The notes beneath the pieces are model-generated. The model saw only the letters and a program-made list of their open reading frames with translations. It made no database searches and had not been told where the DNA came from. A DNA stretch of 52,289 bases from Trichodesmium sp. MAG_R03 (lineage in GTDB: Bacteria > Cyanobacteriota > Cyanobacteriia > Cyanobacteriales > Microcoleaceae), in the NCBI GenBank assembly GCA_023356535.1, contig JAKQYF010000006.1:1-52289 (forward strand). Direction: 5' to 3'. Of the stretch, positions 1 to 52,289 are shown in pieces. The translations under genes and the position numbers were made by a program. How positions within the stretch are numbered: the stretch's first letter is position 1; every line of letters starts with the position of its first letter.

Positions 1-487
1 TATATTTCTTGGTCAAGAAGTGACAGATGGGCTAGCTAATAGAATTGTAGCCTATATGTTGTATTTGGACTCTGACGATCCAAATAAACCCATTTATCTT
101 TATATAAACTCTCCTGGTGGCTCTGTCACAGCAGGATTGGCAATATACGATACTATGCAGTATATCAAAGCAGATATCATTACTATCTGTTTGGGTTTAG
201 CAGCTTCAATGGGTTCATTTTTATTAGCTGCTGGAACTAAAGGTAAAAGATTGGCCTTACCTAACTCTAGAATTATGATTCACCAACCAATGGGAGGTAC
301 TCGTGGTCAAGCTACAGATATTGAGATTGAAGCTAAGGAAATTCTGCGAGTTAGATCGGAATTAAATAATATGTTGGCAGAGCGTACAGGTAAATCTTTG
401 GAAAAGATAGAAAAAGATACTGACCGCGATTATTATATGTCTGCTGAAGAAGCTAAAGAATATGGTCTAATTGACCAAGTAATGTAA
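1..487 (+). CDS. clpP: ATP-dependent Clp protease proteolytic subunit (5' end missing)
   Basis: Serine peptidase that forms the barrel of the Clp protease and degrades proteins fed to it by ClpX or ClpC in the cytosol. The gene enters from the left edge. The reading frame is open from base 2 ([10 protein letters not shown]), so the GTG at base 20 is an internal codon and roughly 30-40 N-terminal residues are missing. The family landmarks are present: [11 protein letters not shown], the nucleophile serine in AASMGS, the catalytic histidine in MIHQPMGG, and the aspartate in [13 protein letters not shown]. The protein ends normally with a GLIDQVM tail. It is a catalytic ClpP rather than an inactive ClpR because the Ser/His/Asp triad is intact. 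Cyanobacteria carry several clpP paralogues, and which one this is cannot be told from the fragment. Confidence 0.95.
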
Positions 488-759
488 GGATTCAGGTCCT
501 ATGGAAAAGCCTATAAGTCTTGAGGGATAAGTATGTCCGGTAATTACTTCCCAAATTATATTCTCAAGACTGAAATGGCTACAAACCTTTATTTTCCTCA
601 TTATTGAGAATGAGACTATTAAATTGCTGAGGGAGTCATTTTCATAATTTACTCTATGACTGGGTTTGAGGTACTTGAGCCTTACCCAGTAATTGAAGAA
701 CCTTAAAGTTAAATTAAAGAAAAAGGAAGGAGTAAAAAGAAAGAAGTTAGTTGAGGAGA

Positions 760-835
760 TACAGCAATTTCGGGCAAATGATTTACAGGGTAAATGGTAA
801 AAATCAAGTAGTGTGGGCATCTTGCCCGCGTCAAT
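760..835 (+). repeat. Dispersed repeat with GCGGGCA hairpin, copy 1
   Basis: The segment begins TACAGCAATTTCGGGCAAATG and runs through a stretch like ACAGGGTAAATGGTAAAAA to a TGGGCATCTTGCCCGC hairpin. The same order of words occurs reverse-complemented at 8530-8612, which makes it a dispersed repeat. Confidence 0.6.
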
Positions 836-874
836 GTATCTTATGACAAAGGAAAGCGCTGTAAATCAAAACCT

Positions 875-1012
875 AAGCATTTAGCTATCAGCAATTGATT
901 AAAGAAAGAGGTAAAAACAATAGAGAAATTAGAGAGAATTAAAAGTGATTGCTAAAGTAAGTTCCTTTAACCTGAGAAAGATTTATTCATTATTTGCTGA
1001 TAGCTAAGTGTT
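875..1012. repeat. MITE-like inverted repeat (TAGCTATCAGCAA ends)
   Basis: TTAGCTATCAGCAAT near 881 is the reverse complement of ATTTGCTGATAGCTAA near 992. The two arms flank about 100 bases of A-rich, non-coding sequence. Related GCTGATAGCT words recur near 36345, 47660 and 50155, so this is probably a dispersed family rather than a gene-specific signal. Confidence 0.5.
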
Positions 1013-1041
1013 AATACCATTTCTCAAAAACTTTTCGATCC

Positions 1042-1131
1042 CAGGCCTTACGCAAATTCACTTTGAAAATGCTATATTTAGGGGCGAATGGTATTTGCCC
1101 TCACTGGATGTAGTACCCGTGCGTAAGTCCT
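1042..1131. repeat. GGACTTACGCA-type MITE, copy a
   Basis: The inverted ends are CAGGCCTTACGCA and TGCGTAAGTCC. The interior (AATTCACTTTGAAAA..GGCGAATGG..TTGCCCTCA) closely matches the copy at 8637-8716. Confidence 0.65.
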
Positions 1132-1289
1132 CTATCCATATCTTGAGTAGGGAACCCACCTCTGTTTCAATTATCATAACCTATATAGGATTGCTATAGC
1201 TAAATTGAAAAAAAGTGGAAAGTTAAACCAATTATCTTTATAAGAAAGAAAGAGAGAAATAAATCATTTTTCCTCTTACTTAAAAATCT

Positions 1290-1937
1290 ATGAATATTGA
1301 AGATTATTATAGAAAATTAGAACTAAATTTAGGAGCTAGTTTAGAAGAGGTAAAAGCTTCTTATCGGCGACTAGTAAGAATGTATCACCCGGATGTCAAT
1401 CCCAAAGATAAGCAAGCTAAAGATAAGTTTATTGTACTGACAGAAGCTTACAAGATTTTGTTAAAAGTTGCTCCTCCTCAAACTGAATTAGCATACAATT
1501 CTACTCCAATATCAACAACTAATAAAAAGTCAAAATCAGAAACTGTATCTTCACACACTGTAACTCAAAGAGAAACAAAAGTTAGGATAACTTTCAAACA
1601 AGAAAAAGAACAAGATCACAATAAATCTCATACCTCAGAGGTAGAAAAGCAACTTAAACAAAATTATTATTTACAATTAAAGCAGTTATTAAAATATAAG
1701 AGATACCCTCGGGCTGTTGCTTTAGTAGAAGGTTTAGCTCAGAGAATGCCTCAAGATTGGGAAGTGCGTCAGTGGCAAGCGATCGCCTATCAACGTTGGG
1801 CACGTCACCTCATTAGTGAAAGAAAACTAGAGAAGGCCAGAAACTACCTGAAGAAAGCACTGAAAACAGATCCTCAAAACCTTGCTCTCTGGGAGGAAGT
1901 AGAACATGATTTTCGTCAACTAGAAAAAATTTATTGA
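1290..1937 (+). CDS. J-domain (DnaJ-like) protein with C-terminal TPR-like region
   Basis: A J-protein expected to stimulate the ATPase of an Hsp70 (DnaK) partner. Residues 3-65 form a J domain with helix II basic residues (YRRLVRMY) and the diagnostic HPD at residues 33-35, followed by NPKDKQAKDKF. A low-complexity linker rich in Ser, Thr and Lys follows (about 70-125). The C-terminal 90 residues look like two or three TPR-type helix pairs (RYPRAVALVEGLAQ.., KLEKARNYLKKALKTDPQN). There is no G/F region or zinc finger, so this is a type III J-protein and not DnaJ itself. J-TPR proteins of this size are common in cyanobacteria. It starts at an ATG and appears to stand alone in its transcription unit. 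The client is unknown. Confidence 0.88.
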   Translation: MNIEDYYRKLELNLGASLEEVKASYRRLVRMYHPDVNPKDKQAKDKFIVLTEAYKILLKVAPPQTELAYNSTPISTTNKKSKSETVSSHTVTQRETKVRITFKQEKEQDHNKSHTSEVEKQLKQNYYLQLKQLLKYKRYPRAVALVEGLAQRMPQDWEVRQWQAIAYQRWARHLISERKLEKARNYLKKALKTDPQNLALWEEVEHDFRQLEKIY

Positions 1938-2178
1938 TTATTTGTAGATTTGATTCATAATTTTCAGTAGTTGTGAAATTAGTAGAAATTTTTGAATGTC
2001 CTATTGCCATTGAGTCCCTAGATTTTACCAAGAAAAAGGCCAAGATAAGTGAGTCAAGTAAAGTTTACAATAAAATACTGATCTTGTTGTCTGCGGAAAT
2101 GTTTAGAGAAACTTTAGAGTCACGTTGTAGAAGATTTGAATTAGAATTAATCAAAGTTAATTCCGCTTTTACCTTTTA

Positions 2179-2303
2179 TATCATGTCCGCCTGAATACTT
2201 ATGCTTTGGTGGATGTTGGCAGAGGACAGAAAGTAGAAGAAAGAAGGGCTTCTTCCAAGAATGACTCAATTTTATGCACAAACGATGCTACCGGACATGA
2301 TAT
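2179..2303. repeat. Inverted-repeat element with TATCATGTCCG ends
   Basis: TATCATGTCCG at about 2179 and CGGACATGATA at about 2293 form an 11-base perfect inverted pair flanking about 100 bases. A second pair just to the right (GGGCTTCTTCC and GGAAGAAAGCCC) overlaps it. The rest of the 1938-2528 spacer has no supportable gene. Confidence 0.45.
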
Positions 2304-2528
2304 TACCTGCACTATGTAGGGAGGGCTCAACTTTTTCAATGGAAGAAAGCCCTAAAAGTTATCCTTACCCATAGTTTATGGGCGGAACATCAACTTTCTG
2401 TGCAAGTATATATTGTAAACGGGTGAACAGTAAATCATTTGCATTTACAGATGGCAAATATCTAGCTTTATCTAGTTTTTTAGAAAGTATTTAAACGTCA
2501 AACTAATAAATCATCTAATAAATTCACA

Positions 2529-3776
2529 ATGACAGACGTAAATCAAGAATTTCAAACAGCTCTCAAATTTCAAAAAGAGGGAAAGCTAAAAGAAGCAGAA
2601 TTAACATATATAAAGATACTAAAATCTGATAGTAATCATGTAGCTTCTCTAATTAACCTTGGTTTAATAGAGCAAGGCAAAGGCAAACTAAATGAAGCAA
2701 CTCAATTTTATAAGTATGCTTTTTCCATAGATGGAAATAATATATCTCTACTGTATCTTTTAGGTAAAATTACACAAGAGTTAAATCAATTAGATGAAGC
2801 TATTACCTACTGGCAAAAATTAGCACAACTCAAACCAGATTCCGCTTTAGAATTTTACGGTAATATAGGCAATAGCCTAGTTCAACAAGGTAAATTTGAT
2901 GAAGGACTAAATTATTTTCGTCGTGGCCTAGAAATATCACCCAAGAGTTTTCAAGCTCATCAAGCGATCGGTAATTTGCTAATTAGACAAGATAAACTTT
3001 TGGAAGCAAAATTAGAATTCAGCAAAGCATTAGAAATTAATCCTAATTATCAAATTGCAAAAGTTTGGTTTACTTTAGTTGATAAGTTACTAAAGGGAGA
3101 CAATATAATTTCATTTAATTATCAAAATATACCTATAAAATTTGAAATAACAGGCAAAAATCTAGCAGTAGAAGTTTCCAATGTTGGTGGGAATTTTTAT
3201 GAATTAACTGAGTTAGAGTTTATCCGGCAGAATCTAAAATCATCAAATCCTGTTATTGTTGATCTTGGAGCTAATACAGGGAATCATTTAATCTACTTTA
3301 GCAAAATTATGCAGGCAGCAAAAGTCATTCCCATAGAATTTCATCCAAATATTATTGCTACTTTGAAGAAACATATATCAATTAATCAAGTTACTAATAT
3401 TGACTTATCTAAATTAGGTTATGCTATTGGCAAAAATCGTAGTACATCTTTTGTCAAAGAACATCCTGCTAAAGATTTATGTTTAACAGAAATTGCTGAT
3501 AATGTCACTAATGGCACAGAAGTAGTAGTTGTGAGTTTAGATGAATTAATTAAAGAAAAAGTAGACTTCATCAAAGTTGATGTACAAGGGACAGAAATAG
3601 AAGCTTTGGCAGGAGCAAAAAATTTGATATCCAGTTATCAACCTGATATGCTAGTTGAAGTTGCCAAAAGTCATATTAAGGACTTTCATAAATTTTTAGA
3701 ACAAGTCAGATATCAAATTGTTCAGGGGTTTGATCATGGAAGATATGTTAATTTCTATATTAAACATACTAAGTGA
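2529..3776 (+). CDS. TPR-repeat protein fused to FkbM-family methyltransferase
   Basis: The N-terminal half (about residues 5-190) is built of five TPR units with family spacing, such as FQKEGKLKEAELTYIKILKSD, QGKLNEATQFYKYAF and NSLVQQGKFDEGLNYFRRGL. The C-terminal part (about 235-415) is an FkbM-type SAM-dependent methyltransferase: VDLGANTGNHLIYFSK is the SAM-binding loop, PIEFHPN follows beta 2, and DFIKVDVQGTEIEALAGA is the hallmark of the family. FkbM enzymes O-methylate sugars or polyketides, and TPR fusions often accompany surface polysaccharide synthesis in cyanobacteria, so glycan methylation is a reasonable but unproven role. The stop codon lies inside the first bases of an insertion-sequence end (3773 onward), so the C-terminus may have been trimmed slightly. 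No neighbouring glycan genes are present. Confidence 0.88.
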   Translation: MTDVNQEFQTALKFQKEGKLKEAELTYIKILKSDSNHVASLINLGLIEQGKGKLNEATQFYKYAFSIDGNNISLLYLLGKITQELNQLDEAITYWQKLAQLKPDSALEFYGNIGNSLVQQGKFDEGLNYFRRGLEISPKSFQAHQAIGNLLIRQDKLLEAKLEFSKALEINPNYQIAKVWFTLVDKLLKGDNIISFNYQNIPIKFEITGKNLAVEVSNVGGNFYELTELEFIRQNLKSSNPVIVDLGANTGNHLIYFSKIMQAAKVIPIEFHPNIIATLKKHISINQVTNIDLSKLGYAIGKNRSTSFVKEHPAKDLCLTEIADNVTNGTEVVVVSLDELIKEKVDFIKVDVQGTEIEALAGAKNLISSYQPDMLVEVAKSHIKDFHKFLEQVRYQIVQGFDHGRYVNFYIKHTK

Positions 3777-3835
3777 CATACTCCCATACCAAGGTAGGTT
3801 GTGGTAAGGTGTGGGCTTCTCACTTCCTAGCCCTG
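3773..3835 (-). mobile_element. IS200/IS605-type terminal fragment (copy 1)
   Basis: Read on the minus strand this segment runs GAAGTGAGAAGCCCACACC..GGGAGTATGTCAC. It matches the plus-strand end at 50520-50580 (GAAGCGAGAAGCCCACACT..GGGAGTATGTCAC) over both conserved blocks, with a variable inner hairpin. The GTATGTCAC boundary falls exactly at the end of the upstream FkbM gene. The remaining bases to 4155 are AT-rich with no gene seen. Confidence 0.55.
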
Positions 3836-4155
3836 GTCTTCTGTCAGAAACGCGCATATTTGTAAGAAGGAAATGACCAGCACCCTATATTTTGTTTTAT
3901 ATTTTTGTTTTATGTTTCTGGCTTTGTTTTGGGTTCAAAGCTATTATTTTCTTCTCTCCAGCATTTTTGACTTTCAAAGCTAAAGATGTTTATAAAGCAT
4001 AGGTGCCTTTAAGCCTGGGAAGATATCAAAAATGATCAGGCAAGAGGCAACAGGTAAGAAAGTTTGCTTCCCATTTTAAATGTTAGTAAACAACCAATAT
4101 CTTGTTTTGTATCTTATTTGAAAATGCTATATATATAAATTTAGACAATCAACTA

Positions 4156-5100
4156 ATGCAAAACTTAATTATCTGGCTAATAATATTTATAGTCAGCTTG
4201 TTCGCGTTAATAAAAGCTTCTGATTTCTTTACGGATGCAGCAGAACAAATAGGTATATCTCTAAGAATTTCTCCTTTTTTAGTAGGGGTAACAATAGTAT
4301 CATTAGGAACATCTTTACCCGAGTTAGTATCATCTATTATAGCAGTATATCAAAACTCTTCTGAAATTGTTTTTGGTAGTGTTATAGGTTCTAATATTGC
4401 GAATATTTTCTTAATTATTGGTGCTGCATCATTGATCAGCAATACTTTAAGAATAGAATATGAACTAATTAATGTAGATTTACCACTATTTGTTAGTTCA
4501 GCTTTTTTATTAAGTTTAACAGTTTTAGATAGAAATTTTTCTATAAATGAAGCTATTATCTGTATATTGGGATATATTGTGTATCTTTTGTACACAATCA
4601 CTAGTGGTCAAGAAGAACAGCAGTCAGAGAAAATCAATAGTTCAGAAAAAAGCTTCCCATTCAAACAAATAGTCATTGTGATTATTAGTTCATTATTTAT
4701 ATTTTTTGGTGCTACTTATACCATTAAATCTGTTACTAAAATTTCCGAAATATTGGAAATTGGTCAAGACTTAATTGCTTTAAGTGCAGTCGCACTTGGT
4801 ACATCATTACCAGAACTAATAGTTACCATTTCTGCTGCCAGAAAAGGGAATCTAGAAATAGCAGTAGGAAATGTTTTGGGTTCTAATATTTTTAACTCAT
4901 TAATGGTAATGGGAATACCAAGATTAATAGGCAAGTTAGAAATTTCTGATAATGTTATTGATAGTGGGTTATTAGTTTTATTAATGGGAACAATTTTATT
5001 CTTTTTTGTAACTCAAGATAAGCAGGTAACTCGTTGGGAAGGATTAATGTTTTTCATATTTTATGGATGGTTTATTGGCAACATCTTTGGCTTCGTTTGA
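4156..5100 (+). CDS. Na+/Ca2+ exchanger-family (CaCA) antiporter
   Basis: A polytopic inner-membrane cation antiporter of the calcium/cation antiporter superfamily (YrbG-like), expected to move Ca2+ out against Na+ or H+. It contains the two inverted alpha-repeats that bind the ions. The first is VGVTIVSLGTSLPELVSSI followed by GSVIGSNIANIFLIIG; the second is ALSAVALGTSLPELIVTI followed by GNVLGSNIFNSLMVMG. Each repeat carries the key acidic residue in the GTSLPE motif. About ten hydrophobic segments are visible, with a short charged loop (QEEQQSEKINSSEK) between the halves. I chose the ATG at 4156 (MQNLIIWLIIF), which places the first membrane helix at the N-terminus. An in-frame TTG at 4102 would add 18 residues. 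It appears monocistronic. Confidence 0.88.
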   Translation: MQNLIIWLIIFIVSLFALIKASDFFTDAAEQIGISLRISPFLVGVTIVSLGTSLPELVSSIIAVYQNSSEIVFGSVIGSNIANIFLIIGAASLISNTLRIEYELINVDLPLFVSSAFLLSLTVLDRNFSINEAIICILGYIVYLLYTITSGQEEQQSEKINSSEKSFPFKQIVIVIISSLFIFFGATYTIKSVTKISEILEIGQDLIALSAVALGTSLPELIVTISAARKGNLEIAVGNVLGSNIFNSLMVMGIPRLIGKLEISDNVIDSGLLVLLMGTILFFFVTQDKQVTRWEGLMFFIFYGWFIGNIFGFV

Positions 5101-5339
5101 TATCCTCAAGAACTTCCCCAATACTTAAATTTTTGCTTGTTAGACAGGACCTAGGTAAAGAAACCGAGTTTCTAGGATAAATCTTTATTTTTAAGTAACT
5201 GAACAGAATTATTTACTGATGTTATGCCCAAATAGAATTAGTTGTTGATTTAAGGTATCAGGTGTTAGGTGTCAAAATTCTAAATTCTAACTTACTAGTA
5301 CGTATTTTAAACACGTATTTAGTTTAATCTATTTAACAG

Positions 5340-5630
5340 TTGGCTTGCTGATAAAATATAAAAGTATTGACACATAAAGGCTTTAGCTTTTTTGAATGCA
5401 AAAAAAGTTTCTAGTTTTCGATCCTTCAAATTCAAAAAGTTAGTATTTTGGGCGCTCCCTAGGCAGAAAAATTAACGGACAAATATATCCGACTCTCCTG
5501 GGAGGAGTTAGGGGTGGGCATATTCCCCGTTCCTCTTTAGGGGTGTTCCATGCAATGTACCTACTTCTTGGCCTGGGAGAGGTTAGGGATGGGTCCCCTA
5601 CTCCTGAAAAAGACTTTTTGAGCAAACCCT
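5340..5630 (+). repeat. TTGCTGA/TCAGCAAACCCT repeat, copy 1
   Basis: The left part is TTGGCTTGCTGATAAAAT..AAAGGCTTTAGCTTTTTT. The middle has CAGAAAAATTAACGGAC and ATATCCGAC. The right end is GACTTTTTGAGCAAACCCT. The order of these blocks is shared with 5805-6111. A minus-strand open frame here is only repeat sequence. Confidence 0.65.
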
Positions 5631-5804
5631 AAGTTTAGCTTTGAGCAACCAGCTATTTACAAAGCCCCGCTTAAAGTGCATTGTCGAAAAGGTTTACAAA
5701 AAAGAATGTATAAATATGCTAGGGTACATTGCTATAATTAAGAGTAAGATGATCAAGTACATAGATTTAGAGTGAAAGTTAAATAATAAAGAAAAAACTA
5801 AATA

Positions 5805-6111
5805 GGGCTTGCTGATTAATTATCAAAGCATTGACATATAAAGGCTTTAGTCTTATTTTGTCAGCAAAAAGTTCCAGTTGCTCGGTGGTAAAAGGCTGAA
5901 AAAGTTATGATTTCGGGCACTCCCATGGCAGAAAAATCAAGGGACAAGTATATCCGACTACCTCATCTATACCTTTCCTGTTCCTCTGTAGGGACGTTGT
6001 ATAACAAAAATGCGTTTCATGTCCCGTAGGGAAACTTCCCTACCTACTCCCCTCCTGGGAGGGGTTAGGGGCGGGGTTCCTGCTCCTTAAAATACTTTTT
6101 CAGCAAACCCT
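5805..6111 (+). repeat. TTGCTGA/TCAGCAAACCCT repeat, copy 2
   Basis: It starts AGGGCTTGCTGATTAA and ends TTTTTCAGCAAACCCT, giving about 12-base inverted ends with one mismatch. Inside it carries GTAGGGACGTTGTATAAC and AAAAATGCGTTTCATGTCCC, words that also occur in the other repeats at 8340-8420 and 26885-26920. This suggests one repeat lies inside another. Confidence 0.65.
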
Positions 6112-6180
6112 AAAATAGACCTGAATTCTTAGGGAAAAAGATTCATCTATGAAGTAAAAGTCAAAGAATATTGGATAGTT

Positions 6181-7824
6181 ATGGAATTTAACTACTCTTA
6201 TAAAGGCAACACAGGTGTTAGTGACAATGGTAAAAATACTCAGATGTCCTTCTCTCCAGATACCAAACGAGAGCCTACCTATTTTGTCGGCGAACTGGGA
6301 AAAAATGTCGCATTTCGTGAAGCTATAAGCGCCTTACATGACGTAGTAGTTTCCGATCTCCGATATAAACCAAAAGACAAAACAGCTTATAAAGAATGGC
6401 GTGCTCAACAAGAAGATGAAATAGACTGGGAAAATATTGCAGCTGAAGGTCAAGAAGTAGCTCAAAAAATAGTAGAAATTAGTACAGAATTAAGCCAACT
6501 ATACAAAAACCGACAACAACGTTTAAAACCATTTTACCAAGCTCAACAAAAATTCTTTCAATATCTTTATAAAATTGATTATGATGCTTGGTTTGTTTTC
6601 GACCCAGTAATAACTGTTCATCCTGATGAAATTTTCTTTGAATGTTTCAGTGTTGATGAATCAACTTATGGAAGACTTGGAGCCAGTTATGAAGTATTCA
6701 AAAATATCAATGATTTTGCCTGCGGAACTACCAACATTGACTATTCTGCCGCCCTCTATCAAGAATTTCAAAAAATTCGTAGTTATAAAACAACTCAACT
6801 CCAAGTAGACCCGTCCGGTTTTGAAGTTAAAACTGCCAACGAAGAAACTTTTAAAGAAGTAAAAATAGACCTACCCGATAGCTGGGTAAGAGGATTTTTA
6901 CAAGTCAGTTCAGCGATGTCATTACCAGCTACAAAATTCGACTTGCACCCAATGGATATTCATAATATGTGTTTGGTCTTGCATCGCTACAAAGAAAAAC
7001 ATGGACCCCGCAGTATTAGCTACTTTTTGGAACCAGGAGAACCAATAGAAATAGTATTTGAACCTTGGAATTTGGAAATAATTTGTCACCGTTCGATTTA
7101 CACTGGAAATTCCCCTCAACAAATCCGAACTTGGGGACGAAGAAGACTGCATATTTTAGAACGTTTAATTCCTATTACTAAAAAATTTACTGTTCATTTA
7201 TTAGGCACAGGAATGCCCTCATTTTATGTGGCAGATTTAGGAGATATGTCTTTTACTTTAGGATTATCAGGATGGACGGCAAATGATTGGGCGCAAGCTG
7301 GTAATTTTGACTTAATGGCACCTCGTGCTGATGTGGATGAATGGACTCAGAAAATAATATTTAATGGGTTGCGAGAAAACTGGTTTGAAACTGCCGATAG
7401 TTTAGCAAAAAGACTTAATTTGAGTCGTACTTCTGTATTAGGTGCTTTGGGTGCTTATACTCAAGCCGGACGAGTAATTTATGATTTGAATAAACAGGTT
7501 TATCGGGTCAGAGAATTAAGTCGGGAGCCTCTACCAATGGAGAGGTTAAGGTTTGCAAATGCCAGGGAAGAAAGTGCTACTAGATTTTTGCAAGAAAATT
7601 TAGTTAAGGTAAATTCTGTTCATGATATTAATGGGGTTTTGAGTATTAAAGGAAGCGTGAGGGATAGGGGGATAATTTTTTATTCTTCTTTAGATGTCGA
7701 TCGCGATGAGCGGATAGTTGAGGGGAAATGTAATTGTAATTGGTATCAGCAAAATCAGTTGTATCAGGGGCCTTGCGAGCATATTTTGGCTTTGCGGATG
7801 CAGCAAGCTCGTCAGAGTCGATAG
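6181..7824 (+). CDS. SWIM zinc-finger domain protein, function unknown
   Basis: A 547-residue soluble protein whose only recognisable domain is a C-terminal SWIM zinc finger. The ligands follow the CxC..CxH pattern: Cys517, Cys519, Cys532 and His534 (KCNCNWYQ..GPCEHILALR). SWIM domains bind DNA or proteins. Just upstream (about residues 390-450) is a helical stretch with winged-helix character (FETADSLAKRLNLSRTSVLGALGAYTQAGRVIYD). The first 380 residues are not recognised. Similar bacterial SWIM proteins are often encoded beside MoxR-type AAA ATPases and von Willebrand-A proteins; no such partners are present here and the gene stands alone between repeats. It begins with ATG and shows normal codon use. 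The function remains open. Confidence 0.75.
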   Translation: MEFNYSYKGNTGVSDNGKNTQMSFSPDTKREPTYFVGELGKNVAFREAISALHDVVVSDLRYKPKDKTAYKEWRAQQEDEIDWENIAAEGQEVAQKIVEISTELSQLYKNRQQRLKPFYQAQQKFFQYLYKIDYDAWFVFDPVITVHPDEIFFECFSVDESTYGRLGASYEVFKNINDFACGTTNIDYSAALYQEFQKIRSYKTTQLQVDPSGFEVKTANEETFKEVKIDLPDSWVRGFLQVSSAMSLPATKFDLHPMDIHNMCLVLHRYKEKHGPRSISYFLEPGEPIEIVFEPWNLEIICHRSIYTGNSPQQIRTWGRRRLHILERLIPITKKFTVHLLGTGMPSFYVADLGDMSFTLGLSGWTANDWAQAGNFDLMAPRADVDEWTQKIIFNGLRENWFETADSLAKRLNLSRTSVLGALGAYTQAGRVIYDLNKQVYRVRELSREPLPMERLRFANAREESATRFLQENLVKVNSVHDINGVLSIKGSVRDRGIIFYSSLDVDRDERIVEGKCNCNWYQQNQLYQGPCEHILALRMQQARQSR

Positions 7825-7973
7825 CAGAAGTTATACGGTTTCACAGAAGTCAGATTAAATCCGGCGGTACCTATATCGCCTGATGGTCTGTGATGATATT
7901 GTTTATGAGCCTAAGATACTATTTTCAGCTTGACGCGCCACTACTTTATGGCATGAAGCTAACAACTAAAGGA

Positions 7974-8075
7974 TTAGGTATTCGAGTGCTTTAAGTGGGG
8001 GTCTTGAGTTTTTCGGTAAAGTTTTTCCAGCTCTTCGATGCTTTTGTGTGGTTGTAGTTTTAACAATATCGGCAT
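7974..8075 (-). pseudogene. IS630-like transposase N-terminal fragment
   Basis: The minus strand encodes 33 residues from ATG at 8075 to a stop at 7974. The part KSIEELEKLYRK followed by TQDPHLKH resembles the N-terminal helix of cyanobacterial IS630-type transposases (LSLEELEKRYR..DP). The rest of the transposase is absent. The identification rests on about 25 residues and is tentative. Confidence 0.4.
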
Positions 8076-8156
8076 GGCCTTCGCGGAGCGTTGCCTTAGC
8101 AGTATCGCCCAACTCTTAGTATTGATCCCTAAATTTATCATTATCAGCTTTACATT

Positions 8157-8489
8157 ACAGCGCTTTTCAAATTCAGGACTTACCCAAGGGCAATATATAT
8201 AGAGCCTTGGTGCGTTACGAAGTTTGCTTTTTATGTCGCGAAGCGTTCGCTCCGCTTGGCGTCAGCAAAACACGCCCTACCAATAGCGTTCATGGGTAAG
8301 TCCTCAAATTGATGAACTACATCGCCATAACTAAAACCTTGTAGGGACGTTGCATGTAGGGACGTTGGATAACAAAAATGCGTTTTCCTGACAGAATGCT
8401 GCGCAAACATGTCCCGTAGCGTTAGCGGAGCTTTGCGTTAGCAAAACGTCTCTACTATGGTCTACTGACATAAAAATTGCTTTCAGTGT
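8157..8489 (+). repeat. ACAGCGCTTTTCA repeat, interrupted copy
   Basis: It begins ACAGCGCTTTTCAAATT and, after an insertion, continues with GATGAACTACATCGCCATAAC, GTAGGGACGTTG, AACAAAAATGCG and CTGACATAAAAATTGCT. The uninterrupted copy of the same sequence is at 26832-26966. The insertion is the 8174-8304 element. Confidence 0.7.
8174..8304. mobile_element. GGACTTACCCA-ended MITE inserted in another repeat (copy b)
   Basis: The inverted ends are AGGACTTACCCA and TGGGTAAGTCCT. It is flanked by CAAATT at 8168-8173 and again at 8305-8310, which look like a target-site duplication. The empty site TTTTCAAATTGATGAAC is present at about 26841. The interior (GTCGCGAAGCGTTCGCTCC..GCGTCAGCAAAACAC) matches 31369-31500. 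Confidence 0.75.
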
Positions 8490-8529
8490 AAGGGACTTCC
8501 CATGATACAGCATATTTGAGGTTTATGAG

Positions 8530-8612
8530 GTACGCCCACGTGGGCAAGATGCCCGCGCTAGATAATTTTTACCATTTATCCTGTATATCATTTGCTCGAA
8601 ATCTGCTGTAAA
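8530..8612 (-). repeat. Dispersed repeat with GCGGGCA hairpin, copy 2
   Basis: Reverse-complement relative of 760-835, sharing CAGCAGATTTCGAGCAAATG, ACAGGATAAATGGTAAAAA and GCGGGCATCTTGCCCAC when read on the minus strand. Confidence 0.6.
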
Positions 8613-8636
8613 TGCTATAATATAAACAGGACTTAG

Positions 8637-8716
8637 GCCAATTCACCTTGAAAACGCCATATGTAGGGGTGAATGGCATTCGCCCTCAATGGATGTAGCC
8701 CCCGTGCATAAGTCCT
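8637..8716. repeat. GGACTTACGCA-type MITE, copy c
   Basis: The ends are CAGGACTTAGGCCA and GTGCATAAGTCCTG. The interior matches copy a at 1042-1131 (ATTCACCTTGAAAACGCC, GGTGAATGG, CGCCCTCAATGGATGTAG). Confidence 0.65.
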
Positions 8717-8912
8717 GATCAACTTAAACAATAACTAAAGTAGTTTTGTGCAATATTCAAACACTCAAATTAAAATATTGCTACCAAACATTTACCATGA
8801 CCAGAAAATTAGGTCTTAAACCTTCCCTTTTAAGGGGATGAAAAATAAAATTCCAGTTTTCAAGCTTCCGGCTTCAGCTGTCGGTACTGATAACTGATCA
8901 CTGATAACTAAA

Positions 8913-10826
8913 ATGACTAAAGCTTTCGACTTCCAAGACGAATACGACATCATCATAGTAGGAGGCGGCCATTCCGGTTGCGAAGCTGCCCTTGCCACCG
9001 CACGCCTCGGTTGCCACACCCTCCTACTAACCCTTAACCTCGATAAAATTGCTTGGCAACCATGCAACCCGGCTGTTGGGGGACCTGCAAAATCTCAACT
9101 TACCCATGAAGTGGATGCCTTAGGTGGGGAAATAGGTAAAATGGCAGACCGTACTTATTTGCAAAAACGCATTCTTAATTCTTCTCGCGGACCTGCTGTT
9201 TGGGCGCTACGAGCTCAAACTGATAAACGGGAATACGCTACCGTTATGGGTAATATTATCGAAAATCAAGAAAACCTCCAAGTTCGGGAAAGCATGGTAA
9301 CAGACTTAGTTCTGGGAGATAACCAGGAAATTATTGGAGTAGAAACCTACTTCGGCGTCGCCTTCAAATGTAAAGCTGTCATCCTCACTACTGGAACTTT
9401 CCTCGGTGGAGTTATTTGGGTAGGCAATAAGTCAATGTCTGCGGGCCGTGCGGGAGAATTTCCTGCTATTGGTCTGACTGAAACCCTGAATAAACTTGGT
9501 TTTGAAACCGGACGACTGAAAACAGGTACTCCTGCCAGAGTTGACAAACGTTCTGTTGACTACACTAACCTGGAAGCTCAACCAGGGGATGAAAAAGTCC
9601 GTTGGTTTAGCTTCGACCCGGAAGTGTGGGTGGAAAGAGAACAGATGTGTTGCTACCTCACTCGCACAACTCCAGAAACTCACAAGTTAATTCGTGACAA
9701 TTTACATTTGTCTCCTGTTTATGGTGGGTGGGTGGATGCGAAGGGTCCGCGTTATTGTCCGAGTATTGAAGATAAAATTGTGCGGTTTGCTGATAAACAT
9801 AGTCATCAAATATTTATTGAACCGGAAGGTCGTGATATTCCTGAACTTTATATTCAGGGGTTTTCTACTGGCTTGCCAGAGAAATTGCAATTGGAAATGT
9901 TACGGAGTTTGCCTGGCTTAGAAAATTGCATAATGTTACGACCTGCTTATGCGGTGGAATATGATTATTTACCTGCGACTCAATGTTATCCGACGCTGAT
10001 GACTAAGAAAATTGAGGGGCTATTTTGTGCTGGTCAAATTAATGGTACAACTGGATATGAAGAGGCAGCAGCTCAAGGTTTTGTGGCGGGAATAAATGGG
10101 GTTAAATTTGTTAAAAATGAAGAGATGATTATTTTCCCACGGGAACAAAGTTATATTGGTACTTTAATTGACGATCTATGTACAAAAGACTTGGGAGAAC
10201 CCTATCGAATGTTGACAAGTCGTTCGGAATATCGTTTGATTTTACGGTCTGATAATGCTGACCAAAGATTAACTCCTTTGGGTCGAGAAATTGGTTTAAT
10301 TGATGACCGTCGGTGGGAGTTATTTGAGAGTAAGCAAGCTAATATTAATGCTGAAAAAGCAAGGTTAAATTCTACTCGAATTAAAGAATTAGATGAGGTT
10401 ACTATTAATATAGTTACTGATACTCAAACAAAAATTAAGGGTTCGATTACTTTGGCAGATTTGTTACGCCGACCAGGTTTCCATTATGTAGATTTAGAAA
10501 AGTATAATCTGGGGAATTTAGATTTAACATTAGCTGAAAAAGAGGAAGCCGAAATTGATATTAAATATTCGGGTTATTTGCAAAGACAGCAAAATCAAAT
10601 CGACCAAATTAGCCGACAAGAAAATCGAAAGTTGCCTGCTAATTTAGATTATTTGGCTATTTCTACTTTGTCGTTGGAGGCACGGGAAAAATTATCGAAA
10701 TTTCAGCCTTTAACTATTGGTCAAGCGTCTCGAATTGGTGGAGTAAATCCGGCGGATATTAATGCTTTACTAGTTTATTTGGAGGTACAATATAGGCTGG
10801 ATAAATTAAGTTCTGTTAATGTTTAG
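8913..10826 (+). CDS. mnmG: tRNA uridine-5-carboxymethylaminomethyl modification enzyme MnmG
   Basis: FAD-dependent enzyme that, with the GTPase MnmE, adds the carboxymethylaminomethyl group to wobble uridine 34 of certain tRNAs in the cytosol. The N-terminus has the dinucleotide-binding signature [17 protein letters not shown] (glycines at 17, 18, 19 and 22). Family landmarks follow: [60 protein letters not shown] and [14 protein letters not shown]. The C-terminal domain for tRNA and MnmE contact ends with [22 protein letters not shown]. The length of 637 residues is typical. It starts at ATG 8913 directly after repeat DNA, has no operon partner, and is intact. Confidence 0.97.
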
Positions 10827-10937
10827 TGGCTGGAAAATTGAGTTATATTATGTCTGAAAAATTAATCATTATTCTGGCAGAAATTATCGGCAAAATCTAA
10901 GGATAAGTTGCAATTCTGTAGGTGTTTGGTCTGCAAG

Positions 10938-11412
10938 CCCCTCCTTGTTGATCCACTTTGGTGAGGTACACCTATCGCGGACAAGATGCTCGCACTAGGA
11001 ACATTTAATTTTTAATATCTGTACTTCGTATGTTTGGAGTTTCCTGTATCATAACCCCTCCTTAGTGCTCCACTTGGTGAAGTACACCTATCGCGGGCAA
11101 GATGCCCGCACTAGGAAAATTAAAATTTTAATATCTGTACTTTGTATGCTTGGAATTTCCTGTATGATCACCCCTCCTTGGTGTTCCACTTTAGTAAGGT
11201 ACACCTATCGTGGGCAAGATGCCCGCACTAGGAAAATTAAAATTAAAATTAAAATTAAAATTTTAATTTCTGTACTTTGTATACTTGGAATTTCCTATAT
11301 AGTAGCTCCTTCTAGGTGTTCCACTTTGGTGAGGTATCGTGGGCAAGATGCTCGCACTAGGAACATTTAAGTTTTAATATCTGTACTTCCTATGCTTAGA
11401 ATTTCCTGTATC
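10938..11412 (+). repeat. Tandem array of about four 116-bp repeat units
   Basis: Units begin CCCCTCCTT at 10938, 11055 and 11171, with a diverged fourth start near 11304. Each contains GTACACCTATCG, a GCGGGCAAGATGCCCGC stem-loop, CACTAGGAA, TTTAATATCTGTACTT and TTTCCTGTAT. Unit three carries an extra run of AAAATT repeats, and unit four lacks part of the GTACACC block. A solo unit lies at 21701-21795. An apparent 101-codon open frame across the array is a by-product of the repeat. The rest of the 10827-11556 spacer shows nothing else. Confidence 0.85.
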
Positions 11413-11556
11413 ACATTCAAGATTGAAAAAAAGTGCTAATATTTTGGGTACAAATAAAATAAGATTGCTATAGTTGTGACTTTCTCGTCCGCTTTTATTG
11501 TGATCGGCTCCTTATTTCCTATTCAAGACAATTTAGAGGTTAAAAAAAAAGATAAT

Positions 11557-13242
11557 ATGAAAATTATCAAAGGTACTTGGAGTTATTTATTTTGGCTGGG
11601 ACCAATTTTAACTATTGTCGGTGTATCAGCAGGTTTTGTATCAGGAACTTGGAAGCCTATACCATTAGCTTTGATAACTTTTGCCATAATAATAATTGGT
11701 TTATGGATTGTTTATCAGGCTTATTCTATAGAACACAACTCAACCACAACGTGGTGGAGTGGTCGAGCAACTGAAGCAGGTACAAATGCAATTTTTGCGA
11801 CTATTTCGGTATTGATTATTTTTGCACTAATTAATTTTCTAGGAGTTCGTTATCAAACAAGAATAGACTTTACTGAAAACCAAAAATTTACATTGTCACC
11901 ACAAACTATAGAAGTATTAGAAAATCTCGAACAACCAGCCAAACTTTGGATATTTGACCGGGGGGAAAATTACCAATATACCCAACTAATAGAAAATTAT
12001 CAAAAACAAGGAAATGGTAAATTTAAGTTTGAGTTAGTGGACCCTCAAGCAAAACCTGGAAAAGCTAATCAATTTGGAGTCAAACAGTTAGGAGAAATTC
12101 ATCTTGAAGTTGGAGATAAAAAAGAAGTTATTATTAGCAGACAACTAGAACCTCTAACTGAATCTAAACTCACAAATAGTATCGAAAAAATACTTAGTAG
12201 CAGAATTTTAAAAGTCTACTTTATTCAAGGTCATGGGGAACGAGAATTAAAAGAAGGTCAAAAGGGTTTGTCTGAAGCTGTTAATACTCTTGAAAATAAA
12301 AATTACATAGTAGAATCTATCAATTTGGCAAGCATTTCTCAAGTACCAGAAGATGCAGATGTTTTGATTATTGCTGGTGCTCAAAGAGAATTTTTAGATG
12401 CAGAAGTTACTGCTTTACAAGAGTATTTAGATCAAGGTGGTGGTGTGTTGATAATGTTAGACCCAAGCACGGACCCAGGATTAAATAATTTATTTGAAGA
12501 GTGGGGTATATTAGTTGACGATCGCCTAGCAATAGATGACCCAAAAATTGGTAGATTAGTAGGTCTTGACCCCTGGGTGGTATTAGTTACTCAGTATGGA
12601 GAACATCCTATTACTCAAGATTTTGGTAGTGGTATTTCATTATATCCCTTTGCCCGACCTATAGAAAGTGAGGCCATAGAAGGGATAGAGGAGAGTCCTC
12701 TAATTTGGACTAATGAGCAAAGTTGGGCAGAAACAGATTTAAGGGGTCAGTTGAAGTTCAATGAGGGTCGCGATCGCATTGGACCATTATCTTTAGGTGT
12801 AGCTTTGACTCGTACTTCTACTGAGGAAAAAAGTCAGGAAACAGAACTAGAGCCTACTCCTATTTCTCCAGTTCCTGGTGAGCCAAACAATGAAACTGTG
12901 GCAACTTCTACTGAAGAATTAGAAGTAGAAAAAGAGACAACTTCAACAGAGGTAAAATCAGAAAATAAATCAGAAGAAGCACGTTTGGTAGTGTTAGGAA
13001 ATTCTCAGTTTGCTACCAATGGTTGGTTTCAACAACAACTGAATGGAGATGTTTTTCTTAACTCAGTTTCTTGGTTAAGTCAACTGGAACAAGAAACACT
13101 TTCTATTAGTCCGAAAAAAACTACAAATCGTCGTATTGCAATGAGTTTAGTGCAAGCCAGATTTTTAAGTTGGATGGCAGTTATAATTTTGCCAATTTTA
13201 GCTTTTTCAATTGGTGGAATAATCTGGTGGCAGCGACGATAA
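11557..13242 (+). CDS. GldG-like ABC transporter auxiliary membrane protein
   Basis: A 561-residue inner-membrane protein of the GldG/ABC auxiliary type. Two N-terminal helices (about residues 10-55) and a third (about 82-102, ATISVLIIFALINFLGVRY) precede a large soluble domain that begins RIDFTENQKFTLSPQTIEVLENL, the usual start of this family. The soluble part includes QGHGERELKEGQKGLSEAV and DVLIIAGAQREFLDAEVTALQEYLDQGGGVLIMLDPS. A Thr/Glu-rich low-complexity insert lies at about 430-490, and one C-terminal helix (WMAVIILPILAFSIGGIIWW) anchors the end. I chose ATG 11557 (MKIIKGTWSYLFW) because it puts the first helix at the N-terminus; an in-frame GTG at 11476 would add 27 residues. Partner ABC ATPase and permease genes, usual upstream neighbours, are absent and the tandem repeat array lies there instead. 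Confidence 0.85.
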   Translation: MKIIKGTWSYLFWLGPILTIVGVSAGFVSGTWKPIPLALITFAIIIIGLWIVYQAYSIEHNSTTTWWSGRATEAGTNAIFATISVLIIFALINFLGVRYQTRIDFTENQKFTLSPQTIEVLENLEQPAKLWIFDRGENYQYTQLIENYQKQGNGKFKFELVDPQAKPGKANQFGVKQLGEIHLEVGDKKEVIISRQLEPLTESKLTNSIEKILSSRILKVYFIQGHGERELKEGQKGLSEAVNTLENKNYIVESINLASISQVPEDADVLIIAGAQREFLDAEVTALQEYLDQGGGVLIMLDPSTDPGLNNLFEEWGILVDDRLAIDDPKIGRLVGLDPWVVLVTQYGEHPITQDFGSGISLYPFARPIESEAIEGIEESPLIWTNEQSWAETDLRGQLKFNEGRDRIGPLSLGVALTRTSTEEKSQETELEPTPISPVPGEPNNETVATSTEELEVEKETTSTEVKSENKSEEARLVVLGNSQFATNGWFQQQLNGDVFLNSVSWLSQLEQETLSISPKKTTNRRIAMSLVQARFLSWMAVIILPILAFSIGGIIWWQRR

Positions 13243-13348
13243 AAAGTCAAAATTAAACGACCTCTTACCCCCTCCGAGGGCAGTTTAATTCTCAAATTTA
13301 TTAACTCTTGCATATTATTCATTGTACCCAAATCTAACCCCAATAAAC

Positions 13349-14803
13349 CTACTCCGAAATGATGTCATAATTAGGCAAATAAAATGTAACAATATTACTA
13401 TTATTTTGATGTTTGTTGTTAATTACCCTTTCGCTTTCTTTAATAGCCCAATCTGTAAACTTTTCTTCATCCAATATAACCCATTTTTTTTCCTCATTTT
13501 TTTCAATCCATTTTGTTTCATTGTAGAGACTTTGGAGTAACTTATAGTATTCTGTTTTATTTTTTTTAAAAAGTGCAGGGTCAATCTCCTCCTTATTGTC
13601 AATTGTTTCTAATAATTTATCCAAAAATTCTGTTCCTGTTCCTTCTATCTTTAAAGTTATTGTTTTAGCAATTTTTTTAGACTTAGCAGGAATTTCAATT
13701 CCTATTCCTAATAAAATAATACAACCATCAACAAGTATAGCTATAAAAAGTGCGGCAATAGCCTCTTCTTGACCCTTTCCAATCTTTAGAAAAGGCTCAA
13801 TAATTCTGATTCTTTTATCTTCATCAAAATACTTTAATTGAAGTTCTTTGTACTTGGGATTTAGGGGGTCTAAACTACCATTATATTTTTCTGGCAAACA
13901 AATGAAATCAGGTTCTGTCGGCAAACATTTGGCTTTGACTTGAGCCAAAGCTTTGCGATCTGCATCAAAAATTTGCTGTGGTTCTTTTCCTTCTAAATCA
14001 TAATTAAATAAAGGTTCTAGTTTATTAACTTCTGGCTTAACTTGATTGAGTCTAATTTGCAAATTTTCTCTTTCATCTTTTAAATCTTTGCATATTTTGC
14101 CACATCCAACTAATCCAGAACGTCTCCGCCCATCTACTTCATCTTTTATTTGTTTTTCTTTGGTCTTAATTTCATTTTCTAACTGTTGAGCTTTTTTTTC
14201 AATAGGATTAAAAACTTCATTAAATAAAGCCCTATGAGCAGAGATAGCTCGATTCAAGCCTTCCTTTTCTCGTGTTTCTTTTACTAAATTATCATAATAA
14301 GCAAAGAAACTAGTATAAATACTAATTATAGAAAAAGAACCTACCGCCATCCATTTTAACCAACGAGCGTGTTTGAGAGTAGAACCTGAAGTTAAAAGTA
14401 ATAATAATGTTTGAATAGCAGCACCACCAGACCAACCTATATATTTGGGTAAAATTTGTGCTGCTCCATACATCGTTGTAAACCCACTGACAATGTTAAG
14501 AATAATCAATGCTATCAACAGTTTAATATCTTGTTGGGGTTTTAGCTCGGTTTTAATTTTCTTATTTCCGTTATAATTTGATATATTGTTTTCATTATTG
14601 TTGTTAATATTTGTCGAGTATAAATCATTGTTTCCATCATTTTGCTGTGGTGTTAGTTGTCCTTTTTGAGGTTTTTGGCGAGGCTTTGTTTTTTGACATC
14701 CAAGTTCACGACACTCAGTCTCGTCTGATGACATTATTTGTAGAGCGTGGCGATTATTTTCATCTCCACGACATTCCCAAAATCCACTTTCTTGATTGTT
14801 CAT
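13349..14803 (-). CDS. Four-helix membrane protein with Cys-containing coiled-coil loop; last gene of GTPase island
   Basis: Not recognised as a named family. The 484-residue protein has a hydrophilic Asn/Gln-rich N-terminus (1-90). Three membrane helices follow at about 93-115, 122-138 and 149-170. A charged, coiled-coil-like loop spans about 171-345 and a fourth helix about 346-370. The C-terminal tail is soluble (about 370-484) and rich in Lys and Glu. The loop holds two cysteine pairs, GCGKIC (234/238) and CLPTEPDFIC (293/302). With the N-terminus inside, three helices would place this loop outside the cytoplasm, where disulfides could form; this is inference. The N-terminal tail also has clustered cysteines (C11, C31, C36). 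The gene follows the GAP1-like gene by 140 bases on the same strand, suggesting co-transcription and a sensor or effector role at the membrane. Confidence 0.7.
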   Translation of the reverse strand: MNNQESGFWECRGDENNRHALQIMSSDETECRELGCQKTKPRQKPQKGQLTPQQNDGNNDLYSTNINNNNENNISNYNGNKKIKTELKPQQDIKLLIALIILNIVSGFTTMYGAAQILPKYIGWSGGAAIQTLLLLLTSGSTLKHARWLKWMAVGSFSIISIYTSFFAYYDNLVKETREKEGLNRAISAHRALFNEVFNPIEKKAQQLENEIKTKEKQIKDEVDGRRRSGLVGCGKICKDLKDERENLQIRLNQVKPEVNKLEPLFNYDLEGKEPQQIFDADRKALAQVKAKCLPTEPDFICLPEKYNGSLDPLNPKYKELQLKYFDEDKRIRIIEPFLKIGKGQEEAIAALFIAILVDGCIILLGIGIEIPAKSKKIAKTITLKIEGTGTEFLDKLLETIDNKEEIDPALFKKNKTEYYKLLQSLYNETKWIEKNEEKKWVILDEEKFTDWAIKESERVINNKHQNNSNIVTFYLPNYDIISE

Positions 14804-14943
14804 AACACAAATAATCTATAAATAATATATATAGTTTAACTAGGTTTTATTGATTTATGGTAGTTTCAAAAATGGCAGATTAATTCTAGAACATAAAGTT
14901 AAAGCTTGAATTTTATTTCTGTGTGGGGTATTTAAGATATTCC

Positions 14944-17919
14944 TCAACCCATTACCTCATCATAGGAAATCTCACTCTTAAGATTCTTATCAGCGTAATT
15001 CATAATTTCTGCTATCTCTAAACTATTGTAGAAAAACCGACATTTTTTAATAAATATTATCAGATTTTGACGGTTTTTAAAACCACTGACTATTTCTTGA
15101 GCATATTTCATCAACAACTCTTTTTCTTCCATAACAAAAAAGTTTGCTTTCTCATACAAACTGATTAATGATAGGGACTGTAAATTTGCACTTAAACGCC
15201 AGTGAATATCTATTAACTTCAAATAATCTTTATTGGTCAACTTTGGTAATACCCTTTCTGAGTTTAACAAATTCCATAGTTGTTCATTAATTGATTTTTC
15301 CCGACGCCAGATTTCAGTGATGTACTCTATCAATTCTCCACTAATTAAGTCAAGAGGAACCTTAGTGTTTAAATCTAATTTCTCTTTTTCATTTGCCCAT
15401 TCAATAAACTTGCCTACATATTTCTGGTAAGTACCCGTCAGATTTTTTTGCATTTTGCTCAATGTTTTACGAGTTAGCAAATCCCAAGCTTGACTAACCA
15501 TAAATTCTGTTTCTACCTCTTTACTTTCCGGGTAATTATCCAATAATTGAAGCCATGCTTCTAGCATCTCAACAGGAAAGCCTTTTCCTATAGTTTTATC
15601 CAGAAAAATAGTTCGTTTTATATCGTCCTTATAAAGAACATTTGAAAGTTCTTGCCAATTTATCCAGCGATTAGAATTATTATCTATAACTAACTTACTT
15701 AATATTGACAACAATTCAACTTTGTCTGGAGAATTATTTGGTTTGTATGGAGATTTATCTGGAGAATTTTGCCAACTACTATTTGGAACGTACCTTGAAG
15801 TTAAAAATGATTCGAATGAATCTGAATACTCATCTGTCAATTTGTCTGGAAACTTATCTTGAAAATCTTGGGAATTAAACTGTTCATAAAATTTATCTGG
15901 AGACTCATCCGTCAATTTGTCTGGAGATATATCTTGAAAATATTGGGAATTAAACCATTCATAAACTCGCAGAAAATCATATACCTTAAATTTCACTTTC
16001 TCTTCTGGAAAACTAATACTCTTTTCTATGGCAGATTCCAATAGTGGCAAACTTTGTTCATAACTTGGTGAGTGAGATTTTAGACAAATCAGATAAAGCT
16101 TGCTAGCTTCATCATTGCTAAGTCTTAAATCATTAGCAATCTCAGGAACATGGAAAATGTTTTTCTCTTTTTGCGATAAATATAAAGTCAGAGAATCAAG
16201 TGTATCAGGAAAATTTTTATGCCAATATTGCTTTAAATTACTTTGATCAAAAGTTTCTCTCTCTAGAAGATAAAAAATAGGAAAAAGTTGTTTGATCAAC
16301 AAATGTTTAAAATCATCCCTCGTAATTTCTTCAACTAATGCTAAATCCCATAGTTGGAATTTATCTTTATTAGAACGAAATATCTTTTCACAACGGATTA
16401 TTAGTTTTTCCAGTTTTAAATATTTTTGTGTAGAGCTTTGCCTGATTTCTAGAGAATCTATCGGTACAGTGTCTATATTTTCAGACTTCTTTTGGAAATA
16501 TTTAATTTCTTCTTGAGAAATATTTTGTATCAGTTTTAAGCAAGCATTTTGTAATGCCTGTACAATATCATCCCCGAGATTTTTATCCACCAAATAATCT
16601 ATAAATTGATTTTCAATTAGAATTTCTAAAGAAGCAAAAAACTTATTATCTATTTCTACTATCTCTAAAAATTTATCCGGCAAACAAGAAGAGATTTTAC
16701 ATAACAGAGTCTTCATTAAGCTGCCATTATTTTCAGGTATTGGCAATGCTTTCCACAGCTCTAAAAGTTTTAAAATTTCACTATCTGGAATCGATGAAAT
16801 TTTACCAAACTTATCGAGAAAACTTTGCACCTTTTCTTCCATTCGAGGAAGGTACTTCCCCAAAAGTTCAATTTTTTCTTGTGACTCTACTGGGTAATTA
16901 ACAATAAAATCTATTGATGGATTATTTAACTTCAACCAACCATCTACTTCCTGAAATTCCCAAACTAAATTATCAGAATCATCCTTAGTAGTCTTATCAA
17001 GATACTCACATATAGTAATTAACTTTTCATATTTATCTTTGGTCGGAGCAATGAAATCTTTGACATATTCGTGGTCTAGATATTCTTCTTTCTCAAACTC
17101 ATCTTGAGTAAAATCTAACAACACCATATTTTCAGGTAAAGAATATCCTGAAAAACTATCTGTCTTAAGTATTATTTGTGCCCACTCGCAATATTTAGGG
17201 TCAACCGAACCTATAGCTAAAGATATTCTGCTGCGCAGATAAGTAGGCAGGAAAAGCAAAATAATATCTAGAAGTAATAATGCTGATACTGTCTTTGGTT
17301 TGCCAGTAAGCAATAATCTTTTACCATTCAAAATTACATTTAAGCCTTGAAGCAAAATATTTTGCTCATAATTGTTAAGTTTTTTCCATACCTTTTCTAT
17401 CCTTTCCTTTACTATTTTAGTGGGAGTTTCTTTTGCTCGTAAAGACTCAAAATCTTCTGCACCTAAAAGCCAGGATTTTTGCTGAGAGTCATCACACTGA
17501 TTAATCTTACTGAAGGTTGGTATTCGCATATTACCTAGACCTCCCAATAACATACAAATTTGATTCTGAAATCCAGCTATTTCTGCCTCCGATACAAAAA
17601 TATAACGGTGCTGGAAAAATGAGCGACTTCCACTTATCGAAAAGAAACCCTTATCTTTATTTAAAGCAGGAGCAGCTTGAATAAGTATAATTTTTTTTTC
17701 TGGCAAAATCGAAGTATTATTCATACAAATTCCTACAGCTTTATGATTATGGCTGATACTTTTATTTTCCCAAAAGTAATATTTTTTTTCATGTATATCT
17801 TCCAGCTCTGAGGTGTTATTTTTAAAATTTTTACTGTAAGAAACTAAACAGTATCCACTATCATTTTCTATAACAAACTTGCCATAGACAAACTGGTCAA
17901 ATTTAGACTCTTGTGACAT
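14944..17919 (-). CDS. GAP1-like (GTPase-associated protein 1) large protein
   Basis: A 991-residue protein. The N-terminal region (about 8-140) starts QFVYGKFVIENDSGYCLVSYSKN, the pattern of GAP1-N domains (a yG..sGY.l.a.S signature). The next region (about 150-300), containing QGLNVILNGKRLLLTGK and LFLPTYLRSRISLAIGS, resembles GAP1-M. The remaining 650 residues look helical and are not recognised. GAP1 proteins were named from bacterial gene neighbourhoods encoding GTPases in predicted conflict systems; no biochemical role is established as far as I know. Start ATG 17919 is preceded by TGGAGAT, a good ribosome site. It lies 30 bases after the DO-GTPase-like gene on the same strand, so the two are almost surely co-transcribed. 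Around residues 650-710 a 25-residue unit (FNSQ.FQD..PDKLTDE) occurs twice in tandem. Recognition is from memory of the family pattern and needs a profile search. Confidence 0.7.
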   Translation of the reverse strand: MSQESKFDQFVYGKFVIENDSGYCLVSYSKNFKNNTSELEDIHEKKYYFWENKSISHNHKAVGICMNNTSILPEKKIILIQAAPALNKDKGFFSISGSRSFFQHRYIFVSEAEIAGFQNQICMLLGGLGNMRIPTFSKINQCDDSQQKSWLLGAEDFESLRAKETPTKIVKERIEKVWKKLNNYEQNILLQGLNVILNGKRLLLTGKPKTVSALLLLDIILLFLPTYLRSRISLAIGSVDPKYCEWAQIILKTDSFSGYSLPENMVLLDFTQDEFEKEEYLDHEYVKDFIAPTKDKYEKLITICEYLDKTTKDDSDNLVWEFQEVDGWLKLNNPSIDFIVNYPVESQEKIELLGKYLPRMEEKVQSFLDKFGKISSIPDSEILKLLELWKALPIPENNGSLMKTLLCKISSCLPDKFLEIVEIDNKFFASLEILIENQFIDYLVDKNLGDDIVQALQNACLKLIQNISQEEIKYFQKKSENIDTVPIDSLEIRQSSTQKYLKLEKLIIRCEKIFRSNKDKFQLWDLALVEEITRDDFKHLLIKQLFPIFYLLERETFDQSNLKQYWHKNFPDTLDSLTLYLSQKEKNIFHVPEIANDLRLSNDEASKLYLICLKSHSPSYEQSLPLLESAIEKSISFPEEKVKFKVYDFLRVYEWFNSQYFQDISPDKLTDESPDKFYEQFNSQDFQDKFPDKLTDEYSDSFESFLTSRYVPNSSWQNSPDKSPYKPNNSPDKVELLSILSKLVIDNNSNRWINWQELSNVLYKDDIKRTIFLDKTIGKGFPVEMLEAWLQLLDNYPESKEVETEFMVSQAWDLLTRKTLSKMQKNLTGTYQKYVGKFIEWANEKEKLDLNTKVPLDLISGELIEYITEIWRREKSINEQLWNLLNSERVLPKLTNKDYLKLIDIHWRLSANLQSLSLISLYEKANFFVMEEKELLMKYAQEIVSGFKNRQNLIIFIKKCRFFYNSLEIAEIMNYADKNLKSEISYDEVMG

Positions 17920-17949
17920 GATATTATATCTCCATAACTAAAATTGCTT

Positions 17950-19083
17950 TTAAGTATTAGAATCTGATGCAGAAATATTATTCGGAATATTTGGCGGACA
18001 ATTCTTAATTCCTCTCACTAACCATTCAATAGGTGAAAATATATTGATGGGATTGAAAGGTGCATTTATGTCAATTTTATATTTGTTCCTGCTAGTGTCT
18101 TTTGTATCGGGCCTAATGTCTTTTGTATTGATGCTTTCCTGTGCAAAATCATAGGGATCTCGATCATCTTGCTCCTCTGTTGAAAAGATAGGGTCTTCTT
18201 TAAATTTAGCTTTTGATGCCGTGTCTTGTTGCTTGTTTTCTTCAACAGGGGATTTTACTTCACCCTTACTATTTTTGTAGGTGCCAAAAGCAGAAATATA
18301 AAATAACTGACAGCGATTTTCTGGAGTAGGATCTATGTTCAATCTAGGATGATTTTTAGATTTATCTTTAGGAACATCTATTTTTGCATGAAAAAAGTTT
18401 TTTAACCATTCTAACTGGACATTTGGTCCTTTGTCTAGCATTTCTAGAAACATTTGTTCAGGATAATGATATTTTTCTTCAAGGCACTTTTGATTAACGT
18501 TTGGATCATCTATTTTAGTAATGCCAAAAGCTACATACTGTTCTAATGGTTTTTGACCACTTTTCCTTTGCATAGCGATAAATAGTTTCCTTAGTAAGCT
18601 ATGGTATGGTTTACTCTGTTTATCATTCTGTAACGGACTGAGTAGAAATATAATCCCATGACATTGAAGGAGATAATCAACAACAGTATTCTCTTGACTA
18701 TTTTCGTCCACAAATGTCTTATAAGGGTTCTCTAAAATTTCTCCGGATAGGTCGAAAAATGTTAATTCAGTATTACTTCCATTCTCATTCTTGATAGTGT
18801 AGAAATACTTAGTTTTTTTCCCTTTTACTTCTGTAGAGGGTACAAATCTTCCGTCATCGAAATCATCTAGAGCATCATTAATATATTTTTCTGTATCCTG
18901 GTCAGTTATTTGAATTTTCCCTTTATTGGCTAAATATTCATATAACCTAAGCATATAAACAGATTTTCCTGATCCTCGAAAACCCCAAATTCCCAAGCGA
19001 ATTGGTGAAGGAATTGGTCGTCTTTTTGGAGTCGATTCATTTACATATTCATCAGGAGTTTCGCTTCTTTTTCTATTAAACAT
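17950..19083 (-). CDS. DO-GTPase-like P-loop GTPase
   Basis: A 377-residue soluble GTPase. The P-loop is GFRGSGKS at residues 34-41. The Walker B/G3 motif is FFDLSGE (Asp111). The G4 specificity motif is TKID at 189-192, and a G5-like LFYISAFG follows. Near the C-terminus the motif NIFSPIEWLVRGI matches the end of double-GTPase (DO-GTPase) families that accompany GAP1 proteins, which is the reason for the family call. An acidic, Lys/Asp-rich, probably disordered segment separates G5 from that final motif (about 270-340), unusually long. Start ATG 19083 follows an AAGG-containing leader. It is followed 30 bases later by the GAP1-like gene and preceded by the dynamin-like gene. The expected role is a nucleotide-dependent switch in the same pathway as those genes. 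Confidence 0.75.
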   Translation of the reverse strand: MFNRKRSETPDEYVNESTPKRRPIPSPIRLGIWGFRGSGKSVYMLRLYEYLANKGKIQITDQDTEKYINDALDDFDDGRFVPSTEVKGKKTKYFYTIKNENGSNTELTFFDLSGEILENPYKTFVDENSQENTVVDYLLQCHGIIFLLSPLQNDKQSKPYHSLLRKLFIAMQRKSGQKPLEQYVAFGITKIDDPNVNQKCLEEKYHYPEQMFLEMLDKGPNVQLEWLKNFFHAKIDVPKDKSKNHPRLNIDPTPENRCQLFYISAFGTYKNSKGEVKSPVEENKQQDTASKAKFKEDPIFSTEEQDDRDPYDFAQESINTKDIRPDTKDTSRNKYKIDINAPFNPINIFSPIEWLVRGIKNCPPNIPNNISASDSNT

Positions 19084-19200
19084 AGATTCAATTTACCTTG
19101 TACATAAGTAACTTTATCTGAACATAAATTACAGCTAATTTGACAGTACAGAAAAACAATTATTGGACATTCATAGAATGGCCCAAATACTTTTACAATA

Positions 19201-21366
19201 TTATAGTTCCTTATTGCAAAATAAAGCTTCATCTACTAGATCAAACCATTTTTTCTGTAATTCCTGTTGTGTCTCTAACTCTTGAAATTGTGACCAAATT
19301 TGACTACGATTTTTACTTAATAAAATTTCCCATTCCAGTTCCACTCCTTTAGCACGAGTAATATGGTCTGCAAATTCCTCTACCATGGAAACTCTTGTCC
19401 GGTTAACAGATATCCCTAGTTGATTCAAAGTTTTTTGGCACACTTCAATGGCAATTTGATGGCGCTGTTGGAGATTAGTCAAAATATTATCTATATTCTC
19501 TGGTGTGTTAATAGGTTGCACCGGATCAGGAGATATAACTTCACTAATTTTTTGCCATACATAGGACTGCATAAAACCTTTGTACATAACTTCAAAAGAT
19601 GCAATAAATTTAAATCCTCTTGCTAAATTTGGTAAGTTATTTTTTTGAGCTAATAACTCGGCAAAAGCCTCCCAAAAATCTGCATTTTCTGCATTTACTA
19701 AACTTCCTATTCCTAAATCTATAAATATATCTGCTAAATCTGATTTGGTTTGATTATGATAGTCTTTTAAACCATCCTCTATTGTATGAAAATGCTGCAA
19801 TATACTAGGTCGCATCTGTTGTATTGCTAGAAAATAAGCTCGATCAATTCCTTTTCGCTTTGCCAAGGTTTTAATATCCTTAAAATTAGGAATATTTTCT
19901 GGTTTTTTACATCTATTAATTGCTTGATCAACCTGCTCTTTAAAGTTCTTATTTGGTTCTGAAAGCTCTTCTCGTAGTTTCTTCCGAAATCCTTCAATAC
20001 TCTCATATAGTTCTGCTAAAAATAGTTCTCTCAGTTGCACATATTCAGTATCAATATCAGCATAACCAGCGATCGCCTGCCGTATTTCTTGCAATTTTTC
20101 CTCTATCCAAGTTTGAAAGTTACTCAAATCTTTCAAGGCAGCAGACATATATTGCTTGTCTAAATTTTGCATATTTTTGATCAGATAATGAAGCACTTTT
20201 TCCATGACTTGATTTGCCGCTTTTGAATTTTTGCAATTAGCTTTCAAACATTGTTTAACATGGATTCCTTTGCTAGCCATAGTATTGTTAAAATCCAGAG
20301 ATAGCTGTTCATTTTCCCCATCCTGATTCAGTAACATAAAAACCCATTCTTTCAAAGGAAGTTTGTCTTTCAAAGCTTGAGACGCTACATCATATAAATT
20401 CACATCCTCCCTCCGTAAAAAATCCCCTGTTCCTTTTTTACCTGGTCTCCGAATCAACAAAATAAAATCAATATCTTCCGCCAAAGCTTTAATCATTCGT
20501 TCTGTATCACCCAGTCTTGTATCTCCCAAACCAGGCATATCAACCAAGGCTATTTTTTTCACTCCTACTTCAGGGAAAGTGCAAAAAATTTCTACCTTTT
20601 CTACAGCTAAATGATTGAAAAATTGTGGATTACTTTTAGCATCATAACTTTGTGAAACATATTTTCTAATTTCACTTTTTTGAACTCTAATAAAACGCTT
20701 TTCCGACTGCAATAAGCTAGAATATTTATTTATATGAACATAATAATCCATTCTTAGATGTTCATAAATAGCCTCAGCTTTAGCAGAATGGTGATGATTA
20801 ATTGGCTTAGAAGGAAATGGCAAATTAGCAAATTGATTAAGATTTTTAGGAATATTTTTAAAGCCTAATTCTCGATAATAGGGTGTAATAATCTGTTCAA
20901 TAAAAGACGATTCAGAGTGAAAATAAACCTTAGCATAAGTATCCCCTTCGTGATGATAAATATTACTTTGAACAGTAGTACAAGGCAAGCGATCGCTACT
21001 AGGAATAATTTCTTGATCTTGTTCATTTGTTAGTCCAGCTACATTTTGTAGGAAGGTACTCTTGCCTTGACGTGCTAACCCCACAACACCAATATTAATT
21101 GTGTCACGATTAAGTCTTTGTCGGAGAGTTTCCCAGACCTGACGTTCTTGAACAATTCGGTTTAATATTATCTGAAAATTAATTTGATAAAATTGTTGAA
21201 CTCCCATAGAAGTAGTGGTTGGTAATTTGAGAATTGATTCCTGTAAATCTTTAAGTTTACTTATCTTTAATTCCAGACACTTGAAATAATCCACAGACTT
21301 TTTAGGAATATTTGCAGTAGTTTTGCGCTTGCGAATAATTTCACTGATTAAATCTTCTAAAAGCAT
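19201..21366 (-). CDS. Dynamin-like large GTPase
   Basis: A 721-residue GTPase. An N-terminal helical stretch (about 1-88) precedes the G domain. The P-loop is GLARQGKS at residues 96-103, the G3 motif is DMPG (IALVDMPGLGDTR), and LLNQDGE is the likely G4. The rest (about 400-721) is helical with long charged stretches, as in bacterial dynamin-like and related TRAFAC proteins. No membrane helix is seen, so any membrane contact would be peripheral. I chose ATG 21366; a TTG three codons upstream is possible. The gene opens the minus-strand island, 117 bases ahead of the DO-GTPase-like gene. Dynamin-like GTPases occur both in membrane remodelling and in antiphage systems; the context with a second GTPase and a GAP1-like protein favours a defence or stress switch, by inference. 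Confidence 0.8.
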   Translation of the reverse strand: MLLEDLISEIIRKRKTTANIPKKSVDYFKCLELKISKLKDLQESILKLPTTTSMGVQQFYQINFQIILNRIVQERQVWETLRQRLNRDTINIGVVGLARQGKSTFLQNVAGLTNEQDQEIIPSSDRLPCTTVQSNIYHHEGDTYAKVYFHSESSFIEQIITPYYRELGFKNIPKNLNQFANLPFPSKPINHHHSAKAEAIYEHLRMDYYVHINKYSSLLQSEKRFIRVQKSEIRKYVSQSYDAKSNPQFFNHLAVEKVEIFCTFPEVGVKKIALVDMPGLGDTRLGDTERMIKALAEDIDFILLIRRPGKKGTGDFLRREDVNLYDVASQALKDKLPLKEWVFMLLNQDGENEQLSLDFNNTMASKGIHVKQCLKANCKNSKAANQVMEKVLHYLIKNMQNLDKQYMSAALKDLSNFQTWIEEKLQEIRQAIAGYADIDTEYVQLRELFLAELYESIEGFRKKLREELSEPNKNFKEQVDQAINRCKKPENIPNFKDIKTLAKRKGIDRAYFLAIQQMRPSILQHFHTIEDGLKDYHNQTKSDLADIFIDLGIGSLVNAENADFWEAFAELLAQKNNLPNLARGFKFIASFEVMYKGFMQSYVWQKISEVISPDPVQPINTPENIDNILTNLQQRHQIAIEVCQKTLNQLGISVNRTRVSMVEEFADHITRAKGVELEWEILLSKNRSQIWSQFQELETQQELQKKWFDLVDEALFCNKEL

Positions 21367-21802
21367 AATTTTCAACTAATTGAGATTTTTGTTGTATAAA
21401 GAGTTTAAAACATTTAGGCTAACAAACAAGATAATTTGTTAATTTTTCTTAATTTGACATGGTTGTACTTTCCTGATTTCAAAATTTCAAGGTAGATATC
21501 ATTTCAAAATGTTGAGACTAATATGGAATGAGAAATTTACTCCTAATAGATATTCAGGATAACTGCTACATAACCATTAACATCACCTTCTTAATTCGTC
21601 AAATTGCTTGGTTATTCTTTTATCAGGTGAGAAAATTAAATTTATGCAATTATGATTTCAACTAATTTTTCTGATAACTTTATTGACAACAGATTTAACC
21701 TTGATAAGTTACACCTATCGCGGGCAAGATGCCCGCACTGAAAACATTTAATTTTTAATATCTGTACTTCATATATTTGGAATTTGCTGTATCATTAAAT
21801 AT
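21367..21802. other. Spacer upstream of the GTPase island
   Basis: No gene seen. The part next to the dynamin-like gene is AT-rich and presumably carries the island promoter, but no clear -35/-10 pair can be defended. The right end holds a solo copy of the 116-bp repeat. Confidence 0.5.
21701..21795 (+). repeat. Solo copy of the 116-bp tandem-array unit
   Basis: It reads TTACACCTATCGCGGGCAAG then ATGCCCGCACTGAAAAC, TTTTTAATATCTGTACTTC and GGAATTTGCTGTATCAT, the same block order as each unit of the array at 10938-11412. Confidence 0.75.
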
Positions 21803-22687
21803 TTACAAATCAAGAATATAATTAGCAGTAACTTGAGATTTTTCCAAGTGAGGAACATGACCACAGCTAGAAATCCAAATCAGTTGAGAATTAGCGATCG
21901 CCCTCTCAAACTTACCAGCATCACCAGTGCCCAAAATATTATCATTTTCTCCCCACAAAATCAAAGTTTCCTGCTGAATTAAATGCAATTTTTGTTGACA
22001 ATTACCATACCCACCACTTTTAGTAAAAGAAATTAAAGCTTGACTCCAACCAGGCATTTCTAGATGTAATCTAGCACAAATATTAGCATCTAAACTAGCA
22101 AAACTTTTATCAAAATAAGCACTACGACTAATATTATCTCGCACTTGAGGACGACGCAAAAACTCTGTAGCCAAATAGTCAATTGGAGGAAATATAAACT
22201 TACTAATAATCGGATTATTTTTCATTCCAGCACTATCAATTAATACCAACTTTTTCACAACCTCTGGATAAGTAATAGTAAAATCAATAGCAGCAGCACC
22301 CCCCATAGAAGCACCCACCAAAATCACAGGTTGATTAATCAAAATTTTCCAGAAGTAATAAAGATGAGTAGCGATCGCTTCTGGATTAACTTTTAGATTA
22401 GGTAATCTATCCGTAAACCCAAACCCCAATAAATCTACTGCCCAAGTTTCATGTTGAGTAGCAAGTAATGGCAAAAGACGACGAAATTCAAAAATAGAAC
22501 TATCAAAACCATGTAGTAATAAAATTGGAATATTACCCTCTCCTTTGGATAAAAAAGTTGTATTAATTTCTTGAGAAGTCAAAGGAGTAAAAATTGATTG
22601 AGACTTAATATTTTGAGCAAAATAAATAGATGTAGATTCAGTCAGACTTGTAGTTAGTTTTGGCAAAAAATCAGGAAACATTGGCAT
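21803..22687 (-). CDS. Alpha/beta-fold hydrolase
   Basis: A single-domain alpha/beta hydrolase of 294 residues. The oxyanion-region motif is LLLHGFDSS near residue 57. The nucleophile elbow is VGASMGGAA with Ser127. The acid is probably the Asp of ILWGENDNILG, and the histidine lies in SSCGHVPHLEK near the C-terminus, so the triad is complete. The VDLLGFGFTDR strand-loop is typical of the epoxide hydrolase/haloperoxidase-like group. No signal peptide is apparent. The substrate cannot be deduced. Start ATG 22687 was preferred over the TTG one codon upstream. It has no operon partner; the nearest gene on the same strand is the methyltransferase about 300 bases upstream. Confidence 0.88.
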   Translation of the reverse strand: MPMFPDFLPKLTTSLTESTSIYFAQNIKSQSIFTPLTSQEINTTFLSKGEGNIPILLLHGFDSSIFEFRRLLPLLATQHETWAVDLLGFGFTDRLPNLKVNPEAIATHLYYFWKILINQPVILVGASMGGAAAIDFTITYPEVVKKLVLIDSAGMKNNPIISKFIFPPIDYLATEFLRRPQVRDNISRSAYFDKSFASLDANICARLHLEMPGWSQALISFTKSGGYGNCQQKLHLIQQETLILWGENDNILGTGDAGKFERAIANSQLIWISSCGHVPHLEKSQVTANYILDL

Positions 22688-22980
22688 CAATGAAAATTTT
22701 TGATTAATTCTGAATCATAGTTTAACCCAAAATCTATCATTGACAAAACCATCCAGAAAATATGTAGCTATAGAAATAATGCCTCTAATATCAAGTATCA
22801 TTAATTAGCCACAATAAATTAGCTACCTTTAATCATCTTTAAATGACTTCTGCTGTAAGCCTAGGAAATTTATTTTTTAGTATATAAAAAATAATCACCA
22901 AGGATTGAAATCCAAGTCTTTGTCTTTCAATGCCAAATCCAGAAAAATTGATACTTGAAAAATAAACAACAGAATATTCA

Positions 22981-23811
22981 TCATTCCTCCCTTTTTCTAG
23001 CCTTACCAATATACATAATTGACATATCCTCATTCAGGCTAACTTGAAAAGACCCAGTTTTTCGATATAGCTGATAGTTAAGAATATTTGCCTTCAAGAC
23101 TTGTAATAACTTCCGAATAAATACTTTTAAGGACCTATCAAACTTCATATTTTTTCTCAAAATATTTAACTCTCCCAAAACATAACCTACTTCTCCAAAC
23201 AAATCAAAACCCTTCATTTCTATCTCAACAAAATCAAAAGAAAGCATCAACTCTTTTAGTTCCTCCGGTCGAATAAATTTATGCCAATCATGAATCCCTA
23301 GAGGAATTAATTCTAATAAATTTTCCATTACATAAATCATCACAAATCGAGATTGAAAATTTCTATTTATCGTGTCATAGAAAAAAAGACCAGCAGGTTT
23401 CAAAACTCTATATATTTCTGAGACAACTTGACAATAATCAGAAACATGTTCCAAAACATCAACACAAATCACAACATCAAAAGTATTATCTTGATAAGGC
23501 AATTTTTCAGCAACCCCGATTTTATAGTTAATATCCAAGCTATTTTCATAACTATGTCTTTGAGCAGCTTCTATGCATTTTGTCGAAGAGTCGATACCAT
23601 AAGTTATAGTTCCTTTTTTTGCCATAAACTCACAGGAAAAACCACCCCCACAACCTACATCCAAAACTTTTAATCCCTGCCATTTCAAGATGTATCTATC
23701 GAAAAATTTAAACCTGGGTTCATTGAGATAATAAAGAGCATAAATTTTAGAATTTTTATCCCACCATTTATCACCACTTAAATCGTAATATTCTAAGTTA
23801 TTTTTTGTCAT
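22981..23811 (-). CDS. UbiG-like class I SAM-dependent methyltransferase
   Basis: A 276-residue class I methyltransferase. Motif I is VLDVGCGGGFSCEFMAKKG (about 50-68). The acidic residue binding the SAM ribose lies in YGIDSS, motif II is FDVVICVDVLEHV, and motif III is RVLKPAGLFFYDTINR. The N-terminal YYDLSGDKWWD and the TINRN block resemble UbiG O-methyltransferases. Cyanobacteria make plastoquinone rather than ubiquinone, so the UbiG reaction is not expected and the real substrate is unknown. The start is ATG 23811. Downstream bases 22691-22980 contain no gene; a short open frame overlapping the 3' end is a shadow. Confidence 0.85.
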   Translation of the reverse strand: MTKNNLEYYDLSGDKWWDKNSKIYALYYLNEPRFKFFDRYILKWQGLKVLDVGCGGGFSCEFMAKKGTITYGIDSSTKCIEAAQRHSYENSLDINYKIGVAEKLPYQDNTFDVVICVDVLEHVSDYCQVVSEIYRVLKPAGLFFYDTINRNFQSRFVMIYVMENLLELIPLGIHDWHKFIRPEELKELMLSFDFVEIEMKGFDLFGEVGYVLGELNILRKNMKFDRSLKVFIRKLLQVLKANILNYQLYRKTGSFQVSLNEDMSIMYIGKARKREE

Positions 23812-24310
23812 CGTAATTAATAGATTAGACTTAAAAAGAAAGTTACTTATAATTTTTTATTATTATCGTTTTATTCACATATAAGTTGAATTCATTACAT
23901 AGACTGTAAAAACAGTTTTTCTCCGAAAAAGTACAAAAAAAAGAGAAAAAGCCTCTACCTAATTTTTCTTTAATAATTAATCCCCATAAGACCATTCTGA
24001 AATTCCAGGCAGATGTTCCTCTTTCTGTAGAGAAATTAATCCCATACCAAAGAATTAAACGAGCCATCAATACTCAAAGATTCTCTAGAGATAATTGGCT
24101 GTTAAATGGTAGTTCAAAATTTTCTGGTGGAGTATCATGTTGGCCTACTTTTTTGTATATAGTGTGTGCAGTCAAGATAACTGGAATAAGACTATATTTT
24201 AGCTCAAATCAAGTCCGATTAATGAATTAAAAATCCATTAAATTGTTGCAGGAATTTGATATACTATTAATATTTAATCATCATGAACTCTGAAATATAT
24301 CAATCAATTT
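23812..24310. other. Divergent spacer without recognised gene
   Basis: AT-rich DNA between the methyltransferase (minus strand) and the glycosyltransferase (plus strand), so it should hold both promoters. A 75-codon minus-strand open frame at 23843-24070 has no recognisable motif and I do not support it as a gene. Confidence 0.4.
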
Positions 24311-25042
24311 ATGTCTAATATTTCTATTATTATTCCTACCCTCAATGAAGCAGATTATCTATTTGATACCCTAAATAATCTTTCTTTACTTAATCCCCAA
24401 CCAAAAGAAATATTAATAGTAGATGGTCAGAGTGAAGATGATACAGTTTCTATTGCCACTTCTTTTGGAGTTCCTATTATTAATTCTCCTCAACGTAGAC
24501 GTTCTATTCAAATGAATTTAGGTGGGGAAAAAGCAACAGGAGAAATTATCTGTTTTCTGCACGCTGATACTATAGTAAATAATAACTTAATTTCTATAAT
24601 CTCCGAAACTTTAGCAAATCCAAATATTGTTTGTGGTGGATTTATTTCGATTATGGGCAACTCTGAAACTACTCGCTGGGGTATTTCCTTGCATAATTAT
24701 CTTAAAACTTTTTATGCTCCTCTAATTTTTCGTCCCCATTTATTCTTTAAAGGTTTGCGGATTTTATTTGGGGACCAAGTAATTTTCTGTCGTCGTACAG
24801 ACTTTTGGAAAGTAGGGGGTTTTGATACTAATCAACCCATTATGGAGGATGCTGACTTATGTTTGAAGTTAATCAAATATGGACGAATTTATTTGGTAAA
24901 TCAGTTCGTACATACTAGCGATCGCCGTGTAGCTAAGTGGGGGGTTTTGCAAGCAAATTTTATCTATCTATTTATTGGTTTTTTATGGGGTTTTGGCATC
25001 TCACCTACTTTTCTTAAACGCTTTTATCAAGATATTCGTTAA
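24311..25042 (+). CDS. TIGR04283-type family 2 glycosyltransferase
   Basis: A 243-residue GT-A fold glycosyltransferase. The N-terminus ISIIIPTLNEADYLFDTLNNL, the EILIVDGQSEDDT motif and the metal-binding FLHADT in place of the usual DxD identify the TIGR04283 group. This group is often named rSAM/selenodomain-associated or arsenosugar-related transferase. FGDQVIFCRRTDFWKVGGF and PIMEDADLCLKL are the acceptor-site motifs. The C-terminus has one hydrophobic stretch (FIYLFIGFLWGFGIS) that may touch the membrane. Partner genes of the arsenosugar pathway are not next to it, so the specific substrate is unproven. Start ATG 24311. Confidence 0.85.
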   Translation: MSNISIIIPTLNEADYLFDTLNNLSLLNPQPKEILIVDGQSEDDTVSIATSFGVPIINSPQRRRSIQMNLGGEKATGEIICFLHADTIVNNNLISIISETLANPNIVCGGFISIMGNSETTRWGISLHNYLKTFYAPLIFRPHLFFKGLRILFGDQVIFCRRTDFWKVGGFDTNQPIMEDADLCLKLIKYGRIYLVNQFVHTSDRRVAKWGVLQANFIYLFIGFLWGFGISPTFLKRFYQDIR

Positions 25043-25242
25043 AAAAAGCTTATATCAAAAATGTTATAATCAACGGAGTTGATGGGAGGTAGATGATTAG
25101 TATGGTGGGGCATTTAATACTTTCCCCAGAATAATAATTTATATACTTTTTTAGATACTACCGGATTTAATCAGAACTTACTCTAACACTAGATTATACC
25201 AAGTCCCAATCAGAAAAAAAATTTTCCAAAAGTTACTCAAAA

Positions 25243-25848
25243 ATGGAACTTAACTTAGTAGAGGAAGAAGAACTAGCACCTTGGCGATCGCCCCTAGCCA
25301 GAGCCATAAATAAAAACCAAAGCCTTACTTATGCTCGTTATCTCCAGTTAGCAACAGTCACCCCAGAAGGCCAACCTACTAATCGTACTATCGTATTCCG
25401 AGGTTTTTTATGGCAAACTAATCAGCTAAAATTTATCACTGATAGTCGCAGCCAAAAAGTAGAGGAAATAGAGAAAAATGCCTGGAGTGAAATTTGCTGG
25501 TATTTTCCCAAAACCAGAGAACAATTTCGCCTTAAAGGAAAACTGACTCTAGTTAAAGCCGATAACCCTCACCCCAAACTTACTAAGGTTAGACAAACTA
25601 CATGGCAAGAAATTTCAGACAATGCTAGACAGCAATTTACCTGGCCTCATCCAGGTAAAAGTAAAGTAGAAGCCAGTGCTTTTAAATTGGCTCCACCAGA
25701 CAGAGCTAACCCCCTATTCAACTTTTATCTATTATTACTAGATCCAACAAAAGTCGAGCATTTAGAACTAAGAGAAGAAGCCAAAAATCGCTGGCTTTAT
25801 CAAATTGATATCTATAGAACTTGGACTACTCAAGAGATTAATCCTTAA
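25243..25848 (+). CDS. Pyridoxamine 5'-phosphate oxidase-family FMN-binding protein (Npun_F5749-like)
   Basis: A 201-residue split-barrel flavoprotein. It starts MELNLVEEEELAPWRSPLARA, and the FMN-site region reads YLQLATVTPEGQPTNRTIVFRGF followed by LKFITDSRSQKVEEIEKN. The FRLKGKLTLV and FNFYLLLLDPTKVEHLEL blocks fit the cyanobacterial PPOX group labelled alr4036 or Npun_F5749. These are related to, but distinct from, true PdxH, so the reaction is not certain. No signal peptide or membrane segment is present. A HIP1 octamer lies inside the gene near 25284. It stands alone, with decayed IS DNA downstream. Confidence 0.85.
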   Translation: MELNLVEEEELAPWRSPLARAINKNQSLTYARYLQLATVTPEGQPTNRTIVFRGFLWQTNQLKFITDSRSQKVEEIEKNAWSEICWYFPKTREQFRLKGKLTLVKADNPHPKLTKVRQTTWQEISDNARQQFTWPHPGKSKVEASAFKLAPPDRANPLFNFYLLLLDPTKVEHLELREEAKNRWLYQIDIYRTWTTQEINP

Positions 25849-25886
25849 TATCCTTACAGAGCTTTTCAGATACATGAGCAATAATA

Positions 25887-26198
25887 GTTTCCCAAAAAAT
25901 TGGGTTTAAAGCCTCGCCCTTCTAGGGTGACTTTGATTGAGCTAATTGATATTTCCTAAGTTTTGTAGTAGAAGTTTTGCCCGAAGTATTGCCTAAAACT
26001 GATAATTCAGTAGGTATAGATTTAGGAATTAAAACTAAAGCGAGCTGTAGGGACGTTGCATGCAACGTCCCTACACGGTAAAAAAATTGATGCACCAAAA
26101 CCACTAAAGAAACGAATGCTCGAAGTACCGAAAACTAAGTAAGTCATTATCTAAAAAAACTAAGGGTTCTAAAGGACATGAAAAAGAACGAATATGTG
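25887..26198 (+). pseudogene. tnpB: tnpB (IS200/IS605 family) pseudogene
   Basis: Remnant of a TnpB RNA-guided nuclease gene. One frame reads LPKTDNSVGIDLGIKTKAS, containing the first RuvC aspartate motif (GIDLGIK). A 30-base palindrome then interrupts it, and reading resumes in another frame as GKKIDAPKPLKKRMLEV. After a further frameshift it reads KSLSKKTKGSKGHEKERI, the conserved basic motif that follows in TnpB. The sequence then runs straight into an intron-like RNA segment at 26199. The leading bases (AAATTGGGTTTAAAGCCTCG near 25898) also occur inverted near 31755 and probably belong to the same element class. The N- and C-terminal thirds are missing. Confidence 0.75.
26046..26075. repeat. 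30-base perfect palindrome inside tnpB remnant
   Basis: The half-site TGTAGGGACGTTGCA is followed directly by its exact reverse complement. It sits within the tnpB reading frame between KTKAS and GKKID and disrupts it. A near-palindromic relative occurs at 45561-45582, and the half-site word recurs near 8341 and 5987. Confidence 0.85.
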
Positions 26199-26770
26199 GT
26201 GCGACTCCTTCTTACTAGGAGCCTTTAGAAACTAAAAAGGTATAAGTAGGATCAATGAGGCCACTGAAGGAGAGGCTGTAACAGACGAGGCCCCTGAAAA
26301 AGAGCCTGTTGATAACTGAATTTCGGATGCTGGTGAAACTTCAGCCTGCTAAGGGACAGCAGACTCCCTATCTGGCCACACCGAGCTAGAACTTACCGCT
26401 AGCAGAGTGAAGCTGGCATCAGGCCCCAACCCGAGGTAAGGGTGATCGGCACACTGGGGGTAAAGGGGAGACGGTATGGAGACAGTAAGGAATATCCTTA
26501 AAAAGCGTCTTCTCGTTCGGCATAGAGACCCCCAAAACTCTTGAGTGCACAAGAATAATCCCCGCATCACCTCGCATTAGTAGATGCATCCCTGGGGGTC
26601 ATGTAGGCGAAGTGGACAGTCCTAAACCGTCACAAAAATCTGAAATTCGCAACGAGAAAAAATTCTGAGAGAGTCCTGGGAATAAAGGTCGAAAACCCAG
26701 GATAGGCGGGAAGCGCGGAAACCCCTCCAGTGGATAGGATGCAAGCCACCAATTGCTTGCAGGGTAATCA
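26199..26770 (+). ncRNA. Group II intron-like RNA segment, 3' part missing
   Basis: The segment is GC-richer than its surroundings and full of self-complementary blocks. Its first bases, GTGCGACTCC, fit the GUGYG 5' consensus of bacterial group II introns, and they abut the tnpB remnant. Further blocks such as GGTGAAACTTCAGCCTGC and GGAGACGGTATGG look like domain I of cyanobacterial introns. I cannot find a domain V hairpin or an intron-encoded reverse transcriptase. It is therefore either a decayed 5' half or another structured RNA. A minus-strand open frame at 26349-26570 is a shadow. Confidence 0.45.
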
Positions 26771-26831
26771 GAAATTATTATCGTGGCGTAAGTCCTGACT
26801 TGACTTTTTGCTCTTTGTCTGAAAAATTGAA

Positions 26832-26966
26832 TACAGCGCTTTTCAAATTGATGAACTACATCGCCATAACCAAAACTTTTTAGGGAGGTTGCATAACAAA
26901 AATGCCTTTCATGTCGAGTAGCGAAGCGTCCCTACTGTTGTCTACCGACATGAAAACTGCTGTAAA
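26832..26966 (+). repeat. ACAGCGCTTTTCA repeat, uninterrupted copy
   Basis: It runs ACAGCGCTTTTCAAATTGATG to TGAAAACTGCTGTAAAT, with about 13-base imperfect inverted ends. It is the empty-site counterpart of the interrupted copy at 8157-8489. Confidence 0.7.
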
Positions 26967-27261
26967 TAAAAGCAGTAATGAATTTTAGTAGAAATTCAAC
27001 TGTACCACCACCCAACCTGAAACCTGAAAGCTGAAACCGGCCGCCTACTTAATTTTTAGTCGTCAAGTAAACCCTGCAGGTAGGAAAGTTCTATTGTTTA
27101 CCCAATTGAATTCCGCTGTATGTCATGTCCGGCTTTTTTTATTTACCTTTACTGATACTATGAGTAATAACATTTGCTAAAAATGCACAGTAGAGCATTA
27201 TCTACTGAGGGGGTATTTCCCAATATCTAGTTTGAAATCTATTAAAACTTTTTTACTACTT

Positions 27262-27360
27262 AGAGTTTGCTGAATAAGTCTTATAGGTTAGTTTAGGAGC
27301 AGAAGCCATAACTCAGGAGAAAGAGGATGTAGTCGGATATATTTTTCCCTCACAACTTCC
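27262..27360 (-). repeat. TTGCTGA/TCAGCAAACCCT repeat, inverted partial copy
   Basis: AGAGTTTGCTGAATAAGTC followed by AGGAGCAG and GTCGGATATATTTTTCC is the reverse complement of the right half of the copy at 5805-6111 (GGACAAGTATATCCGAC, CTGCTCC, CAGCAAACCCT). The rest of the 26967-27461 spacer shows no gene. Confidence 0.55.
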
Positions 27361-27461
27361 CCCCTTGTCTGCTTAAAATCATCACATTTTGAGATTTTAG
27401 TATGATAAGTAACCTTGGTTCCCAAACTATAAACCTTAACAAGCTTACAATTATAGGGGTT

Positions 27462-28223
27462 TTAGTATATTTCCGAGGGATCCAAAAAATCGTTAATTAC
27501 TGAATCTGGGAGACTATGATTAGGATTATTATCATAAGATTTGAGGCAAGGCTTTGCCACAATAGACTCTAACTCTAGCAATTGAGATTGTAAACTTTTG
27601 ATCAACTTCACTTGTTCCTCAACAGAATTAATTCGATCAAACAATGCACGAATAACTTTAGCCTCAGAATCAGGCAAACTTCCATGTTCTAAAGGATTTA
27701 CCTTAACTCCAGAACGATATACAATTCTACCTGGTATTCCTACCACTGTACAATCACAAGGAACATCTCTCAAAACTACAGAACTAGCACCAATACGAAC
27801 ATTACTACCAATGTTAATATTACCAAGAATCTTTGCTCCTCCGCCAACAACTACATTTTCTCCCAAAGTAGGATGTCGTTTGCCAGTTTCTTTACCAGTA
27901 CCACCAAGAGTTACTCCTTGATAAATTAGGCAATAGTTTCCGATAATAGCCGTTTCTCCAATTACAACCCCCATACCGTGATCTATAAACACACTTTGAC
28001 CGATAACAGCCCCTGGGTGAATTTCAATTCCAGTTAAAAAGCGGGCTATATGAGAAATTAAACGAGGTATGAAAGGAACTTTGTGGGAGTGTAAACTATG
28101 AGCTATGCGATGAAATACTAAAGCCTGAAAACCAGGATAGCAAATGAGAACCTCCAACCAGTTTCGAGCAGCAGGGTCTCTATCAAAGATAATTCGGAAA
28201 TCAGCTAATAAAGTATTAAACAC
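27462..28223 (-). CDS. cysE: Serine O-acetyltransferase
   Basis: Catalyses acetyl-CoA plus L-serine to O-acetylserine, the first committed step of cysteine synthesis in the cytosol. The 253-residue protein has the N-terminal helical domain (DFRIIFDRDPAARNWLEVLICYPGFQAL) and then the left-handed beta-helix of hexapeptide repeats (IEIHPGAVIG, IDHGMGVVIGETAIIG, LGENVVVGGGAKILG, IGSNVRIGASSVVLRDVP). Catalytic and substrate residues are intact in HRIAH, IDHGMG and GKRHPT. The start is GTG 28223, giving the usual family N-terminus, with AAAGGT upstream as ribosome site. Its C-terminal extension (about 185-253) is longer than in short plant-type CysE but common in cyanobacteria. It is monocistronic. 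Confidence 0.95.
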   Translation of the reverse strand: MFNTLLADFRIIFDRDPAARNWLEVLICYPGFQALVFHRIAHSLHSHKVPFIPRLISHIARFLTGIEIHPGAVIGQSVFIDHGMGVVIGETAIIGNYCLIYQGVTLGGTGKETGKRHPTLGENVVVGGGAKILGNINIGSNVRIGASSVVLRDVPCDCTVVGIPGRIVYRSGVKVNPLEHGSLPDSEAKVIRALFDRINSVEEQVKLIKSLQSQLLELESIVAKPCLKSYDNNPNHSLPDSVINDFLDPSEIY

Positions 28224-29191
28224 AAAAATTTACCTTTTTTGGTTAATATAGATCACTTCAATATTATAACCTAAATTGACTATTACACCCAAACCTATTA
28301 TCAAAAAGTGGCAGGATTTTTGACATAAGTAAAATAAGATTGCTATATGGTATTGAGTCGACTAATGAGGGTAAAATTGAGAGGTTATTGATTAAATTTC
28401 TCAACAGTCTATTGAACAGAAGAGTTTGCCTTTTTTTACTTGAGAACATAATTTTATATTCTACTTGAATCTGAATCAAATTAGCTATTTAAATTAGCCT
28501 GAAAATACTACTATTATGTACTTTATTCCTAGCCATTATGGTATTAAGTTGGTTAATGAAGACTGTCTTGATTTTAGAACCAATGGACTTAATATAATAG
28601 CTACATATTCCCCGGTGGTTTTGTAGATCAATAGACCTCTCGAAAATGTCGATTTTACAAGGGAAGTATAAAGGTTTTAAAACCTTTTCTGGAAAAATCT
28701 AATGGTGTTGGTAGTTATACCAATTTCATAAACTTAGACTACACTGCTTGTCTTAATATTTATCAAATGTTGACATTATGATGTGTAGCCATACTTAAGG
28801 AGATTGGTATTATTTTTGGGTATTTAGAAGATTAATAAGCTGTTAACTTTTCTGATTCGTCAAATTTCCAGTTCAGAAACTGTTTTATTGATTTTGACTT
28901 TTAAAGGACGGGCCATAAATACTTGATAAAGAGCCTTCGCGAAGCGGAACGGAGTTCTATTGCTCTATGATTTTTTTCAGCTATTATATATTGTAAATTT
29001 ATATTAAGCGCAGCTTCATAGAGAGTTGGTATAACGTATTTACGTAGCGCTATATTGATTTCTATATAGTTACTATGATTTTCTCTGACTTCTGTCTGAC
29101 TTGTTAATTATGACTTGTGAGTTCTTTTTTTTATTCTACATTTTGTCGTGCGTAATGTAAGTTAAAAACCTTATTTATAAATAAAGAAACC
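28224..29191. other. Spacer between cysE and mrdA with a small inverted-repeat element
   Basis: No gene is supportable; a 71-codon minus-strand open frame at 28264-28479 lacks recognisable motifs. ATACCAAT at 28717 and ATTGGTAT at 28802 bound about 93 bases and resemble a MITE. GTAAAATAAGATTGCTATA near 28328 matches the AT-rich repeat near 11455 and, inverted, near 42380. CCTTCGCGAAGCGGAACGG near 28937 resembles pieces at 8075 and 31425. Confidence 0.5.
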
Positions 29192-31003
29192 ATGCTACGT
29201 GAATTTTCTTTTTCTCTTGAGTTCCGAAAAATAAAAGAGAATAACCTCTCATATCAGGAACGTCAGTCATCCTTACTATACCGAACAATAGTCATAACTT
29301 TATTGACAACAATTATTATTAGTCTACAAGCGGCTCGTCTAGCTCAACTACAATTAATCCAAGGAAAACAGAATAGGGAGCGAGCAGAAAACAATCGCAT
29401 TCGACCTATTCCAGTCCCTTCTAATCGAGGACTAATCCTAGACCGCCATGGCAAAGCTTTTGCATCTAACCGTCTTAAGCATTCCATATATTTATGGCCA
29501 AAAGAACAACCCAAAGAGCAATGGAAAATTACTGCAACTAAACTCAGTACTATCATTAATATACCGGCCGAAAAAATTATTGAAAAAATAGAACAGGCAA
29601 TTACTTCAGGAGAAAGGAATATACATCTTAACTATCAAGTTAGCCGTAATACTTTCATCACTTTACAAGAAAGGGCTGAGGAATTTCCTGGTGTAGAAGT
29701 TAGACCTGAATCAACTCGTTATTATCCTTATGGACAATTAGCGTCCCATGTCATAGGATATCTTGGTGAAGTTACACCAGCAGAACTAAAAACTAACCCA
29801 GAATACCAACTAAGAATGATGGTTGGTAGGATAGGAGTTGAAGCTAGTGCTAATGATCTACTAGCAGGAAAATGGGGTCAGCATTTGATAGAAGTCAATG
29901 CCCAAAATCGGGAAATAAGAGTTTTTGAAGAAGAAGATAAAGAGGCTAAAAGTGGACAAACGGTCAAGTTAACCCTTAATATAGAGCTTCAAAAAGCAGC
30001 AGAAACAGCTCTGGGTTTTCGAAAAGGGGCAGTAGTTGTTTTAGATGTAAATACAGGGGAAGTTTTAGTAATGGGAAGTTATCCCAGATTCAACCCCAAT
30101 GTCTTTACAAAACCTATGCTTGAAGAAAAATGGCGAAGTCTTCACAGTGAAGAGCAATCATTTTTAAATCGGTCTCTCCAAGGTTATCCTCCAGGTAGCA
30201 CATTTAAAATAGTTACTGCTGCTGCTGCTATGGGATCTGGCAAATTTTCTCCCTACTCAATTATTCAAACTTCTGATTCTATTTATATTGGAGGTATTGC
30301 TTTTAATGAACATAGTGGAGGATATGGTCCTATTGGTTTTAGAACTGCATTAGCTTATAGTAGTAATACTTTCTTTTTTCGGACAGGTATGACTATTGGT
30401 CACAAACAAATAGCTCAATGGGCATATAAACTTGGTTTAGGGGGCAAAAATTTAAACCTTCTGGGCATACCTTCTGCATATCATGGTCTTATTCCTACTG
30501 AAGAAGATAAACGTAGAATTTATAATGATCCTTGGTATTTAGGTGATACAATCACTATGGCAATTGGTCAGGGTCTGGTTTTGGTGACACCTTTAGAGTT
30601 GGCAGCAGCAACAGCAGCGATCGCTAATGGTGGCAAACAGGTTAAACCTCACTTATTTGCCAATGAAACTCACTCTCCAGAAATGAAACCTATTCCTATA
30701 GGATTAAAACCAGAACATGTCAAAACAATTAAACAAGGAATGATTGATGTTGTTAACTATGGTACAGCACGATCGCTTAATGATGGTACCATTCCACTTA
30801 CAGGAGGAAAAACAGGTACATCAGAAGTAACGGGACAAAAGTCTCATTCCTTATATGTGGGTTTTGGGCCTGCTGAACAGTCAAGAATAGCGATCGCTGT
30901 GATTGTTGAAAATGGTGGTTATGGTTCTGCTGCTGCTGCTTCAGTTGCTAAACAGATTTTTCAAACTTATTTCAGCAAGTATAGCCAAGCTAAACTGAAG
31001 TAG
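29192..31003 (+). CDS. mrdA: Penicillin-binding protein 2 (peptidoglycan D,D-transpeptidase)
   Basis: Class B transpeptidase that cross-links peptidoglycan during cell elongation with RodA. One N-terminal membrane anchor (about residues 33-52, TIVITLLTTIIISLQAARLAQ) is followed by the PBP dimerisation domain (VPSNRGLILDRHGKAFASNR; YPYGQLASHVIGYLGEV). The transpeptidase domain has the three active-site motifs in order: STFK (Ser about 335), SSN (about 389) and KTGTSE (about 538). The protein is 603 residues, the usual length. It starts at ATG 29192. RodA is not adjacent. The C-terminal sequence GYGSAAAASVAKQIFQTYF is typical and no defects are visible. Confidence 0.93.
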   Translation: MLREFSFSLEFRKIKENNLSYQERQSSLLYRTIVITLLTTIIISLQAARLAQLQLIQGKQNRERAENNRIRPIPVPSNRGLILDRHGKAFASNRLKHSIYLWPKEQPKEQWKITATKLSTIINIPAEKIIEKIEQAITSGERNIHLNYQVSRNTFITLQERAEEFPGVEVRPESTRYYPYGQLASHVIGYLGEVTPAELKTNPEYQLRMMVGRIGVEASANDLLAGKWGQHLIEVNAQNREIRVFEEEDKEAKSGQTVKLTLNIELQKAAETALGFRKGAVVVLDVNTGEVLVMGSYPRFNPNVFTKPMLEEKWRSLHSEEQSFLNRSLQGYPPGSTFKIVTAAAAMGSGKFSPYSIIQTSDSIYIGGIAFNEHSGGYGPIGFRTALAYSSNTFFFRTGMTIGHKQIAQWAYKLGLGGKNLNLLGIPSAYHGLIPTEEDKRRIYNDPWYLGDTITMAIGQGLVLVTPLELAAATAAIANGGKQVKPHLFANETHSPEMKPIPIGLKPEHVKTIKQGMIDVVNYGTARSLNDGTIPLTGGKTGTSEVTGQKSHSLYVGFGPAEQSRIAIAVIVENGGYGSAAAASVAKQIFQTYFSKYSQAKLK

Positions 31004-31268
31004 TTTCTTTAGTTGGTTGAATAGGCTCCGATGATATTGGCAAAATATTATCGGCTATAGGCAAAGAAGAGGAAATTTTTGTTAAGTTGCTGATCTCAAA
31101 TCTCAAAAGTCCTTCTACATCTTCTTGAGAGTATGGAGTAGGTACTAGAGTTCGACCGAGTCACACCATTTATCAAAAGTCTTGCTATACTTGGAAGCTA
31201 GCAAAATTGCTTTTCTTCATAACCGAAGTTACCAAATATCAAGCATTTGCTCGAACTAATAATATTTA

Positions 31269-31359
31269 CAGGACTTACGCAACGGTGCTACCTATAGTAG
31301 CAATATCTTAAAAATTACAAACTTATGCACTATATATAGATTTAATGGGTAAGTCCTGA
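31269..31359. repeat. GGACTTACGCA-type MITE, copy d
   Basis: The ends are CAGGACTTACGCA and GGGTAAGTCCTG. The interior differs from the other copies apart from a CTATATATAGATT word. Confidence 0.6.
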
Positions 31360-31368
31360 TTTATAAAT

Positions 31369-31500
31369 CAGGACTTACGCAAAGGTACTATATATAGATT
31401 CCTGGTGCGTTACGAAGTCCGCAATTCAAGTCGCGAAGCGTTCGCTCCGCTTGGCGTCAGCAAAACACACCCTACCAATGGTGTTCATACGTAAGTCCTG
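31369..31500. repeat. GGACTTACGCA-type MITE, copy e
   Basis: The ends are CAGGACTTACGCA and TACGTAAGTCCTG. The interior matches the inserted element at 8174-8304 (GGTGCGTTACGAAGT, GTCGCGAAGCGTTCGCTCC, GCGTCAGCAAAACAC). It lies only 9 bases from copy d. Confidence 0.7.
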
Positions 31501-31514
31501 TAAATATAAGTTTT

Positions 31515-31780
31515 TGTTGACATCCTCCCCGGCCTAAAGGCACGGGGTAACAACCGAGCCGTAGCCCCTCGGCGGGTTGACATCTCACAGGCTGCTGCTA
31601 CTTTGGCAGTAGTCTTATACTGGACTCCATGCCCGTTTTTTGTCTCGGTATGCCTACCCGCGACTAATATATTTCTTCTTGTGAACTAAAAAGCATGATC
31701 ACATAACTTGTGGAAAAAAAATCAACTAAAAAGTTGCCCGCTTATGGGCGAGGCTTTAAACCCAATTTTTCGGTAATTGG
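31515..31780 (-). mobile_element. IS200/IS605-like remnant
   Basis: The segment starts GTTGACATCCTCCCCGGCC followed by TAAAGGCACGGGG, the hairpin-bearing word typical of IS200/IS605 ends. Read on the minus strand it includes a frame NGHGVQYKTTAKVAAACEMS that may be the degraded C-terminus of a TnpB protein. GAGGCTTTAAACCCAATTTT near 31750 is the inverse of a sequence beside the tnpB remnant near 25898. No complete transposase remains. Confidence 0.5.
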
Positions 31781-32053
31781 TATAATATTATGTTTAAGTC
31801 ATTCTGATTTAGATTGAGACAAGATTTTCTTGCTGTGAAAGGGTTTTTAGCTGAAAAAGTATCCCATTCTTATTCGGAATTACTATAACTTAACAAAGAA
31901 AGGCAGAAGGCAGAAGCCAGAGGGCAGAGGGCAGGAGGGATTCCCACGGGACGCCGAAGGTACGAAATTCTCAGGAAAATATTAAGCATAAATACTTACT
32001 GAATTCTTGACTCCTATTGATCTCTATGGTTTTTTCTTGACTCCTGACTTCTT

Positions 32054-32143
32054 CAGAACTTACCCAGGCGAACTCAGAAACCCTATTTTTTCGTAGATGT
32101 CTAATGATTTATTCTAAAAAGCGGGTTTCTTTGCGTAAGTCCT
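32054..32143. repeat. GGACTTACGCA-type MITE, copy f
   Basis: The ends are CAGAACTTACCCA and TGCGTAAGTCCT. The interior contains GAAACCCTATTTTTTCG and AAGCGGGTTTCTT, which form a second inner inverted pair. Confidence 0.55.
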
Positions 32144-32240
32144 ATTCTTATTTCAGACTACATTTTGTCGTGGAGAACGTAAATCTAGGCTTTATATACA
32201 AACAATACTACTGGACATTATATAAGTAGTAATCAAACTC

Positions 32241-32281
32241 TTTCTTCTTTCTTCTTTCTTCTTTCTTCTTTCTTTTTCTTT
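32241..32281. repeat. Short tandem repeat of heptamer TTTCTTC
   Basis: About five head-to-tail TTTCTTC units followed by a looser T/C tract. It resembles the heptamer STRR repeats known in filamentous cyanobacteria. Confidence 0.8.
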
Positions 32282-32343
32282 ACCTCTGGTTTATAATACT
32301 GATTTTACCACATACTGAAATTCTCTAAAATTCTCTAAATTAT

Positions 32344-35300
32344 TTATTTGAGAGTTTTTAGTACTTTGATAGGAATTTGAATGATAAATTCAGTGCCTTT
32401 TTCTAATTGTGAAGTGCATTTTAAGATGCCACTATGTTTCTCAACTATAATTTTATAGCTAATGGAAAGACCAAGGCCTGTTCCTTTTCCTACTGGTTTA
32501 GTAGTAAAAAATGGATCGAAAACTTGATTAATTAAGTTTTCTTTTATTCCAGAGCCATTATCTTGAATAGAGATGGTAACGTATTCAAGATTAGATTCTA
32601 TTTCTGGTTTTTCAGAGTTTAGCTGGGTAGTAATTTTAATTATCCTTGGCTTCAATTTACCTTCAAGGGCGTCAATAGAATTAGCAATAATATTCATAAA
32701 GACTTGGTTGAGTTGTCCTGGATAGCACTCTAATTTGGGCAAATTACCGTACTCTTTAACAATCTCAATTCCAGAATCTTTCCCCTTTGATTTGATCCGG
32801 TTGTCTAAAATTAGCAAGGTACTATCAATACCTTCATGAATATCTACTATTTTTCTCTCTGCTTCGTCTAAACGAGAGAAGTTTCTTAGTGATAGAACAA
32901 TTTTACGAATACGTTCGGTACCCATTTCCATTGAAGATATAATTTTGGATATGTCTTCCGTTAAAAAGTCTAACTCTATATCTTGAGTTTTGTTCTTAAT
33001 TTCTACAACAGGATCTAAATAATACTTTTGATAAAGTTTTAATAATTCTAGAATATCTTTTGTATAATTTTTAATATAGGTGAGATTGCCATGAATAAAA
33101 TTGATAGGATTATTAATTTCATGGGCAACCCCTGCTACTATTTGACCAAGAGATGACATTTTTTCTTGTTGAATTAATTGAGCTTCTTTTTGCTTGAGGT
33201 TCTTTAAAGCTCCACTAAGTTGATGAGCTTGAGTTTGAGCTGCTAAAGCTGCTGCACGGGTTTGAGCATAAAGTTCAGCTTGGTCAATGGCGATCGCCAA
33301 TTGATCTACTACTGCTTGGAGTAATTCTACCTCACTCTCTTTCCAAGGTCGATGATCACTATATTGGTTACAGATGACTCCCCCCATTTGACCAGAGCGG
33401 GTTTGCAATGGTAGCAATAATGTAGATTTTATTCTCAACCGTTGTAGATATAGCTGCATTGGTTTCAGGTAATTTTGATTAACTATTTCTGTATTATCAA
33501 GTTGTAAAATTTCAAGATTCCGAATTTTATCTGATAAAATTGTAGTCTGCTCCCTGTTATATTCTGGAGTTTGAACAAATATTTTAGGGTTAGAAGCTTC
33601 ATGGGTGATAGCAATGCTAGTAACTTGAGCAGATAAGCACCAAATGAAGTAGCATTGGTCAATTTGTAAGAGGTTTCTAATTTCTGTAACGGCAGTTCCT
33701 AGTATTTTATCAAGATCTAGGGAATCTCTAATTTGACTGGCAAGACGAAATAGTAAAGCTTCTCGGTTACTTAATAATTGTTCTTGGGTTCTAACTCGGT
33801 CTATAGAAGTAGCGATCGCACGTGCAATCCAATTGAGTACATTTCTAGCTGACTCGGTAAGAAGGTTGTAACTCCATATATTCATGACTCCAACAACCCG
33901 ACTATCTGAAGTCAGTAGGGTAAAATCATTTGTCAGCATTTCCTGTTGGTTATCAGAGTTAATGTCTAAAATTAGAGATTTAGAAGTTAATACACTTTTT
34001 AGGGTAAGTAGTTGTTGTTGATGTTTGATTTCTAATTCTAAGTTATTACCGAATAATGCTTGTAGTTCTAGTTGACTAGTTTTAGTGTTCAGAGTCCAAA
34101 TTCCTGAAGCGATAACATCTAATTCTACGACGATCGCTTTTACACAATTTTGGAGAATATCGCTCAGGGAACTAACTGCTCCGAGTGCTATTCCCACTTC
34201 AGCTTCCAAAGTTGATAAACTTGCTCGTTCTAGCAAAGCTGCTTCTGCACGTTTTCGCTCTGTTATATCTCGTGACACTGCTACTAATTCTAGAACTTGA
34301 CCAGTTTCTGAATCTTGAATTTTTTGACAAGTTGTTTCAAAGTAGATGTAAGAACCGTTTTTATGACGCAGTCGGTGAGTAAAGGTATCTCCTTCCAATT
34401 GTTGAGAAGTATTTACGAGTTTCCGATCTTCGGGATGAAATAGATCGTATATACAGTTCCCCACTAATTCATCTGGTTCATATCCAAGCAGATGACGACA
34501 GGCGGCAGAAGCGAACAAATATATACCTTCTGAGGTTTGCCTAGAAATTAAGTCAGTTGAATTATTAGTTAAAAGTCGATAACGTGCTTCACTGTCTCTG
34601 AGTGCTTCTTCTGCTTGTTTTTTTTGCGTGATATCTGTTTGTGTACCAATAAAGTGCCTTACACGGCCATCATTATCTCTGACTGGAGATATTGCTAATT
34701 CGTTCCAAAAGGGAGTACCATCTTTGCAGTAATTTTTTAGGACTACTAAGCAATTTGTTTCTGATTTTATAGCTTGGTGAATTTGAGATAGTGCTGCTGA
34801 GTCGGTGTCTTTACCTTGTAAAAATCTACAGTTTTTCCCCAATACTTCTTTACTAGAATAGCCTGTAATTTTTTCAAAGGCAGGGTTGCAGTAAATAATT
34901 GGATTATTAGGATGAGTATAGTCAGTAATCACTATGCCATTGTTGCTAGCTGCCATTGCTCTTTCTAGTGGAAGTAATGTTTTTTCTTCTCGATCCTCGT
35001 TAGCTATTTCTTGTAATTTGATAATATTTCCACTAAAAGTATATAATTTTCTTTGCAATTCTACTTGGCTACTGATATGAATACTGAGTTTTTTTAATGC
35101 TTTTTTATATTTCTCTGTTAAGTTTCTGGATACATAGTCCATTAATGATAAAATGCCAATTTGTTCACCTTTAATATTGATCGGAATTCCCACATAAAAT
35201 CTAATTTTTGGTTCTGATACTACTAAACTATGATGTGCTATTCTTTGATCTGTTAATGTATCAGTTATAATTAATAGTTGTGTTTCTGTATCCTGTAATT

Positions 35301-35520
35301 GATTTTTTGTTTTTTGTGATGTTTCTAAAATTCTTTCTACAAAGTTTAGGAAGACATCCTTGTTCTTTGTTAGACCTGTTTGAGATTTTAACCAAAGGTA
35401 GTTACAATCTATAAAATTAATAAATGCTATTGGAGTTTCAGCTATATCTGCTGCCAAGTCTACTATTTCCTGAAAGGAAGTTTCAGAGGCTAATATATAG
35501 TATAGTGATTTTACTTCCAT
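32344..35520 (-). CDS. LOV-domain multi-sensor histidine kinase (GAF-LOV-PAS-GAF-GAF-HisKA-HATPase)
   Basis: A 1058-residue cytosolic sensor kinase without membrane helices. Domains in order: GAF (about 5-155), LOV-type PAS (about 185-300), a second PAS (about 305-425), GAF (about 435-570), GAF (about 590-765), then the kinase core. The LOV domain has GKNCRFLQ (residues 228-235) with the flavin-adduct cysteine at 231, plus the flavin-contact residues Asn263, Asn273 (NYCKDGTPFWNEL) and Gln294 (GTQTDIT). Blue-light sensing through FMN is therefore expected. The phospho-acceptor is His800 in GVAHEINNPINF. N-box IANSIDALEG, G1 DNGSG, F-box FDPFFTTK and G2 GTGLGLSIS are intact. There is no receiver domain. 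It is divergent from a CheY-like gene 300 bases away, a likely partner. Start ATG 35520. Confidence 0.92.
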   Translation of the reverse strand: MEVKSLYYILASETSFQEIVDLAADIAETPIAFINFIDCNYLWLKSQTGLTKNKDVFLNFVERILETSQKTKNQLQDTETQLLIITDTLTDQRIAHHSLVVSEPKIRFYVGIPINIKGEQIGILSLMDYVSRNLTEKYKKALKKLSIHISSQVELQRKLYTFSGNIIKLQEIANEDREEKTLLPLERAMAASNNGIVITDYTHPNNPIIYCNPAFEKITGYSSKEVLGKNCRFLQGKDTDSAALSQIHQAIKSETNCLVVLKNYCKDGTPFWNELAISPVRDNDGRVRHFIGTQTDITQKKQAEEALRDSEARYRLLTNNSTDLISRQTSEGIYLFASAACRHLLGYEPDELVGNCIYDLFHPEDRKLVNTSQQLEGDTFTHRLRHKNGSYIYFETTCQKIQDSETGQVLELVAVSRDITERKRAEAALLERASLSTLEAEVGIALGAVSSLSDILQNCVKAIVVELDVIASGIWTLNTKTSQLELQALFGNNLELEIKHQQQLLTLKSVLTSKSLILDINSDNQQEMLTNDFTLLTSDSRVVGVMNIWSYNLLTESARNVLNWIARAIATSIDRVRTQEQLLSNREALLFRLASQIRDSLDLDKILGTAVTEIRNLLQIDQCYFIWCLSAQVTSIAITHEASNPKIFVQTPEYNREQTTILSDKIRNLEILQLDNTEIVNQNYLKPMQLYLQRLRIKSTLLLPLQTRSGQMGGVICNQYSDHRPWKESEVELLQAVVDQLAIAIDQAELYAQTRAAALAAQTQAHQLSGALKNLKQKEAQLIQQEKMSSLGQIVAGVAHEINNPINFIHGNLTYIKNYTKDILELLKLYQKYYLDPVVEIKNKTQDIELDFLTEDISKIISSMEMGTERIRKIVLSLRNFSRLDEAERKIVDIHEGIDSTLLILDNRIKSKGKDSGIEIVKEYGNLPKLECYPGQLNQVFMNIIANSIDALEGKLKPRIIKITTQLNSEKPEIESNLEYVTISIQDNGSGIKENLINQVFDPFFTTKPVGKGTGLGLSISYKIIVEKHSGILKCTSQLEKGTEFIIQIPIKVLKTLK

Positions 35521-35820
35521 TGTATTGACCTTGTTTATTTAAACTTTTATTGTTTTGATTCAAAAATTACTTATTTTTCTATTATTCTATTATCTAATTT
35601 TGAAATAGATTAATGATTTTTAATTTGGTAAAATTATGTTTCTTTACTATAAGGATAATACCATAGACTAACAGTAGTTAAATCTCAAATAAAATCATAG
35701 GTAGTTTAGAGTTACCTAAGGTACTAATTTACCACCTATAATCTGATAAGGATAAACAAAAGAAATATACTCAAAATGTTTACTCATGGACAAATGGGGG
35801 GACTAAGTTTAGGAAATAAT
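35521..35820. promoter_or_regulatory. Divergent intergenic region, LOV kinase and response regulator
   Basis: AT-rich spacer that should carry promoters for both divergent signalling genes. AGGA at 35811 lies 6 bases before the ATG chosen for the regulator. No defensible promoter or operator sequence could be picked by eye. Confidence 0.4.
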
Positions 35821-36201
35821 ATGTCTAGAATTGAAAGTATGAAAAAGACGATCTTGGCAGTAGATGATAGTCAAATTATGCAGGGTATTGTCAAGCAACT
35901 TTTGGGTCAAAAATATCGGGTGTTAGTAGCTGACAATGCTATAGATGCGTTGTCAATAATTTACAATGAGCAAGTAGCAGTTTTATTGCTAGATGTTTCA
36001 CTTCCTGGTATAGATGGTTTAGAACTATGTCGTATAGTACGCAGCATTCCTCAATTTGAAAGTTTGCCAATTATTATGTTAACAGCAAGAGACAGTTCTT
36101 TTGATAAAGTTCAAGGATACTTAGCTGGTACTACAGAATATGTAACTAAACCTTTTAATAGAGAAAAGTTAAATCAGGTAATCAGTAAGTTATTAAATTA
36201 A
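35821..36201 (+). CDS. CheY-like single-domain response regulator
   Basis: A stand-alone receiver domain of about 126 residues with no output domain. The acidic pair is in LAVDDSQ, the phospho-acceptor is Asp58 in LLLDVSL, the Thr is in IIMLTARD, and the Lys is in VTKPF. It can therefore be phosphorylated and probably acts by protein contact. I chose ATG 35821 because AGGA lies just upstream; an in-frame ATG at 35776 adds 15 residues (MFTHGQMGG..) and is a real alternative. It is divergent from the LOV histidine kinase and faces the chemosensory genes. It could receive phosphate from either kinase, so the partner is inference. Confidence 0.88.
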   Translation: MSRIESMKKTILAVDDSQIMQGIVKQLLGQKYRVLVADNAIDALSIIYNEQVAVLLLDVSLPGIDGLELCRIVRSIPQFESLPIIMLTARDSSFDKVQGYLAGTTEYVTKPFNREKLNQVISKLLN

Positions 36202-36810
36202 TTTGAAGTAGGCATCAGCAAAGCCAAGAAAGAGATAAGAACAGAAATTATACAACTTTCGTTAATTCAATTATAGCACTACAAAAAAATGTTAGGGCAT
36301 TAATAAAATAGAAATCTTTGATAACCAATAGTTTTGATTTGAGCTGATAGCTGAATGTTATATAAGCAGTTAATCTAGTTAAGTTAGCTGACATTAAATT
36401 TTGTCGCTATGTAACAAAATGTAAAGAGGCATCAAATCAACGATTTTATACTAATATCAACATAGATCTCAAAGGATTAAAAGATCAAGGCTTTAGCCTT
36501 ATTTGGGTAGCAAAAAGTACCAACTTCTCCGTGGCTCAAGCTCAAAAAGTTAAGATTGATAGGCTGACTATAGCAGAAAAATTAAGGGGCAATTCTTACT
36601 ATTACCTCCTCTGTAATTCCCATTTATCAAAACTTATGGCTCCCTCCTCCCTACTTATTACTCCATACTCCCTCCCTAAAAAAAACTTTTTCAGCAAACC
36701 CTACTTAACTCAAATTAATTATTAATATTAAACTTTTAATTTATAGCAGTTACTATGACTGGCACGAACATTCTCAAATTATAGTCACAGCAAGAATGTA
36801 ATTTATAACT
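36202..36810. other. Spacer with repeat between regulator and cheB
   Basis: Convergent 3' ends meet here, so terminators are expected but none is clear. A GCTGATAGCT word near 36345 and one TTGCTGA-family repeat copy are present. A 64-codon plus-strand open frame at 36531-36725 lies within the repeat and is not supported. Confidence 0.5.
36460..36702 (+). repeat. TTGCTGA/TCAGCAAACCCT repeat, copy 3
   Basis: It shares AAGGCTTTAGCCTTATTT, AGCAAAAAGT, GCAGAAAAATTAAGGGGC and the right end ACTTTTTCAGCAAACCCT with the copies at 5340 and 5805. The left end is degenerate. Confidence 0.6.
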
Positions 36811-37950
36811 TCAGCTATATCTGCCCTTGCCAATATAATTTAGTAACTTATGACTAATATCATTGATGGACAAAATATATTGAGCAGCACCAAGAGCAAT
36901 AGCTTCTTTAGGCATACCAAATATTATAGAACTAGCTTCATCTTGGGCAATTGTCAGGCCACCTGCTTGAGCGATCGCTTGCATTCCATCTGCTCCATCT
37001 CGACCCATTCCAGTTAGCAACACACCTGTAGCAGAGGAGCCATAAAAATTAGCCACTGAATTAAAGGTAACAGTAATTGAAGGGCGATGTCCGCCAATTA
37101 CTGGTGTTTTTGAGCAAACAAATTTACCTCTATTATTTAACTCTAAATGATGCCCTTCAGGTGGAAAATAAATCACCCCTGCTTGTGGCAATTCTCCTGA
37201 GATAGCAATTTTTACTGGTAGTTTACATTCAGAAGCTAACCAATTTATTAACCCAGTTAAAAATCCATAACTAATATGCTGAACACAAATTATAGGTATA
37301 GGAAAATTTGCAGGTAAATTATGAAGAATAGTCTTTAAAGCTTGAGGACCACCGGTAGAGGCTCCAATTGCTAAAAGTTTAATAATTTTTGAGGAGTCAT
37401 GATATTTAGGTCTAGTTTTAGAGGCAGAAACAATAGGAATATTTTTTAGCTGATTTTGTTTATTGAATATAAATAATTGTTGTCGATGTTCTTGGTTTAC
37501 CCTATTAAGATCCCAACGGTGCTGCGTAAAAACTTTAACTCCAGAAAGAATTTTAACCTTATTAATTAATTCCTGCTTAATTCCATCATAATTTGAAGTT
37601 AATTCAATTTTTGGTTTAGGAAAAACATCAACAGCTCCTGCCTCTAAAAGTTGAAAAACATTCTGGGTATTATGCTCTTGAACAGAACTACTAATAACTA
37701 AAATTGGTCGTGGACACTTGTACATAACCTCCCTAGTAAATTCTAATCCATTCATATATCTCATGTGTAAATCAGTACAAATTACATCTGGTTGTACTTG
37801 AGGAATTAATTTTAGCGCCTTTAAACCATCTTGAGCTGTGCCTACAACTTCAATTTCAGGACTTGTAGCAAAAATTCTTTTTAAAACTATTAAAGCTACT
37901 GGCGAATCATCAATAACTAATATCTTAATAACCTTTATTTTCTTTGTCAT
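36811..37950 (-). CDS. cheB: Chemotaxis response regulator protein-glutamate methylesterase CheB
   Basis: Removes methyl groups from glutamates of the chemoreceptor and deamidates glutamines, resetting it after adaptation. An N-terminal receiver domain (about 6-130) has VIDDSP and the phospho-acceptor Asp60 (ICTDLHM). After a linker, the methylesterase domain (about 188-375) has the catalytic triad Ser198 (IGASTGGPQ), His225 (VQHI) and Asp318 (GMGRDGADGM). The length of 379 residues is normal. It is the last gene of the minus-strand chemosensory cluster, 144 bases after cheA. CheB is rare in cyanobacterial chemosensory operons, which mostly lack methylation enzymes. Confidence 0.94.
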   Translation of the reverse strand: MTKKIKVIKILVIDDSPVALIVLKRIFATSPEIEVVGTAQDGLKALKLIPQVQPDVICTDLHMRYMNGLEFTREVMYKCPRPILVISSSVQEHNTQNVFQLLEAGAVDVFPKPKIELTSNYDGIKQELINKVKILSGVKVFTQHRWDLNRVNQEHRQQLFIFNKQNQLKNIPIVSASKTRPKYHDSSKIIKLLAIGASTGGPQALKTILHNLPANFPIPIICVQHISYGFLTGLINWLASECKLPVKIAISGELPQAGVIYFPPEGHHLELNNRGKFVCSKTPVIGGHRPSITVTFNSVANFYGSSATGVLLTGMGRDGADGMQAIAQAGGLTIAQDEASSIIFGMPKEAIALGAAQYILSINDISHKLLNYIGKGRYS

Positions 37951-38094
37951 TTTCAGAATAATTATTTATAGTACAATACAGTGCAGTTAAAAATTTTTTT
38001 TACAGTTATGTAGTCTGAAAACCCTATATAATGGTTCCATATCATAGAATTTTTCATCTTGTATGAACCGTATTGGGCTATAAAGGTTTTATTA

Positions 38095-40554
38095 TTAAAC
38101 CAATCTTTTTAAAGTTTCTAAAAGAACTTTTTGATTAAAACCATCTTTAGTAATGTAAGCATTAGCTCCCACTTCTGCACCTTTTTGTTTATCTTCATTT
38201 GAGGCTAAAGATGTTACTAAAATAATCGGTAATTCACTATAATTTTTATTTTCCCTAATTTTAACTGTTAAACTTAAACCATCCATATTAGGCATTTGTA
38301 TATCAGAAACCACTGCATCAAAGGAACAAGTATGTAGTTTATTAAAAGCATCCAATCCATCAACAGCAGTAATAACTTCATAACCAGCCTTTTCAAGAAT
38401 TCTCTTTTCTTGGGTTCTGGTAGAAATAGAATCTTCTACTAACAATATTAAAGATTTTTTATTAACTGTTTCAACCTCTTGATTATTTGATTGTTCAATC
38501 ACATGGTAACTTGGCATAGATGTAGATAATTTTTGCGCTGACCTAAGCAAATCTTGAGGATTTAAAACCATGCAAACATCACCCGTGCCAATAATAGTTG
38601 CACCAGCAATATTTCTCACCCGTTTCAATAATTTACTGTGTGGTTTAAGCACAACATCTTGTTCATCAATTAAGGCATCAATAAACAAACCTAATTTCTC
38701 ACTTCCTACATTTAAAATAATACAAGGAATTTCCTGTTTATCAGTGATTTCTTCCTGATGAGTAACTGAAATTTCGAGCAAATCTGCTAATCGAGTAACT
38801 GATATTGGCTCATTATCAAAAATAATAGTATCCCTACCTTCAATAGTAAAAATTGATGCTATAGACACCATTAAACTTGTCTGAACATATTCAACTGGTA
38901 AAGCATAATAAGTATTTTCAATGGCTACAATTAATACATTTATTGTAGCGAGAGAAGTGCTTAATACAACTCTAATCAAACAGCCTTTTTTGTGTTGAGA
39001 TTCTATTGAAATATTTCCTTTCAGTTCTTCTACATTTGTCTTAACTACATCTAAACCTATACCTCTACCAGAAACTTCAGTAACAAATTTTTTTGTCGAA
39101 AATCCAGGAGTAAAAATTAAGGATTGAATTTGTGTTTCTGTCATATAAGATAATTCTGCTTCAGTGCAAATACCCTGTTTTATTGCTGTTTTTTTGATTT
39201 CCTCAGTATCTAGCCCTCGGCCATCATCTATAACTTCAATTATGACATTAGTGTTAGTATTATGTGCTCTTAATTTGATTGTAGCAACTTCTGGTTTACC
39301 CAATTTTTTGCGTTCTCCAGGTGTTTCAATACCATGATCTACAGCATTACGAATTATGTGCATTAAAGGATCTTTCATCTGTTCAATAATCCGCTTATCT
39401 GCTTTAGTAGAGCTACCTTGAATTATTAGTTCTACTTGTTTACTTTCTTGCCTTGCTAAATCTCTAACAATGCGAGTAAACATATTAAAAATAGTAGATA
39501 AAGGTAGCATTAGCAGGGTGCGAACTCCCCTTTCTATGTCATTACTAATTAAGTCAAGTTTAGCCAAGTCTTCATGGATATAATTTCTGAGATTATTAAT
39601 TAATACCCCTAGCTTTTCTAGCTGTTCTTCGCCTCGATGATGATAGCTTTGTAATTGTTTGATGAAATAATCACTAAGAGTATTGCTATTACTAACATTT
39701 ATATCATGGATAACAAAGCGATTGTTAAATATATCTCGGCTCCAATCTTCCCACAAATTTGTGATTTCTTCAATTTCTGCTAGTCGGTGAATAAGTCTAA
39801 TTTTAGTTACTGTTAATTCTCCAGCTTGGGTCATCAAAAAATCTAGATTACGAGTAGGTACCCGGACTGTTTCAATATGATAAGAGGTTGATGAAGTATG
39901 GGAAGATTCAATGATTACACTACTTTCATTTAACTCGCTTTTAGTGAGGGATGAAGTCAATTGAGAAGTTGGTTTTTCTATATTGCTAGTAGTGAGTTCA
40001 TCAATGTTATTTGCTAGAGTATTTTCTGCTGTTCCTTCTAATTCTGCATCTGGGAATGATGAATTATTTTTATTAACTTTTTTTTCTTCTATTTTTTCTG
40101 ATATAGGAGTATAAATAGTAGTAGTTTTTTGAGGTATTAAATGTGTTTGATTTTCCTCTTTTGATTGAGTATCCATATTTTTACTACCCATCAAATTTGC
40201 TAGTATATAAATAGTATTTATACCTGATTTTTCTCCGGTGACTGCTTCTTGTACAAGTTTACGAAGAGCATCTAATCCAATTGACAGGCGATCGCTTATT
40301 TCTGGAGATATAACTTTTCCTCCTCGTTTAATTTCTTCTAACAAATGTTCTACTTGATGAGCAATTTGCGATAAATCTTTAAGTCCTAACATTCCAGCAT
40401 CACCTTTTAAACTGTGAGTTTCTCGTAATAATTCTTCTAACTTCTCTAAGTCGTCTGGATGTTTTTCTAAACATAAAAAACCTTCATCAAGTTTTTGAAG
40501 ATGTTCTTCACTTGTCGTTTGAAATACTTCCCGAAGTTCAGTATCTTTTATCAT
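38095..40554 (-). CDS. cheA: Hybrid chemotaxis histidine kinase CheA with C-terminal receiver
   Basis: The kinase core of the chemosensory array. The N-terminal Hpt domain carries the phospho-acceptor His47 in ETHSLKGDAGML. A long Ser/Thr/Glu-rich linker (about 125-230) replaces a clear P2 domain. The dimerisation region follows (about 235-355), then the ATP-binding domain (about 360-535) with HIIRNAVDHGIETPGER, VIDDGRGLDTEEI, FTPGFSTKK and GRGIGLDVV. A CheW-like regulatory domain covers about 540-680. The final domain is a receiver (about 698-819) with VEDSIS, the acceptor Asp in VVSDIQMPNMDG, and a Lys in YITKDGF. CheA-receiver fusions are the common cyanobacterial form. Start ATG 40554. 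It sits between the MCP gene and cheB. Confidence 0.95.
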   Translation of the reverse strand: MIKDTELREVFQTTSEEHLQKLDEGFLCLEKHPDDLEKLEELLRETHSLKGDAGMLGLKDLSQIAHQVEHLLEEIKRGGKVISPEISDRLSIGLDALRKLVQEAVTGEKSGINTIYILANLMGSKNMDTQSKEENQTHLIPQKTTTIYTPISEKIEEKKVNKNNSSFPDAELEGTAENTLANNIDELTTSNIEKPTSQLTSSLTKSELNESSVIIESSHTSSTSYHIETVRVPTRNLDFLMTQAGELTVTKIRLIHRLAEIEEITNLWEDWSRDIFNNRFVIHDINVSNSNTLSDYFIKQLQSYHHRGEEQLEKLGVLINNLRNYIHEDLAKLDLISNDIERGVRTLLMLPLSTIFNMFTRIVRDLARQESKQVELIIQGSSTKADKRIIEQMKDPLMHIIRNAVDHGIETPGERKKLGKPEVATIKLRAHNTNTNVIIEVIDDGRGLDTEEIKKTAIKQGICTEAELSYMTETQIQSLIFTPGFSTKKFVTEVSGRGIGLDVVKTNVEELKGNISIESQHKKGCLIRVVLSTSLATINVLIVAIENTYYALPVEYVQTSLMVSIASIFTIEGRDTIIFDNEPISVTRLADLLEISVTHQEEITDKQEIPCIILNVGSEKLGLFIDALIDEQDVVLKPHSKLLKRVRNIAGATIIGTGDVCMVLNPQDLLRSAQKLSTSMPSYHVIEQSNNQEVETVNKKSLILLVEDSISTRTQEKRILEKAGYEVITAVDGLDAFNKLHTCSFDAVVSDIQMPNMDGLSLTVKIRENKNYSELPIILVTSLASNEDKQKGAEVGANAYITKDGFNQKVLLETLKRLV

Positions 40555-40742
40555 AATTTATTCCTTCAGCAATTTGACTTTTTTCAACTTCTCAAATAGA
40601 CTATTAATCATAATATCTTTACAGTAAAAATCAGGTGTTGTTTTTTGATTTTACCAACAAAGACGAAAAAACTCCGGTTTCTGGGTTCCCCTGTGTAAAT
40701 CCTATTTTAGCTCAGAATTTTGAGTTTTACCTATTCGTTAAA

Positions 40743-42191
40743 TTAAATTTCACCATTTAATTTCATAGCTGTTTCACTCAGTTTTTTTGTCCCAATTTTT
40801 GTCTGAGAAATACCTGTTTGGGTTTGTTGAGCAGCATTTTGAAGAGCATTAATAGCTTCAAATACTTGTTTAATAGCTCCAGCTTGTTGTTCAACTATTA
40901 AAGCAATTTGTTGACTACTCAATGCACCTTCATTTGCTGCGTTCTGTACACTACCAAATATCTTTACCATTTCCCTGGCAAGGTTTTCACTTTCAACAAC
41001 AGCTTTGGTTCCTTCCTGGGTAACTTTTACTGTCGATTTAATGCTATTCTTTATATCAACAATTAAAGCATCTATTTTCTCAACGGACTGTTTACTTTGG
41101 TCTGCAAGTTTACGAATTTCACTAGCAACAACTCCAAAACCTTTACCATTCTCTCCTGCTCTTACTGCCTCCACAGTCGCATTCAAGGCCAACATATTAG
41201 TCTGGTTAGCCAAATTACTGACTAGGTTTGTAATGTCACCGATCTTTTCAGTTTGCTCACTTAATCTATTGCTTTGTTGAGCGATCGCTTCTACTGTATT
41301 TTTTAGTAAGCTCATTTTCTCTAGTGACTGATCCACAGCATTAATACCAACAGAAGCTAAATTGAGTGTATTTTTTGCTCCTGATACTGCTGATGCTGCT
41401 TGGTCTGCTGTATTTTGTGAGGAAACATTTAACTCCTCTATAGTAGTATTAGTTTCAGTTACTGCTACAGTTTGTCTTTCTGTCATTCTTTCCTGTTGTT
41501 CTGTAGCAATAGCAATTTCATTTAAAGTATTTGTAATGGTTAAAGTTATATCTTTCAGAGTTTTATTAATAGAATTACTAAAAAACAAATCAAAAGAAGA
41601 GGCAATAATTGCTGCACTAATTAATAATAAGCCAAATAGTACCAGGGTTTGTTGATAAATTTTACTTGCTTTTTTCCTTTCATTTGCGGCTTCCAAAAAT
41701 TGTAAAGAAATGAGTTCCTTGATTTTTTCTGTTAAAGGATCAATGGCTTCATAGAAATTTATGGGAAAGGTATTTATATTAGACTTATTTTCTGTTGATA
41801 ATATTCCCTGTAGTTCCTGAATTTTTATATTTACAGGTTCTAATAAATTTTCTATTTCTTCAACAAGCTGTTTTTCTTCTGGAGTCAATAAGCTTTCTTT
41901 ATAAGCAAACCAATTCTTTTTTATCCTACTCATAGCTGCATTGATAGATGCTAAAGCAGCTTGTGGTGTAATAGTTCTTTTCTCCACTTTATTAGTAGCA
42001 TCAATAATAGAAATTCCATAACCATCTAAAACTATTTTGAGTTGTGCTAAGGGAATAACTCTCTCATCATATATAGCCTGAATTTGTCTATCTATCCGGG
42101 AAAATGAATAGATAGAATAAGCTGCTATACATGATAAAATCAAACTGGGAATTACAAAAAAACCATAGTAAATTTTTTTTGTTAATTTCAT
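40743..42191 (-). CDS. Methyl-accepting chemotaxis protein
   Basis: Chemoreceptor of 482 residues. One membrane helix lies at about 9-29 and a second at about 182-203 ([22 protein letters not shown]). Between them is a four-helix-bundle-like sensor domain (about 33-180), presumably extracytoplasmic. No HAMP domain is obvious. The cytoplasmic part ends in the signalling hairpin with [20 protein letters not shown] followed by [20 protein letters not shown], which binds CheA and CheW. Gln/Glu-rich helices flanking the tip are candidate methylation sites for the CheR and CheB encoded in the same cluster. The ligand is unknown. Start ATG 42191. Confidence 0.93.
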
Positions 42192-42246
42192 TTTAATTGC
42201 CTAATTATGCGAACATATCTTAACTTTTTCTAACCTGCCTATTATA

Positions 42247-42400
42247 CTATAGCAATCCTAGTTTATTTGCGTCAAAAATATTGCCACTTATTGAGAATAG
42301 AGAATAGGCAATGGGTAAAAGCTTCGTAATTTATTTCTACTTTTTGAATTTTGACAAACTATTTGGGATTGCTATATAGCAATCCTATTTTATTTGTGTC
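42247..42400. repeat. TATAGCAATCC inverted and direct repeat
   Basis: CTATAGCAATCCTAGTTTAT at 42247 is repeated as TATAGCAATCCTATTTTATT at 42374. Between them GGGATTGCTATAT is the inverse, forming a palindrome with the second copy. Related words occur near 1188, 11455 and 28335, so this is a dispersed repeat end. Confidence 0.6.
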
Positions 42401-42475
42401 TAAAATTGTACCAATTTTTGGTAATAGAAAATAAGCAATTAGTAGGCAAGAGTTATTGCCTACTCCATAAAACTA

Positions 42476-43516
42476 TTAAACTTCTTCTTCTACAATTAAA
42501 CCTTTATATGTAATAATTTTCTGGAGATCTATAATACTCATCATCTTTTCTCGATAAATAGCAGTTCCTAATAAATATTCATTGTCAGCTTTAGAATTAT
42601 TAATCGCACTAGGAATTGACTTAATATCTAAAGGATTAAGATACATAATATCCAATACTTCATCTACCCTAATACCAGCTATTAAATCATCTACCTTAAA
42701 GATTAAGGCTTGATTGTTCGTACTTGTTGTTGAGAGAATTGGCATATTTAAAACACCTCGAATATCCAATAAAGTTACAATTTCACCCCGTAAATTTATA
42801 TTCCCAAAAATATGTTCAGGAGTACAAGGAATAGGAGTATATTTGTGAATATAAGTAAACTCTTGTACTACCCCTAAATTTATCGCAAAATATTCTTCAT
42901 TTAAACCAATTACTGCTAGAGGAATTAAGTTACTAAAATCTTGACTTTGAATTTCTAATCTCAAGTTTTTTGCCCGTTCTTGGAAGATAGCTCTTTCTTT
43001 TGGAGTAGCATTAGGACAAAATTTTAATAAAGCATCTATATTATCCTGATTATTTACAGAAAATTCGGCTACTTCTTTCATGTATCTAATAAGATTATTA
43101 CTAGATAATAAAGTAATTATTTTTTCTTCTAACTTAGCCAAACCTGTAGCCAAGTGGAATTGATAATTTCTATTACTTCCTCGATCAGATAATTCTTCTT
43201 GACTATATATTTCTGTTGTCGGAATTTGTTTGACTTCATAAACTTGATTGACAATAATGCCCATAGTAAATTCCTGGGACTCTATCACCACTAGATTATC
43301 TGTCAAATAATATTTTTGCTGCTGATAACCGAAACGGAGATTTAGATCCATTACAGGCAATAAATTTCCTCTAAAATTAATTACACCAATAATAGGGTCT
43401 GGAATTTCCGTAATCATCGTTACTTCTGGCAGTAAAAATATTTCTCTAACTGATAGTGTTTCTATTCCATAAAAACAGTTATTATGTAAAAATATCAAAT
43501 ATGATTTATCTTTCAT
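42476..43516 (-). CDS. cheW: CheW-like coupling protein with two CheW domains
   Basis: Adaptor linking receptor to CheA. The 346-residue protein holds two CheW domains. The first spans about 1-145, with IPDPIIGVINFRGNLLPVMDLNLRFG. The second spans about 195-340, with IPCTPEHIFGNINLRGEIVTLLDIRGVL. Each contains the usual NFRG/NLRG turn. Tandem CheW proteins may bridge array components. I chose ATG 43516 (MKDKSYLIFLHNNCFYGI); a TTG nine codons upstream is possible. It lies 103 bases after cheR and 284 before the MCP gene on the same strand, consistent with one operon, though the repeat at 42247-42400 separates it from the MCP gene. Confidence 0.92.
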   Translation of the reverse strand: MKDKSYLIFLHNNCFYGIETLSVREIFLLPEVTMITEIPDPIIGVINFRGNLLPVMDLNLRFGYQQQKYYLTDNLVVIESQEFTMGIIVNQVYEVKQIPTTEIYSQEELSDRGSNRNYQFHLATGLAKLEEKIITLLSSNNLIRYMKEVAEFSVNNQDNIDALLKFCPNATPKERAIFQERAKNLRLEIQSQDFSNLIPLAVIGLNEEYFAINLGVVQEFTYIHKYTPIPCTPEHIFGNINLRGEIVTLLDIRGVLNMPILSTTSTNNQALIFKVDDLIAGIRVDEVLDIMYLNPLDIKSIPSAINNSKADNEYLLGTAIYREKMMSIIDLQKIITYKGLIVEEEV

Positions 43517-43619
43517 ATTCGTTTTCTTAAGCTTAGGTAGCAATTGGGTTGATAGAAGAAATTTTATAATTAAAATAATTAGGGTAATAAACCCGGTTTG
43601 TTGTTTGGGTGTGGTATTC

Positions 43620-45173
43620 TCAAACAGCTTCTAAATACTTGATTAATTCAGAAACTTTGATTCCTCCTTTATATTCTATAATATCATTATCAGGTAACTT
43701 TTTCAGGAGTTCTAAAGCTACATTTTTCATTTTTTCTCCCCGGGTCATATTTTTTTCTGCTGCATATAATAAACCAAGTTCTATATAAGCAGGTATTTCT
43801 TGTGGGTCAAGGTAAATTATCCGCTTTAAAAAACTTTTTGCTTCTTCTATATTCCCTTGTTCTTCTGCTATATTAACCAACAAATAATAAGGCTCTAATG
43901 AAGCAGTATTTATTGCTATTGCTTGATTACAATAAACAATAGCACGCTCATACTTACCTAAATTTGCATAGGATTGAGCGAGCAACTTATAAACCATAAA
44001 ATTTTTGGTATTTAGACTCAAAAATTCTTCTGCTTTTTTAATCATTTCGGTATAAGCTTTAGCTGCAAATAATCCTACTATTTCTAACAACAAATTTTCG
44101 GATTTACTAGGTTTAATGTTACTCTTTTTTTTACTAGTTTTTATAGCTATTTCATTGTTTTTCTTTTGATTATTTTTTGCGTTTAAATTAAATAATTCTT
44201 GTTTTTTTATATCATGAAAAAAACAAGAATTAGTAGATATTTTGCTTTCATAAATTAAATTAATCAATGAAGATCGCCAACTTTTATTTATAGATATTGT
44301 CTTTTCTGTCAGTATGGGTAAATTTTCAACCCGATCATTTTCAGATTGCTCATCTTTATCACGGTAATAAACAAAAGATTCTGGGAAAACTTTAACCTTA
44401 AATTGACCTAGTTTTTGACCATATAATTCAGCATGACCTGTCATGAAATACCCATTCTTTAGGAGAGAATTATAAAATTTTTGTATCACTAATGAAATAT
44501 ACTTAGCTTCAAAATAGATAAATACATTGCGACATAAAATTAAATCAGTATTACTAGGAAAATGATCTTGAACTAAATTTATATTGCTAAACTTGACTAT
44601 TTTTTTTATTTGTTCGTTAACTTCCCATTCTCCCTGAAGCTCATAAAAATATTTCTTTTGTATTTGGTGATTTATCAAACGAAATGACCAATTACTATAA
44701 ACACCTTTTTTGGCTTTTGTCAGTGCTATTTCATTAATATCTGTTCCTAAAATTAAAATATTCCATTCTTGCCAGTTAGGAATTAATTCTTGAACCATAA
44801 TTGCTAAAGAATAAGCTTCTTCACCCGTAGAACAACCAGCACTCCAAATGTTTATTTTTTTTTCATTAGAAATTATTTTAGACTTAATAATTTCTGGTAG
44901 AATAAGATTTTTGAGTAGTCCCAACTGTTCCTGGTCTCGAAAGAAATAAGTTTCATTTACAGTTAACAATACTATGAACTTTTCCCATTCATCTTTGCTT
45001 GTGTAATTTTGATTGGCTAAAAATTGATAATATTGTTCTGGAGAAGAATATTTTAGTGATTTTATCCGCACAGATATTTTACTGCACAAACTGCAATAAT
45101 CTTGCTCTCGAATATACAGACCTACATAATTAGCAATTAATTGAATAAATTTTTGTAATAGAGTAGGATTCAT
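43620..45173 (-). CDS. cheR: Chemotaxis methyltransferase CheR with C-terminal TPR domain
   Basis: Transfers methyl groups from SAM to receptor glutamates. The N-terminal CheR all-alpha domain (about 1-80) precedes the catalytic domain with TVNETYFFRD, the SAM motif NIWSAGCSTGEEAYSLAI, ILGTDINEIAL and LILCRNVFIYF. After a low-complexity Lys/Asn/Ser-rich linker (about 285-355), a TPR region (about 365-500) holds three or four repeats (KLLAQSYANLGKYERAIVYCNQAI, GNIEEAKSFLKRIIYLDPQ). CheR-TPR proteins occur in other complex chemosensory systems, where the TPR part mediates protein contacts. It is first in the minus-strand cluster (cheR, cheW, MCP, cheA, cheB), so the promoter should lie upstream of 45173. 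Confidence 0.94.
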   Translation of the reverse strand: MNPTLLQKFIQLIANYVGLYIREQDYCSLCSKISVRIKSLKYSSPEQYYQFLANQNYTSKDEWEKFIVLLTVNETYFFRDQEQLGLLKNLILPEIIKSKIISNEKKINIWSAGCSTGEEAYSLAIMVQELIPNWQEWNILILGTDINEIALTKAKKGVYSNWSFRLINHQIQKKYFYELQGEWEVNEQIKKIVKFSNINLVQDHFPSNTDLILCRNVFIYFEAKYISLVIQKFYNSLLKNGYFMTGHAELYGQKLGQFKVKVFPESFVYYRDKDEQSENDRVENLPILTEKTISINKSWRSSLINLIYESKISTNSCFFHDIKKQELFNLNAKNNQKKNNEIAIKTSKKKSNIKPSKSENLLLEIVGLFAAKAYTEMIKKAEEFLSLNTKNFMVYKLLAQSYANLGKYERAIVYCNQAIAINTASLEPYYLLVNIAEEQGNIEEAKSFLKRIIYLDPQEIPAYIELGLLYAAEKNMTRGEKMKNVALELLKKLPDNDIIEYKGGIKVSELIKYLEAV

Positions 45174-45729
45174 CTTGTATAGAGTTAATTCCTAGAGAAT
45201 AAGGAACACTGTAGCAACTAAATACTTAAGTATAGCCTACATTGTGCACCACAAAAATACTACAAAAGTATTTTTAATCAAGAAAGTCTATTACAGTCTC
45301 TGTTATTAGTAATAACTATCAATTTTTATGTAAGATGTATTTTTACTTATACCATTTCTCCATGAAGTTGGGCTTAATAAAAGATAACAACTATCAGTAA
45401 AATACTTGTATCGGCAAGAATTATTAAGTGCATTGTTACAGAAAAATGGTATAACAAACTTCATAGTTATTATTAGGCAAGGCTTGTAACACTATTTCTC
45501 CAAAAATCTACCAAACTTTTATTCATACTTGCAAGCATTAAAAAAATGATAATTCATTCTGGGACGCTGCATGCAACGTCCCTACTTTGTCGTCTGCCCA
45601 TCATGAAAAGCCCTGTAGGCAGACAGAACTACTTAAATTCTACCTTCTAGCCTTTTCTTCCCTTCTGCATAAGTACTTTGGTGCCCTTTGCTTTCCTTCC
45701 ACTAAAGTATAAGTATTTAACCAGACTGC
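45174..45729. other. Spacer between cheR and the Ycf45-like gene
   Basis: No gene. ATACCATTT at 45349 and AAATGGTAT at 45444 form an inverted pair around about 85 bases, in the style of the element at 28717-28809. GGGACGCTGCATGCAACGTCCC at 45561 is a near-perfect palindrome related to that at 26046. The cheR-cluster promoter is expected in the right-hand part of the cheR leader but is not identifiable by eye. Confidence 0.5.
45349..45452. repeat. Inverted-repeat element with ATACCATTT ends
   Basis: Nine-base perfect inverted ends flank non-coding DNA upstream of cheR. ATACCAAT-ended relatives lie at 28717-28809. Confidence 0.45.
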
Positions 45730-47484
45730 TCAAGCTGGATAAATACGCAAACGTCGGTTAGGCTCATCTCCAAAACTAGCTGACTTCAAACGATAATGCT
45801 CAACCAACTCATGCTGCATTTTACGCACCTTCGGAGACCGTGGCAAAAGTTCAACAGGTTGCCCCTTGGGAATCACAATTTGCTCTACCGCTAACCGTGT
45901 CTCCTCCAATGCCTCCATTTCATCCTCTGAAGCTGAAGCAGCAAACTCAGGAGTAGCAGGATCTTCCATATCCAATAACCGTCGCAACGCCTTAGCAATT
46001 TGAGGCAAACCACTATTTTTAATCACATGAATAGGCACATGACGAGTTTTAGCCACATGACGTAGCTTAGATTGTTTTCGGGTGTGCGATCGCAAAGCCA
46101 AAATCACATCCGCACTATCAATATCCTTAGTCAAAACCACAGGCAAACCCAAAGTAGTAATGGCCTGCTCCATTTGATGTCGTGGAATAGCATAAGGATA
46201 GATATGCAAAGGCAAATCCTCACCATTTGGCCTGGCATCTTTATCCTCCCAACGACTCTCAGTACTATGAGAAAACATCCCATTACCAGACAAAGACTCA
46301 TCCAACAACTGTTCAAAAGACTTTGCTTCAGAAAACTCTAAAGATTGACTAATTTGGCCCGTATTCGGCAACGGCATCATATAACCAGAATTCCGAAAAC
46401 CACCATCTGAAGCCAACATTTCCCCCGACTCTGCTAGTAATCTCCGTGCATTACGATTAAGACTCGGACTCAATCCAGGGGAACCATTAAACTCTCGCTT
46501 AATTTTTACCTCACCATTATCATCCATAGTTCTCACCTCTGGATTAGGTTTTTTCCCACGCAGCAAAGCATCAACAGTATCAGCTACCTGCTCGTGAACC
46601 ACCCAACAATGTCTTTCCAACATCTCCACAGCAATTTCAAAAGTTGGTGGTGCCTTACGCTCCAAAACAGTCTTTTGAGAACCCCGCCGTCGAGCCTCAT
46701 CATCTCCCAAAGTCACAGCCTGAATACCCCCAATCAAATCACACAAAGTAGGATTTTTGAGCAAATTTTCAATCTGATTTCCATGAGCAGTACCCACCAA
46801 CTGCACACCACGTTCTGCAATCGTTCTCGCTGCCAGAGCTTCCAATTCTGTACCAATCTCATCAATCACAATCACCTCTGGCGTATGATTCTCCACTGCC
46901 TCAATCATTACTCGATGTTGTTGTTCTGGACTGGCAACCTGCATCCGGCGGGCACGACCAATCGCAGTGTGAGGAACATCTCCATCCCCAGCAATTTCAT
47001 TAGAAGTATCGATAATTACGACCCGTTTTTCTAATTCATCAGCAAGCACCCGCGCAATTTCTCGTAGTGCCGTTGTTTTTCCTACACCGGGGCGACCAAG
47101 CATTAAAATTGACCTTCCCGTTTCCACTAATTCACGAATCATAGCAATTGTGCCAAAAACTGCTCGCCCCACTCTGCAAGTCAAACCAATAACTTCTCCC
47201 TTGCGGTTGCGCATAGCACTAATTCGATGTAGCGTTTGTTCAATACCTGCCCGATTATCACTGCTAAAAGTACCAATTCGTTCTATAGAATAACTCAGGT
47301 CTTTTCTCGATACAGGAATTTCCCCCAGATATTCTACTTGGGATGGAAAACGAGCCTCTGGGAGACGACCCAAATCCATCACAATTTCAATCAGATGATT
47401 TCGGTCTTGATGCTGTTGTAAAGGCCGTCTGATTTGATCGGGCACAATTTCTAATAGTCTATAAAGGTCGTCTGTAATGTGCAT
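45730..47484 (-). CDS. Ycf45-like AAA ATPase with R3H domain
   Basis: A 584-residue cytosolic ATPase related to SpoIIIAA and the plastid-encoded Ycf45. Walker A is GRPGVGKTTAL (from residue 130), Walker B is VIVIDEIG, and the AHGN motif follows (QLVGTAHGNQIENLL). The C-terminal R3H domain (about 540-584) has the R-x3-H signature in VRKMQHELVEHY, which binds single-stranded nucleic acid. Cyanobacteria conserve this protein but its role is not settled in what I know. HIP1-type GCGATCGC lies within it near 46088. It precedes ldpA in the opposite sense of transcription order: ldpA is upstream, 224 bases away, on the same strand. Confidence 0.9.
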   Translation of the reverse strand: MHITDDLYRLLEIVPDQIRRPLQQHQDRNHLIEIVMDLGRLPEARFPSQVEYLGEIPVSRKDLSYSIERIGTFSSDNRAGIEQTLHRISAMRNRKGEVIGLTCRVGRAVFGTIAMIRELVETGRSILMLGRPGVGKTTALREIARVLADELEKRVVIIDTSNEIAGDGDVPHTAIGRARRMQVASPEQQHRVMIEAVENHTPEVIVIDEIGTELEALAARTIAERGVQLVGTAHGNQIENLLKNPTLCDLIGGIQAVTLGDDEARRRGSQKTVLERKAPPTFEIAVEMLERHCWVVHEQVADTVDALLRGKKPNPEVRTMDDNGEVKIKREFNGSPGLSPSLNRNARRLLAESGEMLASDGGFRNSGYMMPLPNTGQISQSLEFSEAKSFEQLLDESLSGNGMFSHSTESRWEDKDARPNGEDLPLHIYPYAIPRHQMEQAITTLGLPVVLTKDIDSADVILALRSHTRKQSKLRHVAKTRHVPIHVIKNSGLPQIAKALRRLLDMEDPATPEFAASASEDEMEALEETRLAVEQIVIPKGQPVELLPRSPKVRKMQHELVEHYRLKSASFGDEPNRRLRIYPA

Positions 47485-47708
47485 TCTTTGTTTAAAGTGA
47501 CTTTTATCTACATGGGTGATAGAAGAAATGAATTAGAGGCAAAAACTGAAACCTTGGTTGATTAAAGTTCACATTAAGGAAGCGCTCAGCAATCAACAAT
47601 CAGTAAGATCATTTTTTGAGGCTGAGAAGGAGATTTTTACCCATTCTCCAAAAGCTGATAGCTCAATGCTAAAAGCTGATAGCTAGTTAATTTAGACTCT
47701 TGCCTTAT
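47485..47708. other. Spacer with iterated GCTGATAGCT words
   Basis: AAAGCTGATAGCTCAATGCT and AAAAGCTGATAGCTAGTTAA near 47652 and 47672 are tandem relatives of words at 992, 36345 and 50155. No gene. Confidence 0.5.
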
Positions 47709-48926
47709 CTACAATCTTTTGATTTGGGAAACCAGAGAATTAGCTAAACTAACAGCTTCCCAAAGAATTTCTGGTACAGCTTCTAGCTTTGTTAATTGAG
47801 AGTTTTGACTCTGGTTTTGATTAACATCTTTTGTATTGACACTAGCTGTGTCATAAGCAAATTCAATTGCCTCTAGTTGTGATTTATGCATTTTTTCTAA
47901 TTTTTCCAAAATTGGTGATAACAGAATCCGGGCATAGCTACCATAAGCTACACCAGCAATAAATTTATTTTCTGAAATGGGAGTATTGAATTTATTGATA
48001 GAATCTTTTTCTTGTTCTAGACTTTTATTTCTTAGCAAACCCAGAGCCGTTAATTTAACTACAGTAGAATTATTGGTACCACCTGCTAGTTGTACATACC
48101 CTGGTAATTCTGCATCTAACACTTTTTGACTCAATTTAATTGTAGCTGCGGTAGTACCTGCACCAATATCTCCAGTCATCGGCCTACCATCAGTTTGCCA
48201 AATTAAATTACAAGGAAGAGGAGAAATAATTTCATACAAACTCTGTAAATATCCTATCAGTCCCTTCCCATCCTGACAACTAATAGCAATTAGCTTTAAA
48301 TGACTTACCCAAGGCTTTATACTGTTCCAGAGTCGCTGAAAATCAGTTTCTCTTCCCACTTTAGTATGAATTTCTATTGCATCTATACCAGTCTGCAATA
48401 CTAATGATGCAATAGAACTAGGAGTACATACATAGGAGCGGGCTTGTATTAGTTGATTTGGACATACAGACAAACACCTGCCACAACCGTAGCAAAGTTC
48501 ATCTATAACCCCTGAATAACTAGGAGTTATGGCATCTCTATTTTCAGAAAAAACTATAGCTTCTGCCGGACATATTTTCTCACAAGGTCGCCAACAGTCT
48601 GTGGGGCAAATGGTAGGGTCAAACTCAGCTTTCCGAAAATGAGGATCTTCTCCATCATTGATGCTGGCCATTATTAATGGCCTTGCTTGGTAGCCAAATT
48701 TATGATTTTTGGCCCAAAACTGGAGCTGAGATGCCACTTGTACAGCCTCTTTCGCCGCAGCGATCGCCGCTGGATCTGCAGCCACATCAATACAATCTGC
48801 ACCTGCCAGAGTATAAGCTAATGTTAAATTTCTCACCGTTGGCAGGTGTTGAAAACTTGCCCCACAGATCAACTTAAACCAGTGGCCTTCTTTTAACGAA
48901 TTTAAAGGATAGTAGCGTTCTCTCAC
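47709..48926 (-). CDS. ldpA: Circadian clock input iron-sulfur protein LdpA
   Basis: LdpA senses redox state and feeds it to the circadian clock (light-dependent period), shown in Synechococcus elongatus. The 405-residue protein has the family N-terminus SLKEGHWFKLICGASFQHLP. Two cysteine clusters can bind Fe-S centres: C107, C111, C115 and C119 (CPTDCWRPCEKICP), and C145, C148, C151 and C155 (CYGCGRCLSVCP, ferredoxin-like). The central and C-terminal parts (HTKVGRETDFQRLW; TDGRPMTGDIGAGTT) match the family. The start is GTG 48926. Gene order ldpA beside ndhN is seen in other cyanobacteria. No kai genes are in the window. Confidence 0.94.
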   Translation of the reverse strand: MRERYYPLNSLKEGHWFKLICGASFQHLPTVRNLTLAYTLAGADCIDVAADPAAIAAAKEAVQVASQLQFWAKNHKFGYQARPLIMASINDGEDPHFRKAEFDPTICPTDCWRPCEKICPAEAIVFSENRDAITPSYSGVIDELCYGCGRCLSVCPNQLIQARSYVCTPSSIASLVLQTGIDAIEIHTKVGRETDFQRLWNSIKPWVSHLKLIAISCQDGKGLIGYLQSLYEIISPLPCNLIWQTDGRPMTGDIGAGTTAATIKLSQKVLDAELPGYVQLAGGTNNSTVVKLTALGLLRNKSLEQEKDSINKFNTPISENKFIAGVAYGSYARILLSPILEKLEKMHKSQLEAIEFAYDTASVNTKDVNQNQSQNSQLTKLEAVPEILWEAVSLANSLVSQIKRL

Positions 48927-49220
48927 GCTTAATATATTAATCTTTAGCTCAAAAAAATTCGAGGTACAAAGGTGAAATATTCTAATAAAGCTATGTTATA
49001 ATTTAGGTTGACTGTCTCACCTGCTAATGCCTCACTATACAAATTATAGATTGGACTTATCTATTATTCTCTATAGTTATTTCCAACTTTTATCCATAAC
49101 TACTAAGATGGAACGTCTCTAGCCACCTTGTTTCCCAAGGCAGATTAATTTCTTTATGTATGTTTCGATTCGCAGACCAACTTTAACTCTAGTTTCCAAA
49201 AGTTTGAGCTGGGAAAACTC

Positions 49221-49697
49221 TTAGACCGGAACCAAGGTATTTTGGAGTGGTGTCCACCGAAAGTAGCGATCCCCACCCATTTCCACTATGACCTTCACTT
49301 GTGGTTCTGACTTAGGCAGGACAGTTAAATACTCAATTTCTTGACTAGATAGAATCTGACCCTCTATAATCCACAGAACTAAACCCTTAGCTTTAGGTGG
49401 TAGATGTTCTAACCTATAGTTCACAATTGGTGGTACATAGTAGACATACCCAACTGCTGCACTATTACCCACAGTTTTTTTTCCTAAGTGAGGAGGTCTA
49501 ATTCCATGTACTCCCGTGAGATACATGGCCAAATCCCCTAGCCCTCTGGCAGTAATATTGTGACTTACATACCCAGAGGCTCTTAAACGACGTTGATAAC
49601 GTCCTTCAAATCCTCCTTCCAAAGGAACATAAACCGCCAAAGATCCAGACTTCTCTAAATCCCGAATCATTCCTTGACCAGTTGTAATCAGTGCCAT
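49221..49697 (-). CDS. ndhN: NAD(P)H-quinone oxidoreductase subunit N
   Basis: Subunit of the cyanobacterial NDH-1 complex in thylakoid and cytoplasmic membranes, used in respiration and cyclic electron flow. The 158-residue protein is the full family length. It begins MALITTGQGMIRDLEKSGSL and has YVPLEGGFEGRYQRRLRASG, YLTGVHGIRPPHLGKK and EMGGDRYFRWTPL. No membrane helix is present, consistent with a peripheral stromal-side subunit. Start ATG 49697. It lies 294 bases upstream of ldpA on the same strand and may be co-transcribed with it. Confidence 0.96.
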   Translation of the reverse strand: MALITTGQGMIRDLEKSGSLAVYVPLEGGFEGRYQRRLRASGYVSHNITARGLGDLAMYLTGVHGIRPPHLGKKTVGNSAAVGYVYYVPPIVNYRLEHLPPKAKGLVLWIIEGQILSSQEIEYLTVLPKSEPQVKVIVEMGGDRYFRWTPLQNTLVPV

Positions 49698-50269
49698 GCT
49701 TAATTTTGTCCCTAATTCTTTGATCCTAAGCTGATTATATTTTAGTGTATACTATAGATTCTTAAGTTTCTTAAGCAAAATATACTTGATACTTGTGTTA
49801 CTAGTCATTTCAAAAAAAATTATTCAAATCTATAGACAACTCTTAGTAAATAGTATACAATTATATATTGTTGCTGAAAATAAGGTTGATGTGGCCTTGA
49901 AGCCATTAAAAACCTCCCTATTTTTATTTTTTTATCTAAAAAAGTGAAGAGAGAATTAGTTCATATTAGGCAATTGGTTCAATCTCGACAGTCTATAGAT
50001 TAAGGAAACTCCATACTTATAGGATGAAATAGGAATTATTTGTTAGTAGCTGCTAAAGAAGCTAAGCAGTTAGCAAAATGTTTAAAAGAGGATTTCTACC
50101 TACCCTAAACCATTTAATGCAATAGTTGCCAGGGATTAACCCAAGGCCAAAAAGCTGATAGCTAGTTAACAAATAATAAAACGGATACTGAGTAGTAAGC
50201 TGCTCAAGTCCTAGGGAACATAAAGTTATAAATAGAGAAATAAAAGCTGAAAATAACAGTGTAGCAAGT

Positions 50270-50580
50270 CAATAATTATCGTTTTCAAAAGACGATAATT
50301 ATTAAATATTGTTAAATATTAGCTAAATTGTTGAGAAGCCTCACGCCATAATCTTTGATTTGGTGTGAGATGAATCGAGGGTCAATTAATGGGACTCGAT
50401 GTCCCATTGATTGATAATACTGCGGTATAGTAATAGACCGTGATGTCAACCCAGGGATAAATATAAAAAACAGGGCGGTAGGGGATTGAGTCCTTAAAGT
50501 TCATTGAGTTCGACGGAGTAACGGGACTGGGAAGCGAGAAGCCCACACTATAGCATCAGCTTAGTTCGGGAGTATGTCAC
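50270..50580 (+). mobile_element. IS200/IS605-type terminal region (copy 2), possible omega-RNA scaffold
   Basis: The right boundary reads GAAGCGAGAAGCCCACACT..GGGAGTATGTCAC and matches the minus-strand fragment at 3773-3835. The 200 bases before it hold several stem-forming blocks, including AATTATCGTTTTCAAAAGAC then GATAATTATT near 50275 and GGGACTCGATGTCCC near 50390. TnpB elements make their guide RNA from this 3' end, so a relic scaffold is plausible. No transposase coding sequence remains inside. Confidence 0.5.
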
Positions 50581-50640
50581 CTCATGAATTTATATGATAT
50601 TCAGGAGAAAATTTGCAGCTTATATCCTAACTGTTTCTAT

Positions 50641-50683
50641 CTAGGAAAAATGTCAGTATAATCCTGACTATATTTTTTCTAGG
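50641..50683. repeat. Long hairpin
   Basis: CTAGGAAAAATGTCAG pairs with CTGACTATATTTTTTCTAG across a short loop. It could act as a transcription terminator or be a repeat relic. Confidence 0.5.
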
Positions 50684-50719
50684 TTATAGATCTTACTGTT
50701 CTGTATTCAAAAGCAATTT

Positions 50720-50820
50720 AGAACTTCCGCAAACTAACCAAGAAATTGGGTTTGTGGTCCTGACTATTATTGTTCAAACCCCCAAATTTTTTACTATAAT
50801 CTTGTTTCTGCGTAAGTTCT
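50720..50820. repeat. GGACTTACGCA-type MITE, copy g (diverged)
   Basis: The ends AGAACTTCCGCA and TGCGTAAGTTCT enclose an interior with AAGAAATTGGGTTTGTGG and CAAACCCCC, an inner inverted pair like that of copy f. Confidence 0.5.
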
Positions 50821-50928
50821 GCAGATTTCGTGTATAAAGTCAAATCTATCTAAATCAAATGAAAACATTAAGCTTAGTATTGAATACTTAGAGCTTGAAT
50901 ATAAGACTCAGTGATACAGTTCTAAGCT

Positions 50929-51173
50929 AGTAGTGGTAGATAGATTTTTCCCGTCTTCAAAAATTTGTAGTAGGTGTGGTCATATTGTAGTAGGCGTAGT
51001 CATATTAAAGATATGCCATTATATCTAAGGACTTATGATTGCCCTGAGTATGACATTTCAATAGAGCGCGAATCTAAAAGCAAATATTAATTTAAAAAAT
51101 GTGGTTGGCTTGAGAGTTAATACCTGTGGATTAGTAATCCCCATGGCCTTAGCTGAAGCAGGAATTAAACATG
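50929..51173 (+). pseudogene. tnpB: tnpB C-terminal pseudogene
   Basis: Tail of a TnpB nuclease. One frame reads VVVDRFFPSSKICSRCGH, the start of the C4 zinc finger. A 20-base direct duplication (50965-50984 and 50985-51004, two mismatches) then shifts the frame. Removing one copy gives KICSRCGHIKDMPLYLRTYD followed by CPEYDIS, the second half of the finger with one Cys changed to Tyr. After another shift ANINLKNVVGLRVNTCG continues, matching the DRDxNAxINLKN region that carries the last RuvC aspartate (here degraded to ERES). The N-terminal part is absent. Confidence 0.78.
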
Positions 51174-51264
51174 AGTTTGTCACCTATTATGACGTTTTGT
51201 ATCAGTTTTATGAAGCATACATGTTTTTGTAGTACATAAAAAATCAATATTAAGGAGAGCGACA

Positions 51265-51948
51265 GTGGTAGTTGGTATCCTTGGCACAAAACTAGGCATG
51301 ACACAAGTTTTTGAAGCTGAAACCGGAAAAGCAATTCCTGTAACAGTAGTTCAAGGTGGTCCATGTGTAGTCACCCAGATCAAAACAGAACAAACAGATG
51401 GTTATACTGCAGTTCAAATTGGATATGGTGAAGCCAAAAATAAGACTCGTCAACTAAAGACAAAAGAACCAAAAGAAATTAATAGGTATTTAACCAATGC
51501 TCAAGAAGGGCATTTAGTTAAATCAGGCGGTACCCCTTTACGTCATCTACGAGAATACAGAGTAGACAATACAGGTGACTTTGAATTAGGTCAACAAATA
51601 AAAGTCGATTTATTTGAAGTAGGTCAACTGGTTGATGTCACAGGAAAAAGTATCGGAAAAGGCTTTGCTGGTTATCAAAAACGTCATAACTTTAGACGTG
51701 GACCAATGGGACATGGTTCCAAAAACCATCGTTTACCAGGTTCCACAGGTCCGGGAACAACTCCAGGGCGCGTTTATCCAGGAAAGAAAATGGCAGGGCA
51801 TTTAGGAAATGTGCAAGTCACTACTAAAAAACTCAAGATAGTGAGAATAGATGCTGAACGAAACCTATTATTAATTAACGGTAGTATTCCTGGAAAATCA
51901 GGCACATTAATAAGTATTACACCAGCAAAGAGAGTAGGTCAAAAATAG
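51265..51948 (+). CDS. rplC: 50S ribosomal protein L3
   Basis: Early-assembling protein of the large ribosomal subunit, near the peptidyl-transferase centre. The 227-residue protein begins [15 protein letters not shown] and has the central [21 protein letters not shown] and the basic tip [19 protein letters not shown]. It ends with [18 protein letters not shown]. The start is GTG 51265, five bases after the strong ribosome site AAGGAGAG (51252-51259). It is followed 22 bases later by rplD, the usual order at the head of the cyanobacterial S10-type operon, which here starts with L3 because rpsJ lies elsewhere. Confidence 0.97.
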
Positions 51949-51970
51949 AGAAAATTTTTGAGAAAAAAAG

Positions 51971-52289
51971 ATGGTTGATTGTGTCGTAAAAAACTGGCAA
52001 GGTGAAGAAGTTGGGCAAGCAACTCTTAACTTACGAGTAGCTAAGGAAGAAAGTGCCACACATCTTGTTCACAGATCCCTAAGACTACAAATGGCAAATA
52101 ACCGCCAGGGAACAGCTAGTACCAAAACTAGATCTGAAGTTAGAGGTGGTGGTCGTAAACCTTGGCGGCAAAAAGGAACAGGTAGAGCAAGAGCAGGTTC
52201 AATTCGTTCTCCCCTATGGCGTGGTGGTGGTGTAATTTTTGGTCCCAAACCAAGAAACTATTCCCATAAAATGAACCGAAAGGAAAAAC
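51971..52289 (+). CDS. rplD: 50S ribosomal protein L4 (3' end cut by window)
   Basis: The first 106 codons of L4. It starts ATG 51971 with [21 protein letters not shown]. The diagnostic L4 region [20 protein letters not shown] continues into [21 protein letters not shown], the loop that lines the exit tunnel. It sits 22 bases after rplC in the same operon and runs off the right edge. Confidence 0.97.

Follow-up and report, generated by a model that had tools for sequence, protein, structure and literature searches.

The 52,289-nucleotide stretch of Trichodesmium sp. MAG_R03 analysed here (the window; contig C443 of a 5.84 Mb assembly in 486 contigs) carries one interspersed repeat that is interrupted near position 8,174 and another copy that reads straight through, raising the question of whether a mobile element inserted at the first and what could have moved it. 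The interruption at 8174-8305 is a transposon insertion, well supported but ordinary, and a clear case of its kind. With a probability of roughly 0.88, we read it as a 132-bp MITE inserted in trans by a DDE transposase, most likely one from an IS of the IS701 family (ISPlag1-like).

The inserted element has the ends CAGGACTTAC...GTAAGTCCTC, which are inverted and exact over 12 bp, and contains no ORF of at least 100 aa (Table 1). Across 8160-8318 the filled site reads ...GCGCTTTTCAAATT/C-AGGACTTACCCA...TGGGTAAGTCCT-C/AAATTGATGAAC, or, written with its flanks (~8160-8318), GCGCTTTTCAAATTC-AGGACTTACCCA ... TGGGTAAGTCCT-CAAATTGATGAAC. The insertion is intergenic, lying between an ORF at 6181-7824 and mnmG (8913-10826), and a search of Rfam gave no match anywhere in the window. 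A preliminary description had proposed a 131-base element with inverted ends; the inverted-ended insert stands, and its length becomes 132 bp (8174-8305) when both terminal bases are counted.

Table 1. Coordinates of the insertion, its host repeat and related features in the window.
Feature	Position	Strand	Basis or remark
Outer, older interspersed repeat, ends TACAGC.../...TGTA, host of the insertion	~8156..8490	+	
Left AAATT, 5-bp target duplication	8169..8173	.	read from sequence
Non-autonomous element (MITE), CAGGACTTACCCA...TGGGTAAGTCCTC, without transposase gene	8174..8305	+	132 bp
Left terminal region; family consensus CAGGACTTACGCAAAGGTACTATATATAG equals the IS701-type IS terminus at 27/29 positions	8174..8202	+	
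Internal palindromic module, ~40 bp, missing from the 91-bp sister class	8228..8267 (approximate)	+	consensus alignment
Right terminal inverted repeat (GAGGACTTACCCA on the - strand)	8293..8305	-	sequence
Right AAATT, 5-bp target duplication	8306..8310	.	read from sequence
Empty-site copy of the outer repeat, uninterrupted	26832..26964	+	
Second copy of the 132-bp class, TAAAT on both sides, holding the same inner module	31369..31500	.	core 31370-31499 plus one base at each end

To determine the length of the target duplication, we took from loci of this genome 111 distinct elements that carry these ends and measure 80-140 bp. Exact 5-bp repeats flank 54 of them (about 2 expected; at most 9 in 5000 permutations), and 4 or 5 of the 5 bases agree in 75. 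When end positions and repeat lengths were tried in combination, the best signal came from one base outside AGGACTT..AAGTCCT followed by 5 bp; beyond those five positions, on either side, matching falls at once to the background level. Elements take the form C-AGGACTTAC...GTAAGTCCT-A/G/C, and the last base in the 130-base class (n = 53) is A in 44 copies, G in 5 and C in 4. The letters CAAATT do stand on both sides of the window copy, as first described, and the duplication of about 6 bases derived from them gives way to AAATT, 5 bp. The repeat looks 6 bp long here because this copy's own last base is C, so that C precedes AAATT twice; a 6-bp duplication was rejected, as the sixth base belongs to the element in most copies. 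The fixed-length duplication that characterizes MITEs is therefore present and is 5 bp long, with an A+T content of 84% among exact cases.

The element is also short, gene-less and bounded by terminal inverted repeats, and, as is usual for MITEs, it occurs in many copies per genome. Among the candidates scored in the same genome, the inserted stretch recurs in full length at least 40 times with an identity of at least 89%, and the pattern AGGACTTACNCA-N(92-122)-TGNGTAAGTCCT, which places exact ends around 116-146 bp, occurs at 54 places. The reversed control pattern has 0 occurrences in the same genome; with ~40 genome matches and 54 pattern matches set against none, chance is excluded. A consensus from 53 copies is 132 bp long. 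Mean pairwise identity among these copies is 86%, and the window copy agrees with the consensus at 120 of 132 positions, so the family does not represent a very recent burst.

Elements of a shorter class (~80-110 bp) are no less common, with 96 exact-ended places and several different interiors. Two of its 91-bp members (loci L028 and L186) align to the 132-bp consensus except for ~40 internal bases, comprising the palindromic module GTCGCGAAGCGTTCGCTCCGCTTGGCGTCAGC and its flanks. The 132-bp class thus looks like the 91-bp element with an added internal module, and we infer gain as the direction of change. Full-length copies at ~80-90% identity were found in two genomes of the same genus and one of another genus, the plasmid collection gave no matches to the MITE, and a literature search on the end sequence returned nothing relevant.

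Several other stretches of the window carry these ends. A cluster at 31269-31358, 31369-31500 and 32054-32144 consists of three elements that share these ends, each with an exact 5-bp duplication (ATTTA, TAAAT and TTCTT, respectively). A short CAGGACTTAGGCC...TGCATAAGTCCTG element occupies 8627-8717, ~320 bases downstream of the insertion, between ATAAA and ATCAA (4/5 bases agreeing). The same inverted ends recur 89 and 101 bp apart at 1042-1132 and 50720-50820, the former flanked by GATCC and TATCC. Additionally, degenerate AGGACTT-like ends bound a stretch at 26666-26796, just upstream of the empty-site repeat and without an Rfam match.

For a candidate autonomous partner, the DDE_Tnp_1 genes of the genus were fetched and their flanks checked for the ends. 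The candidate left after IS5-like genes were dropped is an IS701-type gene (L117), whose relatives are present in 15 of 30 genomes and are repeatedly framed by CAGGACTTACGCAAAGACACTATATATAG-type ends at a spacing of 1.2-1.5 kb. Ten such full-length IS701_2 elements are flanked by an exact 5-bp duplication, namely those at L100 (ends AGGAGTTACGCA), L117, L122, L123, L131, L139, L141, L142, L143 and L149. Plasmid-borne examples are ISPlag1 of Planktothrix agardhii (annotated as IS701-like; ends CAGGACTTACGCA; one of two copies read is flanked by a TTCAA duplication) and ISs of Nostoc sp. ATCC 53789 (duplications ATAGT and TGGGC), Gloeocapsopsis (GGATA) and Moraxella (TAGGACTTACGCA ends; GAATA). 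Against NF049921 (NCBIfam IS701_2; cut-off 250 bits), the intact transposases in these ISs reach 403-416 bits, and the presumed partner accordingly has an IS701-type transposase. The full-length IS with the same ends and its own transposase, which the preliminary description had proposed as a check, is therefore found as a 1.2-1.5 kb IS701_2 element in this genus, in further cyanobacteria and in Moraxella, and it shares the duplication length of the MITE.

Compared with the IS terminus, the MITE consensus has 27 of 29 bases in common at its left end but 20 of 29 at its right end, where the agreement is mainly over the outer ~13. The similarity found is in the ends, and the interior and the weaker right end count against this partner. 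Of 26 IS701_2 matches in this genome, none exceeds the cut-off; all are broken or partial, most with stops. We infer that the mobilising source has become inactive in this genome or is absent from its assembly; with 486 contigs, that assembly may lack an intact multi-copy IS.

The possibility that an IS5-type transposase moved the element is very unlikely. IS5-type DDE genes do lie between AGGACTTACGCA ends at two loci (L095 and L115), but these IS5 copies have inner inverted ends of their own (AGACCTCTTGCA in L095, AGAACCCATTTGGTATC in L115) and are most readily seen as secondary insertions; an IS5-type partner was rejected on finding them nested in interrupted AGGACTTACGCA elements. In these related genomes the IS5-type elements span 1228-2481 of L095 and ~1393-2330 of L115, and, lying within AGGACTTACGCA elements, they are further cases of nested insertion. 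A further locus, L086, was rejected as an IS, being a U32-peptidase-like gene between two elements.

Staggered-cut chemistry is a general trait of DDE transposases. In the reading we prefer, a DDE transposase acting in trans, most likely from an IS701-family IS (ISPlag1-like, NCBIfam IS701_2), would have inserted the 132-bp MITE. It would recognise the CAGGACTTACGCA ends and make staggered cuts 5 bp apart at AAATT in a copy of the older repeat; repair of the gaps would then duplicate the 5 bases. The common ends and duplication length suggest that an IS of the ISPlag1-like type probably mobilised the element.

Less likely still than an IS5-type partner is a structural or regulatory hairpin repeat whose spread depends on recombination or on an RNA route, not on DNA transposition. 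A single strand of the element folds better than shuffled sequences (z -4.4 as DNA, -3.9 as RNA), and the 132-bp form contains a palindromic inner module; however, inverted repeats alone would give strong folding. Fixed ends, fixed 5-bp duplications and termini in common with an IS are instead marks of a DDE transposon, and the duplication statistics (54/111 exact) strongly oppose the hairpin explanation.

Transposition into an older repeat also accords with the empty sites. The repeat at 26832, described from the outset as free of interruption, does read through: TACAGCGCTTTTCAAATTGATGAAC is unbroken from 26832 and TTTTCAAATTGATGAAC from 26840. We followed up the suggestion that the interior might recur in other copies of the outer repeat, and, after a search for that repeat in the same genome, the insert proved absent from all those inspected, at 29 further loci (a few of them overlapping). 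As the insertion point is uninterrupted in every one, the event was an insertion here and not a deletion elsewhere. When the flanks are joined without the element and one AAATT, the resulting sequence is matched without a break at 43 places in the loci examined, and several other element copies have contiguous empty-type matches too, some in relatives. The original claim of real transposition is thus borne out in the insertion, its boundaries and its 5-bp duplication. The idea that the outer repeat first held the 132-bp interior and lost it in all other copies has next to no probability, as we found no point in its favour, the inspected copies lack the insert, ~40 unrelated sites carry it with 5-bp duplications of their own, and every copy would have had to lose exactly the insert and one AAATT. 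An orthologous empty site upstream of mnmG was sought in relatives, but same-genus homology begins only at ~8720, with one weak short match from ~8660, and those relatives are thus uninformative on the site.

The locus is therefore a MITE within a MITE, the 132-bp element being nested inside a TACAGC...GCTGTA outer repeat. Members of the outer family (8156-8490 and 26832-26964 in the window) have these ends and lengths of ~105-180 bp, and the T-A borders hint that the family may derive from a TA-targeting (IS630-like) element. Within the outer repeat, at 8408-8447, a module CCCGTAGCGTTAGCGGAGCTTTGCGTTAGCAAAAC resembles the inner module of the 132-bp element and is possibly a Nostoc small dispersed repeat.

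Exact boundaries, a 5-bp duplication and a likely mobilising IS type are now fixed for a high-copy MITE group, and a filled and empty pair on one contig provides a usable reference when annotating such elements. The general picture of bacterial MITEs is unchanged. This is a known kind of element; its one mildly unusual trait is a duplication of 5 bp, where 4 bp has been reported for IS701.

Small dispersed repeats (SDR) of Nostoc were reportedly observed inside minitransposons by Elhai et al. in 2008. The ~40-bp palindromic inner module may be SDR-like; unlike an SDR, the whole window element is a transposon. Nezha of Anabaena and Nostoc (Zhou et al. 2008), given as an active cyanobacterial MITE in a review (PMC10969869), is by its description similar in being a short non-autonomous element with inverted repeats. 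ISPlag1 and its IS701-family relatives (NF049921) share with the window element the CAGGACTTACGCA..CTATATATAG terminal inverted repeat and the 5-bp duplication, whereas the window element is 132 bp long, lacks a transposase gene and has a more diverged right end. Target duplications are given as exactly 4 bp for IS701 and 4-5 bp for ISH3 (De Palmenaer et al. 2008, PMC2266710). In contrast, the duplications measure 5 bp at 10 elements in related genomes and at 5 on plasmids, and none of the related-genome elements checked fits 4 bp. The ISPlag1-like group is thus IS701-like by its transposase and not by its duplication length. We tentatively suggest, as a proposal that falls just short of an even call, that this group and its MITEs form a 5-bp lineage, as against the 4 bp taken as diagnostic of IS701, and that this lineage merits separate standing within the IS4/IS701/ISH3 superfamily.
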